Source: a virus. From it: DNA of 37,919 nucleotides. Below the pieces are notes generated by a model, which had not been told where the DNA came from, ran no database searches, and saw only the letters and a list, made by a program, of their open reading frames with translations. Of this stretch, positions 1-37,919 are shown piece after piece (position 1 is the stretch's first letter; the number at the start of each line of letters is the position of its first letter). The stretch spans positions 1 to 37,919 of IMG/VR virus record IMGVR_UViG_3300035660_000288; one strand, 5' to 3'. The translations under genes and the position numbers were made by a program.

Positions 1-2
1 AC

Positions 3-2276
3 ATCCTGTACCTGGCTCGAAACAACGACACGGATAAGGATGTTTGTGTAGCCAGAGCATTGGCACCCACCAATTTTGCTCAGCAGCTGATTGTTGGAAT
101 GGGCTATCACTCGGCGTCGCCGAACGGTTTCATGACCGAGAAGCAGACAACGGTCACGGATACCGCCTCGGACTCGTTCAACCGTGCAGATGGCGAGCTG
201 GCCGGATCCATGACCGATGGTGCTGGTCATCCTGGACACACCGGAGGGGCAGGCAAGACCTGGACGGCCAGGGTCGGCGACGTGCACATCGTCAGCAACA
301 AAGCCAAGCCGAACTCACTGACAGGTGGGGTAGCAACGATCACCTATGACTGCGGGGCAGGGATACTGGACGTCATTCAAGCAGCCAGGCTGTATTTATC
401 AGGCGGCGCGGCTGGCATTATCGTCAGATTCAAAGATAACGACAACTTTGTCTACGCGTATCACACCAGCACTAATGTCCGTTTGTATAAGAGGGTAGCG
501 ACTGTCGAGACGCTTTTGCTCGACGTTGCTGCGACCTACGTTGATGGCGCAGAAATCATCATCCTCGTGCAGGGTACGCGCTTCAAGATCCTCTACAACT
601 ACGCCTATATCGGCCAGGCGCTGATCAACGACGCCGACCTGCAAACAGGCACCAGCTGCGGGCTTATCTTTACCAGCACGGGCTCGAGCATTGACAACTG
701 CTGGACGACGATCGCCGACGTGACCGTCAATATCACGGGGACGAACCAGGCACAGATCGGGATAGGACCGGACTTCACGACCGGCCTGCTCTGCACCGAC
801 ACTGTTGCAGGTGAGGACTGGAGGCGCTATACCCGGATCATCATGGCAGTCAAGAGTACGAAAGCCATGGCTGCGGCTGAGCTGCAGCTCAAGATCGACG
901 ACACCGCACTGTGCGCCTCGCCTATTGCATCCATGGACTTCCCGCTCTTGCTGGCTGACTACACCTACAGCTGGGACCTATTATCGTCCATGACCTTTGA
1001 TCTGTCCGCTACGGCAGGCGGAGACACCGTTCGTTCGGTTGGTCTGTACCTGACCGTCAACCCGACTGCTTACTTCGACATCGACGTCCAATTCTTCTTC
1101 GTAGATACCGAGGGCAAGATCATTCCGATCGGAGATAAGTCGGACAAGATCAAGTCTTTGCTTATGTATGGCGACCCCGAGACGCCCTGGGTGCTCAAAG
1201 AGGGCGGGATATGGGAGATCACCAACGATACCGCGCACCAGGTCCGTGTCACCGGCATGGAAGCTATCAAGTCGAGCGATAATGGCAAGGCTGCCATAAT
1301 ACACGATGTGTACCTGTTCTTCGCCCTGGGGCAGTCCTACGAGCGCTACTTCAGGCAGACGGTAGATGACGTTGGCCCGAATAAGGACGCCGGCTTGCCT
1401 GTTCTCTACCAGGGCAACATCGTCCATGCGGTTGACTATCCGAGCGGCGTGATCTGCGCGGTAGATGGGGGAGATGGGGGTTACTCATCGGTCGTATTCT
1501 ACAACGAGAGCGGCTGGCACTGCATCTACCGGGCTCCGCGCATAGGACTGCGGATCAGGCGGCTGTACCTGCAAGCTATCCCCGGCAACCCACCGGTGCA
1601 GCGCTTATGGATCAGCCAGGGTGCGGATGTCCTGTGGGTCCCCATCTCGATCAATCCGGTCAACGACAGCAGCTACTGTTTTATATGGGAAGGTGTGGTC
1701 ACGACCAGCTACTTCTCCTCGGGGATGCTGGATGTCAACAAGTTCTACAAGAGCCTGAAGCTGAAGGCCAAGAACCTGAGCGCAGCCGGCTGCACGGTCC
1801 TTGCTCAATACCGGGCTGATGAAAGCACGACCTGGATATCACTCCCTACCGCGTTCGATACATCGCCGGGGCAGGAGAAGGATATGACTACCGACTACAG
1901 CCTGACCGGGAAACAGCTGCAGATGCGCCTGATCCTGCGCACGAGCGACACGACTAAAACGCCCACCTTATTGGCTTCGGTCCTGAACGCTTTCGTCATC
2001 GATCCGGTGAAGTTTACCTTCACCATGAATTTCAGGGCAGCCGACCGGGATGTGGACCTGAACGGAGACTTCGATCCAGTAGGCGCAAAGGCGAAGGTCG
2101 ACCAGCTGAATGCCTGGATCGCGGACGGTAAGCCGCTGACCATGAACAGCTGCTCCGACCTTTACGATAGCAAGATACTTTTCCCGCTGCGCCAGCCGGT
2201 CAAGCCACTGGAGATCATCAAAGAGGAAGGTGGCCGCGAGGTTCATATCTGCCAGATAATGCTGCTCGAGACATGA
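3..2276 (+). CDS. Tail protein with LamG-like domain (5' partial)
   Basis: The frame is open to the left edge of the window, so the true start lies upstream; the first in-window start-like codon is TTG at 60. About 740 residues are visible. Residues 36-210, counted from that TTG, form a LamG/concanavalin-like region beginning ASDSFNRADG and containing TDGAGH and NKAK. The same module recurs in the protein at 20465-21706. The remainder is beta-rich and looks like a phage distal-tail or baseplate-associated protein, with no enzyme motif seen. The stop overlaps the next start (ATGA at 2273), which ties it to the following tail genes. The tail or adsorption role is inferred from the lectin-like fold and from its place before a fibre and an endolysin. 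The exact tail component is unknown. Confidence 0.7.
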   Translation: MLYLARNNDTDKDVCVARALAPTNFAQQLIVGMGYHSASPNGFMTEKQTTVTDTASDSFNRADGELAGSMTDGAGHPGHTGGAGKTWTARVGDVHIVSNKAKPNSLTGGVATITYDCGAGILDVIQAARLYLSGGAAGIIVRFKDNDNFVYAYHTSTNVRLYKRVATVETLLLDVAATYVDGAEIIILVQGTRFKILYNYAYIGQALINDADLQTGTSCGLIFTSTGSSIDNCWTTIADVTVNITGTNQAQIGIGPDFTTGLLCTDTVAGEDWRRYTRIIMAVKSTKAMAAAELQLKIDDTALCASPIASMDFPLLLADYTYSWDLLSSMTFDLSATAGGDTVRSVGLYLTVNPTAYFDIDVQFFFVDTEGKIIPIGDKSDKIKSLLMYGDPETPWVLKEGGIWEITNDTAHQVRVTGMEAIKSSDNGKAAIIHDVYLFFALGQSYERYFRQTVDDVGPNKDAGLPVLYQGNIVHAVDYPSGVICAVDGGDGGYSSVVFYNESGWHCIYRAPRIGLRIRRLYLQAIPGNPPVQRLWISQGADVLWVPISINPVNDSSYCFIWEGVVTTSYFSSGMLDVNKFYKSLKLKAKNLSAAGCTVLAQYRADESTTWISLPTAFDTSPGQEKDMTTDYSLTGKQLQMRLILRTSDTTKTPTLLASVLNAFVIDPVKFTFTMNFRAADRDVDLNGDFDPVGAKAKVDQLNAWIADGKPLTMNSCSDLYDSKILFPLRQPVKPLEIIKEEGGREVHICQIMLLET

Positions 2277-2707
2277 ACGCCTACAAGCTCGTCATCCCCA
2301 GGTTAAGAGCACGCGCAAAAATACCGACACCTCAACTAAAAGCAATCCCCACTGTAGTTACTCCCACAAAGTCTATCCTGATCCAGGGCAAGGTGCCTGG
2401 CTCTATCCAGGAGGTATGGGTTGCATGGGCATTTGTCACGTTGCGCGAGCCATTCCAGTATCAGGTCGTGCTATATGGCGGCAAACAGGTACGGGGTGGC
2501 CAGGTCCTGGACTTTCTGCTAACCCGTTTCAATACTCCGGTCCAGGTGTTCGGTGATCGCTGGCACTCTCTGCGCACAGCCGAGGATGCTTATAACCTGT
2601 CAGTCCTGGAAGCACTTTACGGTGTTCCGCCTGTGATATTGTGGGGACATGAGCTGACCAGCCCAGAGGCAACACTTTCGACTGTAAGAAGGAAGCTACA
2701 TCTATGA
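2273..2707 (+). CDS. Hypothetical tail-module protein
   Basis: A 144-aa protein that starts in an ATGA overlap with the preceding tail gene and ends in another ATGA overlap with the next (2704). I do not recognise a family. It has no signal peptide or clear membrane segment. Its N-terminus is basic and proline-containing, followed by a mixed alpha/beta region with a WVAWAFVTLREP stretch. The tight translational coupling on both sides suggests it is made in step with the tail fibre, perhaps as a small adaptor or assembly protein. That role is inference from position only. Confidence 0.6.
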   Translation: MNAYKLVIPRLRARAKIPTPQLKAIPTVVTPTKSILIQGKVPGSIQEVWVAWAFVTLREPFQYQVVLYGGKQVRGGQVLDFLLTRFNTPVQVFGDRWHSLRTAEDAYNLSVLEALYGVPPVILWGHELTSPEATLSTVRRKLHL

Positions 2708-4566
2708 ACCTGCGCAGAATCATCGACCTCCTCGAGCGCCACCTGCCCTTGACAGCAGGCGATAAGCGCGTCCTGGATACCGAGCTTCTTCAGCTCGAAG
2801 GCACGGTCAAGGACGTGGGCTCGACCATAGGCCCGGGCGGGCGCGTGACACAGATGGTTTCGGGCAACGTCTCGATCCGTCAGGAGTATGGGCTGTGGAT
2901 CATCAACCCTGATGGCGGCGCTACTACGGTGGCGCTCGAACCCGATGGGGATGTAAGGATCGGCTCGGATGTCAACGACGTGACGCGCACGGGCTTCAAC
3001 GTGTTCTCACACGACCAGCGTTACAACGGGGAAAACCTGGGTGAGGGCGATATCCTGTTTGGTGACAACTCGACGAGCAAGGCTAATATGATCTGGGACC
3101 GTAGCGTAGGCCAACTGCGTTTTAGATCAGGCCAGGCCAACAAGATCACTATAGGCACGGACGGCAACTTTATAATTGCCAACCAGCTTAGATCGTCCAA
3201 CTACGCGGCAGGGGCAGCCGGATTTCTTATCGATGGTCCCACCGGTGACGCCGAGTTTAACAATATCACCGCGCGCGGGTCGATCATCACCTCGGTGTTC
3301 GTCAAGAACCTGATCGAAGCCAAAGCCGGCTCTTTGATGGTCGCTTACTCGGCAGGGATGCTGCACACCGATATGACCGTGCCGATCTCGGGCACATGGG
3401 TGATGGTGATAGCCGACCCGCCGGGCGGGGGCTTCCTGTTCCAGAATGGCGACGTTTGCAAGGTCAAAGAAGTCTTTGTAACTTCGGTCATAGAATTGTT
3501 CTTCACGGTTTCCGGTCGGGTAGATAACGCCAACGGTACACAATCTTATACCTGCACCTATGGCAGCGGGGATAGGAGTGTACAGCGTGTCTACAAGGCC
3601 GGTCTGCCGGTAGTAGACATGGGGCAGAGCGGGCAGGGGTATCTCTACATGACCGCGGACGACGCAGCCGCGCCTTTCTACTCGGTCAGGTCGTGGGTGA
3701 CAAACCCCTGGACGGCAGGAAATATTACTGAGCGGGCTCGCCTGGGGAACATGAACGGAGCGTTCGGGACAGGAGCGAACAACCGCTACGGCTTTGGAGT
3801 GGGGGACTATACGGGCGGGAACTACATGAGTTATAACGCGGAGACAGTTGGTGGATTTATTTTGAAGGCGGGCGGCGGGAGTGTTGCCATAGATACATCC
3901 GGGATACAAATAGAAAATGGTCTCACTTCTAGACTCATGTTTACCAGTTCTATCGGGGAAAAGGGTGCAGGCAAAGGCGTCAATTTTATTGCTTATGTAA
4001 AAGATTTTATCATTCACAATTATGAGGTTGGAGGTTACCTTAGAAGCGCAATTAATATGACCGACGGCTCGACCTCCTATACCAGGCTCTGGGAAATAAG
4101 TCCCAATGCCATGCGGTTTGACATATCAGTTGCAACTGCTGGGTCAAGTTTCTGTGTTGGCGGGGTGGTATTGGACAGTGGGGGTGATATCCGGGCAGAG
4201 GGCGGTATCATCGCCGGCAGCATAGGCATTGACCCGGCTGTGGGTACTATTAACACCGACCATGTTGATACACTGACCGAAAACCTCGCAGATGCTTATG
4301 CAGGCGCATTTGGTTCGCAGCCAGGCTACACCGGCGCATACACAATTACACGCCACAATTTTATTAACCTGGTGAACCCCAGCCTGGCGGGAAGCGCAGT
4401 CCTTACCGATGCCTGTGTTTTCAGGTTCAATGCAGCAGCCGGAACCCACAAGGCAGTGGACTCCGGCACAACCAAAACCACCCCAGGCACGGTCGACGCC
4501 TGGATGAAGATTAATATCAACGGGACTATTTACTACATTCCGGCCTATACAAGCAAGGCCAGTTAG
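2704..4566 (+). CDS. Tail fibre / receptor-binding-like protein
   Basis: 620 aa. The N-terminal 30 residues are helical and charged. Around residues 175-200 lies a segment reading GFLIDGPTGDAEFNNITARG, which resembles the 'GF.ID..TGDAEF.N...RG' motif common in phage tail/fibre proteins. The rest is Gly/Thr/Asn-rich and beta-structured, as expected of a trimeric fibre, with no clear chaperone or enzyme domain. It is the last large tail gene before the lysis gene. Codon composition shifts: about 3830-4110 is more AT-rich than the flanks, which would fit domain exchange in a receptor-binding gene. The general call of tail fibre is fairly secure; receptor binding is inferred. Confidence 0.7.
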   Translation: MNLRRIIDLLERHLPLTAGDKRVLDTELLQLEGTVKDVGSTIGPGGRVTQMVSGNVSIRQEYGLWIINPDGGATTVALEPDGDVRIGSDVNDVTRTGFNVFSHDQRYNGENLGEGDILFGDNSTSKANMIWDRSVGQLRFRSGQANKITIGTDGNFIIANQLRSSNYAAGAAGFLIDGPTGDAEFNNITARGSIITSVFVKNLIEAKAGSLMVAYSAGMLHTDMTVPISGTWVMVIADPPGGGFLFQNGDVCKVKEVFVTSVIELFFTVSGRVDNANGTQSYTCTYGSGDRSVQRVYKAGLPVVDMGQSGQGYLYMTADDAAAPFYSVRSWVTNPWTAGNITERARLGNMNGAFGTGANNRYGFGVGDYTGGNYMSYNAETVGGFILKAGGGSVAIDTSGIQIENGLTSRLMFTSSIGEKGAGKGVNFIAYVKDFIIHNYEVGGYLRSAINMTDGSTSYTRLWEISPNAMRFDISVATAGSSFCVGGVVLDSGGDIRAEGGIIAGSIGIDPAVGTINTDHVDTLTENLADAYAGAFGSQPGYTGAYTITRHNFINLVNPSLAGSAVLTDACVFRFNAAAGTHKAVDSGTTKTTPGTVDAWMKININGTIYYIPAYTSKAS

Positions 4567-4575
4567 GAGGTTAAA

Positions 4576-4935
4576 GTGGCTAAAAATTTTCATGGTAAAA
4601 ACACAGATCAACTCGCAGTCTTACTACAAGCCAAAGACCACAAAGAACAAACCAAGCGCGTCCAGGAGTTGATACAACTCGTGCAGTCGCCGGTGATCGA
4701 TATAGTAATCCGGGCAGACCCGCGCTTTCAATCGGTGGATGTGGTCGTGATCGGCGGTAACATCAACTTCGAGAGCGCCTACATGCTCCTGGACCGGGCG
4801 CGTGAGTGGCTGAGACAGCGTGAGCTCAAGGAAGTCACTAAACCTGGCCAGGTGCAAGCGCCTATAGCTGAGCAAACGTTAGTTGTGAAGCCAACACCTG
4901 AACCCGAACCTGTGCCCGTGGAGGCAGAACCATGA
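4576..4935 (+). CDS. Hypothetical protein with acidic Pro-rich tail
   Basis: 119 aa with a GTG start at 4576, preceded by AGGAGG at 4565-4570. The N-terminal half is charged and helical, the middle has a short beta/alpha stretch (VDVVVIGGNINF), and the last 30 residues are rich in Pro and Glu. No family is recognised. The stop overlaps the endolysin start (4932), so the two are translationally coupled, suggesting a late accessory role near lysis or virion completion. There is no membrane segment, so it is not an obvious holin. Confidence 0.55.
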   Translation: MAKNFHGKNTDQLAVLLQAKDHKEQTKRVQELIQLVQSPVIDIVIRADPRFQSVDVVVIGGNINFESAYMLLDRAREWLRQRELKEVTKPGQVQAPIAEQTLVVKPTPEPEPVPVEAEP

Positions 4936-5513
4936 AACTGACATTGGATATCAGCGGTAATGACGGTGTGTGGGTAGCGCAAAAAGCTGCTGAAATGGGC
5001 ATAAAAAAGGCCACTATCCGCGCCACATGGGGAACCCTAGGAATAGATAGCCGGTACACTTATAACATCCAGCAAGCGTTATCCAATAACATTGAGCCAG
5101 TCCACTACCACTGGTACACGCCTCGGCGTGATCCAGTGGTCCAGGCTCAGCACTTTGCCAAGTATGTGATAGAGCCAGGCGACTTGATGGTGGATCTGGA
5201 AGATTACTTAGGGGTGACTGGTTATATGGGGATGGGTTTAGAGTTGAGATATTTTACGGATAACCTGAGCCTCTACACCCACCGAACCATCCTATTCTAT
5301 GCCAGCCCCAATTACATCAAATCCTATCTGACAGGCGCTCGCTGGCTGAATGATTACGGCCTGGTCGTCGCCAACTGGGACGTGGCGCATCCCTATGTGC
5401 CACTGCCCTGGTATCCAGATTGCCAGGTGGCCTGGCAGTTTACCGCGAAAGCCTTCGCGCCTGATTTCGGACTGGCGCAGTGTTTGCAGTGTAGCCTGTA
5501 CTGGTGGTACTAA
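4932..5513 (+). CDS. GH25-type endolysin (muramidase)
   Basis: 193 aa and essentially a single catalytic domain. The N-terminus reads TLDISGNDG, matching the glycoside hydrolase 25 start with Asp6. The central GDLMVDLED supplies the family's D-x-E pair (Asp88, Glu90). Further family-like strands are VHYHWYTPRRD, ILFYASPNYI and VVANWDV, then a C-terminal CQVAWQF strand. GH25 enzymes cleave the beta-1,4 bond between N-acetylmuramate and N-acetylglucosamine. No signal peptide and no separate cell-wall-binding domain are visible, so release would need a holin; the candidates are at 17073-17790. It is the last gene of the + strand block before the convergent integrase. The fold assignment is good; activity is inferred from the acidic residues. 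Confidence 0.82.
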   Translation: MKLTLDISGNDGVWVAQKAAEMGIKKATIRATWGTLGIDSRYTYNIQQALSNNIEPVHYHWYTPRRDPVVQAQHFAKYVIEPGDLMVDLEDYLGVTGYMGMGLELRYFTDNLSLYTHRTILFYASPNYIKSYLTGARWLNDYGLVVANWDVAHPYVPLPWYPDCQVAWQFTAKAFAPDFGLAQCLQCSLYWWY

Positions 5514-5550
5514 TCATAGTATCTTTATAATCCTTTCCTCCAGGTGAGGT

Positions 5551-7065
5551 TTACAAAGCTGCTATAAACTTCTTGCCATTTCCCTGCGTCGGCAGGTGAT
5601 ATTCTATCTCCCCTTCGATTTTCTTATTCACCCTCTGCGCTCTTATCTCACTGATAAAGCCGCGCAGGACGATTGCTTTGCCCCTGTCGTCCTCCCTATC
5701 CAGCGCAATCCTGGCATTTTCCACTACCGTAATCATATCGATTTTGATATCTTGACGCGAACTGTCAACTTCCAATCCGGCGATCTGCTCTCTCAATTCT
5801 CCCTGATGTCCTTCGAGATCTCCCAACTCGGCAAGCAGAGCAGCCGAATGGCCGTGCTCCTTGATGGCTGAAATGATGCGGCCAATGGATACTTCCAGGT
5901 CGGCCAGGTCATGGCGGGCACGTTCGAGCGCGGTATCCTTTTCATCTCCCCGTGAGGCGATCTGAGAGCAGACTTCTTCATATATGTCGTTCAACACGAC
6001 CGGTTCCAGGATGCGCTGCTGCATGGCTGTAAGCACACGGGCCTCCAGCTCACCTTTCGGGATATATGGCGCACCGCAGTTATAACGTCCCCCTTCGTGG
6101 TTCTTGCAGCGGTAATAGTCGTATGACTTGTACTTCTGGCGGGATATCCACCCGTACATGAAATTGCCGCACAGGGAGCAGCGCAGCAGGCCTGTGAGGA
6201 TGAAGCGGCTGCGCAGCACGCGCGGATGGCTGCAGCCGTATCTTTCCATGTGCTGGCGGTTGACCTCCTGGGCAGCCTGCCACGTGGCTTGGTCCACAAT
6301 AGGCTCGCAGAAATCGGGGATCTCCATGCCGCCGTAATCGAATACGCCGGTGTAGATGCGCCTGCATAGCGTCCGGTTATATATCGTGATCCAATTGTGC
6401 AGGTGGGTGGCTTCGTGGATCTCGCGGTAGGTTGCCCCGTTAGCGCGCATCTCGAAGGCCAATTTGACCAGGGGCGCAACCTGGGGATCCGGGACCAGGC
6501 GGTTGACCAGGTGTGGGCTTCCGTCCCTGCGCCTGCCGATCTCAGCAGGAGAATAGAGATAGCCGAGCGGCGGCTTCCCTCCTGGCTTGGCGTGATATAC
6601 AGCGGCGATGAAACGCTGGCCGCGCTTGATGTTCTTGGATAAGTCTTCTGAATATTTGGCCGTCTTCCAGGCGGTAATAGACTCGAACAGTCGCCCATCG
6701 AGTGTGTCTGGGATGTGGTCGGTGATCGAGTAGACGGCGTATCCCTTACGGCGCAGGTAGGTGATGTAATATTGAAAATCGTCAAATTGTCTGGCTATAC
6801 GGCTGTATTCCCAGATGACCACCCCGGCTTCAGGTGCATTGCTTTCCAAGTAAGCGACCATCTCCAGGAATCCGTCACGTCCGGCCAGGGATGTGCCCGA
6901 CCTGGCCGCGTCCATGAAAAGGCGGGACAGGATGTAGCCGTTATCGCGGCACCACCTGCCGATGCTTTCCTGCTGCTGGGGGATGGATAGGTTCTGGTCG
7001 CGGCCACCACTGTCGCGCAAATAGGCGACCAGGCGAGAGCCGGCAGAGAAGGGTAGGTCTGACAT
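5551..7065 (-). CDS. Large serine recombinase (phage integrase)
   Basis: 504 aa. The resolvase-type N-terminal domain has the catalytic serine at Ser19 in YLRDSGGRDQNLS and a downstream WEYSRIAR motif near residues 85-92. A recombinase domain follows at about 150-290. A zinc ribbon uses Cys296, Cys299, Cys320 and Cys330, and a coiled-coil region lies at about 375-435, as in large serine integrases. It would catalyse site-specific integration between attP and attB. Its ATG overlaps the stop of the small upstream gene (TAATG), making it the last gene of the minus-strand operon that starts with the repressor. It converges on the endolysin with only 37 nt between stops. I could not locate attP. 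Length and domain order are complete, with no sign of decay. Confidence 0.93.
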   Translation of the reverse strand: MSDLPFSAGSRLVAYLRDSGGRDQNLSIPQQQESIGRWCRDNGYILSRLFMDAARSGTSLAGRDGFLEMVAYLESNAPEAGVVIWEYSRIARQFDDFQYYITYLRRKGYAVYSITDHIPDTLDGRLFESITAWKTAKYSEDLSKNIKRGQRFIAAVYHAKPGGKPPLGYLYSPAEIGRRRDGSPHLVNRLVPDPQVAPLVKLAFEMRANGATYREIHEATHLHNWITIYNRTLCRRIYTGVFDYGGMEIPDFCEPIVDQATWQAAQEVNRQHMERYGCSHPRVLRSRFILTGLLRCSLCGNFMYGWISRQKYKSYDYYRCKNHEGGRYNCGAPYIPKGELEARVLTAMQQRILEPVVLNDIYEEVCSQIASRGDEKDTALERARHDLADLEVSIGRIISAIKEHGHSAALLAELGDLEGHQGELREQIAGLEVDSSRQDIKIDMITVVENARIALDREDDRGKAIVLRGFISEIRAQRVNKKIEGEIEYHLPTQGNGKKFIAAL

Positions 7066-7217
7066 TATTTTATATTATTGATGATAGCCAGGCCGAAGGC
7101 GATCAAGACCCAGCCAACGATGATCCAATTCCATGCCTTCTTAGACGGCTTAAACAAGACCCGAATGAGTATCATTACTACAGTCATAATCAGGGTGGCG
7201 CCGACAAGTTGATTCAT
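7065..7217 (-). CDS. Small two-helix membrane protein (50 aa)
   Basis: A 50-aa frame starting with ATG at 7217-7215 and stopping with TAA at 7067-7065, whose last base is the A of the integrase ATG. Two hydrophobic stretches (LVGATLIMTVVMILIRVLF and IIVGWVLIAFGLAII) flank a short basic turn (KPSKKAW), predicting a hairpin of two membrane helices. The start lies 3 nt after the stop of the preceding gene, and no separate strong Shine-Dalgarno is visible, so it is probably translated by coupling. Possible roles include modulation of the membrane during lysogeny or superinfection exclusion; there is no sequence evidence for either. Confidence 0.6.
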   Translation of the reverse strand: MNQLVGATLIMTVVMILIRVLFKPSKKAWNWIIVGWVLIAFGLAIINNIK

Positions 7218-7219
7218 TT

Positions 7220-7459
7220 TTATCGAAACTTTCTTCTTGTGAAAGTGTCGTCGGGAACAACTGTGATTTCTTTCTCTAAACGGGATAAATCATTTTTGAC
7301 GATCGTGACTTTTTCGCTCCAAAGCCGGTTAATTTTCGGGACCTTGATGGTATAGCTTCCGTCCTTGTTTAAGACGCCTAAAAAACTGCTTTCTAAAATC
7401 CAGCAATGACCTTCCTTGTCCTTGAAAACGCCTTGAAGTATAAATTTCTTTTTCATCAT
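7220..7459 (-). CDS. Hypothetical 79-aa protein in lysogeny operon
   Basis: Starts at tandem ATG codons (7459 and 7456), 2 nt after the lipoprotein stop. It is lysine-rich and beta-predicted (KFILQGVFKDKEG, GSYTIKVPKINRLW), with no membrane segment and no recognised domain. It lies between the sunset-domain lipoprotein and the two-helix membrane protein, with almost no intergenic space, so all are probably on one repressor-led transcript. Its function is unknown; it is expected to be expressed in the lysogen. Confidence 0.55.
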   Translation of the reverse strand: MMKKKFILQGVFKDKEGHCWILESSFLGVLNKDGSYTIKVPKINRLWSEKVTIVKNDLSRLEKEITVVPDDTFTRRKFR

Positions 7460-7461
7460 TA

Positions 7462-7722
7462 TTATTTATAGGACTTGCGCCAACCGTTAGCCTTTGCCTC
7501 TGCTTCCGTGCAGAACCAGCGTTCTCCGTAGTCAGTATTGATCACAGTCGAATTGTAAAATGCCCCACTGGGCACGTGGTAAATTTTTTCCTGTGTATCG
7601 ACGCTGATATTGCCCTTGATATCACATCTGTCTTTGTGGTAGGTGCAACCTTTTGGGCATCCTGTGCCAGTACATCCCACCAAAAACGACAGAATTACGA
7701 TGCAAAATAGAAGTCTTTTCAT
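7462..7722 (-). CDS. Sunset-domain lipoprotein
   Basis: 86 aa. A short signal peptide ends in the lipobox LVGC (Cys17), so the mature protein should be a lipoprotein. Residues 33-84 match the small 'sunset' domain found at the end of secreted nucleases and alone: CDIKGNIS, then EKIYHVPSGAFY, then GERWFCTEAEA and GW. Additional cysteines (Cys22, Cys26) follow the lipid anchor. The start overlaps the repressor stop (ATGA, 7719-7722), so it is co-expressed with the repressor in lysogens. A lipoprotein expressed with the repressor fits lysogenic conversion or superinfection exclusion, but that is inference. Sunset domains have no well-established biochemical role that I know of. Confidence 0.75.
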   Translation of the reverse strand: MKRLLFCIVILSFLVGCTGTGCPKGCTYHKDRCDIKGNISVDTQEKIYHVPSGAFYNSTVINTDYGERWFCTEAEAKANGWRKSYK

Positions 7723-8054
7723 TGTTTTTCTAATTTCAGTCTGGCTATTTTCACCAATTCATCACGCTCGGATTGGGGAAGTTGTGATGAGAGATGTATT
7801 AATTCCTCAATTCCTTCAACCCTGTGATTCTCCGGTAGTAATCCCGCCATTTCAAGAAGTCCAACTGGTGGGTAATTGAAATATTTGGCTATCTTTTTAC
7901 AAGTTTCAAAACTTGGCATTTCCCCATAAGTAGATATTGCCGTGATTGTCGGATGCGAAACGCCAATCTTCACGGCCATTTGTCTTATGCCCAAATTTTC
8001 TTTTTTCCTATTCCCCTCGAACCAATCAATGAATTTTCTTGGTGCTTTTTCCAT
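7719..8054 (-). CDS. XRE-family repressor (CI-like)
   Basis: 111 aa with an N-terminal helix-turn-helix at about residues 20-70: LGIRQMAVKIGVSHPTITAIS, then the typical continuation PSFETCKKIAKYFNYPP. The C-terminal 35 residues form a helix rich in charged residues and Leu, probably for dimerisation. There is no peptidase domain, so it would not self-cleave as LexA/CI proteins do. It is the first gene of the minus-strand operon and is divergent from the early operon, with two palindromes in between (8088-8104, 8152-8164) that are its likely operators. No clear Shine-Dalgarno precedes its ATG at 8054, so translation may be weak or start close to the transcript end. The repressor role is inferred from gene order and domain. 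Confidence 0.82.
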   Translation of the reverse strand: MEKAPRKFIDWFEGNRKKENLGIRQMAVKIGVSHPTITAISTYGEMPSFETCKKIAKYFNYPPVGLLEMAGLLPENHRVEGIEELIHLSSQLPQSERDELVKIARLKLEKQ

Positions 8055-8087
8055 GTAGTTAATCTAACAGAATTGTAAGTAGGAGCT

Positions 8088-8104
8088 CTTTCCATTTTGG
8101 AAAG
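8088..8104. promoter_or_regulatory. Candidate repressor operator 1
   Basis: The 17-bp perfect palindrome CTTTCCATTTTGGAAAG has the core CCATTTTGG at 8092-8100. The same CCAWWWTGG core recurs in the palindrome at 8152-8164, 62 bp away centre to centre. It lies between the repressor start and the -35 of the rightward promoter. Binding by the XRE repressor is inferred. Confidence 0.55.
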
Positions 8105-8110
8105 TGGGTA

Positions 8111-8139
8111 TTGACAGATTAGCATAGATAGTCTATACT
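8111..8139 (+). promoter_or_regulatory. Early rightward sigma70 promoter
   Basis: A perfect -35 TTGACA (8111-8116), a 17-bp spacer and a -10 TATACT (8134-8139, 5 of 6 consensus). It points into the early operon beginning at 8209. The two CCAWWWTGG palindromes flank it, the second lying just past the expected transcription start, a usual position for repression. Confidence 0.85.
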
Positions 8140-8151
8140 GGTAAATAAATC

Positions 8152-8164
8152 TACCAAATTGGTA
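8152..8164. promoter_or_regulatory. Candidate repressor operator 2
   Basis: The 13-bp palindrome TACCAAATTGGTA has the core CCAAATTGG at 8154-8162, matching operator 1 as CCAWWWTGG. It lies just downstream of the predicted start of the early transcript. A nearby half-site TGGTA overlaps the -10 end at 8139-8143. Confidence 0.55.
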
Positions 8165-8208
8165 AGCAGATGTAGCCAGGTAGATCTATGAACTGGCAAG
8201 GATTAAAT

Positions 8209-8400
8209 ATGACCTTAGAAAACCAAACTTCAGTAATAATCAGCAAAGAACACTCAAGCAAACTCAAAAATCTAGCCGATCACTTCAAGCGCAGTAAGAC
8301 CATGCAGCTTGAGTGGATGATCGATATCGAATGGCTGACGCTGTTCGGTAAAGAGCCAGAACCGGTTGCTGTGAAACTGCTGGAAGAGTTGCCGTTCTGA
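8209..8400 (+). CDS. Small early protein, possible DNA-binding
   Basis: First gene of the early operon, 63 aa. I chose the ATG at 8209 because AAGGA (8198-8202) sits 6 nt before it; an ATG at 8188 in the same frame would add seven residues but has a poorer site. The body (TSVIISKEHSSKLKNLADHF, then a basic turn and a second helix) resembles a short ribbon-helix-helix or Cro-sized protein, but no family is certain. First position after the early promoter suits an early regulator, which is inference. Confidence 0.55.
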   Translation: MTLENQTSVIISKEHSSKLKNLADHFKRSKTMQLEWMIDIEWLTLFGKEPEPVAVKLLEELPF

Positions 8401-8416
8401 GGTGGGAGGCGTGGCT

Positions 8417-8614
8417 ATGTTTCAACTCGAGCTTCACGTTTTTTGCACATCAGATAGCCAGAAATTACTAGGGGTTGTCGAAAATCGGATAAAGGAAGTC
8501 TTATCCTATTATTCTAATTATTTCGATGGCTCAATTTTAGACGACATTGAGATCGGCGGCGGTGTTACGGAGGTGTCAGGTGTGCAAAACAACCCTGAAA
8601 GCCTGCCGGACTAA
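8417..8614 (+). CDS. Hypothetical early protein (65 aa)
   Basis: I chose the ATG at 8417 because GGGAGG (8404-8409) is 7 nt upstream; upstream GTG codons in the frame overlap that site. The product has an amphipathic beta strand (FQLELHVFCT), a helix (KLLGVVENRIKEVLSYYS) and an acidic end. No family is recognised. It overlaps the next gene by 35 nt in another frame, which is typical of this compact early region. Confidence 0.5.
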   Translation: MFQLELHVFCTSDSQKLLGVVENRIKEVLSYYSNYFDGSILDDIEIGGGVTEVSGVQNNPESLPD

Positions 8615-8843
8615 AGCCGACTTCGTCGGCTACGCTCAATATATGGGGGGCGAGATTATCCATTGCACCCACGGCGTGAAAATATTCGGCCCAAAAAAGA
8701 CGGGGTACGCTGTGATCCACAGCAACCATTGTAAAGAGCTGGCGACCGGAACCCGGGCAACGCTCATAAAGACCTTTATTGCCATTGGCCTGGCTCTAAT
8801 GATCCTGGCCAAGATTATCCTGCCTGTACTTGCGGGGGGATAG
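8580..8843 (+). CDS. HicA-like protein with C-terminal membrane helix
   Basis: 87 aa from a GTG at 8580 that has GGAGG (8569-8573) 6 nt upstream; a TTG at 8547 in the same frame lacks a ribosome site. Residues 13-65 resemble the small HicA mRNA-interferase fold: GGEIIHCTHGVKIFG, then AVIHSNHCKELATGT, with the usual 'H...kEL..GT...I.K' ending. The glycine-serine-histidine of active HicA is not clear; His28 and His31 are the nearest candidates. Residues 63-84 are strongly hydrophobic and predict a transmembrane helix, which ordinary HicA toxins lack. No HicB-like antitoxin follows. Toxin activity is therefore unproven, and the similarity is a judgement by eye. Confidence 0.5.
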   Translation: MCKTTLKACRTKADFVGYAQYMGGEIIHCTHGVKIFGPKKTGYAVIHSNHCKELATGTRATLIKTFIAIGLALMILAKIILPVLAGG

Positions 8844-8845
8844 CT

Positions 8846-8980
8846 ATGAGCATATTAATGAAAACCAATCTAGCCTACCACGCGGCCATTGTCGAGCTGG
8901 TACGCAAGATCATCGAGATCATGACGGAAAAGCAGAGTCTTATTGAGATCAATATAGCAGAACAGGGAGAACCGGCGTGA
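8846..8980 (+). CDS. Small helical protein (44 aa)
   Basis: ATG at 8846 follows a purine-rich GGGGGGA ribosome site (8834-8840) with 5 nt spacing. The 44-residue product is largely one amphipathic helix (AAIVELVRKIIEIMTEK). Its stop overlaps the GTG of the next gene (GTGA at 8977). No family is recognised. Its reality rests on the ribosome site and the coupling at both ends. Confidence 0.55.
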   Translation: MSILMKTNLAYHAAIVELVRKIIEIMTEKQSLIEINIAEQGEPA

Positions 8981-9267
8981 TTAAGCGCTATTTGGGTTCT
9001 GTTCTGGACAAATTCGGGTTTATTGTGATCTCAAAAGACCGTTATTTGGAGCTAATTATGAGCAAAGCGAGAGAATGGCCCAATGTGGCAGCCGAGGTAC
9101 GCGATCAGGCTGCCGAGGATGCGATCAGGATCGAGCGGATCAGCACCACGGCGCTGACATCGCACCTGGAACCCGAGGAAAATATGCGCTCCTGGGGGCT
9201 CGTCGCCAAAATCTCTCAGCATATCCTGAGACTGCTCGAGTCGGTCGGCGCAAGGACGCGTCCATGA
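8977..9267 (+). CDS. Hypothetical early protein (96 aa)
   Basis: GTG start in a GTGA overlap with the preceding stop; a GGGAGA site lies 6 nt upstream. The N-terminus (MIKRYLGSVLDKFGFIVISK) is followed by charged helices rich in Ala, Glu and Arg. No membrane segment is convincing and no family is recognised. It ends in an ATGA overlap with a 31-aa membrane microprotein. Confidence 0.55.
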   Translation: MIKRYLGSVLDKFGFIVISKDRYLELIMSKAREWPNVAAEVRDQAAEDAIRIERISTTALTSHLEPEENMRSWGLVAKISQHILRLLESVGARTRP

Positions 9268-9359
9268 TAGTGTGCTATCCAGTCTTACTTTGGATAGTGG
9301 TTATTTTGGTCGCGAATTTTCACGACTGGTATTCTAATTTCAATCGAGAAAGGAAATGA
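9264..9359 (+). CDS. Membrane microprotein (31 aa)
   Basis: 31 codons in an ATGA overlap with the previous gene. One hydrophobic helix (VLLWIVVILVANF) precedes a short polar, basic end. The frame is supported only by its overlaps on both sides and the hydrophobic pattern. It is one of several tiny single-helix proteins in this early region. Confidence 0.45.
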   Translation: MIVCYPVLLWIVVILVANFHDWYSNFNRERK

Positions 9360-9361
9360 AA

Positions 9362-9649
9362 ATGCAAGAACTAAAATCCCCCGATATCGAAAAGCTTTAT
9401 AAACTTGATGAAGCGTTGAAGCAATTAGGTGTTTCAGAAAGGTCAACTTTGACGCCAGTGAAGGTACAGGTTCAGGAAGACCCGCATAAATTAACTGTCA
9501 CTTTATCCATTGGCACTCAAGACCTGGTACTTTCGATAATCCAGGCGAGAGACCTGGCCTTCGAAATTCGAAAGGCCGCTAACCGAATGAACAATATCCG
9601 GTTAGAGAGAGAGGCCCAAAAGCACAGGAAGTATTTAGGCGAAAAGTGA
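9362..9649 (+). CDS. Hypothetical early protein (95 aa)
   Basis: I chose the ATG at 9362 because AAAGGA (9349-9354) is 7 nt away; an ATG at 9356 in the same frame overlaps the previous stop but is too close to the site. The protein is mixed alpha/beta, with a central strand pair (LTVTLSIGTQDLVLSII) and a basic C-terminal helix (RMNNIRLEREAQKHRKY). No family is recognised. It may bind nucleic acid through the basic tail, but this is a guess. Confidence 0.5.
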   Translation: MQELKSPDIEKLYKLDEALKQLGVSERSTLTPVKVQVQEDPHKLTVTLSIGTQDLVLSIIQARDLAFEIRKAANRMNNIRLEREAQKHRKYLGEK

Positions 9650-9656
9650 GGGAGTC

Positions 9657-9731
9657 ATGACCTGGGCCTTTATCATTCTTCTGGTAGTGGTGTTGATGGT
9701 CGCAATCGACCACATTTGGGACGCCGAATAA
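9657..9731 (+). CDS. Membrane microprotein (24 aa)
   Basis: 24 codons starting at ATG 9657, with GAGGGAG (9648-9654) as a strong ribosome site. Nearly the whole product is one hydrophobic helix (AFIILLVVVLMVAI) ending in an acidic tail. No homologue is recognised. The good ribosome site is the main reason to list it. Confidence 0.4.
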   Translation: MTWAFIILLVVVLMVAIDHIWDAE

Positions 9732-9759
9732 GGTTTCGATAATTGCACTTATAGAAAGC

Positions 9760-10020
9760 ATGAAAATGACTGTTTATTATTGGAGAGTAAAAACCAGACT
9801 ACCAGAAAGATTCGGACAGCTATGTAAAGTTCTTGTTCGAAGCATAAGGATGAATAGTTGTTTAGTTGAATTTATAAGCGATGGTTACAAGGTTGTTACA
9901 TCAAGGAATTATTTAAGAAAACAATCCCTGCCTATCTCGCGATTAAAGGTGTCGATTGTTGGGACCGAGCCTGCCGCTGCCCCCCCCAGTGGCTTAACGG
10001 ATAGGCGGGGAACTCTCTAA
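9760..10020 (+). CDS. Hypothetical basic protein (86 aa)
   Basis: Starts at ATG 9760 with no strong ribosome site; an ATG two codons on is an alternative. The protein is basic, with beta-like segments (MTVYYWRVKTRLPERF, CLVEFISDGYKVVTSRNYL) suggestive of a small barrel. Its last 20 residues are low-complexity (AAAPPSG). No family is recognised. Base composition is more AT-rich than the genes around 14 kb. Confidence 0.45.
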   Translation: MKMTVYYWRVKTRLPERFGQLCKVLVRSIRMNSCLVEFISDGYKVVTSRNYLRKQSLPISRLKVSIVGTEPAAAPPSGLTDRRGTL

Positions 10021-10035
10021 AGAAAGGAGGATGAT

Positions 10036-10290
10036 ATGACAGCCCCACAGAAAAATGAAGTCGTCTTCCCGCCGATGGATTCCGAGACTGAAGCAAAAGT
10101 ACGCGGTCTGTTGAAATCGATCGGTGGGTTCATGGACGCAGAGCTGGTCCCACAACTAAAGACCATCATGACGGTTCCAATTCCCCCCGACCGTTTCGAT
10201 ATCTACACGGTCCTGGCTAAGATCTCTCTTTCTATAGATATCAACAATAAAAAGAAAGATCAAAAACCATCAAAAGAACCGGCTAAATAA
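10036..10290 (+). CDS. Hypothetical early protein (84 aa)
   Basis: ATG at 10036 behind AAAGGAGG, one of the strongest ribosome sites here. An almost identical leader (TAAAGAAAGGAGGATGA) precedes the next gene, so the two sites may be duplicates. The product is acidic/helical in its N-terminal half and ends in a lysine-rich, probably disordered tail (NNKKKDQKPSKEP). No family is recognised. Confidence 0.6.
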   Translation: MTAPQKNEVVFPPMDSETEAKVRGLLKSIGGFMDAELVPQLKTIMTVPIPPDRFDIYTVLAKISLSIDINNKKKDQKPSKEPAK

Positions 10291-10333
10291 GAAGTCTATG
10301 GATGAGTATGGAAACTTAAAGAAAGGAGGATGA

Positions 10334-10525
10334 ATGTCAGCACTAGATAATGCACAGTACATGCTAGACAAGTCCCAGGGAGATATACGTAGCGAGGATT
10401 ATAAGCACGACCTCGAGATGCAGGCCTTGATTAGCGCAGTCATCGCTGTGGCTCAGGCGCTAGAAGAGATAAACAGAACGATGCGCAACCAGGACCTCGT
10501 ACAAATAGACAAGGTCCGGTCGTAA
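10334..10525 (+). CDS. Hypothetical early protein (63 aa)
   Basis: ATG at 10334 behind AAAGGAGG. The 63-aa product is predicted almost entirely helical, with one amphipathic helix (LISAVIAVAQALEEINRTM). It has no membrane or metal motif and no recognised family. It is the last gene before the stem-loop at 10533 and the RecT gene. Confidence 0.55.
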   Translation: MSALDNAQYMLDKSQGDIRSEDYKHDLEMQALISAVIAVAQALEEINRTMRNQDLVQIDKVRS

Positions 10526-10532
10526 TTAAATC

Positions 10533-10560
10533 GAGAAGCCTGGCAGGGTCCAGGCTTCTC
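10533..10560 (+). terminator. Perfect 11-bp stem-loop before recT
   Basis: GAGAAGCCTGG (10533-10543) and CCAGGCTTCTC (10550-10560) pair perfectly around a 6-nt loop. No U-run follows; the next bases are AAAAGGG. It is therefore not a classical intrinsic terminator. It could be a partial terminator, an mRNA stabiliser or a processing site separating the small early genes from recT. Confidence 0.45.
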
Positions 10561-10617
10561 AAAAGGGACATCTTACGGATGCCTCTTCATTATACCAAAA
10601 AAAAAGGAGAGAATTAA

Positions 10618-11916
10618 ATGTCAACAGATATTCAGAAATCAGAAAAACCAAAGAACCGGCTGGCCATCATAAGAGAATACGCACGATCCGATGAGATAAA
10701 AGTACGGTTCTCTGAGATTGTCGGTAAAAACAATGCCAGCGCCTACATCAGCTCGGCATTAATTGCGGTTGCCAACAGCGAGCAACTCCAGGAGTGCTCC
10801 CCGCAGTCCATCTTAACCAGTGCCATGCGCGCTGCCACTCTGCGATTATCCTGCGATCCCGCAACCAAGCAGGCGTGGCTGGTGCCCTTTTCAAAGCGAT
10901 GCACCCTAATCATTGGCTACATGGGTCTGTATAACATGGCAATCCGCACCGGCAAATATCGCTACCTGCACGTTGCAACTGTTTGGGAAGGTCAAACGGT
11001 GGAGGAAGATCAGCTGAAAGGTATCCATAAAATCGTAGGGCATTCCACCGCCAGTAATCCAATTGGCTATATGCTTTACATGGAACTTGTCAACGGTTAT
11101 AAAAAGACCGTCTACATGACGGTCGAAGAGATTTTGGCACACGCCGAGAGGTACTCGAAGAGCTTCAAAAAGCCGGAAAGCCCATGGAATACCAACCGAG
11201 ACGAGATGTGCAAGAAAACCGTCATGCGGTTGGGGATTATTCATTGGGGTTATCTCGATCCCTACGACATCAATATGATAGGTATGGTTGATGAGAACGG
11301 GGGATCGGTGGAAGATGAAGATTGGGACAGGGAAACGGAAGAACTGCCACCACTTGAAACAATCGTAACAGGGCGCGTTGAAGTTCAACACAGGCGGTCG
11401 GAAGCAGAGATATTGAATGATCTGGGTTTTGATACCAGCCCCACTTCAACAAAAATCGCACCAACTCCCGCACCCGCAGCGCCCAATATACCGCTGACCG
11501 TTGAGAATGTTCGCCCTTATGCACCCGAAGTATTGCGTAAGGAACTGTTCAATTGGTCGAAAATACACACTACGGATATAGTCACACATGACCAGAAGAT
11601 GGTGATTTCGAACATCTTGAGAACGGTCTTACAGGATGACGACAAATCGACCAAGACGAATAGACTGCTCGATTGGCTTTTCAAGATCGGAAATGTTTTC
11701 GATATCTATCAGCCAGTCCTTGCGGCCATGCTCTTTAGTTGGCTCAAACCCACCTGGGATTCGGGTGGAGGCGCACACGTCTCGAAAGATGTCGAGCACG
11801 AAATCCTTGCGGCTTATGTAATAGCGGATGCGAATGATCTAATCGCTACCATTAAAAAAGACATAGAGGGAGGCCAGATCGGTTTACCCTTACAACAACA
11901 GGAGGAGCTGGAATGA
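10618..11916 (+). CDS. recT: RecT-family ssDNA annealing protein
   Basis: 432 aa. Residues 10 to about 235 carry the RecT pattern: SSALIAVANSEQLQECSPQSI, then CDPATKQAWLVPF, then LIIGYMGLYNMAIRTGKY, and a final NTNRDEMCKKTVMRLGI stretch. RecT proteins coat single-stranded DNA and anneal it to complementary strands during phage recombination. Typical RecT proteins are about 270 aa; this one has some 180 further residues. After a Pro/Ala/Thr linker (about 285-295) comes a helical region with several Trp residues that I do not recognise. No RecE exonuclease lies next to it. The gene has a long A-run and GGAGAG before its ATG and couples to the next gene by ATGA. Confidence 0.87.
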   Translation: MSTDIQKSEKPKNRLAIIREYARSDEIKVRFSEIVGKNNASAYISSALIAVANSEQLQECSPQSILTSAMRAATLRLSCDPATKQAWLVPFSKRCTLIIGYMGLYNMAIRTGKYRYLHVATVWEGQTVEEDQLKGIHKIVGHSTASNPIGYMLYMELVNGYKKTVYMTVEEILAHAERYSKSFKKPESPWNTNRDEMCKKTVMRLGIIHWGYLDPYDINMIGMVDENGGSVEDEDWDRETEELPPLETIVTGRVEVQHRRSEAEILNDLGFDTSPTSTKIAPTPAPAAPNIPLTVENVRPYAPEVLRKELFNWSKIHTTDIVTHDQKMVISNILRTVLQDDDKSTKTNRLLDWLFKIGNVFDIYQPVLAAMLFSWLKPTWDSGGGAHVSKDVEHEILAAYVIADANDLIATIKKDIEGGQIGLPLQQQEELE

Positions 11917-12434
11917 ACACCGACCAGGAACAAGGAACAGAACCGAAAACCGAGGTAGTAGAAACTCACGTGGATCCCCAGCTCAACGAGTTGGTCCACA
12001 AGATGGCAGCCTGGCGCAAGCAAGGAGTAGTTGCCACCGAGAAATTGAACGAACTCTACAAGAAGCTGGAAGAGAACAAGGACTTCCGGCTCTGGACCAA
12101 ACTGCACAACGAAGCCAAGGATAAAACCACGACGGTCCAGGCGGAGATCGAAAAACGGGCCAGAGAAATTTATGACCATACAGCGAACAAGAGCCCTCAC
12201 CCGGCAGTGAACATCAAGGTTTTTGTAGAGCCATTCTATAAGGACGAAGATGCTCACGCCTGGTGCATGGATCACTTACCGAAAGCGCTGAAACTGGATC
12301 CTGCTTTCTTCAAAAGACACGCTAATGCTGTACGAGAGACTGCACCATTGGAGTTTGTCCAGTTTGTACCCAGACTCTCGATACAGATCAAAGGCGACCT
12401 GGCCGAGTTCGACAAGGATGAAAAAACCCAGTGA
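11913..12434 (+). CDS. Hypothetical RecT-associated protein
   Basis: 173 aa, starting in an ATGA overlap with recT. Residues 20-95 are charged helices likely to form a coiled coil (KLEENKDFRLWTKLHNEAKD); the second half is more ordered, with WCMDHLPKALKLDPAFFKRH and a final RLSIQIKGDL strand. I do not recognise the family. Coupling to recT suggests a role in recombination or replication, for example as a partner or DNA-end-processing modulator. No catalytic motif is visible. Confidence 0.6.
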   Translation: MNTDQEQGTEPKTEVVETHVDPQLNELVHKMAAWRKQGVVATEKLNELYKKLEENKDFRLWTKLHNEAKDKTTTVQAEIEKRAREIYDHTANKSPHPAVNIKVFVEPFYKDEDAHAWCMDHLPKALKLDPAFFKRHANAVRETAPLEFVQFVPRLSIQIKGDLAEFDKDEKTQ

Positions 12435-12445
12435 GGGTTTTTCAT

Positions 12446-12572
12446 TGGGGCAGGGAGATGGTCGCTAGAAATGTCGGGCGCCATGCCCTGCCCCATCACA
12501 ACTGCTACACGAGAGTGTAGCCATTCTTCTCTCCTTTCGAAAGCCCCTGGCCTTCCCTGCCTAGACCAGGGG
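12446..12572 (+). ncRNA. Candidate structured RNA element
   Basis: A gene-poor stretch dense in inverted repeats. TGGGGCAGGG (12446-12455) pairs with CCCTGCCCCA (12486-12495). Inside it ATGG/CCAT and CGC/GCG continue the helix. GCTACAC-GAGA-GTGTAGC (12504-12521) is a perfect 7-bp hairpin with a GNRA-type tetraloop. CTTTCGAAAG (12534-12543) is self-complementary. CCCCTGG (12544-12550) pairs with CCAGGGG (12566-12572). No U-run follows, so it is not an obvious terminator. It lies just before a 35-aa membrane protein and could be a regulatory leader or small RNA. Strand is assumed from flanking genes. Confidence 0.4.
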
Positions 12573-12586
12573 TAGAGAATAAAAAT

Positions 12587-12694
12587 ATGAACGTCTCTGA
12601 TTTTGTCGCCGGCTTCTGTCTATCTTTCGTCATTATTTTGGGGGTTATCACTCTGGTCTTTGGAGTTCGGATCACCATCACACACAAGAAATAA
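12587..12694 (+). CDS. Membrane microprotein (35 aa)
   Basis: 35 codons from ATG 12587 to TAA 12694. A single hydrophobic helix (FCLSFVIILGVITLVFGV) is followed by a short basic end (THKK), giving a plausible small inner-membrane protein. The ribosome site is weak (GGGGTAGAG at 12569-12577) and would be partly held in the hairpin that ends at 12572, which may control translation. No family is recognised. Confidence 0.4.
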   Translation: MNVSDFVAGFCLSFVIILGVITLVFGVRITITHKK

Positions 12695-12760
12695 CCGGGC
12701 CAGTTTAAAGTGGCATCAATTCTTTAACATTGAGACAGAGACATGATGGGAGGATTTGCT

Positions 12761-13075
12761 ATGAATAAAAAAGTAAATGGAATGATTGAAGAATTACAGC
12801 AAGTAAGACTAGATTTGATTAAAGATAAGGCATGTTGTGGAGCTTTGGAAGCCTATCGTAAATCGGGATTTGAGTGGCCTTTTTACAAACCCATCATGAT
12901 TGAGACGAAAACGGGCCAACTTAAAACGAGCGGTTGGCACATCAATATAATGCCTTCGCTGTCATCGGGTAAACCAGATAGCCAAAACCGTATTCTGATT
13001 AGACTTGAGTATTGTCCTTTCTGTGGTTTAAAGTTGATTCATTATGGTCCCGATGAAGTTGAACCCATTGAATAA
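12761..13075 (+). CDS. Hypothetical protein with CxxC pair
   Basis: 104 aa from ATG 12761, chosen because GGGAGGA lies about 8 nt upstream; ATG codons at 12743/12746 would place that site inside the coding region. The N-terminal helix is charged; residue pairs Cys-Cys (KACCGAL) and a C-terminal YCPFCGLKL knuckle could bind zinc. The knuckle with the earlier GWHINIMPSL stretch resembles small phage zinc-ribbon proteins of unknown function. It sits 2 nt before the replication gene. Confidence 0.55.
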   Translation: MNKKVNGMIEELQQVRLDLIKDKACCGALEAYRKSGFEWPFYKPIMIETKTGQLKTSGWHINIMPSLSSGKPDSQNRILIRLEYCPFCGLKLIHYGPDEVEPIE

Positions 13076-13077
13076 CT

Positions 13078-13866
13078 ATGAGCTGGCGCTCTTACATCAA
13101 GCTGTTCATAGAAATTCTGGATGATCCCAAAATGGCAACGATGTCCGATTGGCTCTGGAGACGTACCATAGAGCTGTTCCTCCTGGCGGGAGAGAACGGG
13201 GACGATGGTACGCTACAGCCCGTGACCACCTTAGCGTGGCGCCTTCGAAGGTCAGAAAAAGACCTGGTCGAAGGGCTAGGTGCTTTGGAGGAAGCCGGGG
13301 TGGTGAATAAATCGCCTTCAGGTCAATGGATGGTCACCCATTTTGAAGAACGGCAGCGCGCTTTGACCTCGACCGAGCGCGTTGCTCGATATAGAAAGCG
13401 AAAGAAGGACGAAGTCATCGATGAAACGAAAACGTTACATGAACGTTGCTTAATTAATAAAGATAAAGAGGAGGAGGAAGAGGTTCCTCCTCCTCCTCCT
13501 GTCTTGTTTGAGTCTCAGGAGAGGGGGGAGTGGGGGGAGAACCCAAAAACGCAACGATCCGTTACAGAACCGTTGCCAAAACTTTTCCCGAAAGTGCTCG
13601 AAAAAGAGATGCTGGATGCTGGAATTTTCCCATCTCTGCTGACCGAGATCGCTTCCTACGCTCGCACGACGAAAGAACTGCGAGCGCTGCTTTCGTGGAG
13701 CTGGATCGATAACCCGAAGGCGCCGGCGAAGTTATTTATAGCCAGGCTGAGAGCCCGTGCCTCAGCCCCGTACCAATACTACGGTAAGAAGTGCCCACAA
13801 TGCGGACTGTACGGGGCACATAAGCCGGGTTGCAACGGGGCTTACGCCGATTGGAATACGGTATGA
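13078..13866 (+). CDS. Phage replication-initiator-like protein
   Basis: 262 aa. Residues 1-105 look like the winged-helix N-terminus of phage replisome organisers: WRSYIKLFIEILDDPKMATMSD, then TLAWRLRRSEKDLVEGLGALEEAGVV. A basic segment (RVARYRKRKKDE) follows, then a low-complexity EEEEE-V-PPPPP linker (about 130-141), and a helical region. The C-terminus ends in a zinc knuckle with Cys239, Cys242, His248 and Cys252. Such proteins bind the phage origin and help load the host helicase. There is no helicase loader next to it. The linker DNA is itself a perfect inverted repeat (13469-13494). The family assignment rests on domain order and is moderately sure. Confidence 0.65.
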   Translation: MSWRSYIKLFIEILDDPKMATMSDWLWRRTIELFLLAGENGDDGTLQPVTTLAWRLRRSEKDLVEGLGALEEAGVVNKSPSGQWMVTHFEERQRALTSTERVARYRKRKKDEVIDETKTLHERCLINKDKEEEEEVPPPPPVLFESQERGEWGENPKTQRSVTEPLPKLFPKVLEKEMLDAGIFPSLLTEIASYARTTKELRALLSWSWIDNPKAPAKLFIARLRARASAPYQYYGKKCPQCGLYGAHKPGCNGAYADWNTV

Positions 13867-14045
13867 CAGAACCTGGCCGGCTCTGCGACTGCGGTCACTG
13901 GCAAGACGATGACTTTCACTGTGCTTTATGCGGCGAGCAGCCACCCTGGGGCTGTGATTGTGAGGCTTGTAATGCCTTTTACGACGATGACGAGGAAGAG
14001 GATTTCGATGACGATTACGACGATGAAGAGTGGGAGGATGAATGA
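13863..14045 (+). CDS. Acidic zinc-ribbon protein (60 aa)
   Basis: ATG at 13863 overlaps the previous stop (ATGA). Cys8, Cys10, His12, His19, Cys20, Cys23, Cys31, Cys33 and Cys36 in the first 40 residues could hold one or two metal ions. The last 20 residues are almost all Asp and Glu, so the protein is very acidic, like DNA mimics or nucleic-acid displacing tails. It couples to the next gene by ATGA. No named family is recognised. Confidence 0.6.
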   Translation: MTEPGRLCDCGHWQDDDFHCALCGEQPPWGCDCEACNAFYDDDEEEDFDDDYDDEEWEDE

Positions 14046-14533
14046 CTAACTTACCTTATGCCGAAGAAGTCAATTACTGGCAGACCAGCCAGACATCGCC
14101 GGACCAGTGGATGGAGCGCACCTGCAAGCTTATTTCCGAATTGGGTGGCACGATCATGGCTGAAGGGTTCGGGCGCGAGCCGAACACAGGCAGGGCGGCT
14201 TACATGCTGGCGTTCAAGATCGGCAGCGACGAGTTCAGGATCGTATGGCCGGTTCTGCCTACCCAAAGCCAGAAGAGCGAGCGGGCGGCCCGCATACAAG
14301 CCGCAACTTTCCTGTTCCACGACACGAAGGCCAAAGTCCTGAAAAGCTTCATCTTCGGGGCAAGGGCAGCTTTCTTCGAATACCTGATGCTGCCGGATGG
14401 GACGACGGCGGCAGAGGCGACGAGCGAGGCTCTGATGAAGGCCATGCCCGAGCTTTTCAGCGGCGTTGAATTACAACGCAGGCAACCGGCGCTTGGATCA
14501 GGGGACGTGGAAGGTGAATATAAGGAGTTATGA
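14042..14533 (+). CDS. Conserved-looking hypothetical phage protein
   Basis: 163 aa in an ATGA overlap with the zinc-ribbon gene. It has an alpha/beta core (GGTIMAEGFGREPNTGRAAY, then EFRIVWPVLPTQ) followed by a long helix (RAARIQAATFLFHDTKAKVLKSFIFGARAAFFEYLM). The motif of a strand pair, a WPV turn and then a KAKVLKS helix recurs in phage proteins of unknown role that lie near replication genes. No catalytic residues stand out. Confidence 0.6.
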   Translation: MTNLPYAEEVNYWQTSQTSPDQWMERTCKLISELGGTIMAEGFGREPNTGRAAYMLAFKIGSDEFRIVWPVLPTQSQKSERAARIQAATFLFHDTKAKVLKSFIFGARAAFFEYLMLPDGTTAAEATSEALMKAMPELFSGVELQRRQPALGSGDVEGEYKEL

Positions 14534-14539
14534 GCGGGA

Positions 14540-14992
14540 ATGAATTACGAGACCTCTCTTGAAATTGAGATTGCGGTTGCAGGCTGGTTTGATTACAGCA
14601 AATATGTGATTGTGCCTAACCTGCATATGTATGGCGATTATGAATGTGATTTGGTATTGTTGTCAAAGCTCGGTTACTTATATGAGGTTGAAATCAAGGT
14701 CTCTCGCTCTGACCTGATTCGGGACAAGAAGAAACGAAAGTGGGGTTGGTCTTACATGATGCACAAGACAAGAAAGATGTGGTTTGCAATCCCCGAAATC
14801 CTGGAGAATGCGATTGCTCATATACCGGAGCAAGCCGGTGTGTTGTCTGTAAATAAGTTTGGGTATGTAACCGAGGTAAGGAAATCCAAGATAGATAGTA
14901 AAGCCCGAAAACTATCAGATAGAGACCAGTTCAAAGTCGCTCGTCTAGGCGCAATGCGAATATGGAAGTTGAAAAAAGCCTTGCTAAAATAA
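14540..14992 (+). CDS. MmcB-like PD-(D/E)XK nuclease
   Basis: 150 aa. The N-terminal half has the restriction-endonuclease fold pattern: Glu7 in the first helix, Asp37 in YECDLVLL, and Glu51-x-Lys53 in YEVEIKVSRSDL, followed by a basic KKKRKWGWSY segment. These are the metal-binding and catalytic positions of PD-(D/E)XK enzymes, and the arrangement resembles the MmcB DNA-repair family. It would process DNA, perhaps as the nuclease partner of RecT, which has no adjacent exonuclease. Lower GC than the preceding gene hints at separate origin. Enzyme activity is inferred from motifs. Confidence 0.65.
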   Translation: MNYETSLEIEIAVAGWFDYSKYVIVPNLHMYGDYECDLVLLSKLGYLYEVEIKVSRSDLIRDKKKRKWGWSYMMHKTRKMWFAIPEILENAIAHIPEQAGVLSVNKFGYVTEVRKSKIDSKARKLSDRDQFKVARLGAMRIWKLKKALLK

Positions 14993-15039
14993 CTGGTTTA
15001 AAAGGAAGATCGTAGGATGCAAAGGAAAAGGATAACCAT

Positions 15040-15258
15040 TTGTTACCGAGGTCATTTACCGCGGATGAGCAAGAGCGCCTGTGTAAGGTCCTGGATGTCT
15101 TGCCTCTCGAGATATTAGAGAGACTGGCAGCCAGGCTGAAAGCTATTATGACCAGGCGCGACGGTTACGGCCAGGTGACGATCACCATAAGCAAAGGGCA
15201 TCTGCATCTGTTGATCGTAACCCACCATGAAGTTTTAGTTCACTCACAATTTGAATAG
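15040..15258 (+). CDS. Hypothetical early protein (72 aa)
   Basis: I use the TTG at 15040, preceded by AAAAGGA with about 8 nt spacing; no ATG serves the front of the frame. Residues 8-38 are a helix rich in Leu and Glu (EQERLCKVLDVLPLEILERL), and a C-terminal beta pair follows (GQVTITISKGHLHLLIVTHH). An overlapping frame beginning at ATG 15017 is shorter and looks less protein-like. The family is unknown. Confidence 0.5.
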   Translation: MLPRSFTADEQERLCKVLDVLPLEILERLAARLKAIMTRRDGYGQVTITISKGHLHLLIVTHHEVLVHSQFE

Positions 15259-15269
15259 GAGGATAAAAA

Positions 15270-15815
15270 ATGACCAATCAACTGACAGTCAAAATCAATA
15301 TCCAAGACTGGCTCGAAGAATGCCAGCGAGACGAGCTCGAAGTAAAAGAAAAGGCAGACATCATCAAGGCCATCGAAGAGGGTAAAAGCACCTCTAAGGT
15401 TGCGTGCGCTGCATTGGTTTGCAGAGAACTCAGTGTGGCACAGGAGGACATAATCCGACCCAACAAGAGTCTTCTGCTTGACGGAGCAAGCGGCAATATC
15501 ATCAGCATAGTGCGCAATCAGACGCATGAGGTAACTCTATTCTCTGGTGCGGTTGAAGAAGTCCACGACTTCAACGGTCGTATTACCAATGTGAATGGAA
15601 CAGAACCGGAAGCCGAGGATGACACAGGTCCATCCTTCGTAGGAAAAAACGACCCGCTTTATATCAAGCGGGCGCAGAGATACCTCGAAGAACGTGTGCC
15701 AGGACATATCGAACCCCGACTGATACAAATCTACGAAAGCGGCGGAGATGTGCACGAGGCGATCAAGATGCTGCACACTATTTTAGATGAGATGGAGACG
15801 AGGATATTAGGGTAA
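15270..15815 (+). CDS. Hypothetical protein before the TIGR-like array
   Basis: 181 aa behind AGGAGG. Residues 1-110 show a strand-helix start and a DGASGNIISIVRNQTHEVTLF stretch; a linker (EPEAEDDTGP) separates a C-terminal helical part (YIKRAQRYLEERVPGHIEPRL). No family is recognised. Its stop codon (15813-15815) lies within a degenerate copy of repeat R2, so the array begins on the end of this gene and both probably share a transcript. Whether it belongs functionally to the array and Tas-like gene is unknown. Confidence 0.6.
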   Translation: MTNQLTVKINIQDWLEECQRDELEVKEKADIIKAIEEGKSTSKVACAALVCRELSVAQEDIIRPNKSLLLDGASGNIISIVRNQTHEVTLFSGAVEEVHDFNGRITNVNGTEPEAEDDTGPSFVGKNDPLYIKRAQRYLEERVPGHIEPRLIQIYESGGDVHEAIKMLHTILDEMETRILG

Positions 15816-16090
15816 GCCAACCAAAATATGAAACCCAAGCAGTCGGTGCGAGCCATAATCACAGTGAAACCCAAGTTGGTGGTGCGAGCCACACGTAACG
15901 TGAAACCCACATTCTGTGTGCGAGCCAATGTAAATATGAAGCCCAAAAGATGTGTGCGAGCCAGGAGAAGCGTGAAACCCATACGCCAGGTGCGAGCCAC
16001 ATAGTCTGTGAAATCCAAAAAAGTAGTGCGAGCCATCCCGCTCGTGAAACCCATGGACCGAGTGCGAAAGGACTATTCCTATGAAACCCA
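15810..16090 (+). repeat. TIGR-like array, upstream part
   Basis: Two 10-nt repeats alternate with 8-nt unique spacers at an exact 18-nt step, so each double unit is 36 nt. R1 (RTGAAACCCA) starts at 15828, 15864, 15900, 15936, 15972, 16008, 16044 and, after one extra base, 16081. R2 (RTGCGAGCCA) starts at 15846, 15882, 15918, 15954, 15990, 16026 and, degenerate, 16062; a further degenerate R2 lies at 15810. Spacers in order from 15838: AGCAGTCG, TAATCACA, AGTTGGTG, CACGTAAC, CATTCTGT, ATGTAAAT, AAAGATGT, GGAGAAGC, TACGCCAG, CATAGTCT, AAAAAGTA, TCCCGCTC, TGGACCGA. None repeats. Alternating repeats, a 36-nt period and the adjacent Nop-like protein match the TIGR (tandem interspaced guide RNA) design, in which 36-nt dual-spacer RNAs are made. 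Strand is taken from the gene; processing is inferred. Confidence 0.85.
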
Positions 16091-16851
16091 AGAACTCAGA
16101 CAGCGATAAGCGGCCCGACCCCAAGCCACGCAAGCTAGCCCACCTATGGCAAGCTTATCTGATTTGGTATGAGCTGGTTCAAATGCGCAAACGTCACATC
16201 CTGCGCATATCCTCCATCGAAAAAGGAAAGAGCAACCTGGATAAACCCGTTGAAACCGCCTTTCTGGAGGATATGCAATTGGACTATCGAATAAAGGAAA
16301 GAGACAAACAGATGATCGAATGGGGCGAAATGTCCGGCCCAATCTGGCAGTGGATCACCAGTATCCGAGGATTAAAAAGCGGCAGCCTGGCAGCGCAACT
16401 CCTGGCACAGATCGACGACATCGGCAAGTTTGCAACCGTCTCAAAGCTATGGCGATTTGCAGGTATGGCGGTCGTTGACGGTCATCGTGAATACGGCAAG
16501 AAAGGCGAAAAAAGCCACTACAACAAGCTGTTGGCTGCACTTTGCTGGATACTGTCAGATGAATTCATTAAACAGCAGACGCCTCTTTATGTTGAAATCT
16601 ACTATGAAGAGAAGGCCAGGCTAAGACGGCTATATCCTGAGCCGATCCCCATCCCGCCGGACAACGGTAGCAAGTGGAAAGAAAAATACACCGACTCTCA
16701 CATTGACCGCATGGCAAAGCGCAAGACGGTAAAGATATTTTTGTCTCATCTATGGCTGAAATGGCGTGAATTTGAGGGGTTGCCAATATCAGAACCCTAT
16801 GTTTTCGCAATCATGAAGCACACTAATATGATTGAGCCATGCCAGCTGTGA
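16081..16851 (+). CDS. tasA: TasA-like Nop-domain protein (IS110 C-terminal-like)
   Basis: 256 aa. After a basic N-terminus and a helical stretch (20-85), residues 90-235 resemble the Transposase_20 domain of IS110/IS116/IS902 transposases, which is related to the Nop domain: WITSIRGLKSGSLAAQLLAQ, then IDDIGKFATVSKLWRFAGM, a basic GKKGEKSHYNK segment, and HIDRMAKRKTVKIFLSHLWL. The IS110 N-terminal DEDD (RuvC-like) domain is absent, and no HNH or RuvC motif is seen. Within TIGR-Tas systems this composition corresponds to nuclease-less TasA. The ATG is the first codon of an R1 repeat, and its ribosome site AAAGGA lies in the degenerate R2 at 16062. The stop lies in another R1. A lone relic of an IS110 transposase is the main alternative; the flanking 36-nt arrays argue against it. 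Confidence 0.8.
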   Translation: MKPKNSDSDKRPDPKPRKLAHLWQAYLIWYELVQMRKRHILRISSIEKGKSNLDKPVETAFLEDMQLDYRIKERDKQMIEWGEMSGPIWQWITSIRGLKSGSLAAQLLAQIDDIGKFATVSKLWRFAGMAVVDGHREYGKKGEKSHYNKLLAALCWILSDEFIKQQTPLYVEIYYEEKARLRRLYPEPIPIPPDNGSKWKEKYTDSHIDRMAKRKTVKIFLSHLWLKWREFEGLPISEPYVFAIMKHTNMIEPCQL

Positions 16852-16919
16852 AACCCAAAATGGTCATGCGAGCCACCATGAATGTGAAACCCAATGAGAT
16901 AATGCGAGCCAGTGCATAG
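16848..16919 (+). repeat. TIGR-like array, downstream part
   Basis: Two further double units follow the Tas-like gene with the same 18-nt step: R1 at 16848 and 16884, R2 (as ATGCGAGCCA) at 16866 and 16902, with spacers AAATGGTC, CCATGAAT, ATGAGATA and then GTGCATAG. The first R1 contains the gene's TGA stop (16849-16851). Degenerate repeat-like words (GTGATGCAAAGTGAAGCG) run on to about 16950. The gene therefore sits inside one array rather than beside it. Confidence 0.8.
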
Positions 16920-16987
16920 AAAAGTAGAGTGATGCAAAGTGAAGCGATCCAAGAACGGCAGCCAGATGTAGTTGATTTTTTCCTGTA

Positions 16988-17003
16988 ACCTGCTATAATG
17001 TAA
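16988..17003 (+). promoter_or_regulatory. Late promoter 1 (extended -10)
   Basis: ACCTGCTATAATGTAA contains an extended -10 (TG-C-TATAAT, with TATAAT at 16994-16999). A TTGATT at 16973-16978 could be a -35 but its spacing is short (15 bp). The same 16-mer with one change occurs at 37577-37592, again before an intrinsic terminator. It would start a transcript at about 17006. Confidence 0.75.
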
Positions 17004-17029
17004 TTAACCTAGCTGTTTGGGCAGACCAA

Positions 17030-17055
17030 CGGGGCCAATGGCCCCGTTTTTGTTT
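17030..17055 (+). terminator. Intrinsic terminator downstream of late promoter 1
   Basis: CGGGGCC and GGCCCCG form a 7-bp GC stem around AAT (17030-17046), followed by TTTTTGTTT. It lies only about 25-50 nt downstream of the predicted start from late promoter 1 and before the gene at 17073, so it would attenuate late transcription unless bypassed. Confidence 0.8.
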
Positions 17056-17072
17056 AATCCAAAGGAGGAAAT

Positions 17073-17435
17073 ATGAATATCGTGCTTGCTCTGGTGCTCT
17101 TCGCTGTGGCATTTGCGCTGGCGTTCCTGGTTGAGGGTTTTACAGAGTACGCCTTCGGTGCGCCGTTCGATCATATCGAGAAGCTCAAGCCTTTCAAGTG
17201 GCTGCTGATGTATATAGCACTCGCGATAGGTGTGCTGCTCTGTCTTTTCTATAAGCTTGACTTGATTGTGCTTATAGCTTATGTCGTCTCTTTACTCGCT
17301 GGTGGAGCGGTCGTCTGGCCTACAACTACAGTTGGCATGATTTTATCCGGCGTAGTGATCGGTCGTGGCGCGAACTACCTGCACGATTTTCTGGTGGCTG
17401 TGCTCAAGAAGCCACCTGTGCCGATAGGGGGATAG
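17073..17435 (+). CDS. Four-helix membrane protein, holin candidate
   Basis: 120 aa behind AAAGGAGG. At least three and probably four hydrophobic segments are visible: about residues 2-22 (IVLALVLFAVAFALAFLV), 43-60, 62-82 and 85-102. A short positively charged C-terminus ends in PPVPIGG. It is the first gene of the late operon and is followed by another membrane protein. The pair resembles holin/antiholin genes of phages, and the endolysin at 4932 lacks a signal peptide and would need one. The holin role is inferred from topology and context. Confidence 0.6.
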   Translation: MNIVLALVLFAVAFALAFLVEGFTEYAFGAPFDHIEKLKPFKWLLMYIALAIGVLLCLFYKLDLIVLIAYVVSLLAGGAVVWPTTTVGMILSGVVIGRGANYLHDFLVAVLKKPPVPIGG

Positions 17436-17436
17436 T

Positions 17437-17790
17437 ATGGCTGGTCATGACTGGCTAGACGTATTAACAGCTCTTGCCGGTAACCTGCTCGGCCTGGGTG
17501 GTATCGGGGCGCTGGTTACAGCTCTCATCTACTTGTTCAAGGCGAGGGGTGAGGGTAGAAAAATCCACGCCGATACCGATAAGACCGAGGCCGAGACGAT
17601 CAGTCTCTACCAAAATATTGCCGACCGGTCGGCTGATAGAGCTTTGAAACTGGATATCCGTGTATCTGTCCTGGAAGCACTCGTAGCTAAACAAGCGAAG
17701 GAATTGCAGAGGGTGCGTGATTGGGCAGAGCGATTGGTGAAACAGGTGATTGAGCTGGGAGCGGAGCCGGTGAAGATCGGGCCTGAATAA
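17437..17790 (+). CDS. Single-helix membrane protein with coiled coil
   Basis: 117 aa starting 1 nt after the stop of the upstream membrane gene. An N-terminal membrane helix (LAGNLLGLGGIGALVTALIYLF, about 12-33) is followed by a charged, heptad-like coiled coil (about 40-105) including LDIRVSVLEALVAKQAKELQRV. This topology is seen in phage proteins annotated as holins or holin partners. It pairs with the preceding gene in one unit behind late promoter 1. Its precise role is uncertain. Confidence 0.55.
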   Translation: MAGHDWLDVLTALAGNLLGLGGIGALVTALIYLFKARGEGRKIHADTDKTEAETISLYQNIADRSADRALKLDIRVSVLEALVAKQAKELQRVRDWAERLVKQVIELGAEPVKIGPE

Positions 17791-17800
17791 CGGAGGAGCT

Positions 17801-17977
17801 ATGGCAACAGCCAAGTACAAACCAAAAGGCAAGGTAGGCACCGGGGCTCGCTTCAAGCAACTGAAAGGCAAGTTGGCTAAGCGCGGTGCTAAGAACCCGG
17901 GCGCTCTTGCGGCCTGGATCGGGCGCAAAAAATTCGGGAAGAAACGCTTCCAGAAGATGGCAGCGGCAGGTAGATAA
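17801..17977 (+). CDS. Small basic Gly/Lys-rich protein (58 aa)
   Basis: 58 codons from ATG 17801 behind CGGAGGAG to TAA 17977. It is strongly basic and glycine-rich: KPKGKVGTGARFKQLKGKL, then AKNPGALAAWIGRKKFGKKR. Short proteins with the 'NPGALAAWIGRKK(F/Y)GKKRF' pattern recur near phage structural genes; I take it as a conserved virion or packaging-associated peptide without known role. Its stop overlaps the next start (TAATG). Confidence 0.65.
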   Translation: MATAKYKPKGKVGTGARFKQLKGKLAKRGAKNPGALAAWIGRKKFGKKRFQKMAAAGR

Positions 17978-18141
17978 TGCCTATCCAGGTACACGGTAGG
18001 ACCTTTCAGCACTTCCGCCAGGCTGCTGCCCACGTAGCCAAATGGAAAGGCTGGTCCTTAAAGCGAGCCAGTGCCTACGTTGCGGTGGTCGAGCAAAAAC
18101 AGAACCCTAAGCGAGCCAGGTGGCGAGGCAAGAAAAGTTGA
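17977..18141 (+). CDS. Small basic protein (54 aa)
   Basis: 54 codons in a TAATG overlap with the preceding gene. The product is Arg/Lys/Trp-rich (FRQAAAHVAKWKGWSLKRAS, NPKRARWRGKK) and probably binds nucleic acid. It contains two GCGAGCCA words that match the end of array repeat R2, but they are 51 nt apart and coding, so likely chance. It precedes the terminase genes. Confidence 0.6.
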   Translation: MPIQVHGRTFQHFRQAAAHVAKWKGWSLKRASAYVAVVEQKQNPKRARWRGKKS

Positions 18142-18271
18142 GCCGGCGGACCCTGCTCAGCCAATTAATCATGCAGCTTCTCTCATTTTCATCGAGTAAG
18201 CTTCGACGAGCTGAGCCGGCCTGGCTGTTGCGATCGGACAAGAATTATTGCAGCCGGTGTGACGCGGTGTG

Positions 18272-18751
18272 ATGATGGCACGAAACAAGCTCAGCAAAGA
18301 GCAGCGCCTTCAGGTCCTGGAGTGGATCGCTGCCGATTATGATACTCAGCTTATTCACCAGTGGATGGAGAAGCGCCACTGGCCGAAAATAGGTTGTAAC
18401 ACGCTCTACATCTATCGTCGTCGCTATGCCACAAAGATCGAGGAGCTGCGCAAGCAGCGGCTCAGCGTGGCGCTTACTACCGGTCTTGCGCTCAAGGAAG
18501 AGCGGGTGACGCGCTTGAAAGAGGAAGCGGATCTTCTGGAGGTCATCAAGTGGGAAGCCGACTTGAAGAGCGGTCGACTCTGGAACGAGAAAGCCTGGCG
18601 TGAAACCGTACAGCAGATCGCTGACGAGATGGAGCCCAAGCACAACGAGATGGATCACACCGGCACCATTACACATAGAATCGAGTTTGCAGAAGCGATA
18701 GAGAAGGTTTATGGAAAGTACCACCCTGATACCCTACCTGACAGCGACTAA
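18272..18751 (+). CDS. Terminase small subunit-like
   Basis: 159 aa from ATG 18272 (tandem with ATG 18275 and a GTG at 18269); no strong ribosome site separates the choices. The N-terminus forms a helix-turn-helix-like region (KLSKEQRLQVLEWIAADYDT, then CNTLYIYRRRY), followed by long charged helices (80-145). This is the size and design of small terminases, which recognise the packaging site and regulate the large subunit. It overlaps the large terminase start by 41 nt. The assignment rests strongly on that position. Confidence 0.65.
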   Translation: MMARNKLSKEQRLQVLEWIAADYDTQLIHQWMEKRHWPKIGCNTLYIYRRRYATKIEELRKQRLSVALTTGLALKEERVTRLKEEADLLEVIKWEADLKSGRLWNEKAWRETVQQIADEMEPKHNEMDHTGTITHRIEFAEAIEKVYGKYHPDTLPDSD

Positions 18752-20114
18752 AGCAGCCGGCATTCCCCGTGACCAGTCCGACAACTTCGTAGACGCTGAG
18801 TACACCAGCCTGCCGAAGATGCTGGCGTTTCATGCTGCAGCTCGTGAAGCCGACCGCTTCGGCAGCCCGAACGTCCTGGGTATCGGTGGTGCTCGTGGTC
18901 CTGGTAAGAGCCATGCCTGCCTGGCGCAAGTCGGGCTGGATGACTGCCAGCGCAGGTCCAGGCTCAAGTGGCTGTTCCTGCGCAAGATCAGGAAAGCAGC
19001 CGCCGAGTCCATGGAGGACCTGGTTACACGTGTGTTCAGCCACGTCCAACATGAGTACAAGCCCTCCTTAGGTCGGGTGGTATTCCCGAATGGCAGCCGC
19101 ATTCTGATGGGTGGCTTCAAGGACGAGTCGGACATCGATAACTATATTGGCATCGACTACGATGGGATCGTCGTCGAAGAGGCCAACGCTCTGACGCAGA
19201 AGAAAATCGACATGATCCAGGGCAGCCTGCGTACCAGCCGGACGGACTGGCGACCACGCATGTATCTGTCGTTCAACCCGGGGGATATTGGCCATGCCTA
19301 TATCAAACGAACCTTCGTCACGCCCTATCGAATGAAGCAGGAAAACTCGACCCGCTTCTTCCCTTCGAACTACAAGGATAACCCATTCCTGAACCCGGAC
19401 TACGTTCTCTACCTGGAGCATCTCGAAGGTCCACTCGGTAAAGCCTGGCGTGATGGGGATTTCGATGTGTTCGAAGGCATGGCGCTGCCCACCTGGAACT
19501 ACACCGAGCATGTCATCCCACCCTGCGAGCTGCCGTCTCACTGGCTGCGCTGGCGAGCTGTCGATGGGGGATATGCCAAGCCCTTCTGCTGCTTATGGTT
19601 TGCCAAGAACCCGGATACCGGCAGGATCATTGTGTACCGCGAGCTCTACCAGGCGCTGCTGTCCGATCGTCAGCAAGCCAGGCAGATCAATGACATGACA
19701 TTGCCTAACGAGCTCATGCAATTCACGTTTGCAGATCCGGCGCTGTGGGCACGGAAGAATGTCAAGGATGTCGTAACCACGACGGCAGATGAATACCGGG
19801 CAGAAGGGATCCTGCTCACGCCGGCAGACAACGATCGCTTGAATGGCAAGCGTAAGGTAGACCGAATACTGGGCAGCCTGCCCGATGGAGAGCCAGGCAT
19901 ACAGTTCTTCTCTACCTGTGTCAATGCGATCAGGACGCTCCCCGAGCTGCCCTTCGATAAGGTCCGTGTCGAGGACGTGGACACGCACGCAGAGGACCAT
20001 TGTTTCGACGCGATTAAATATGGGCTTACCAATTACCGCCTCCCGGCTGCACCTTCCAAACAGATGCGTCGTGAGGAAAAATCGCCGCTTATGGCGTATA
20101 CCGATATTCTGTAA
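18711..20114 (+). CDS. terL: Terminase large subunit
   Basis: 467 aa. Walker A is GGARGPGKSH (59-68), Walker B with the catalytic Glu is GIVVEEAN (152-159), and a coupling-like SFNPG motif lies near 187. The C-terminal RNase H-like nuclease is suggested by AVDGGYAKP, FADPALWAR and HAEDHCFDAIKYGL, providing acidic residues. The enzyme cuts and translocates DNA into the procapsid using ATP. The start at 18711 lies inside the small-subunit gene. Length is normal for the family, and it is followed by virion-surface genes rather than directly by portal. Confidence 0.92.
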   Translation: MESTTLIPYLTATKAAGIPRDQSDNFVDAEYTSLPKMLAFHAAAREADRFGSPNVLGIGGARGPGKSHACLAQVGLDDCQRRSRLKWLFLRKIRKAAAESMEDLVTRVFSHVQHEYKPSLGRVVFPNGSRILMGGFKDESDIDNYIGIDYDGIVVEEANALTQKKIDMIQGSLRTSRTDWRPRMYLSFNPGDIGHAYIKRTFVTPYRMKQENSTRFFPSNYKDNPFLNPDYVLYLEHLEGPLGKAWRDGDFDVFEGMALPTWNYTEHVIPPCELPSHWLRWRAVDGGYAKPFCCLWFAKNPDTGRIIVYRELYQALLSDRQQARQINDMTLPNELMQFTFADPALWARKNVKDVVTTTADEYRAEGILLTPADNDRLNGKRKVDRILGSLPDGEPGIQFFSTCVNAIRTLPELPFDKVRVEDVDTHAEDHCFDAIKYGLTNYRLPAAPSKQMRREEKSPLMAYTDIL

Positions 20115-20126
20115 GGAGTAGAACAA

Positions 20127-20468
20127 ATGTCTCAAATAACAAATCTATCCGTAACAATTGCAAACGGTGCGGCTCTCTCCGGTGCTGCCAAGCTGAACGG
20201 CGCAACGCTCTTAGGCATCGAGATGTCAGCAGCCTGGACTACGGCCGCTATAACTGTCCAGCACTCGATAGACGGTACTAACTTCTTCGATATGTACGAC
20301 GGGGCAGGGGCCGAGGTTTCGTTGACGGTCGTTGCTGCACACTACGTATTCCTGCCTCCTGCCAATTGGTCGGGCATTATCTATATCAAGGTGCGTTCTG
20401 GTACTGGCGCTGTGCCTGTCAACCAGGGTGCTGAACGCGTCTTGAAGCTGGTGTGTAAAGAGCTATGA
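20127..20468 (+). CDS. Hypothetical beta-rich virion protein
   Basis: 113 aa behind AAGGAG. It is almost all beta-predicted and Ala/Gly/Thr-rich (ITNLSVTIANGAALSGAAKL, AWTTAAITVQHSIDGTNFFD). The 'IEMSAAWTTAAITVQ.S.DG.NF' pattern is seen in small phage head or decoration-like proteins. It overlaps the next gene by ATGA. Structural role inferred. Confidence 0.6.
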   Translation: MSQITNLSVTIANGAALSGAAKLNGATLLGIEMSAAWTTAAITVQHSIDGTNFFDMYDGAGAEVSLTVVAAHYVFLPPANWSGIIYIKVRSGTGAVPVNQGAERVLKLVCKEL

Positions 20469-21706
20469 ACGCGAGCAAGTTACTCTTACTGCATGATACT
20501 GGAATAAGCTACCTCCTCCGCGACGACTTCAACGACACGCGTGCTGCTGGTGCAGTGAATGGTACGCTTGCCACGCCAGGAGGGACAGGAACAATCGCGC
20601 AAAGGACGCGTACGGTGAATGATTCGCTTGGCAACTTGGCATTGTCGGGCGGGAATCTTGTCATTTCGAACCATATTGGTGGAGGCGATCCAGGTATCTG
20701 GTATGGCGCTTTTACCCGTACTCCTGGCTTGATGTTCATTGCTGGTGGGCTTAATAAGGGCAATGCCGGGAACCGCACAATATATGGATTCGATTCCGAC
20801 CAGGCGGGATATGGGGTGGAGTGTGTATTATTCACCTCTGTGGGCCAATTAATAGGTAATGAAAGCGGAGGGGCTTATTTTGGAACATGGGCGATAGCAA
20901 CAAACTATAGTTTTGTATTAGCTTTACGTTCCGCAGGCAAATATTACTTTATCAAAGGTGGAACGTTTACAAATTGGACTCTATTATGGGTAGCAAGGTT
21001 GCTTACAACTGCGACAGTATATCCTGTAACTGAATGTGGTGGGGTATGGGGTGCCGGAAATGATTTACTTAGTTTCTTGCGAATACCCCAAGAATTGTGG
21101 TTGCCCAGTCCTCTTGCCTCAGATTCATTTAATCGTACCGATGGTGTATTAGGCAACACGGATGGGGCTGGTCATTTTGAAACCAGCGGATTGGGAAGTG
21201 GCGGAAACGGAAAAGCCTGGATATCACAAATAGGGACATGGGCCATTGATACCAATAAAGCAAAATGTACGGTTACGGCAGGGGGAATTGGGATTGCCAC
21301 CGTAGATTCTGGTGGTGCGGATGTGATTTTACACATCAATCCAGCGGTAGGAACCTCAACTGCCGGAGCGGTTTTGCGATATGTTGATGTTGACAATTAT
21401 CTGATTTGTTATCACAATAAAACTAACCTGACCCTAATCAGCCGTGCGGGAGGAGTGGAGACAACGTTAATCGATGCGGCAGCCGCCTATAATGCCGCGC
21501 GTTATATATATGTTATTGTTTATGGGATAACTTGTGCAATTTATTACAACGATATTCAGATTGGAATTAACCAGGTTGTTCCAGCATCAGTTGCTACATT
21601 ACATGGTCTATATTCTACGGATACCGATAGTAAATTGGAAAATCTAGCAGTTTGGGCACGTGGCACGGGCGGCGAATATTCAGCCCTAAATAAGTACATT
21701 ACATAA
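20465..21706 (+). CDS. LamG-like virion/receptor-binding protein
   Basis: 413 aa in an ATGA overlap with the previous gene. It has two lectin-like halves: residues 18-215, beginning LLRDDFNDTRAAGAVNGTL, and residues 218-400, beginning ASDSFNRTDGVL with TDGAGH and NKAK. The second half is clearly related to the LamG region of the tail protein at 3-2276, including DNY/DNF and VETTLID/VETLLLD matches. Such domains bind carbohydrates, so a cell-surface binding role is likely. The DNA is more AT-rich than the terminase and portal genes on either side, suggesting recombination of a receptor-binding cassette. Confidence 0.7.
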   Translation: MNASKLLLLHDTGISYLLRDDFNDTRAAGAVNGTLATPGGTGTIAQRTRTVNDSLGNLALSGGNLVISNHIGGGDPGIWYGAFTRTPGLMFIAGGLNKGNAGNRTIYGFDSDQAGYGVECVLFTSVGQLIGNESGGAYFGTWAIATNYSFVLALRSAGKYYFIKGGTFTNWTLLWVARLLTTATVYPVTECGGVWGAGNDLLSFLRIPQELWLPSPLASDSFNRTDGVLGNTDGAGHFETSGLGSGGNGKAWISQIGTWAIDTNKAKCTVTAGGIGIATVDSGGADVILHINPAVGTSTAGAVLRYVDVDNYLICYHNKTNLTLISRAGGVETTLIDAAAAYNAARYIYVIVYGITCAIYYNDIQIGINQVVPASVATLHGLYSTDTDSKLENLAVWARGTGGEYSALNKYIT

Positions 21707-21718
21707 GGCAGGTGAACC

Positions 21719-22105
21719 ATGAAAGGCTTTGCTATCTGCAATATGGTCAACGGGAAACCGAATATCAACTTTGCCACTACTCCCTGTAAGGGGTACACCT
21801 TAGGAGCGCACATCGCGGGGAACTGGGGTGCTTACCTGTTCAGCGGAACACAGGCGCAACTGGTGGCAATCAATGCCTTACCAAACGTATATGGCATCTG
21901 TTTGGTATCAGAAGGTATAGTACGGTGGGCGGAGTTGGATGGTGTGATTGCTGAGGCAGTAAGAACCCGCCTCAATACCTGGCTGACCGCTAGGGGATAC
22001 CCGAACATTCCGGCAGGGTGGACTTACCGCCAGGTAGTGATTGCTATTTACAATCGCATCAACGCTAAATTTGACCTGAACGGGATCGATATTGTGGATG
22101 TATAG
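21719..22105 (+). CDS. Hypothetical virion protein (128 aa)
   Basis: Starts at ATG 21719 behind GGCAGGTG. It is alpha/beta with AHIAGNWGAYLFSGTQAQLV in the middle and a C-terminal helical half (EAVRTRLNTWLTARGYPNIP) ending in an acidic strand. No family is recognised. Its place between a LamG protein and a pectate-lyase-fold protein suggests a receptor-binding or assembly accessory. Confidence 0.55.
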   Translation: MKGFAICNMVNGKPNINFATTPCKGYTLGAHIAGNWGAYLFSGTQAQLVAINALPNVYGICLVSEGIVRWAELDGVIAEAVRTRLNTWLTARGYPNIPAGWTYRQVVIAIYNRINAKFDLNGIDIVDV

Positions 22106-22116
22106 GAGGAGGTCTT

Positions 22117-23619
22117 ATGGCTGAGCATTTTAGAAGGGTTGACTGTATAGAAATGCTGGCGACACAGAGGGTGCTGACGCCAGCGGGAGATGTTGTTGTC
22201 ATGAACAGCGTCAAGTCGTTTGGCGCTATCGGTGATGGGGTGCATGACGACACCGCGGCACTAAACACAGCATGGGGAGCATTATCTAATGGTGGTGTTT
22301 TAGTTATTCCCTCTGGAACATATTTGATCAGTGATACAGTGAATTGGACAAACAAAGACGATATCACAATCCGAGCTGACAAAGCCAGTATTGTTACTAA
22401 AACGGGGTCGAATTTCACCGGAAAGGCAATGGTCAACTTCACGGGGCTGACTCATAGTCAGATTGATGGCCTCTATGTCAATAGTAATCTTGCGGTAAAC
22501 CTGCCGGCAGCCGGTGTCGTGGCGGGCCGATGGGATGCTGCTGATGGAGGTCTTAATTATTTTAGCAACTGTCAGTTTTCGGGTGCATTCACATTCGCGA
22601 CTTTTTATGATGTGGGTTCAGAGTGTAGTACCTTTATCCATTGTCTTCTGCAAAGCACTACCATAAAACCTGTGTACTATACCAGCAGCGAAGATGATGC
22701 GATGTTGTGTGTACAGCACACCGGGATTAGTAATACTCGGAAAGCATTTTATTCATGCTATTTCGCAAATTTCAGCGGTATAGCCGGTCAGAAACTTGTT
22801 GTAGTTGATAATATTTGCAAGGGTTTATCTATACGCGATTCTTTCATGGCACTCTCTGAAGCTGGTTATTGTGTGTCCTTGGAAGGTACAACTGCATCTA
22901 TGTATGGACTCACTCTGGAAAATATTGACGTGGAGGGAACGAACAAGGCAGGAAGCAGGTTACTCTATATAGGCCAGGATAATCCATGTACCGGCGCAGT
23001 GATCAATCAAATATGTTGGCTAGAAGCAAGCGATTACATTATCGAGGCCGCAACTGTCGGATTAATATATTCCTGGATCAATGCTCTCCATTACGGGAAC
23101 CACACAAAGTATCTGAAAGTTTCAGCAAATTGTTCCTATAACGTAATCATGGGCTACGGCAACGCCCAGATCGACGTTGACGCAGGGAAATATTTTACGG
23201 CCAATCATTTGATCTGGATGAGTTCCGGCAGTCCCTTTACTGGAGCTGGGCATTATGGCGAATGGGGGAAAGACGATAACGTGCTCAATAGGATCACTGA
23301 CTATGACAGCGAGGCAAGTGGGGCGACTAGACGGATGTATGGTAATTATATAGACAGCGCAACACCATCGGTAATGGGGGCATCTATCCTTGATGAATAC
23401 TGTGCCGCTGCGACAACCATAACCAACTTTACAAATGGCATTCCGGGGCAGGAAATAACAATTGTCGCGGTCAATGGAAATGGGACGGTTCAGCACAATG
23501 CCAATATCATTCTTAATAACCATGCCGATTTTGCCATGAGTGTAGTCGGATCAACTCTTACGCTGGTTTATGACAGTCATCTAGGCAGATGGTATGAGAA
23601 AAGCCGTATGGTGGCATAG
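22117..23619 (+). CDS. Pectate-lyase-fold tailspike-like protein
   Basis: 500 aa behind AGGAGGAGG. Residues 31-60 carry the start of the Pectate_lyase_3 / right-handed beta-helix fold (VKSFGAIGDGVHDDTAALNT, then GGVLVIPSGTYLISDTVNW). The central 350 residues repeat short beta rungs, as in tailspikes that bind or degrade capsular or surface polysaccharide. The C-terminal 60 residues (GQEITIVAVNGNGTVQHNAN) look like a trimer-capping domain. Enzymatic residues cannot be assigned by eye. It lies between terminase and portal, an unusual place for a tailspike. Confidence 0.75.
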   Translation: MAEHFRRVDCIEMLATQRVLTPAGDVVVMNSVKSFGAIGDGVHDDTAALNTAWGALSNGGVLVIPSGTYLISDTVNWTNKDDITIRADKASIVTKTGSNFTGKAMVNFTGLTHSQIDGLYVNSNLAVNLPAAGVVAGRWDAADGGLNYFSNCQFSGAFTFATFYDVGSECSTFIHCLLQSTTIKPVYYTSSEDDAMLCVQHTGISNTRKAFYSCYFANFSGIAGQKLVVVDNICKGLSIRDSFMALSEAGYCVSLEGTTASMYGLTLENIDVEGTNKAGSRLLYIGQDNPCTGAVINQICWLEASDYIIEAATVGLIYSWINALHYGNHTKYLKVSANCSYNVIMGYGNAQIDVDAGKYFTANHLIWMSSGSPFTGAGHYGEWGKDDNVLNRITDYDSEASGATRRMYGNYIDSATPSVMGASILDEYCAAATTITNFTNGIPGQEITIVAVNGNGTVQHNANIILNNHADFAMSVVGSTLTLVYDSHLGRWYEKSRMVA

Positions 23620-23626
23620 GTGACTT

Positions 23627-25429
23627 ATGACGAACCGAGCTGACCCAACCATATACAAAGAGTGCATGGACCAGGCAACCCTGCTCCAGGCCAACTACAG
23701 CCAGCGAGCTGCTCTCTATTCCAAGATCGAGCAGATATTCTTCATGGAGTGGGGCGACCAGGGCAAGTTCAAGCGGCAGGTGGATAACGCCAAGATCACT
23801 ATCTCACCGGATGGGCGCAATGCTGCCAATGGAGCCTGGCGCTTGATGATCGCCAGCGACCCGGTTTTCTCCGTGCCCTCGGACGCTAACGATATCGGCG
23901 CTAAAGCCAAGAGCGAGCCTATCGAGAAGTTTGCTAATCAGATGTGGCAGGTATCCGGGAAAGTAGCTGGCTCACCCATTCACTACGACGCTGTGTTGTC
24001 GGCGATCCTTTACAGCGACGTGAATATCGCAGTCACTTCGGTCCAGGAGCTGACCGATTATGCCCAGGGTAAGACGCCGGCATTCCAGGGCAGGATCAAG
24101 GATATCGCGAGCCGCACCCCCTACCTCTTCAACGTGTGGTCGCCGACGCAGTGTTACCCGAGGCTCGACCGGTTTGGACTGAATGCTCACTACCGCGTCA
24201 CACGTATGACCGTGGCCGAGCTCCTGAACACCTACGGCAGCCTGGCCGGTTTCCTGGAAGGCGAGCCCAAGAACAAGGAATACAACAACCGGGAATGGTG
24301 GGACCTGGAGCTTCACTGTGTGGGTGTCGAAGGAAATGATACGCCGATCCTGGCCGAGAAACATGGGCTTCCCTTCATCCCCATCGTCTCTGCCGTCACC
24401 GAAGGGTCAGTCTCGTTGTGGAGCAAGCCGGAGCAGCAGCGCCAGCCCTTCCTGTACGCGGTCTCTAAGTCCGGCTTTTGGGAGCGCCAGAACCTGGCCT
24501 TGTCGACTCTGTTTACCATGCTCTTCTCTATCGGCGCCAACCCCATGTTCGTGTATAAGACGAAGGATGCCAACAAGAAATTGGACGTAGACTTCTCTCG
24601 ACCTGGCGGCGTTGTTACTATCGAGACGGGTGAGGATTTCGGGCCGATGGGCAAGATCGTCATCGATGCAAGCGTCCTGCAAGGTCTGTCTACTGCCGAT
24701 CAGAAGATCATCGAGAGCACTATGTACAGGCAAGCCCTGGGTGAGCCCCTGGGTGGCAATCCGGCTGGCTTCATGGTTTCCCTGCTCAACCAGGCCGGCA
24801 GGCTGCCGCTCAGCGCTACCCGGCAGCGCTTAGGCTGGGCTATTGCCGAAGCTGTAGAGTTGGCTTTCAAGTGGATGAGGCTCGAAAAGAAAAAGCGCAC
24901 CGCTAATTACAAAGGTCAGAGCACCACTCTCAAGGCCAGCGATATCCCGGATCCATTGGAGATCGAAGCCCAGCTGGAGATCGACCTGCCGCAGGATCAG
25001 CTTCAGATGGCAAACATCGCCAACATGATAAGCCAGGGTGATAACCCACTGGTCAGTCAGAGCTGGGCGCGGGAGAACATATTGCACATAGGCCAGAGTG
25101 ATGAGATGACGGTCAAGGTCTGGCGGGAGAAAGCTGCTCAGCTGATGGCGATACGCTACTGGATGGAGCAGAAAGCCCAACTGGATCAATTGATGGCTCA
25201 GGCTAAACAAGCTGCTCTAGCTCCGATCACAGTCAATGCACCACCGACAGGCGCTCAGCCAGGCGTGCAACCACCGGGAGGACCGCAACTACAACCACCA
25301 GGCGGCGTTGCAGGTCAACGCATACCACCGGAGATGCAGCAGGGAGGTGGCGTTGCTGCGCAGGGTATCCCGCAGCCGTTACCAGGTCAAATGCCGCCAC
25401 AGGGCATGATGCAGGGAGGAGGAATGTAG
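23627..25429 (+). CDS. Portal protein
   Basis: 600 aa from ATG 23627 (AGGTGA upstream). It has the layout of a phage portal: an N-terminal helical region, SPTQCYPRLDRFGL and LELHCVGVEGNDTP in the stem/wing part, a long central helix region (ERQNLALSTLFTMLFSIGAN) and a tail of helices to about 515. The last 80 residues are Pro/Gln/Gly-rich repeats (PPGGPQLQPPGG, MQQGGGVAAQGIP), probably disordered. The portal forms the dodecameric DNA gate at one capsid vertex. The order terminase, surface proteins, portal is unusual but the portal call is good. Confidence 0.82.
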   Translation: MTNRADPTIYKECMDQATLLQANYSQRAALYSKIEQIFFMEWGDQGKFKRQVDNAKITISPDGRNAANGAWRLMIASDPVFSVPSDANDIGAKAKSEPIEKFANQMWQVSGKVAGSPIHYDAVLSAILYSDVNIAVTSVQELTDYAQGKTPAFQGRIKDIASRTPYLFNVWSPTQCYPRLDRFGLNAHYRVTRMTVAELLNTYGSLAGFLEGEPKNKEYNNREWWDLELHCVGVEGNDTPILAEKHGLPFIPIVSAVTEGSVSLWSKPEQQRQPFLYAVSKSGFWERQNLALSTLFTMLFSIGANPMFVYKTKDANKKLDVDFSRPGGVVTIETGEDFGPMGKIVIDASVLQGLSTADQKIIESTMYRQALGEPLGGNPAGFMVSLLNQAGRLPLSATRQRLGWAIAEAVELAFKWMRLEKKKRTANYKGQSTTLKASDIPDPLEIEAQLEIDLPQDQLQMANIANMISQGDNPLVSQSWARENILHIGQSDEMTVKVWREKAAQLMAIRYWMEQKAQLDQLMAQAKQAALAPITVNAPPTGAQPGVQPPGGPQLQPPGGVAGQRIPPEMQQGGGVAAQGIPQPLPGQMPPQGMMQGGGM

Positions 25430-25430
25430 C

Positions 25431-25652
25431 ATGTCTCTAACCAAGTATCATGCCGAGGACGCCTGGCTCTACGGTAAAGCCAGCTTCGAGCAGTTCCTGG
25501 CTCAGTTCCAGGCCGAATGGGAATCGCCAATCGCCGAGACGTACATGAATGTGGCGTTCAACATGCAGCCCCCCGAAGTCCAGCAGAAGCTTCGAAGTCT
25601 GGCGCCTGAAGCTTACGATGCTTTCGTCCAGTCGATGAATAGGAAGAAGTAA
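25431..25652 (+). CDS. Small protein downstream of portal (73 aa)
   Basis: Starts 1 nt after the portal stop with GGGAGGAGG upstream. It is helical, acidic in the middle (FEQFLAQFQAEWESPIAETY) and ends in a basic NRKK. No family is recognised. It may be a small head-associated or portal-partner protein by position only. Confidence 0.6.
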   Translation: MSLTKYHAEDAWLYGKASFEQFLAQFQAEWESPIAETYMNVAFNMQPPEVQQKLRSLAPEAYDAFVQSMNRKK

Positions 25653-25654
25653 AT

Positions 25655-26449
25655 ATGGCACAATATAAAGTTAAACAAGGGGATAGTTGGGAGAGGATTG
25701 CAGGGAAAGTCTATGGCGACCAACGCCAGTTCTTGAATTTGCTCAATGCCAATCCCGGTATTCAAATGCTGAAGAAAGGCATGACCATCAATCTGCCCGA
25801 ACCAATGTGGAATCCATATATCAGTCCAGAGTTCTGGCAGGCTTATTCAGGGATTGCACCGACCGCGCCCATCCAAACCGCACAAGTCACTAAACAACGA
25901 CCTGCACCACAACCGACCGCGGGTCCACCACAAAATTTGCAACAGGGTATTCTAGGACCTTATGCACCGACACAGAAGGCGGTTACACCCGCACTTGCAC
26001 AAACAGGATTACCGCCCAATTTGGCGTATTATCAGCAAGGGCCGTATGCGCCCAGTCAACGGAATATACTTGCGCCTGCGAAGGATTTAGTTGCTCAACC
26101 ACGACAAACGGCGCAATATAGGCCGAGCATAAGATTAGGGGGGCAGATCACGCCTCCCAGGTGGAATATACTTATGCCAGCGAGAGATTTAACCGCACAA
26201 CCCACTCAACAACGATCCACACTACAACAACCAGGGATGACACCCGAGGGGAATATACTCTCACCTGCGACCTTTCTACCCGCGCTACCTCAGTGGATGA
26301 ATCCTAACCGGATATTCAATCCTGCGACCTTTCTACCCGCTCAACATAATGCTCCGCTTGGGCGAAATTATATGCAACCGATGGCTTATTACAAACCGCG
26401 CAAAAAGCAGGCTGGAATAAGATACCGCCCGAAGAGAATGAAGGTGTAA
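25655..26449 (+). CDS. LysM protein with Pro/Gln-rich repeats
   Basis: 264 aa. Residues 1-50 form a LysM domain (YKVKQGDSWERIAGKVYGD, then LLNANPG and LKKGMTINLPEP), which binds peptidoglycan glycans. The rest is low-complexity and rich in Pro, Gln and Thr, with imperfect repeats: NILAPAKDLVAQP, NILMPARDLTAQP, NILSPATFLPALP, RIFNPATFLPAQ. It ends in a basic tail (YRPKRMKV). In the virion it might contact the cell wall during DNA entry or act in head-tail joining. The AT content is higher than that of the portal gene. Confidence 0.7.
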   Translation: MAQYKVKQGDSWERIAGKVYGDQRQFLNLLNANPGIQMLKKGMTINLPEPMWNPYISPEFWQAYSGIAPTAPIQTAQVTKQRPAPQPTAGPPQNLQQGILGPYAPTQKAVTPALAQTGLPPNLAYYQQGPYAPSQRNILAPAKDLVAQPRQTAQYRPSIRLGGQITPPRWNILMPARDLTAQPTQQRSTLQQPGMTPEGNILSPATFLPALPQWMNPNRIFNPATFLPAQHNAPLGRNYMQPMAYYKPRKKQAGIRYRPKRMKV

Positions 26450-26450
26450 G

Positions 26451-27212
26451 ATGCCTCAGCCGTGGTACAGACAATTCAAAAAACCTAAACCGGCTGCTAC
26501 TACGGGTGGTCGCAATTGGGCAACCTGGCAACCAACCAGCTACATGACCGCGGATCAGGCTAATCGTTTGCAGGCTGCCCAGTTATACAAACGTTACGGT
26601 AGTCTAGGCATTCCTCCTGGTACATCACCCGAAGTTATCAGGGCTAGGTTAGCAGCGATGGCCAATCAACCACCGGTCGTCACTATGGGTGCTTTAGGTG
26701 CTCCTCCTGGCACATCAGAAGAAGCTATCAAAGCCAGGCTAGCGCAGTTGGCAGCATTCCAGCCGGGGAGTGTCGGTATGCCCGGTGGAACAACTCCACG
26801 ACAGGCGAGAGAAAAGCTGGCAAACTGGAAGATGAGGAATACACAAAGGTACGGTCAATACGCTGGCTACAAGGGACCAGGTACTAACCTGGCAACTACA
26901 CCTAATGTTGCACAGGCAGAACAGCCAGCTATGTTACCGTCCTACCTCGAGCGTTTCTACGCTGGTCTAGGTCCGTTCGGTCCTCCTGCACCAGAAGAGA
27001 CAACTCCATTGTCAACCGGGTACGGTGAGGGTGGTGGTGGGTACGGCGGTGGCTATGGCTATCCCTACTATGGATGGGGCGGCGGCGGAGGTGTCAACAT
27101 CAACTTCGGCGGTGGTCGGCAACAGCAGCAGATCGCCAGACTTCCTACCACACCGCGGCCAGATATTCAAGGCTGGCTGCAGTCGCTCATAAACTGGAAC
27201 ATCGGCGGGTGA
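26451..27212 (+). CDS. Gly-rich virion protein with PPGTS repeats
   Basis: 253 aa, 1 nt after the LysM gene. Three related segments at about residues 50-70, 80-101 and 106-125 read LGIPPGTSPEVIRARLA, LGAPPGTSEEAIKARLA and VGMPGGTTPRQAREKLA. They look like short helix-capping repeats. Residues 188-225 are Gly/Tyr-rich (GEGGGGYGGGYGYPYYGW) and probably disordered. No family is recognised. It lies between two virion genes and is probably structural or ejected with the large polyvalent protein. Confidence 0.6.
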   Translation: MPQPWYRQFKKPKPAATTGGRNWATWQPTSYMTADQANRLQAAQLYKRYGSLGIPPGTSPEVIRARLAAMANQPPVVTMGALGAPPGTSEEAIKARLAQLAAFQPGSVGMPGGTTPRQAREKLANWKMRNTQRYGQYAGYKGPGTNLATTPNVAQAEQPAMLPSYLERFYAGLGPFGPPAPEETTPLSTGYGEGGGGYGGGYGYPYYGWGGGGGVNINFGGGRQQQQIARLPTTPRPDIQGWLQSLINWNIGG

Positions 27213-27213
27213 C

Positions 27214-30200
27214 ATGCAGCAGACAAACGCTCTGACGCCACAGCAGCGGCAGAACCCCTGGTATCGCCCTGGTTATAAGCCCTTCGATTGGGGAGATCAG
27301 TCCAAGAATCCCTTGATGATGGGCTTTCCTCCGTATGGATCTGAGCGCTTGCGAGATCCGGGCTATCAGTCATCCTATTGGGAGCACCCGACTACTGTAG
27401 CCAGGTGGTATCACGTCTTAGAGTCTATGCCGCCTGCCTGGGAAGCACCGACCTGGATCAACAGAGACGAGATCACCGCGGCTTACGACTATTACAAAGC
27501 CGCCAACCAGGATAAGCCGTGGTGGGAATGGAAGTACCTGCATCCCCAAGATCCGGGCCGTGCTTTTCTGCAAGGCATCAAGCAGCCGCCTAATGAAATG
27601 CTGTGGCCCAGCGAGGGCCAGCCTTTCGATAGTGTGCCCGGTGCCCAGGTAACAGGTGGAGCTCAGATGACGCTTGCCCCAGGTGTGACAACCGCGGGGC
27701 AGGTTCCTGGCATAGAGCAGATCCCGAGCCCGGCAGAAGCAGGACTGACACCGGAGCAGTACGACGCCCTACCCACCTGGCAGAAGTGGGTGATCCCGGT
27801 CTTGAACAGTCCGTTCGGGATGGGCGTGGTGCAGTCATTACCCTTCGCGGTGCCCTTATTAGCGGCTGCTCCGTTCACGGGTGGCGCTACATTAGGACCT
27901 GCGGCAGGTGTTTTAGCATTGGGCGCAGGCATGGGCCTGGCACAAGAACCTAAAGTAACAGAGTTGATACAAAAATATGTACCCGCCGCAGCAGGTTTAC
28001 CGAAGACGCTGGCCGATGCGATGTACTATATGTTCGGTCTTGCACCCGAAGCCCTGGAACGCGTCATCGGTTTAGGCGAGCAGGCTTATGGGACAGCGAT
28101 AAACCCCGAAAAATATGGCAGCTTCGCAGAGCTGACACAGAACCTGCCGGCAGCCTGGCGCGCTGCGCACCTGACACTTGAAACGACGCCGATCCAGATA
28201 GCCAACATCTTCCCCATGATTAGCGGCGAGCAGCAGGCCAAGGCCGGTGAGATATGGGGCGCTCTCGGACAGCCGGGCATGGGTGCGCCGATCCCTGCTC
28301 CACCCATGGGCATCGAGGCTCTGGCTGCGTTTCGGCGCTCTTTCGCGGCAGGCGAGGTCAAGACTTTACTGGACCAGGGCCAATTAGGGCTGGAGCAGAT
28401 CAACGCATTCCTGGCCGGGCAGTATGGCTTCAGTGGTCAACTGAACGAGCTCGTCGGCCAGACTGCCCTGTTTTTTATTGCGCAAGAAGGACAGCATCGC
28501 GTCACCCGTTTTGGCATTGAAGAGTATGCCAGGCTGCGAGACAACCCAGAGCTTTTGAAAGCAGCTAAACTTGGTGGCGGTCGTCCGGTCGAGACACTCC
28601 AGGCTTACGGTACTAAGCTGATGGGCAAACCTAACGAAGAGCTGGCGCGCATGGGCGCTGTCGAGCGCTGGCTCACCAACGTTAGCAAGGAGGGTGAATA
28701 CCTTGGATTAGTGCCAGGCCGTGTCAGTGTAACCGATCGACTGCGCAGCGGCATAATCATTGGAGGCATAGGTGCTATGGCTGGCTTCGCTCTGGGTGGA
28801 CCAGGAGGCGCATTAGCCGGTGCTATCATGACCTTCCCCATAGGTTTCAAGTCTCAGTACATGGCTCAGCTGCGCCCTGCTGCACAGGCTAACGAGGTTG
28901 TGAACGGTGCCGGCACCATCGCAGCCGGGGTAATCGCCATGGGCAAGGATGATCCCCGTATCATTGACAGGTATGTAACTGGCCTGGCTAACACGCCCCT
29001 CGAGCTCTCCAGGGAGTTGAGCGTGGAAACAATCATGAGCCCGGTCGGATCCGCCCTACCGTTATTCATGAAGGACGTGGCACCACAGGTTCACGATCTC
29101 CTGGCCTCATACGAAGCCTCACGTCCGCAGGCTGGCATAGTCGAGAAGATAGCCAGAGTATTAGGCATCAAGCCCGAAGAGGCGATCCAGGAGCTACAGA
29201 GCGCCAAAGACGCCAACAACCTGCTTGCCAGAGTGGTAGAGAAAGCCCGGGCCATGGTTGCCACCGACGACAACGCCAAAGCTATTGTCGCTGCCTACGA
29301 GGATGGGATCAGTAAAACCCCTCAGCTGCCGCCTGAAGCACAACTGACCGCGGATAACCTGAAGAGCATTACCAAGATGTTTGCCGGGGACGATGCCGTA
29401 CCCCTGTCGCCTACTGATTTCAAGTCGGATACCTGGAATATCATCATGTCGGGAGCCGACGAATGGGCAGCCAAGTGGTTCAACATCCAGCCTGAGCCGA
29501 CCTGGGCTCGCCTGGGTGCCACCATGAAAGCGGCTCAGAGCGTGGTCCTGCTGGGCTTAAACCCGACCTTCCTGATAAACAACTTCCTGAATAACTTCGT
29601 CACCATGGCGGCGAGGGGGAATTTCGGGCTGCGTACACCCGAAACAATTGCCCGATTTTGGGAGCGAGTAGGGATCGAGCCAGCCAGGTTGAAGGCCGGC
29701 ATAGGTCCTACCGCGTTGGGAGTTGAGAATTTCAAGCAAGCCATTCGAGCAGCTACCGTCAAGCCAGGCTTTCTAACCAGCGCCGATCGCTTCCTGTCAG
29801 AGAGGGTCGGTAAGTTCATGCTGATGTCCAAGCTGAGCATGGAAGCCGAGAAGATGGCCAGCCAGCAGGCACAGACCCATAGCTTTATCAAGGCCATGAA
29901 CATCCTGCACCGCGAGGGCGTGGGCTTCGACCGGCTGCCGGGTCCGCTCGAGGATATGCTGAACACGGTCAATCCGAAACTGTCAAACTTCGTCTACGCG
30001 GCTATCAAGGGCGGGCTCAGCCAGGCAGAGGTAGAAGCGAACCTGTGGACAGACTTTACCAGACTGTCATTGGATCAGGGCATCCCGCGTTACGTCGAAG
30101 AAGCGCGGCGAGCTGGCGTGGATGTATCAGAGACTTCCGTGCGCTCCATGCTGACGGATCTTGGGATTTTCGACCTATTGAACGAAAGACTCAAGGCAGC

Positions 30201-33200
30201 AGGCGACAATAACGAGCAGATCAACAGCGCCTTCAACGAGGTCGACCGTGTTGCCAACGACTGGCTGAATGAGCAGAGCCGGGGGTCCTTGCAGAAGAAG
30301 GCCGTCGATGTGGCTGTAAAAGTCAAGACCGAAGGGTTTGCCGGCGTCGTCAAGCTGTGGGATGAGATGCAGCTAGGGGCCGCGGAGCTCTGGCACCAGC
30401 ACTTCATGGACTGGCAGGTAGCTATGGACCAGGCCAGCCGATTGACAGGCGAGCAGGCCAGGGCCGTTATCATCGCTCAGCGGTCGGCAGCCAGTCAAAC
30501 ATGGGACAGAGCCTGGAAGTCACAATCTGCCGAGATCCTGGGTATCTTCGAGGGCCTGGGTATCGAGAGTCAGGCTGCCAGAGATACGCTGGGCCACTTC
30601 ATTGACCAGGCCGATACGTGGAAAGCCTTCTACGCCAGCCGGGATAAGCTGACCGATCGCTTCTTCAACACCGATTATGCCGATGCTGCTACGCGCACGG
30701 CAGCCTGGCGTGATCTGTCAGAGCAATTGCTCAAGATGTACGTTGACGCTGGCGTGGATGAGGTCAAGCACCAGAACGCTTTGGACAATGCCTTCGTAGA
30801 GCAGATGGCTGGAATCCATGGTGATGAGGTCGCAGTCCGGGCAAGAGTCTGGCGTGATCGGATGCTGAATTTCTACAAAGACCGGGCCGGCATGATGAGC
30901 ACCCACCGGCAGTCCGTGGTGGATATGACGCCCGATGAGAGACGGATGGCCTGGCCCAAGTTCCTGAACGACCAGTACATGCCGTACCTGCGCCAGTTCT
31001 TCCAGGAGCAGATCAATGGAGCACATGAATTATATGGATACGCCAAACCGCCGACCGAGCCTCCGACGCCGACCGTGCCGCCCATGCCGATCCCTCCGAC
31101 AGCGCCACCAGCTGTTCCGGCTGCACCTCCACCGGTTGTACCTGCTGTACCGCCAGTTGCGCCGCCTGCCGAGATCCCATTCATAATAACCCGCCCGATG
31201 CGGGAGCAGCTGAGCAGGCAATCCTACTCGGCTAATGAAATTGCCAGCATGACACCGCGAGAGGCACAGGCTAACATCGACCGCGGTACGCCTAACCCTG
31301 ACCGTGTTGCTGCGTCCTTCCCTGCACCCGAGCCCACGCCCGAGCGTCAAAATACAGTCGCACAAGTACGCCAGGTCGCAAGTGAAGCCGGCTATGCAAC
31401 CTCGGACGAGAACGGTTTCTACGTCCCGGGCGCCGATCGCCACATCCTGAACGCGATCAAGGTCTACGGCGGACCGGAAGCAGCCGGCTACGAGAGCCTG
31501 GCCGACGTTTCACCCGAAGTTGCTACCAGAGCATTCAAGAACAAAGAAACTGTCTTGGCTGAGCTTCACAAGGTCACGCCCGACATGGAAGCGCATAACA
31601 GGCTGGTCGAGATGTCAAGGATGCCGAGTGAGGAGCTGGCTGACTATATCAAGACTCCGCTGCGTCAGATAGCCGAGGCTATGAAGCACGATCTTTACGG
31701 CGGCCTGGTGCTGCGGGGTAAGGCCAACGAGATCCGGACACCGGAAGGGACAGTCACTGTACCGCTGGCCGGCAGTGAGAATATGGAGTGGTACGCGGTT
31801 CTCTATAACAGCGGCATAAAGAGCAAGGGGCAGGTAGAAGCCGCGCTCAATCGAATTACCGAGGGCACCGACACTGCCAACCTGAAAGCTGCACAGATCA
31901 TCAAAGAGGTGATCCTGAGATGGATGACCGGGGATCAGGAGAACTTCTACACCGATGCACGCCCGGGCCTGCTCCTGGACCTCGGACGTGAGCAGGACGC
32001 GGTAACAGCCTACAACAAACTATTCGAGACAGGCGAGGCTGGTACTTTTACCGATGCACAGTGGGTAGAATATGCCGGCAACGCGGATATCCTGGCTAAG
32101 GTACAGGACTTATGGGGTCAGCGTATTGCCGCGCAGCCGCAGCCGCACCCTGTCGAGGCAGCACAAGAGGGCTTTATCATGGGGGCTGGACGAACGGTTA
32201 TCCCGCCGGAGACGCAGGCTATCATGGACGCGATAACGCAGCGAGAGCACCTGCTCAACCGGCTGACCGAGATCAAGACTACGGTAGATAACGGGGTTTC
32301 TCTGCTCAGCGCGGGCGACGCCAGAGAGATGCTGCGTAAATCAGCCACAGATATATTCGGTTATACGCGGGAAGAAGCCGATACATACGTCGCTCTTACC
32401 GACGCCAGGGCTCAGGTCTGGGCTAATCGAAACGGCAGGAGTGCCAGCGAATGGTACTCGACCAGGTTCGGCGGGTTAGTCCAGGGAGGGGTAGCGGGTG
32501 AAGAGGTGCTGTATCAAGCCCCGGCTACTCCGATCTGGTACTCGCAGCTCCAGAAGGTCGTCGAGAGTATTCCCCAGGAGCGACTGACTGCCGAGCAGCT
32601 CCGCGGCATGATCGCCAAGGGTGGCGTCAAGGCTGACGAGCTGAAGTGGACCGGCTTCGACGAGTGGCTGAAAGGCAAGACGAAGATAACCAGGCAGGAG
32701 GCGCTGGACTATCTGAACACCAATCGGGTGAACGTGGAGGAGACGGTACGAGGGGTATTGCCTGACACGGCTATCTATGATAGAGCAATCCAAGACCTCG
32801 TAGAACAGCGTAATACTATTGTAGATAAAATGGATCAGGAGGACAATCTACTAAACTCTGACTTGAGAAAGGTTTTACCTACTGAAGAGGCGGAAAATAT
32901 TAGTAATAACTGGACACGTGGCGGCGAAGAGAGAGCACGCCAGGTTTTAGGAAACGAGCGGGTCAATCAATATTCAGATTTGGTTGACCAATTTGAGCAA
33001 TTAGGCGAAATAATCAGTCGAAAAGAGGCAGAGAAGCTGGGTGCAGGGACGCGCTTCGACATTTATCAAGTTCCTGGCGGGGAGAACTATCGAGAGCTAC
33101 TGCTGAAGTTACCTGACACGCCCGGAGCAGAATATGTCTCCCCTCATTGGGATCAACCTAACGTCCTTGCTCATGTCCGCTTCAACGACCGCACCAGTGC

Positions 33201-36200
33201 CGATGGCAAGAAGGTTCTGTTCGTCGAGGAGGTACAAAGCGACTGGCATCAGGCGGGGAGGGAAAAGGGGTATGGTCCTGATCCATTCGTCAGACAAATG
33301 CAACAAAAATATCACGATGTTAACCCACGTGATTTAATGACCAACGAGGAACTAGGACAATGGGTGGAATTAGGACGCCCTGCGTTTGGTGGTGAGTTTG
33401 TCCCTCCCACTCCCTTCGCCAAGACCTGGCCCGAGCTCACCATGAAGCGTGTCCTGAGATGGGCTGCCGAGAATGGCTACGACCAGGTGGCATGGACGAC
33501 TGGCGAACAGCAGGCAGATAGATACCGCTTATCTCGGTATTATGAGCAGATTCGTTACAGGATATTGAGTGACGGAACAGTAAGTATTTGGGGAACGCCT
33601 AAAGGGGAAGCGGAGGAACGTTTTATTGCCCAGCCAAAACAAAGGGATTTAGCTGACTATTTGGGCGTAGACATTGAGAAGAAAATCCTCGATGACTTTG
33701 CTAAAGACGTCAAAGCGGAGGGTGTAATTACTGGTGAAGGTTTGAAGGTTGGCGGCGCAGGGATGCGTGCCTTCTACGATGAGATGCTGCCCAATGTCAT
33801 GAACAAGTATGCTAAGAAGTGGGGAGCAAGGGTTGGGGAGACGAAGATAGAAACAGGTACGCCTAACTGGAAAGTAGAACACCCTCAATATGGCACGCAA
33901 TATTTTAGAACGGAAGAACAAGCACGTATTTTCGCTCGTGCCAATGGATTAACCGAGAAGTTAATAATAAGTCCAGTAGCACCAGTCACCGTCCATTCCC
34001 TCGATATCACCCCCGAAATGCGCCAATCGGTATTAGAGGGACAGCCGCTCTTCCAGGGTCCGAAAGGGGCTATCGAGTTCCTTAACGATGGACGGGCAAT
34101 CATCCATGCTATGGAAGCGCCCGATGTCTCGACTCTGGCGCATGAGATCGGTCACATCTTCCGGCGCGACCTTGAAGGTGCAGACTTGCGCATTACCGAA
34201 GAATGGGCAGGCGTTCAGAACGGCGTGTGGGAAGCTGCACATGAGGAGAAATTTGCACGTGGCTTCGAGCGCTACCTGGCTGAAGGAATAGCACCGACCA
34301 CAGGATTACGTGCAGTCTTCGAGAATTTCAAGCGCTGGCTGCTGAGAGTTTACACGGCAATTACCGGATCACAGATCGATATCAAGATCACGCCTGAGCT
34401 GCGGGGCGTGTTCGATAGATTGCTGAGCGAAGCACCTACTATACCTCCTGGGCAAGTGGAGATGTTCAGGCCAGAACAGGTCATGCCGCTATTTACTGGC
34501 ACACCGATGCGCGGTCAGGAAAGTATCTTCAGACCGACCGGAGAAGCGCAGCCGATCATGCCAGGTTTGACAGAGGCTTATGTACCCAAGTTTGGCGAGG
34601 GTATCAGGGTGAAACCTTACGAAGGTCTTATCCCTGGCACAACCGAATGGCTGGCGTTCTGGAATGCGCACCCTGAGTTACAACAGGAGATGCTACAGTA
34701 TAGAAGCCAGTGGTTCGATACCGACACCGGCCCCAAGCGTCTCTTCCAGGGACAGGTGCAGTCCGCGGACGGCTCAGTAGAGCAAACACCTGCCAATCAA
34801 CAATTGCAACTCCCCGGCATGGGCGCTATGGGCGCAGCCGATGGGCTTCAGACACAAGCCCCGATCGCGGATATCCTGGACAACGGCTATACTACGCGTG
34901 TGAAACCCATCCTGGATGGGCTCAAACGCTACTACCTATCCCCTGAATCACGCCTGCCCACCACCGTCAAGGATTTGAATACTGCCTTGCCTCTGGATGT
35001 AGCACGCGATTTACGCTCTTACCTGGGCAAAGTGTACGGTCAGATGACCGATACCAAGCTGGCTTCTATCCGCTATGCAGAGATGAGGCGTGATTCGGCG
35101 CTCCTGAACTATAACAAGCGCTACGGGTTCGATAACGTCATCAGCTTCGGCCTGCCTTACGAGTTCTGGTACACCAGGAACGCCCTCAACTGGGCATTAG
35201 GAGCGATCGACAACCCGTTATGGATGGGAACCTACGCTAATTTGCGCCGAATGCAGCGCAATATGATACAAACCGCAGGCTTTCCGACCCGATTGAAGGA
35301 CAAGATGAAGATCTCCATGCCTTTCCTGCCCGAATGGATGGGCGGCGGTGTATATGTGGATCCACTCAGGCAGATATTCCCCTTCGAGCAGCTGGCCAGG
35401 CCCTGGGAGCAGGCGCAGAAGGACCAGGACGCGATTACCCGGCGAGCCGAGCAGAACATCCAGCAGATGGTCCACGATGAAGAGATCAGCCAGACCGATG
35501 CTCAGGCTGCGATCCAGGATCACGCTGGACTGATATGGGAGAAGGCTTACACCCAGGCCAAGATAGACACCGATGCCGATACAGCCAACCCCTACGAGTT
35601 CATTAACCTGATGATGGGATGGGCTCTGCCGATCCAGTGGGCTTACTATGGCCTGACCGGGCAGAAAGAGAAGATCAATGCGCTGCCGATCACACGCATG
35701 GTCAACGCGGTCACGTCCAGCCTGGGGATGAACAAGGGTCGCGGTATCAACCTGGAAGGCCCGATCCGGCGCACACTTGGAATGCCCGAGCTCAACCAGT
35801 ACGACGACTATCGAGTCGACCGGATGCTGGCGAACATGGCAGCCGAGGGTATCGTTACAGCCGACGACGCTACTCGTGCGATGCTGGACCGCACCGGCCC
35901 TGCATTCCTGCAGGCTCAACAGCGCGTGGCGCAGATGGGGGCGTGGTCATACTTCGGCGCACCGGCTGCGGTGGACTTCTTCCCCGAAGGCGAGGCCACG
36001 CAGCGAGCTCTGCAAGGCGAGTATCAAAAGGCGCTGGAAGTCTGGATGAAGGATAAGAATAGCACAGCCATGCAGGACTTCTTCGACAAATACCCGGAGT
36101 ACGAAGCGCGCATGGCGCTCTACCGCGATCCCGAAAGCAGGTTGAAACAGTTCTTGATCTCGGAAGTATGGAACCGCTACAACGGCCTGCCGGACCTGTA

Positions 36201-37080
36201 TAAGAAGCAGCTGCGCGACCAGCTGGGCGATCTGTTCAACCAGGCTTTCTTACAGAAAGAGACACGCAGCTATGACAGCATCAATACTCAAACGCTATCA
36301 ATGTGGGCACAGATCATGGGAAGCACCCTTCCAACGGCGGCAGGCACGATACCGGAAGCGCCGGTTACTCTGGCTTCACCCCAGGTCGCCCAGGCTTACC
36401 AGGATTTCAGAGATGCGGTCAATCAGAAATGGCCGAGCGTCTACTCGACGCTAGATATCTATTACAGGATCCCACCCGGCAAGGTCCAGGACGCGTACGC
36501 CAAGAAGCACCCTGAGATCGATGCCTATTACAAGTTCAGAAATGATTTCTTTGCAACTCACCCCGAGATCATCCCATACGCGGCTGGTGAAGAGAGCAAG
36601 ATCGCCGGTGCAAAGCCGGAGATCCAGAAGCTCTACTACGTGTTCATGGCAAGTCGTGACCGGGATTTCCCAGGCGTTATGCAGCTTCAGGACCAGTATT
36701 ACAACAAGCCAGCCGGTAAAGAACGTACGGCGTTCAGGTCAGGGAACCCGATGCTGACCGCGTATTGGGACTGGCGGCGTGAGTTCATGCGCCAATACCC
36801 ACAGATGATCCCTTACCTGATGAGCACCGAGAGTCTGGCTTCCGCGGTATTGAACGAACCTGTGAGCGCACCCGCGGTACCTGCCGTGGCTGCACCCAAA
36901 GAGCTGCAAGAGTTTACACCGGCGCTGTTACGTGCATTGCTAGGCTATTATCAAGCGGACCAACCCCTATCTGCAGGCGCTCAGAAGGAATTGCAGCGGA
37001 TATGGACACAGGCTGGACGACCTACCGGAGATCTCAAGACCTGGCTGGAGCAGGTTGTAAAACCCTTATTCGTACAATAA
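27214..37080 (+). CDS. Large polyvalent virion protein (3288 aa)
   Basis: One uninterrupted 9.9-kb frame. The N-terminus has hydrophobic, Ala/Gly-rich stretches (about 199-246 and 510-545) suited to membrane insertion on ejection. A Pro-rich linker spans about 1279-1325. Residues about 1970-2280 match a domain frequent in phage large polyvalent proteins: VLAHVRFNDRTSADGKKVLF, EEVQSDWHQAGREKGYG, DQVAWTTGEQQADRYRLS, then LDITPEMRQSVLEGQPLF. Next comes a zinc-peptidase motif HEIGH (2310-2314). The C-terminus has two copies of a module (about 3073-3130 and 3152-3210) with IYYRIPPGK / QYYNKPAGK and HPEIIPY / YPQMIPY. Such proteins are thought to be carried in the head and delivered to the host. 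Parts near 32.8-33.1 kb and 33.5-34.0 kb are more AT-rich, hinting at domain insertion. Confidence 0.8.
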   Translation: MQQTNALTPQQRQNPWYRPGYKPFDWGDQSKNPLMMGFPPYGSERLRDPGYQSSYWEHPTTVARWYHVLESMPPAWEAPTWINRDEITAAYDYYKAANQDKPWWEWKYLHPQDPGRAFLQGIKQPPNEMLWPSEGQPFDSVPGAQVTGGAQMTLAPGVTTAGQVPGIEQIPSPAEAGLTPEQYDALPTWQKWVIPVLNSPFGMGVVQSLPFAVPLLAAAPFTGGATLGPAAGVLALGAGMGLAQEPKVTELIQKYVPAAAGLPKTLADAMYYMFGLAPEALERVIGLGEQAYGTAINPEKYGSFAELTQNLPAAWRAAHLTLETTPIQIANIFPMISGEQQAKAGEIWGALGQPGMGAPIPAPPMGIEALAAFRRSFAAGEVKTLLDQGQLGLEQINAFLAGQYGFSGQLNELVGQTALFFIAQEGQHRVTRFGIEEYARLRDNPELLKAAKLGGGRPVETLQAYGTKLMGKPNEELARMGAVERWLTNVSKEGEYLGLVPGRVSVTDRLRSGIIIGGIGAMAGFALGGPGGALAGAIMTFPIGFKSQYMAQLRPAAQANEVVNGAGTIAAGVIAMGKDDPRIIDRYVTGLANTPLELSRELSVETIMSPVGSALPLFMKDVAPQVHDLLASYEASRPQAGIVEKIARVLGIKPEEAIQELQSAKDANNLLARVVEKARAMVATDDNAKAIVAAYEDGISKTPQLPPEAQLTADNLKSITKMFAGDDAVPLSPTDFKSDTWNIIMSGADEWAAKWFNIQPEPTWARLGATMKAAQSVVLLGLNPTFLINNFLNNFVTMAARGNFGLRTPETIARFWERVGIEPARLKAGIGPTALGVENFKQAIRAATVKPGFLTSADRFLSERVGKFMLMSKLSMEAEKMASQQAQTHSFIKAMNILHREGVGFDRLPGPLEDMLNTVNPKLSNFVYAAIKGGLSQAEVEANLWTDFTRLSLDQGIPRYVEEARRAGVDVSETSVRSMLTDLGIFDLLNERLKAAGDNNEQINSAFNEVDRVANDWLNEQSRGSLQKKAVDVAVKVKTEGFAGVVKLWDEMQLGAAELWHQHFMDWQVAMDQASRLTGEQARAVIIAQRSAASQTWDRAWKSQSAEILGIFEGLGIESQAARDTLGHFIDQADTWKAFYASRDKLTDRFFNTDYADAATRTAAWRDLSEQLLKMYVDAGVDEVKHQNALDNAFVEQMAGIHGDEVAVRARVWRDRMLNFYKDRAGMMSTHRQSVVDMTPDERRMAWPKFLNDQYMPYLRQFFQEQINGAHELYGYAKPPTEPPTPTVPPMPIPPTAPPAVPAAPPPVVPAVPPVAPPAEIPFIITRPMREQLSRQSYSANEIASMTPREAQANIDRGTPNPDRVAASFPAPEPTPERQNTVAQVRQVASEAGYATSDENGFYVPGADRHILNAIKVYGGPEAAGYESLADVSPEVATRAFKNKETVLAELHKVTPDMEAHNRLVEMSRMPSEELADYIKTPLRQIAEAMKHDLYGGLVLRGKANEIRTPEGTVTVPLAGSENMEWYAVLYNSGIKSKGQVEAALNRITEGTDTANLKAAQIIKEVILRWMTGDQENFYTDARPGLLLDLGREQDAVTAYNKLFETGEAGTFTDAQWVEYAGNADILAKVQDLWGQRIAAQPQPHPVEAAQEGFIMGAGRTVIPPETQAIMDAITQREHLLNRLTEIKTTVDNGVSLLSAGDAREMLRKSATDIFGYTREEADTYVALTDARAQVWANRNGRSASEWYSTRFGGLVQGGVAGEEVLYQAPATPIWYSQLQKVVESIPQERLTAEQLRGMIAKGGVKADELKWTGFDEWLKGKTKITRQEALDYLNTNRVNVEETVRGVLPDTAIYDRAIQDLVEQRNTIVDKMDQEDNLLNSDLRKVLPTEEAENISNNWTRGGEERARQVLGNERVNQYSDLVDQFEQLGEIISRKEAEKLGAGTRFDIYQVPGGENYRELLLKLPDTPGAEYVSPHWDQPNVLAHVRFNDRTSADGKKVLFVEEVQSDWHQAGREKGYGPDPFVRQMQQKYHDVNPRDLMTNEELGQWVELGRPAFGGEFVPPTPFAKTWPELTMKRVLRWAAENGYDQVAWTTGEQQADRYRLSRYYEQIRYRILSDGTVSIWGTPKGEAEERFIAQPKQRDLADYLGVDIEKKILDDFAKDVKAEGVITGEGLKVGGAGMRAFYDEMLPNVMNKYAKKWGARVGETKIETGTPNWKVEHPQYGTQYFRTEEQARIFARANGLTEKLIISPVAPVTVHSLDITPEMRQSVLEGQPLFQGPKGAIEFLNDGRAIIHAMEAPDVSTLAHEIGHIFRRDLEGADLRITEEWAGVQNGVWEAAHEEKFARGFERYLAEGIAPTTGLRAVFENFKRWLLRVYTAITGSQIDIKITPELRGVFDRLLSEAPTIPPGQVEMFRPEQVMPLFTGTPMRGQESIFRPTGEAQPIMPGLTEAYVPKFGEGIRVKPYEGLIPGTTEWLAFWNAHPELQQEMLQYRSQWFDTDTGPKRLFQGQVQSADGSVEQTPANQQLQLPGMGAMGAADGLQTQAPIADILDNGYTTRVKPILDGLKRYYLSPESRLPTTVKDLNTALPLDVARDLRSYLGKVYGQMTDTKLASIRYAEMRRDSALLNYNKRYGFDNVISFGLPYEFWYTRNALNWALGAIDNPLWMGTYANLRRMQRNMIQTAGFPTRLKDKMKISMPFLPEWMGGGVYVDPLRQIFPFEQLARPWEQAQKDQDAITRRAEQNIQQMVHDEEISQTDAQAAIQDHAGLIWEKAYTQAKIDTDADTANPYEFINLMMGWALPIQWAYYGLTGQKEKINALPITRMVNAVTSSLGMNKGRGINLEGPIRRTLGMPELNQYDDYRVDRMLANMAAEGIVTADDATRAMLDRTGPAFLQAQQRVAQMGAWSYFGAPAAVDFFPEGEATQRALQGEYQKALEVWMKDKNSTAMQDFFDKYPEYEARMALYRDPESRLKQFLISEVWNRYNGLPDLYKKQLRDQLGDLFNQAFLQKETRSYDSINTQTLSMWAQIMGSTLPTAAGTIPEAPVTLASPQVAQAYQDFRDAVNQKWPSVYSTLDIYYRIPPGKVQDAYAKKHPEIDAYYKFRNDFFATHPEIIPYAAGEESKIAGAKPEIQKLYYVFMASRDRDFPGVMQLQDQYYNKPAGKERTAFRSGNPMLTAYWDWRREFMRQYPQMIPYLMSTESLASAVLNEPVSAPAVPAVAAPKELQEFTPALLRALLGYYQADQPLSAGAQKELQRIWTQAGRPTGDLKTWLEQVVKPLFVQ

Positions 37081-37413
37081 AGGTTTATATTTTATCCCCC
37101 AGTTTTTTGTGCGTTCTTCATATTCCTTTTTGCGTCTTTCGTTATCCTTAGACCAATCCAGAACTTTTTGGCTAAAGAGAGGACTGGCTAATTTTAGAAT
37201 GTCATAATAACGATATCCGCTCTGTCCCCACTTATTGGATGCCTCTGGATTGGATTCAAGATAACTTATAACAAGATCATGGCAAATCAAAACCAGAGTG
37301 TAATATTTTTGGGCCTCATCTCCCGAATATAATGCAAAACTTTCAGGCAATTTCATTAAGTTCTCTGCGCCCGAAAAACTTAAATCATATTTTTTATATA
37401 GGTATATGTCCAC
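37066..37413 (-). CDS. Moron-like hypothetical protein
   Basis: 115 aa on the minus strand, overlapping the end of the polyvalent gene by 15 bp. I chose GTG 37413 because GGAG lies 7 nt upstream; a TTG at 37416 adds one residue. The protein is aromatic- and charge-rich (CHDLVISYLESNPEASNKW, KDNERRKKEYEER) and mostly helical, with no family recognised. It is AT-rich and opposite in direction to its late-gene neighbours, the usual signs of a moron expressed independently, possibly in the lysogen. A role such as superinfection exclusion or host defence is inference only. Confidence 0.6.
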   Translation of the reverse strand: MDIYLYKKYDLSFSGAENLMKLPESFALYSGDEAQKYYTLVLICHDLVISYLESNPEASNKWGQSGYRYYDILKLASPLFSQKVLDWSKDNERRKKEYEERTKNWGIKYKPLLYE

Positions 37414-37442
37414 CAATCATCTCCGCGTGCAGGGGAAATTGG

Positions 37443-37548
37443 CAAAGTGCCGATGTTCTGTTTTCGCCCACTTTGGTCTAGGAAGTAGGTGGTTAGCAAA
37501 ACATCGGCACTTTGGCGGCGAATAAAAAACCACCCAAACTTCCTAGAC
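37443..37548. repeat. Interleaved inverted repeats
   Basis: Arm A CAAAGTGCCGATGTT (37443-37457) is complementary to A' AACATCGGCACTTTG (37500-37514). Arm B contains GTCTAGGAAGT and GGTGGTT (37476-37494) and is complementary to B' with AACCACC and ACTTCCTAGAC (37528-37548). The order A-B-A'-B' cannot form nested hairpins, so as RNA it would be a pseudoknot or two alternative folds. It lies between the moron start and the second late promoter, in a stretch without genes. Confidence 0.65.
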
Positions 37549-37576
37549 AATCTAATTATAACACTGTTGACTTTTG

Positions 37577-37592
37577 ACCTGCTTTAATGTAA
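37577..37592 (+). promoter_or_regulatory. Late promoter 2 (extended -10)
   Basis: ACCTGCTTTAATGTAA has an extended -10 (TG-C-TTTAAT, with TTTAAT at 37583-37588) and differs by one base from the 16-mer at 16988-17003. No -35 at normal spacing is convincing. It would start transcripts at about 37595 towards the terminator and the scaffold-like gene. Confidence 0.7.
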
Positions 37593-37645
37593 GATATAGT
37601 TAATAGAATATAAGTTCTGCAACACGCGTAACCGCGCGAAAAGAT

Positions 37646-37682
37646 CGCCGGCGCTGTTTTTACAACAGCGCCGGCGTTTTTT
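37646..37682 (+). terminator. Intrinsic terminator before scaffold-like gene
   Basis: A perfect 13-bp stem (CGCCGGCGCTGTT at 37646-37658 with AACAGCGCCGGCG at 37664-37676) around a 5-nt loop, followed by six T. It lies only about 50 nt after the predicted start from late promoter 2 and directly before the ribosome site of the next gene (AAGGAGG, 37686-37692), so it should block that gene unless read through. Confidence 0.9.
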
Positions 37683-37698
37683 GTTAAGGAGGCAACAC

Positions 37699-37919
37699 AT
37701 GGGTAAAGACGACAAGCCCGTTCCCGCTCAGGCACCCGGGCAGGTGCCAGGTAAGGCTTCAGCTCCACCGGAGCCAGTGCAAGGAACAGGGACGGCGCCC
37801 GAGTTCGTAACCCGCGAAGAGGCAGCTCGCATGGTCGATGAAGCGATGCGCAAAGCGCAGTCCAGCTTCGATATCGGCCAAAACAGGTTGACAAAAAAGG
37901 TCCAGGCCCGGTTACAGAA
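37699..37919 (+). CDS. Scaffold-like protein (3' partial)
   Basis: Starts at ATG 37699 with AAGGAGG 6 nt upstream and runs off the window after 73 codons. The visible part is a Pro/Ala-rich, probably disordered start (KPVPAQAPGQVPGKASAPPE) followed by a charged helix (REEAARMVDEAMRKAQSSFD). This is the usual beginning of capsid scaffolding proteins, which come between portal and major capsid genes. The assignment is by position and composition; the major capsid gene is expected just beyond. Confidence 0.5.
   Translation, partial: MGKDDKPVPAQAPGQVPGKASAPPEPVQGTGTAPEFVTREEAARMVDEAMRKAQSSFDIGQNRLTKKVQARLQ

What the first reader, a model, noticed from the sequence alone, without database searches (positions are those of the whole stretch)
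15810..16919. A TIGR-Tas-type RNA-guided system in a phage
Seen: two distinct 10-nt repeats (RTGAAACCCA, RTGCGAGCCA) alternate with unique 8-nt spacers at exactly 18 nt, a 36-nt double unit, on both sides of a 256-aa gene. The protein has the IS110 Transposase_20/Nop-like pattern. Known: TIGR-Tas systems comprise arrays that yield 36-nt guide RNAs with two spacers, plus a Nop-domain Tas protein related to IS110 transposases and box C/D RNPs; some occur in phages. Inference: this is a new member with no nuclease domain (TasA-like).
Basis: partly seen in the sequence, partly recalled or inferred. Interest (0 to 1): 0.95.

Follow-up and report, generated by a model that had tools for sequence, protein, structure and literature searches.

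The report
Phage TIGR-TasA RNA-guided DNA-binding system
A phage carries a compact RNA-guided DNA-binding system of the recently described TIGR-Tas type: one small protein without a DNA-cutting domain, encoded between two arrays that specify about nine two-part guide RNAs, with a previously undescribed partner gene that travels with it between otherwise unrelated phages.

Summary
At 15811-16911, 9-nt repeats TGAAACCCA (loop) and TGCGAGCCA (edge) alternate exactly every 18 nt around 9-nt spacers: seven 36-nt units before and two after a 256-aa gene. The protein matches NCBIfam's TIGR-Tas model above cut-off, TasR (PDB 9mty, E 6e-23) and TasH. Its model (pLDDT 92) superposes on TasR (Z 22.7, 1.9 A) and has no nuclease domain: a TasA. 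The repeat pair alone, as a DNA query, recovered 47 IMG/VR phages; 39 encode a Tas, beside the arrays. So this is a new member of a known kind (TIGR-Tas, Science 2025). No target was found: spacer pairs match the own genome or other TIGR phages no more than control geometries do. Beyond the finding: (1) the ORF directly upstream (15270-15815) is conserved there in 9 of 12 members of this TasA clade, in phages sharing almost nothing else with the window: a candidate new TIGR partner; (2) two sister loci in that clade have stem-loop arrays running into the tas reading frame; (3) cultured Gordonia, Rhodococcus and Rhizobium phages carry unannotated stem-loop candidates.

The parts
15270..15815 (+). 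181-aa companion ORF directly upstream of array 1; its TAA stop lies in the truncated edge repeat
   Evidence: Homologs at the same place (ORF - array - tasA) in 6 phages found by repeat pattern and 2 found by tas sequence only; no Pfam, PHROG, PDB or fold match. Functional link is inference.
15811..16067 (+). TIGR array 1: seven edge/spacer A/loop/spacer B units, 5'-truncated edge GGTAAGCCA to 3'-truncated edge TGCGA
16063..16111 (+). possible decayed tigRNA unit carrying the gene's Shine-Dalgarno and start codon: TGCGAAAGG-ACTATTCCTA-TGAAACCCA-AGAACTCAGAC-AGCGATAAG
   Evidence: perfect 9/9 loop repeat at 16082; decay reading is inference
16081..16851 (+). tasA: 256-aa Nop-domain protein without nuclease domain; coiled coil about residues 20-83, Nop/RNA-binding part about 85-253
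16834..16911 (+). TIGR array 2: two units; 5'-truncated edge GAGCCA lies in the last tasA codons and the TGA stop in the first loop repeat
17028..17055 (+). intrinsic-terminator-like hairpin AACGGGGCCAATGGCCCCGTT + TTTGTTT, 117 nt after array 2
   Evidence: consensus match only

Best explanation
This is a dual-repeat TIGR-TasA system in a tailed phage. Shown: a Tas protein made of a coiled coil and a Nop domain with no nuclease, encoded inside an array of nine two-spacer units, with a conserved companion gene upstream. Inferred from the characterised relatives: companion, array 1, tasA and array 2 are transcribed together. The array RNA is cut within the edge repeats, with TasA's help and a host RNase, into 36-nt tigRNAs (half edge - spacer A - loop - spacer B - half edge). 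A TasA dimer binds one tigRNA through the UG and CCA boxes of both repeats. The RNP opens about 16-18 bp of target DNA, spacer A pairing with one strand and spacer B with the other, and bends the DNA sharply without cutting it. The most likely outcome is roadblock-type silencing or interference with the replication or transcription of rival mobile elements. The target and the biological role are not shown.
For: Repeat architecture as defined in PMC12045711: both repeats begin UG and end CCA, the loop is A-rich, the edge has the extra inner C-G pair, truncated edges at array ends. Protein: NCBIfam NF052498 TIGR_Tas 137 bits, cut-off 100; PDB 9mty TasR 6.3e-23 and TasH 6.1e-9, 3e-75 and 9e-39 with the profile; AF2 model pLDDT 92.4, Z 22.7 / 1.9 A / 201 residues to TasR, 21.1 to TasH, 15 to IS110-type recombinases, 7.5 to Nop5. 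Independent test: a DNA-only search with the repeat pair found 54 stretches; 39 of the 47 virus records, plus Microcystis phage Mvi-JY20, encode a Tas, with arrays beside it. The reverse test also held: a search with tas sequences alone returned four further loci, two with dual-repeat and two with stem-loop arrays.
Against: No RNA or binding data. No target found: 482 distinct spacer pairs against 1.58 Mb of TIGR phages give no excess over control geometries, and two window units searched in IMG/VR gave chance-like hits. The role as a rival-element silencer is extrapolated from what the paper speculates for TasA.
Confidence: 0.9

Rival explanations
1. The same TIGR-TasA RNP, but serving the phage's own DNA: RNA-guided bending or blocking at phage or bacterial attachment sites or regulatory sites to help integration or lysogeny control, as the discovery paper speculates.
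For: The phage encodes a large serine integrase (5551-7065, PHROG 95) and a repressor-like gene; TasR bends DNA by about 180 degrees.
Against: No spacer pair matches its own phage record at 0-1 mismatch in the correct geometry with 9-nt spacers; with 8-nt spacers 1 self match against 2-9 in the control geometries and shuffled partners.
Confidence: 0.12
2. An IS110-family transposase fragment with incidental flanking repeats.
For: Weak Pfam Transposase_20 match (E 0.034, below cut-off); PHROG 4285 is annotated transposase.
Confidence: 0.02
3. A TIGR-TasA locus that is degenerate or silent in this phage.
For: Only nine units; two loop repeats with one substitution; a perfect loop repeat overlaps the start codon in what looks like a decayed unit.
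Against: ORF intact and conserved; all eight full edge repeats identical; both spacers of every unit keep 9 nt.
Confidence: 0.04

Closest known systems
TIGR-TasA systems with dual-repeat arrays (e.g. Flavonifractor plautii FpTIGR; PMC12045711)
   Same: Solo Nop-domain Tas; alternating edge/loop repeats, 9-nt spacers, 36-nt unit
   Different: Arrays interleaved with both ends of the gene; conserved 181-aa companion upstream. Relation of this companion to the paper's TasParB is untested.
TaTasR (PDB 9mty) and SpTasH (PDB 21kl, 9w04)
   Same: Coiled coil + Nop domain, 33%/20% identity over aligned residues; UG/CCA repeats described for TasR
   Different: They carry RuvC or HNH nuclease domains; the window protein does not
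Microcystis phage Mvi-JY20 locus (PP438412.1, 21367-22434)
   Same: 39.6% identical Tas, edge repeat identical, 36-nt period, array ending in a truncated edge and terminator-like hairpin
   Different: Loop repeat begins CG instead of TG; no 181-aa companion found; annotated only as hypothetical protein
TIGR stem-loop arrays (PMC12045711 Fig. 7)
   Same: Two sister loci of the window's own clade (L182, L189) use them
   Different: The window has dual-repeat arrays; edge repeats stand where those have palindromic arms
IS110/IS621 bridge-RNA recombinases; box C/D Nop5
   Same: Nop-type RNA-binding fold (Z about 15 and 7.5)
   Different: No DEDD recombinase, bridge RNA or fibrillarin partner seen here

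Membership tests
TIGR-Tas (TasA, dual-repeat) | Tas protein with a Nop domain | tested here: met
   (NF052498, 137 > 100 bits)
TIGR-Tas (TasA, dual-repeat) | Adjacent array of two distinct alternating 8-12-nt repeats with about 9-nt spacers, several units | tested here: met
   9-nt repeats, 9-nt spacers, 7 + 2 units
TIGR-Tas (TasA, dual-repeat) | Both repeats begin UG and end CCA; edge has an extra inner pair, loop is A-rich (described for TasR arrays) | tested here: met
   TGCGAGCCA and TGAAACCCA; conservation over 565 edges and 618 loops
[quoted passage not shown]
   Array 1 both ends; array 2 start only, its last edge is complete. Set-wide: 42 of 77 starts and 49 of 74 ends truncated that way
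TIGR-Tas (TasA, dual-repeat) | Rho-independent terminator after the array (typical) | tested here: inconclusive
   Terminator-like hairpin at 17028-17055, 117 nt after array 2; the scan alone is not evidence
TIGR-Tas (TasA, dual-repeat) | TasA subtype: no nuclease domain | tested here: met
   Residues 13-256 align to the coiled coil and Nop part of TasR/TasH; the first residues are low-confidence coil
TIGR-Tas (TasA, dual-repeat) | Processing into 36-nt tigRNAs bound by the protein | not testable with these tools
   needs small-RNA sequencing
TIGR-Tas (TasA, dual-repeat) | Tandem-spacer DNA targeting | not testable with these tools
   no natural target found either
IS110-family transposase | N-terminal DEDD/RuvC-like recombinase domain | tested here: not met
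   no room for it in the 256-aa model; no DEDD family hit, Transposase_20 below cut-off

The most novel reading that the evidence does not exclude
The window shows a three-part TIGR cassette: a new TIGR-associated protein (the 181-aa upstream ORF, perhaps DNA-binding through a helix-turn-helix) works with TasA. In this one clade the guide array has switched between dual-repeat and stem-loop form, with tigRNA units nested in the tas coding sequence; the window's start codon inside a loop repeat would be a remnant of that. This could supply the effector activity that nuclease-less TasA lacks, and an evolutionary intermediate between the two array types.
Probability: 0.45. Interest if true: 0.65.

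Novelty: new member of a known kind. Interest (0 to 1): 0.45.

Why it matters
TasA is the commonest and least understood Tas type: what a guide-directed binder without a nuclease does, and how its arrays arise, are stated open questions of the discovery paper. This locus and its relatives give a handle on both: a companion gene that stays with tasA across unrelated phages, a clade holding both array types, closely related phage pairs showing how spacers change, and cultured phages with candidate loci.

Tried and rejected
Protein-only scans of viral and genome collections with the window Tas alone found no relative; the DNA repeat pattern was far more productive. No hit in plasmids, PADLOC or Rfam. 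Target search: A + reverse complement of B, the geometry I derived from the published 8-nt 3' overhang, gave 12 one-mismatch 18-nt matches in 1.58 Mb against 5-11 for control geometries and 11 for shuffled partners, none in the unit's own phage; so no self- or cross-targeting signal. IMG/VR scans of two window units gave 22 mostly unclustered hits and 0 hits, and a control geometry 2. Companion ORF: no Pfam, PHROG, PDB-sequence or significant Foldseek match; only weak Z 4-4.8 similarity of residues 26-84 to helix-turn-helix domains of transposases and a sub-threshold CENP-B_N match in one member. Identity with the paper's TasParB could not be tested for want of its sequence; no ParB family was hit. 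A search for further companion relatives with one member found only itself, and the companion alignment had no stretch conserved enough to search with.

Full report
OBSERVATION. The array is real and precise. Loop repeats TGAAACCCA and edge repeats TGCGAGCCA alternate every 18 nt, with 9-nt spacers, in seven units before and two units after the 256-aa ORF at 16081-16851. Array 1 runs from a 5'-truncated edge repeat (15811-15819) to a 3'-truncated one (TGCGA, 16063-16067). Array 2 begins inside the last codons (GAGCCA, 16834-16839), and the tasA stop codon TGA lies in its first loop repeat. The start codon lies in one more perfect loop repeat (16082-16090), 19 rather than 18 nt after the last edge. 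The window is a whole IMG/VR virus record.

IDENTITY OF THE PROTEIN. By sequence it matches TasR (PDB 9mty, 6.3e-23) and TasH (6.1e-9), and NCBIfam's TIGR-Tas model at 137 bits against a cut-off of 100 (the model's name says endonuclease, but this protein has no nuclease domain). The AlphaFold2 model built on 36 sequences has mean pLDDT 92.4. VIA-align gives Z 22.7, 1.9 A over 201 residues to TasR, 19-21 to TasH, about 15 to IS621/ISCro4 and 7.5 to archaeal Nop5.

MEMBERSHIP. The discovery paper (PMC12045711) describes dual-repeat TIGR arrays as two alternating 8-12-nt repeats, about 9-nt spacers, UG...CCA boxes in both repeats, an A-rich loop and an extra inner pair in the edge, and truncated edge repeats at array ends. 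These are met here. The repeats also allow a blind test. The bare pattern TGAAACCCA-N9-TGCGAGCCA, without any protein information, found 54 stretches in IMG/VR. Of the 47 virus records behind them, 39 encode a Tas; of the eight that do not, three have the array within about 250 nt of a contig end. In the records with a Tas the nearest arrays flank it, and some records hold further arrays kilobases away, e.g. G014 and G017. Microcystis phage Mvi-JY20 carries a 39.6% identical Tas followed by an array with the same edge repeat and a terminator-like hairpin. Edge positions are 91-99% conserved.

TARGETS. The published cut geometry (8-nt 3' overhangs) implies a target of spacer A followed by the reverse complement of spacer B (my derivation). 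482 distinct pairs against 1.58 Mb of TIGR phages gave no excess over control geometries or shuffled partners and no 18-nt self match with up to one mismatch. Two window units searched in IMG/VR gave chance-like hits. So what this TasA binds remains unknown.

A COMPANION GENE. The 181-aa ORF at 15270-15815 has homologs (25-35% identity) at the same place, companion - array - tasA, in six phages fetched by repeat pattern, and in two more (L182, L189) found by tas sequence alone (HMM E 8e-49 and 1e-31). In the tas tree these belong to one fully supported 12-row clade; 9 of 12 have the companion. Across whole records the window shares with each of the six phages only tas, the companion, and zero or one further real gene (the remaining matches are antisense reads of the arrays). 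That points to a cassette that moves as a unit. The companion has no recognisable family or fold; residues 26-84 weakly resemble helix-turn-helix domains. The paper reports a ParB-like gene operonised with some tasA genes; whether this is a divergent form is untested.

STEM-LOOP SISTERS. In L182 and L189 (TasA 53% and 47% identical to the window's, same companion) the arrays are of the stem-loop kind: palindromic arm, CCA, 8 nt, GTGATACCCA or GTGTTACCCA, about 8 nt, GTG, closing arm. L189 has nine such units and L182 seven in the scan; several lie inside the tas reading frame, in the poorly conserved region before the RPDPKPRK motif. Two of three units tested fold with z about -5; the third does not stand out. 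The pair is one clade (100/99), placed among dual-repeat members by a fork of moderate support (84/93). Most other rows in that tree were selected by having dual repeats, so the direction of change is not shown. The paper placed stem-loop arrays in separate clades; here both kinds occur with near relatives. The window's start codon inside a loop repeat may be a leftover of such nesting (inference).

MECHANISM. Steps shown here: gene, array, fold, family, conservation. Steps inferred from TasA/TasR/TasH experiments in the paper: transcription, processing to 36-nt tigRNAs, loading on a dimer, two-strand pairing, bending without cutting. Biological role: most likely silencing or blocking a rival element's DNA, not shown.

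VERDICT. It is a new member of a known kind, published in 2025 and already in NCBIfam. Interest comes mainly from the companion gene and the mixed-array clade.

Noticed in passing
window 15270-15815; also records G013, G014, G018, G023, G026, G037 and loci L182, L189: A 181-aa ORF of unknown family is conserved directly upstream of array + tasA in 9 of 12 clade members; the six fully compared share almost no other genes with the window: candidate new TIGR-associated protein.
   Followed up: yes
L182 2600-3015 (IMGVR 3300044786_000023), L189 2520-3022 (IMGVR 3300033429_000001): Stem-loop TIGR arrays in the same TasA clade as dual-repeat arrays, with several tigRNA units nested inside the tas coding sequence.
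   Followed up: partly
L005 1810-2228 and 3002-3050 (Rhodococcus phage Peregrin MH153807), L006 1894-2119 and 3000-3123 (Gordonia phage Morrissey MH271305), L004 1577-1802 and 3046-3226 (Rhizobium phage RHph_X2_25 MW960032): Cultured phages: a Tas homolog annotated as hypothetical is flanked by 7-25-bp inverted repeats mostly with loops of about 30 nt, several holding CCA - 8 nt - ...ACCCA: unannotated stem-loop TIGR candidates with known hosts.
   Followed up: partly
G002 = IMGVR_UViG_3300036863_000086, 44204-72210: One phage holds 103 dual-repeat units in seven arrays, some more than 20 kb from its tas gene, well above the 5-15 units called typical.
   Followed up: no
G035 versus G042; G022/G029 versus G025: Related arrays differ by point changes in spacers, loss or gain of whole units, duplicated units, and in one case replacement of spacer B while spacer A stays the same: a clue to how spacers turn over without an adaptation gene.
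   Followed up: partly
window 16063-16111: The tasA start codon sits in a perfect loop repeat flanked by degenerate edge repeats: a decayed unit reused as translation start, or possible self-regulation.
   Followed up: no
G017 (IMGVR_UViG_3300023284_003364): Edge repeats mostly read TACGAGTCA instead of TGCGAGCCA: positions 2 and 7 change together (G-C to A-T), as expected for the box C/D pair.
   Followed up: no
L002 3676-3816 minus (Mvi-JY20 XAI95462.1): A deposited hypothetical protein is only the antisense read of part of the TIGR array.
   Followed up: yes
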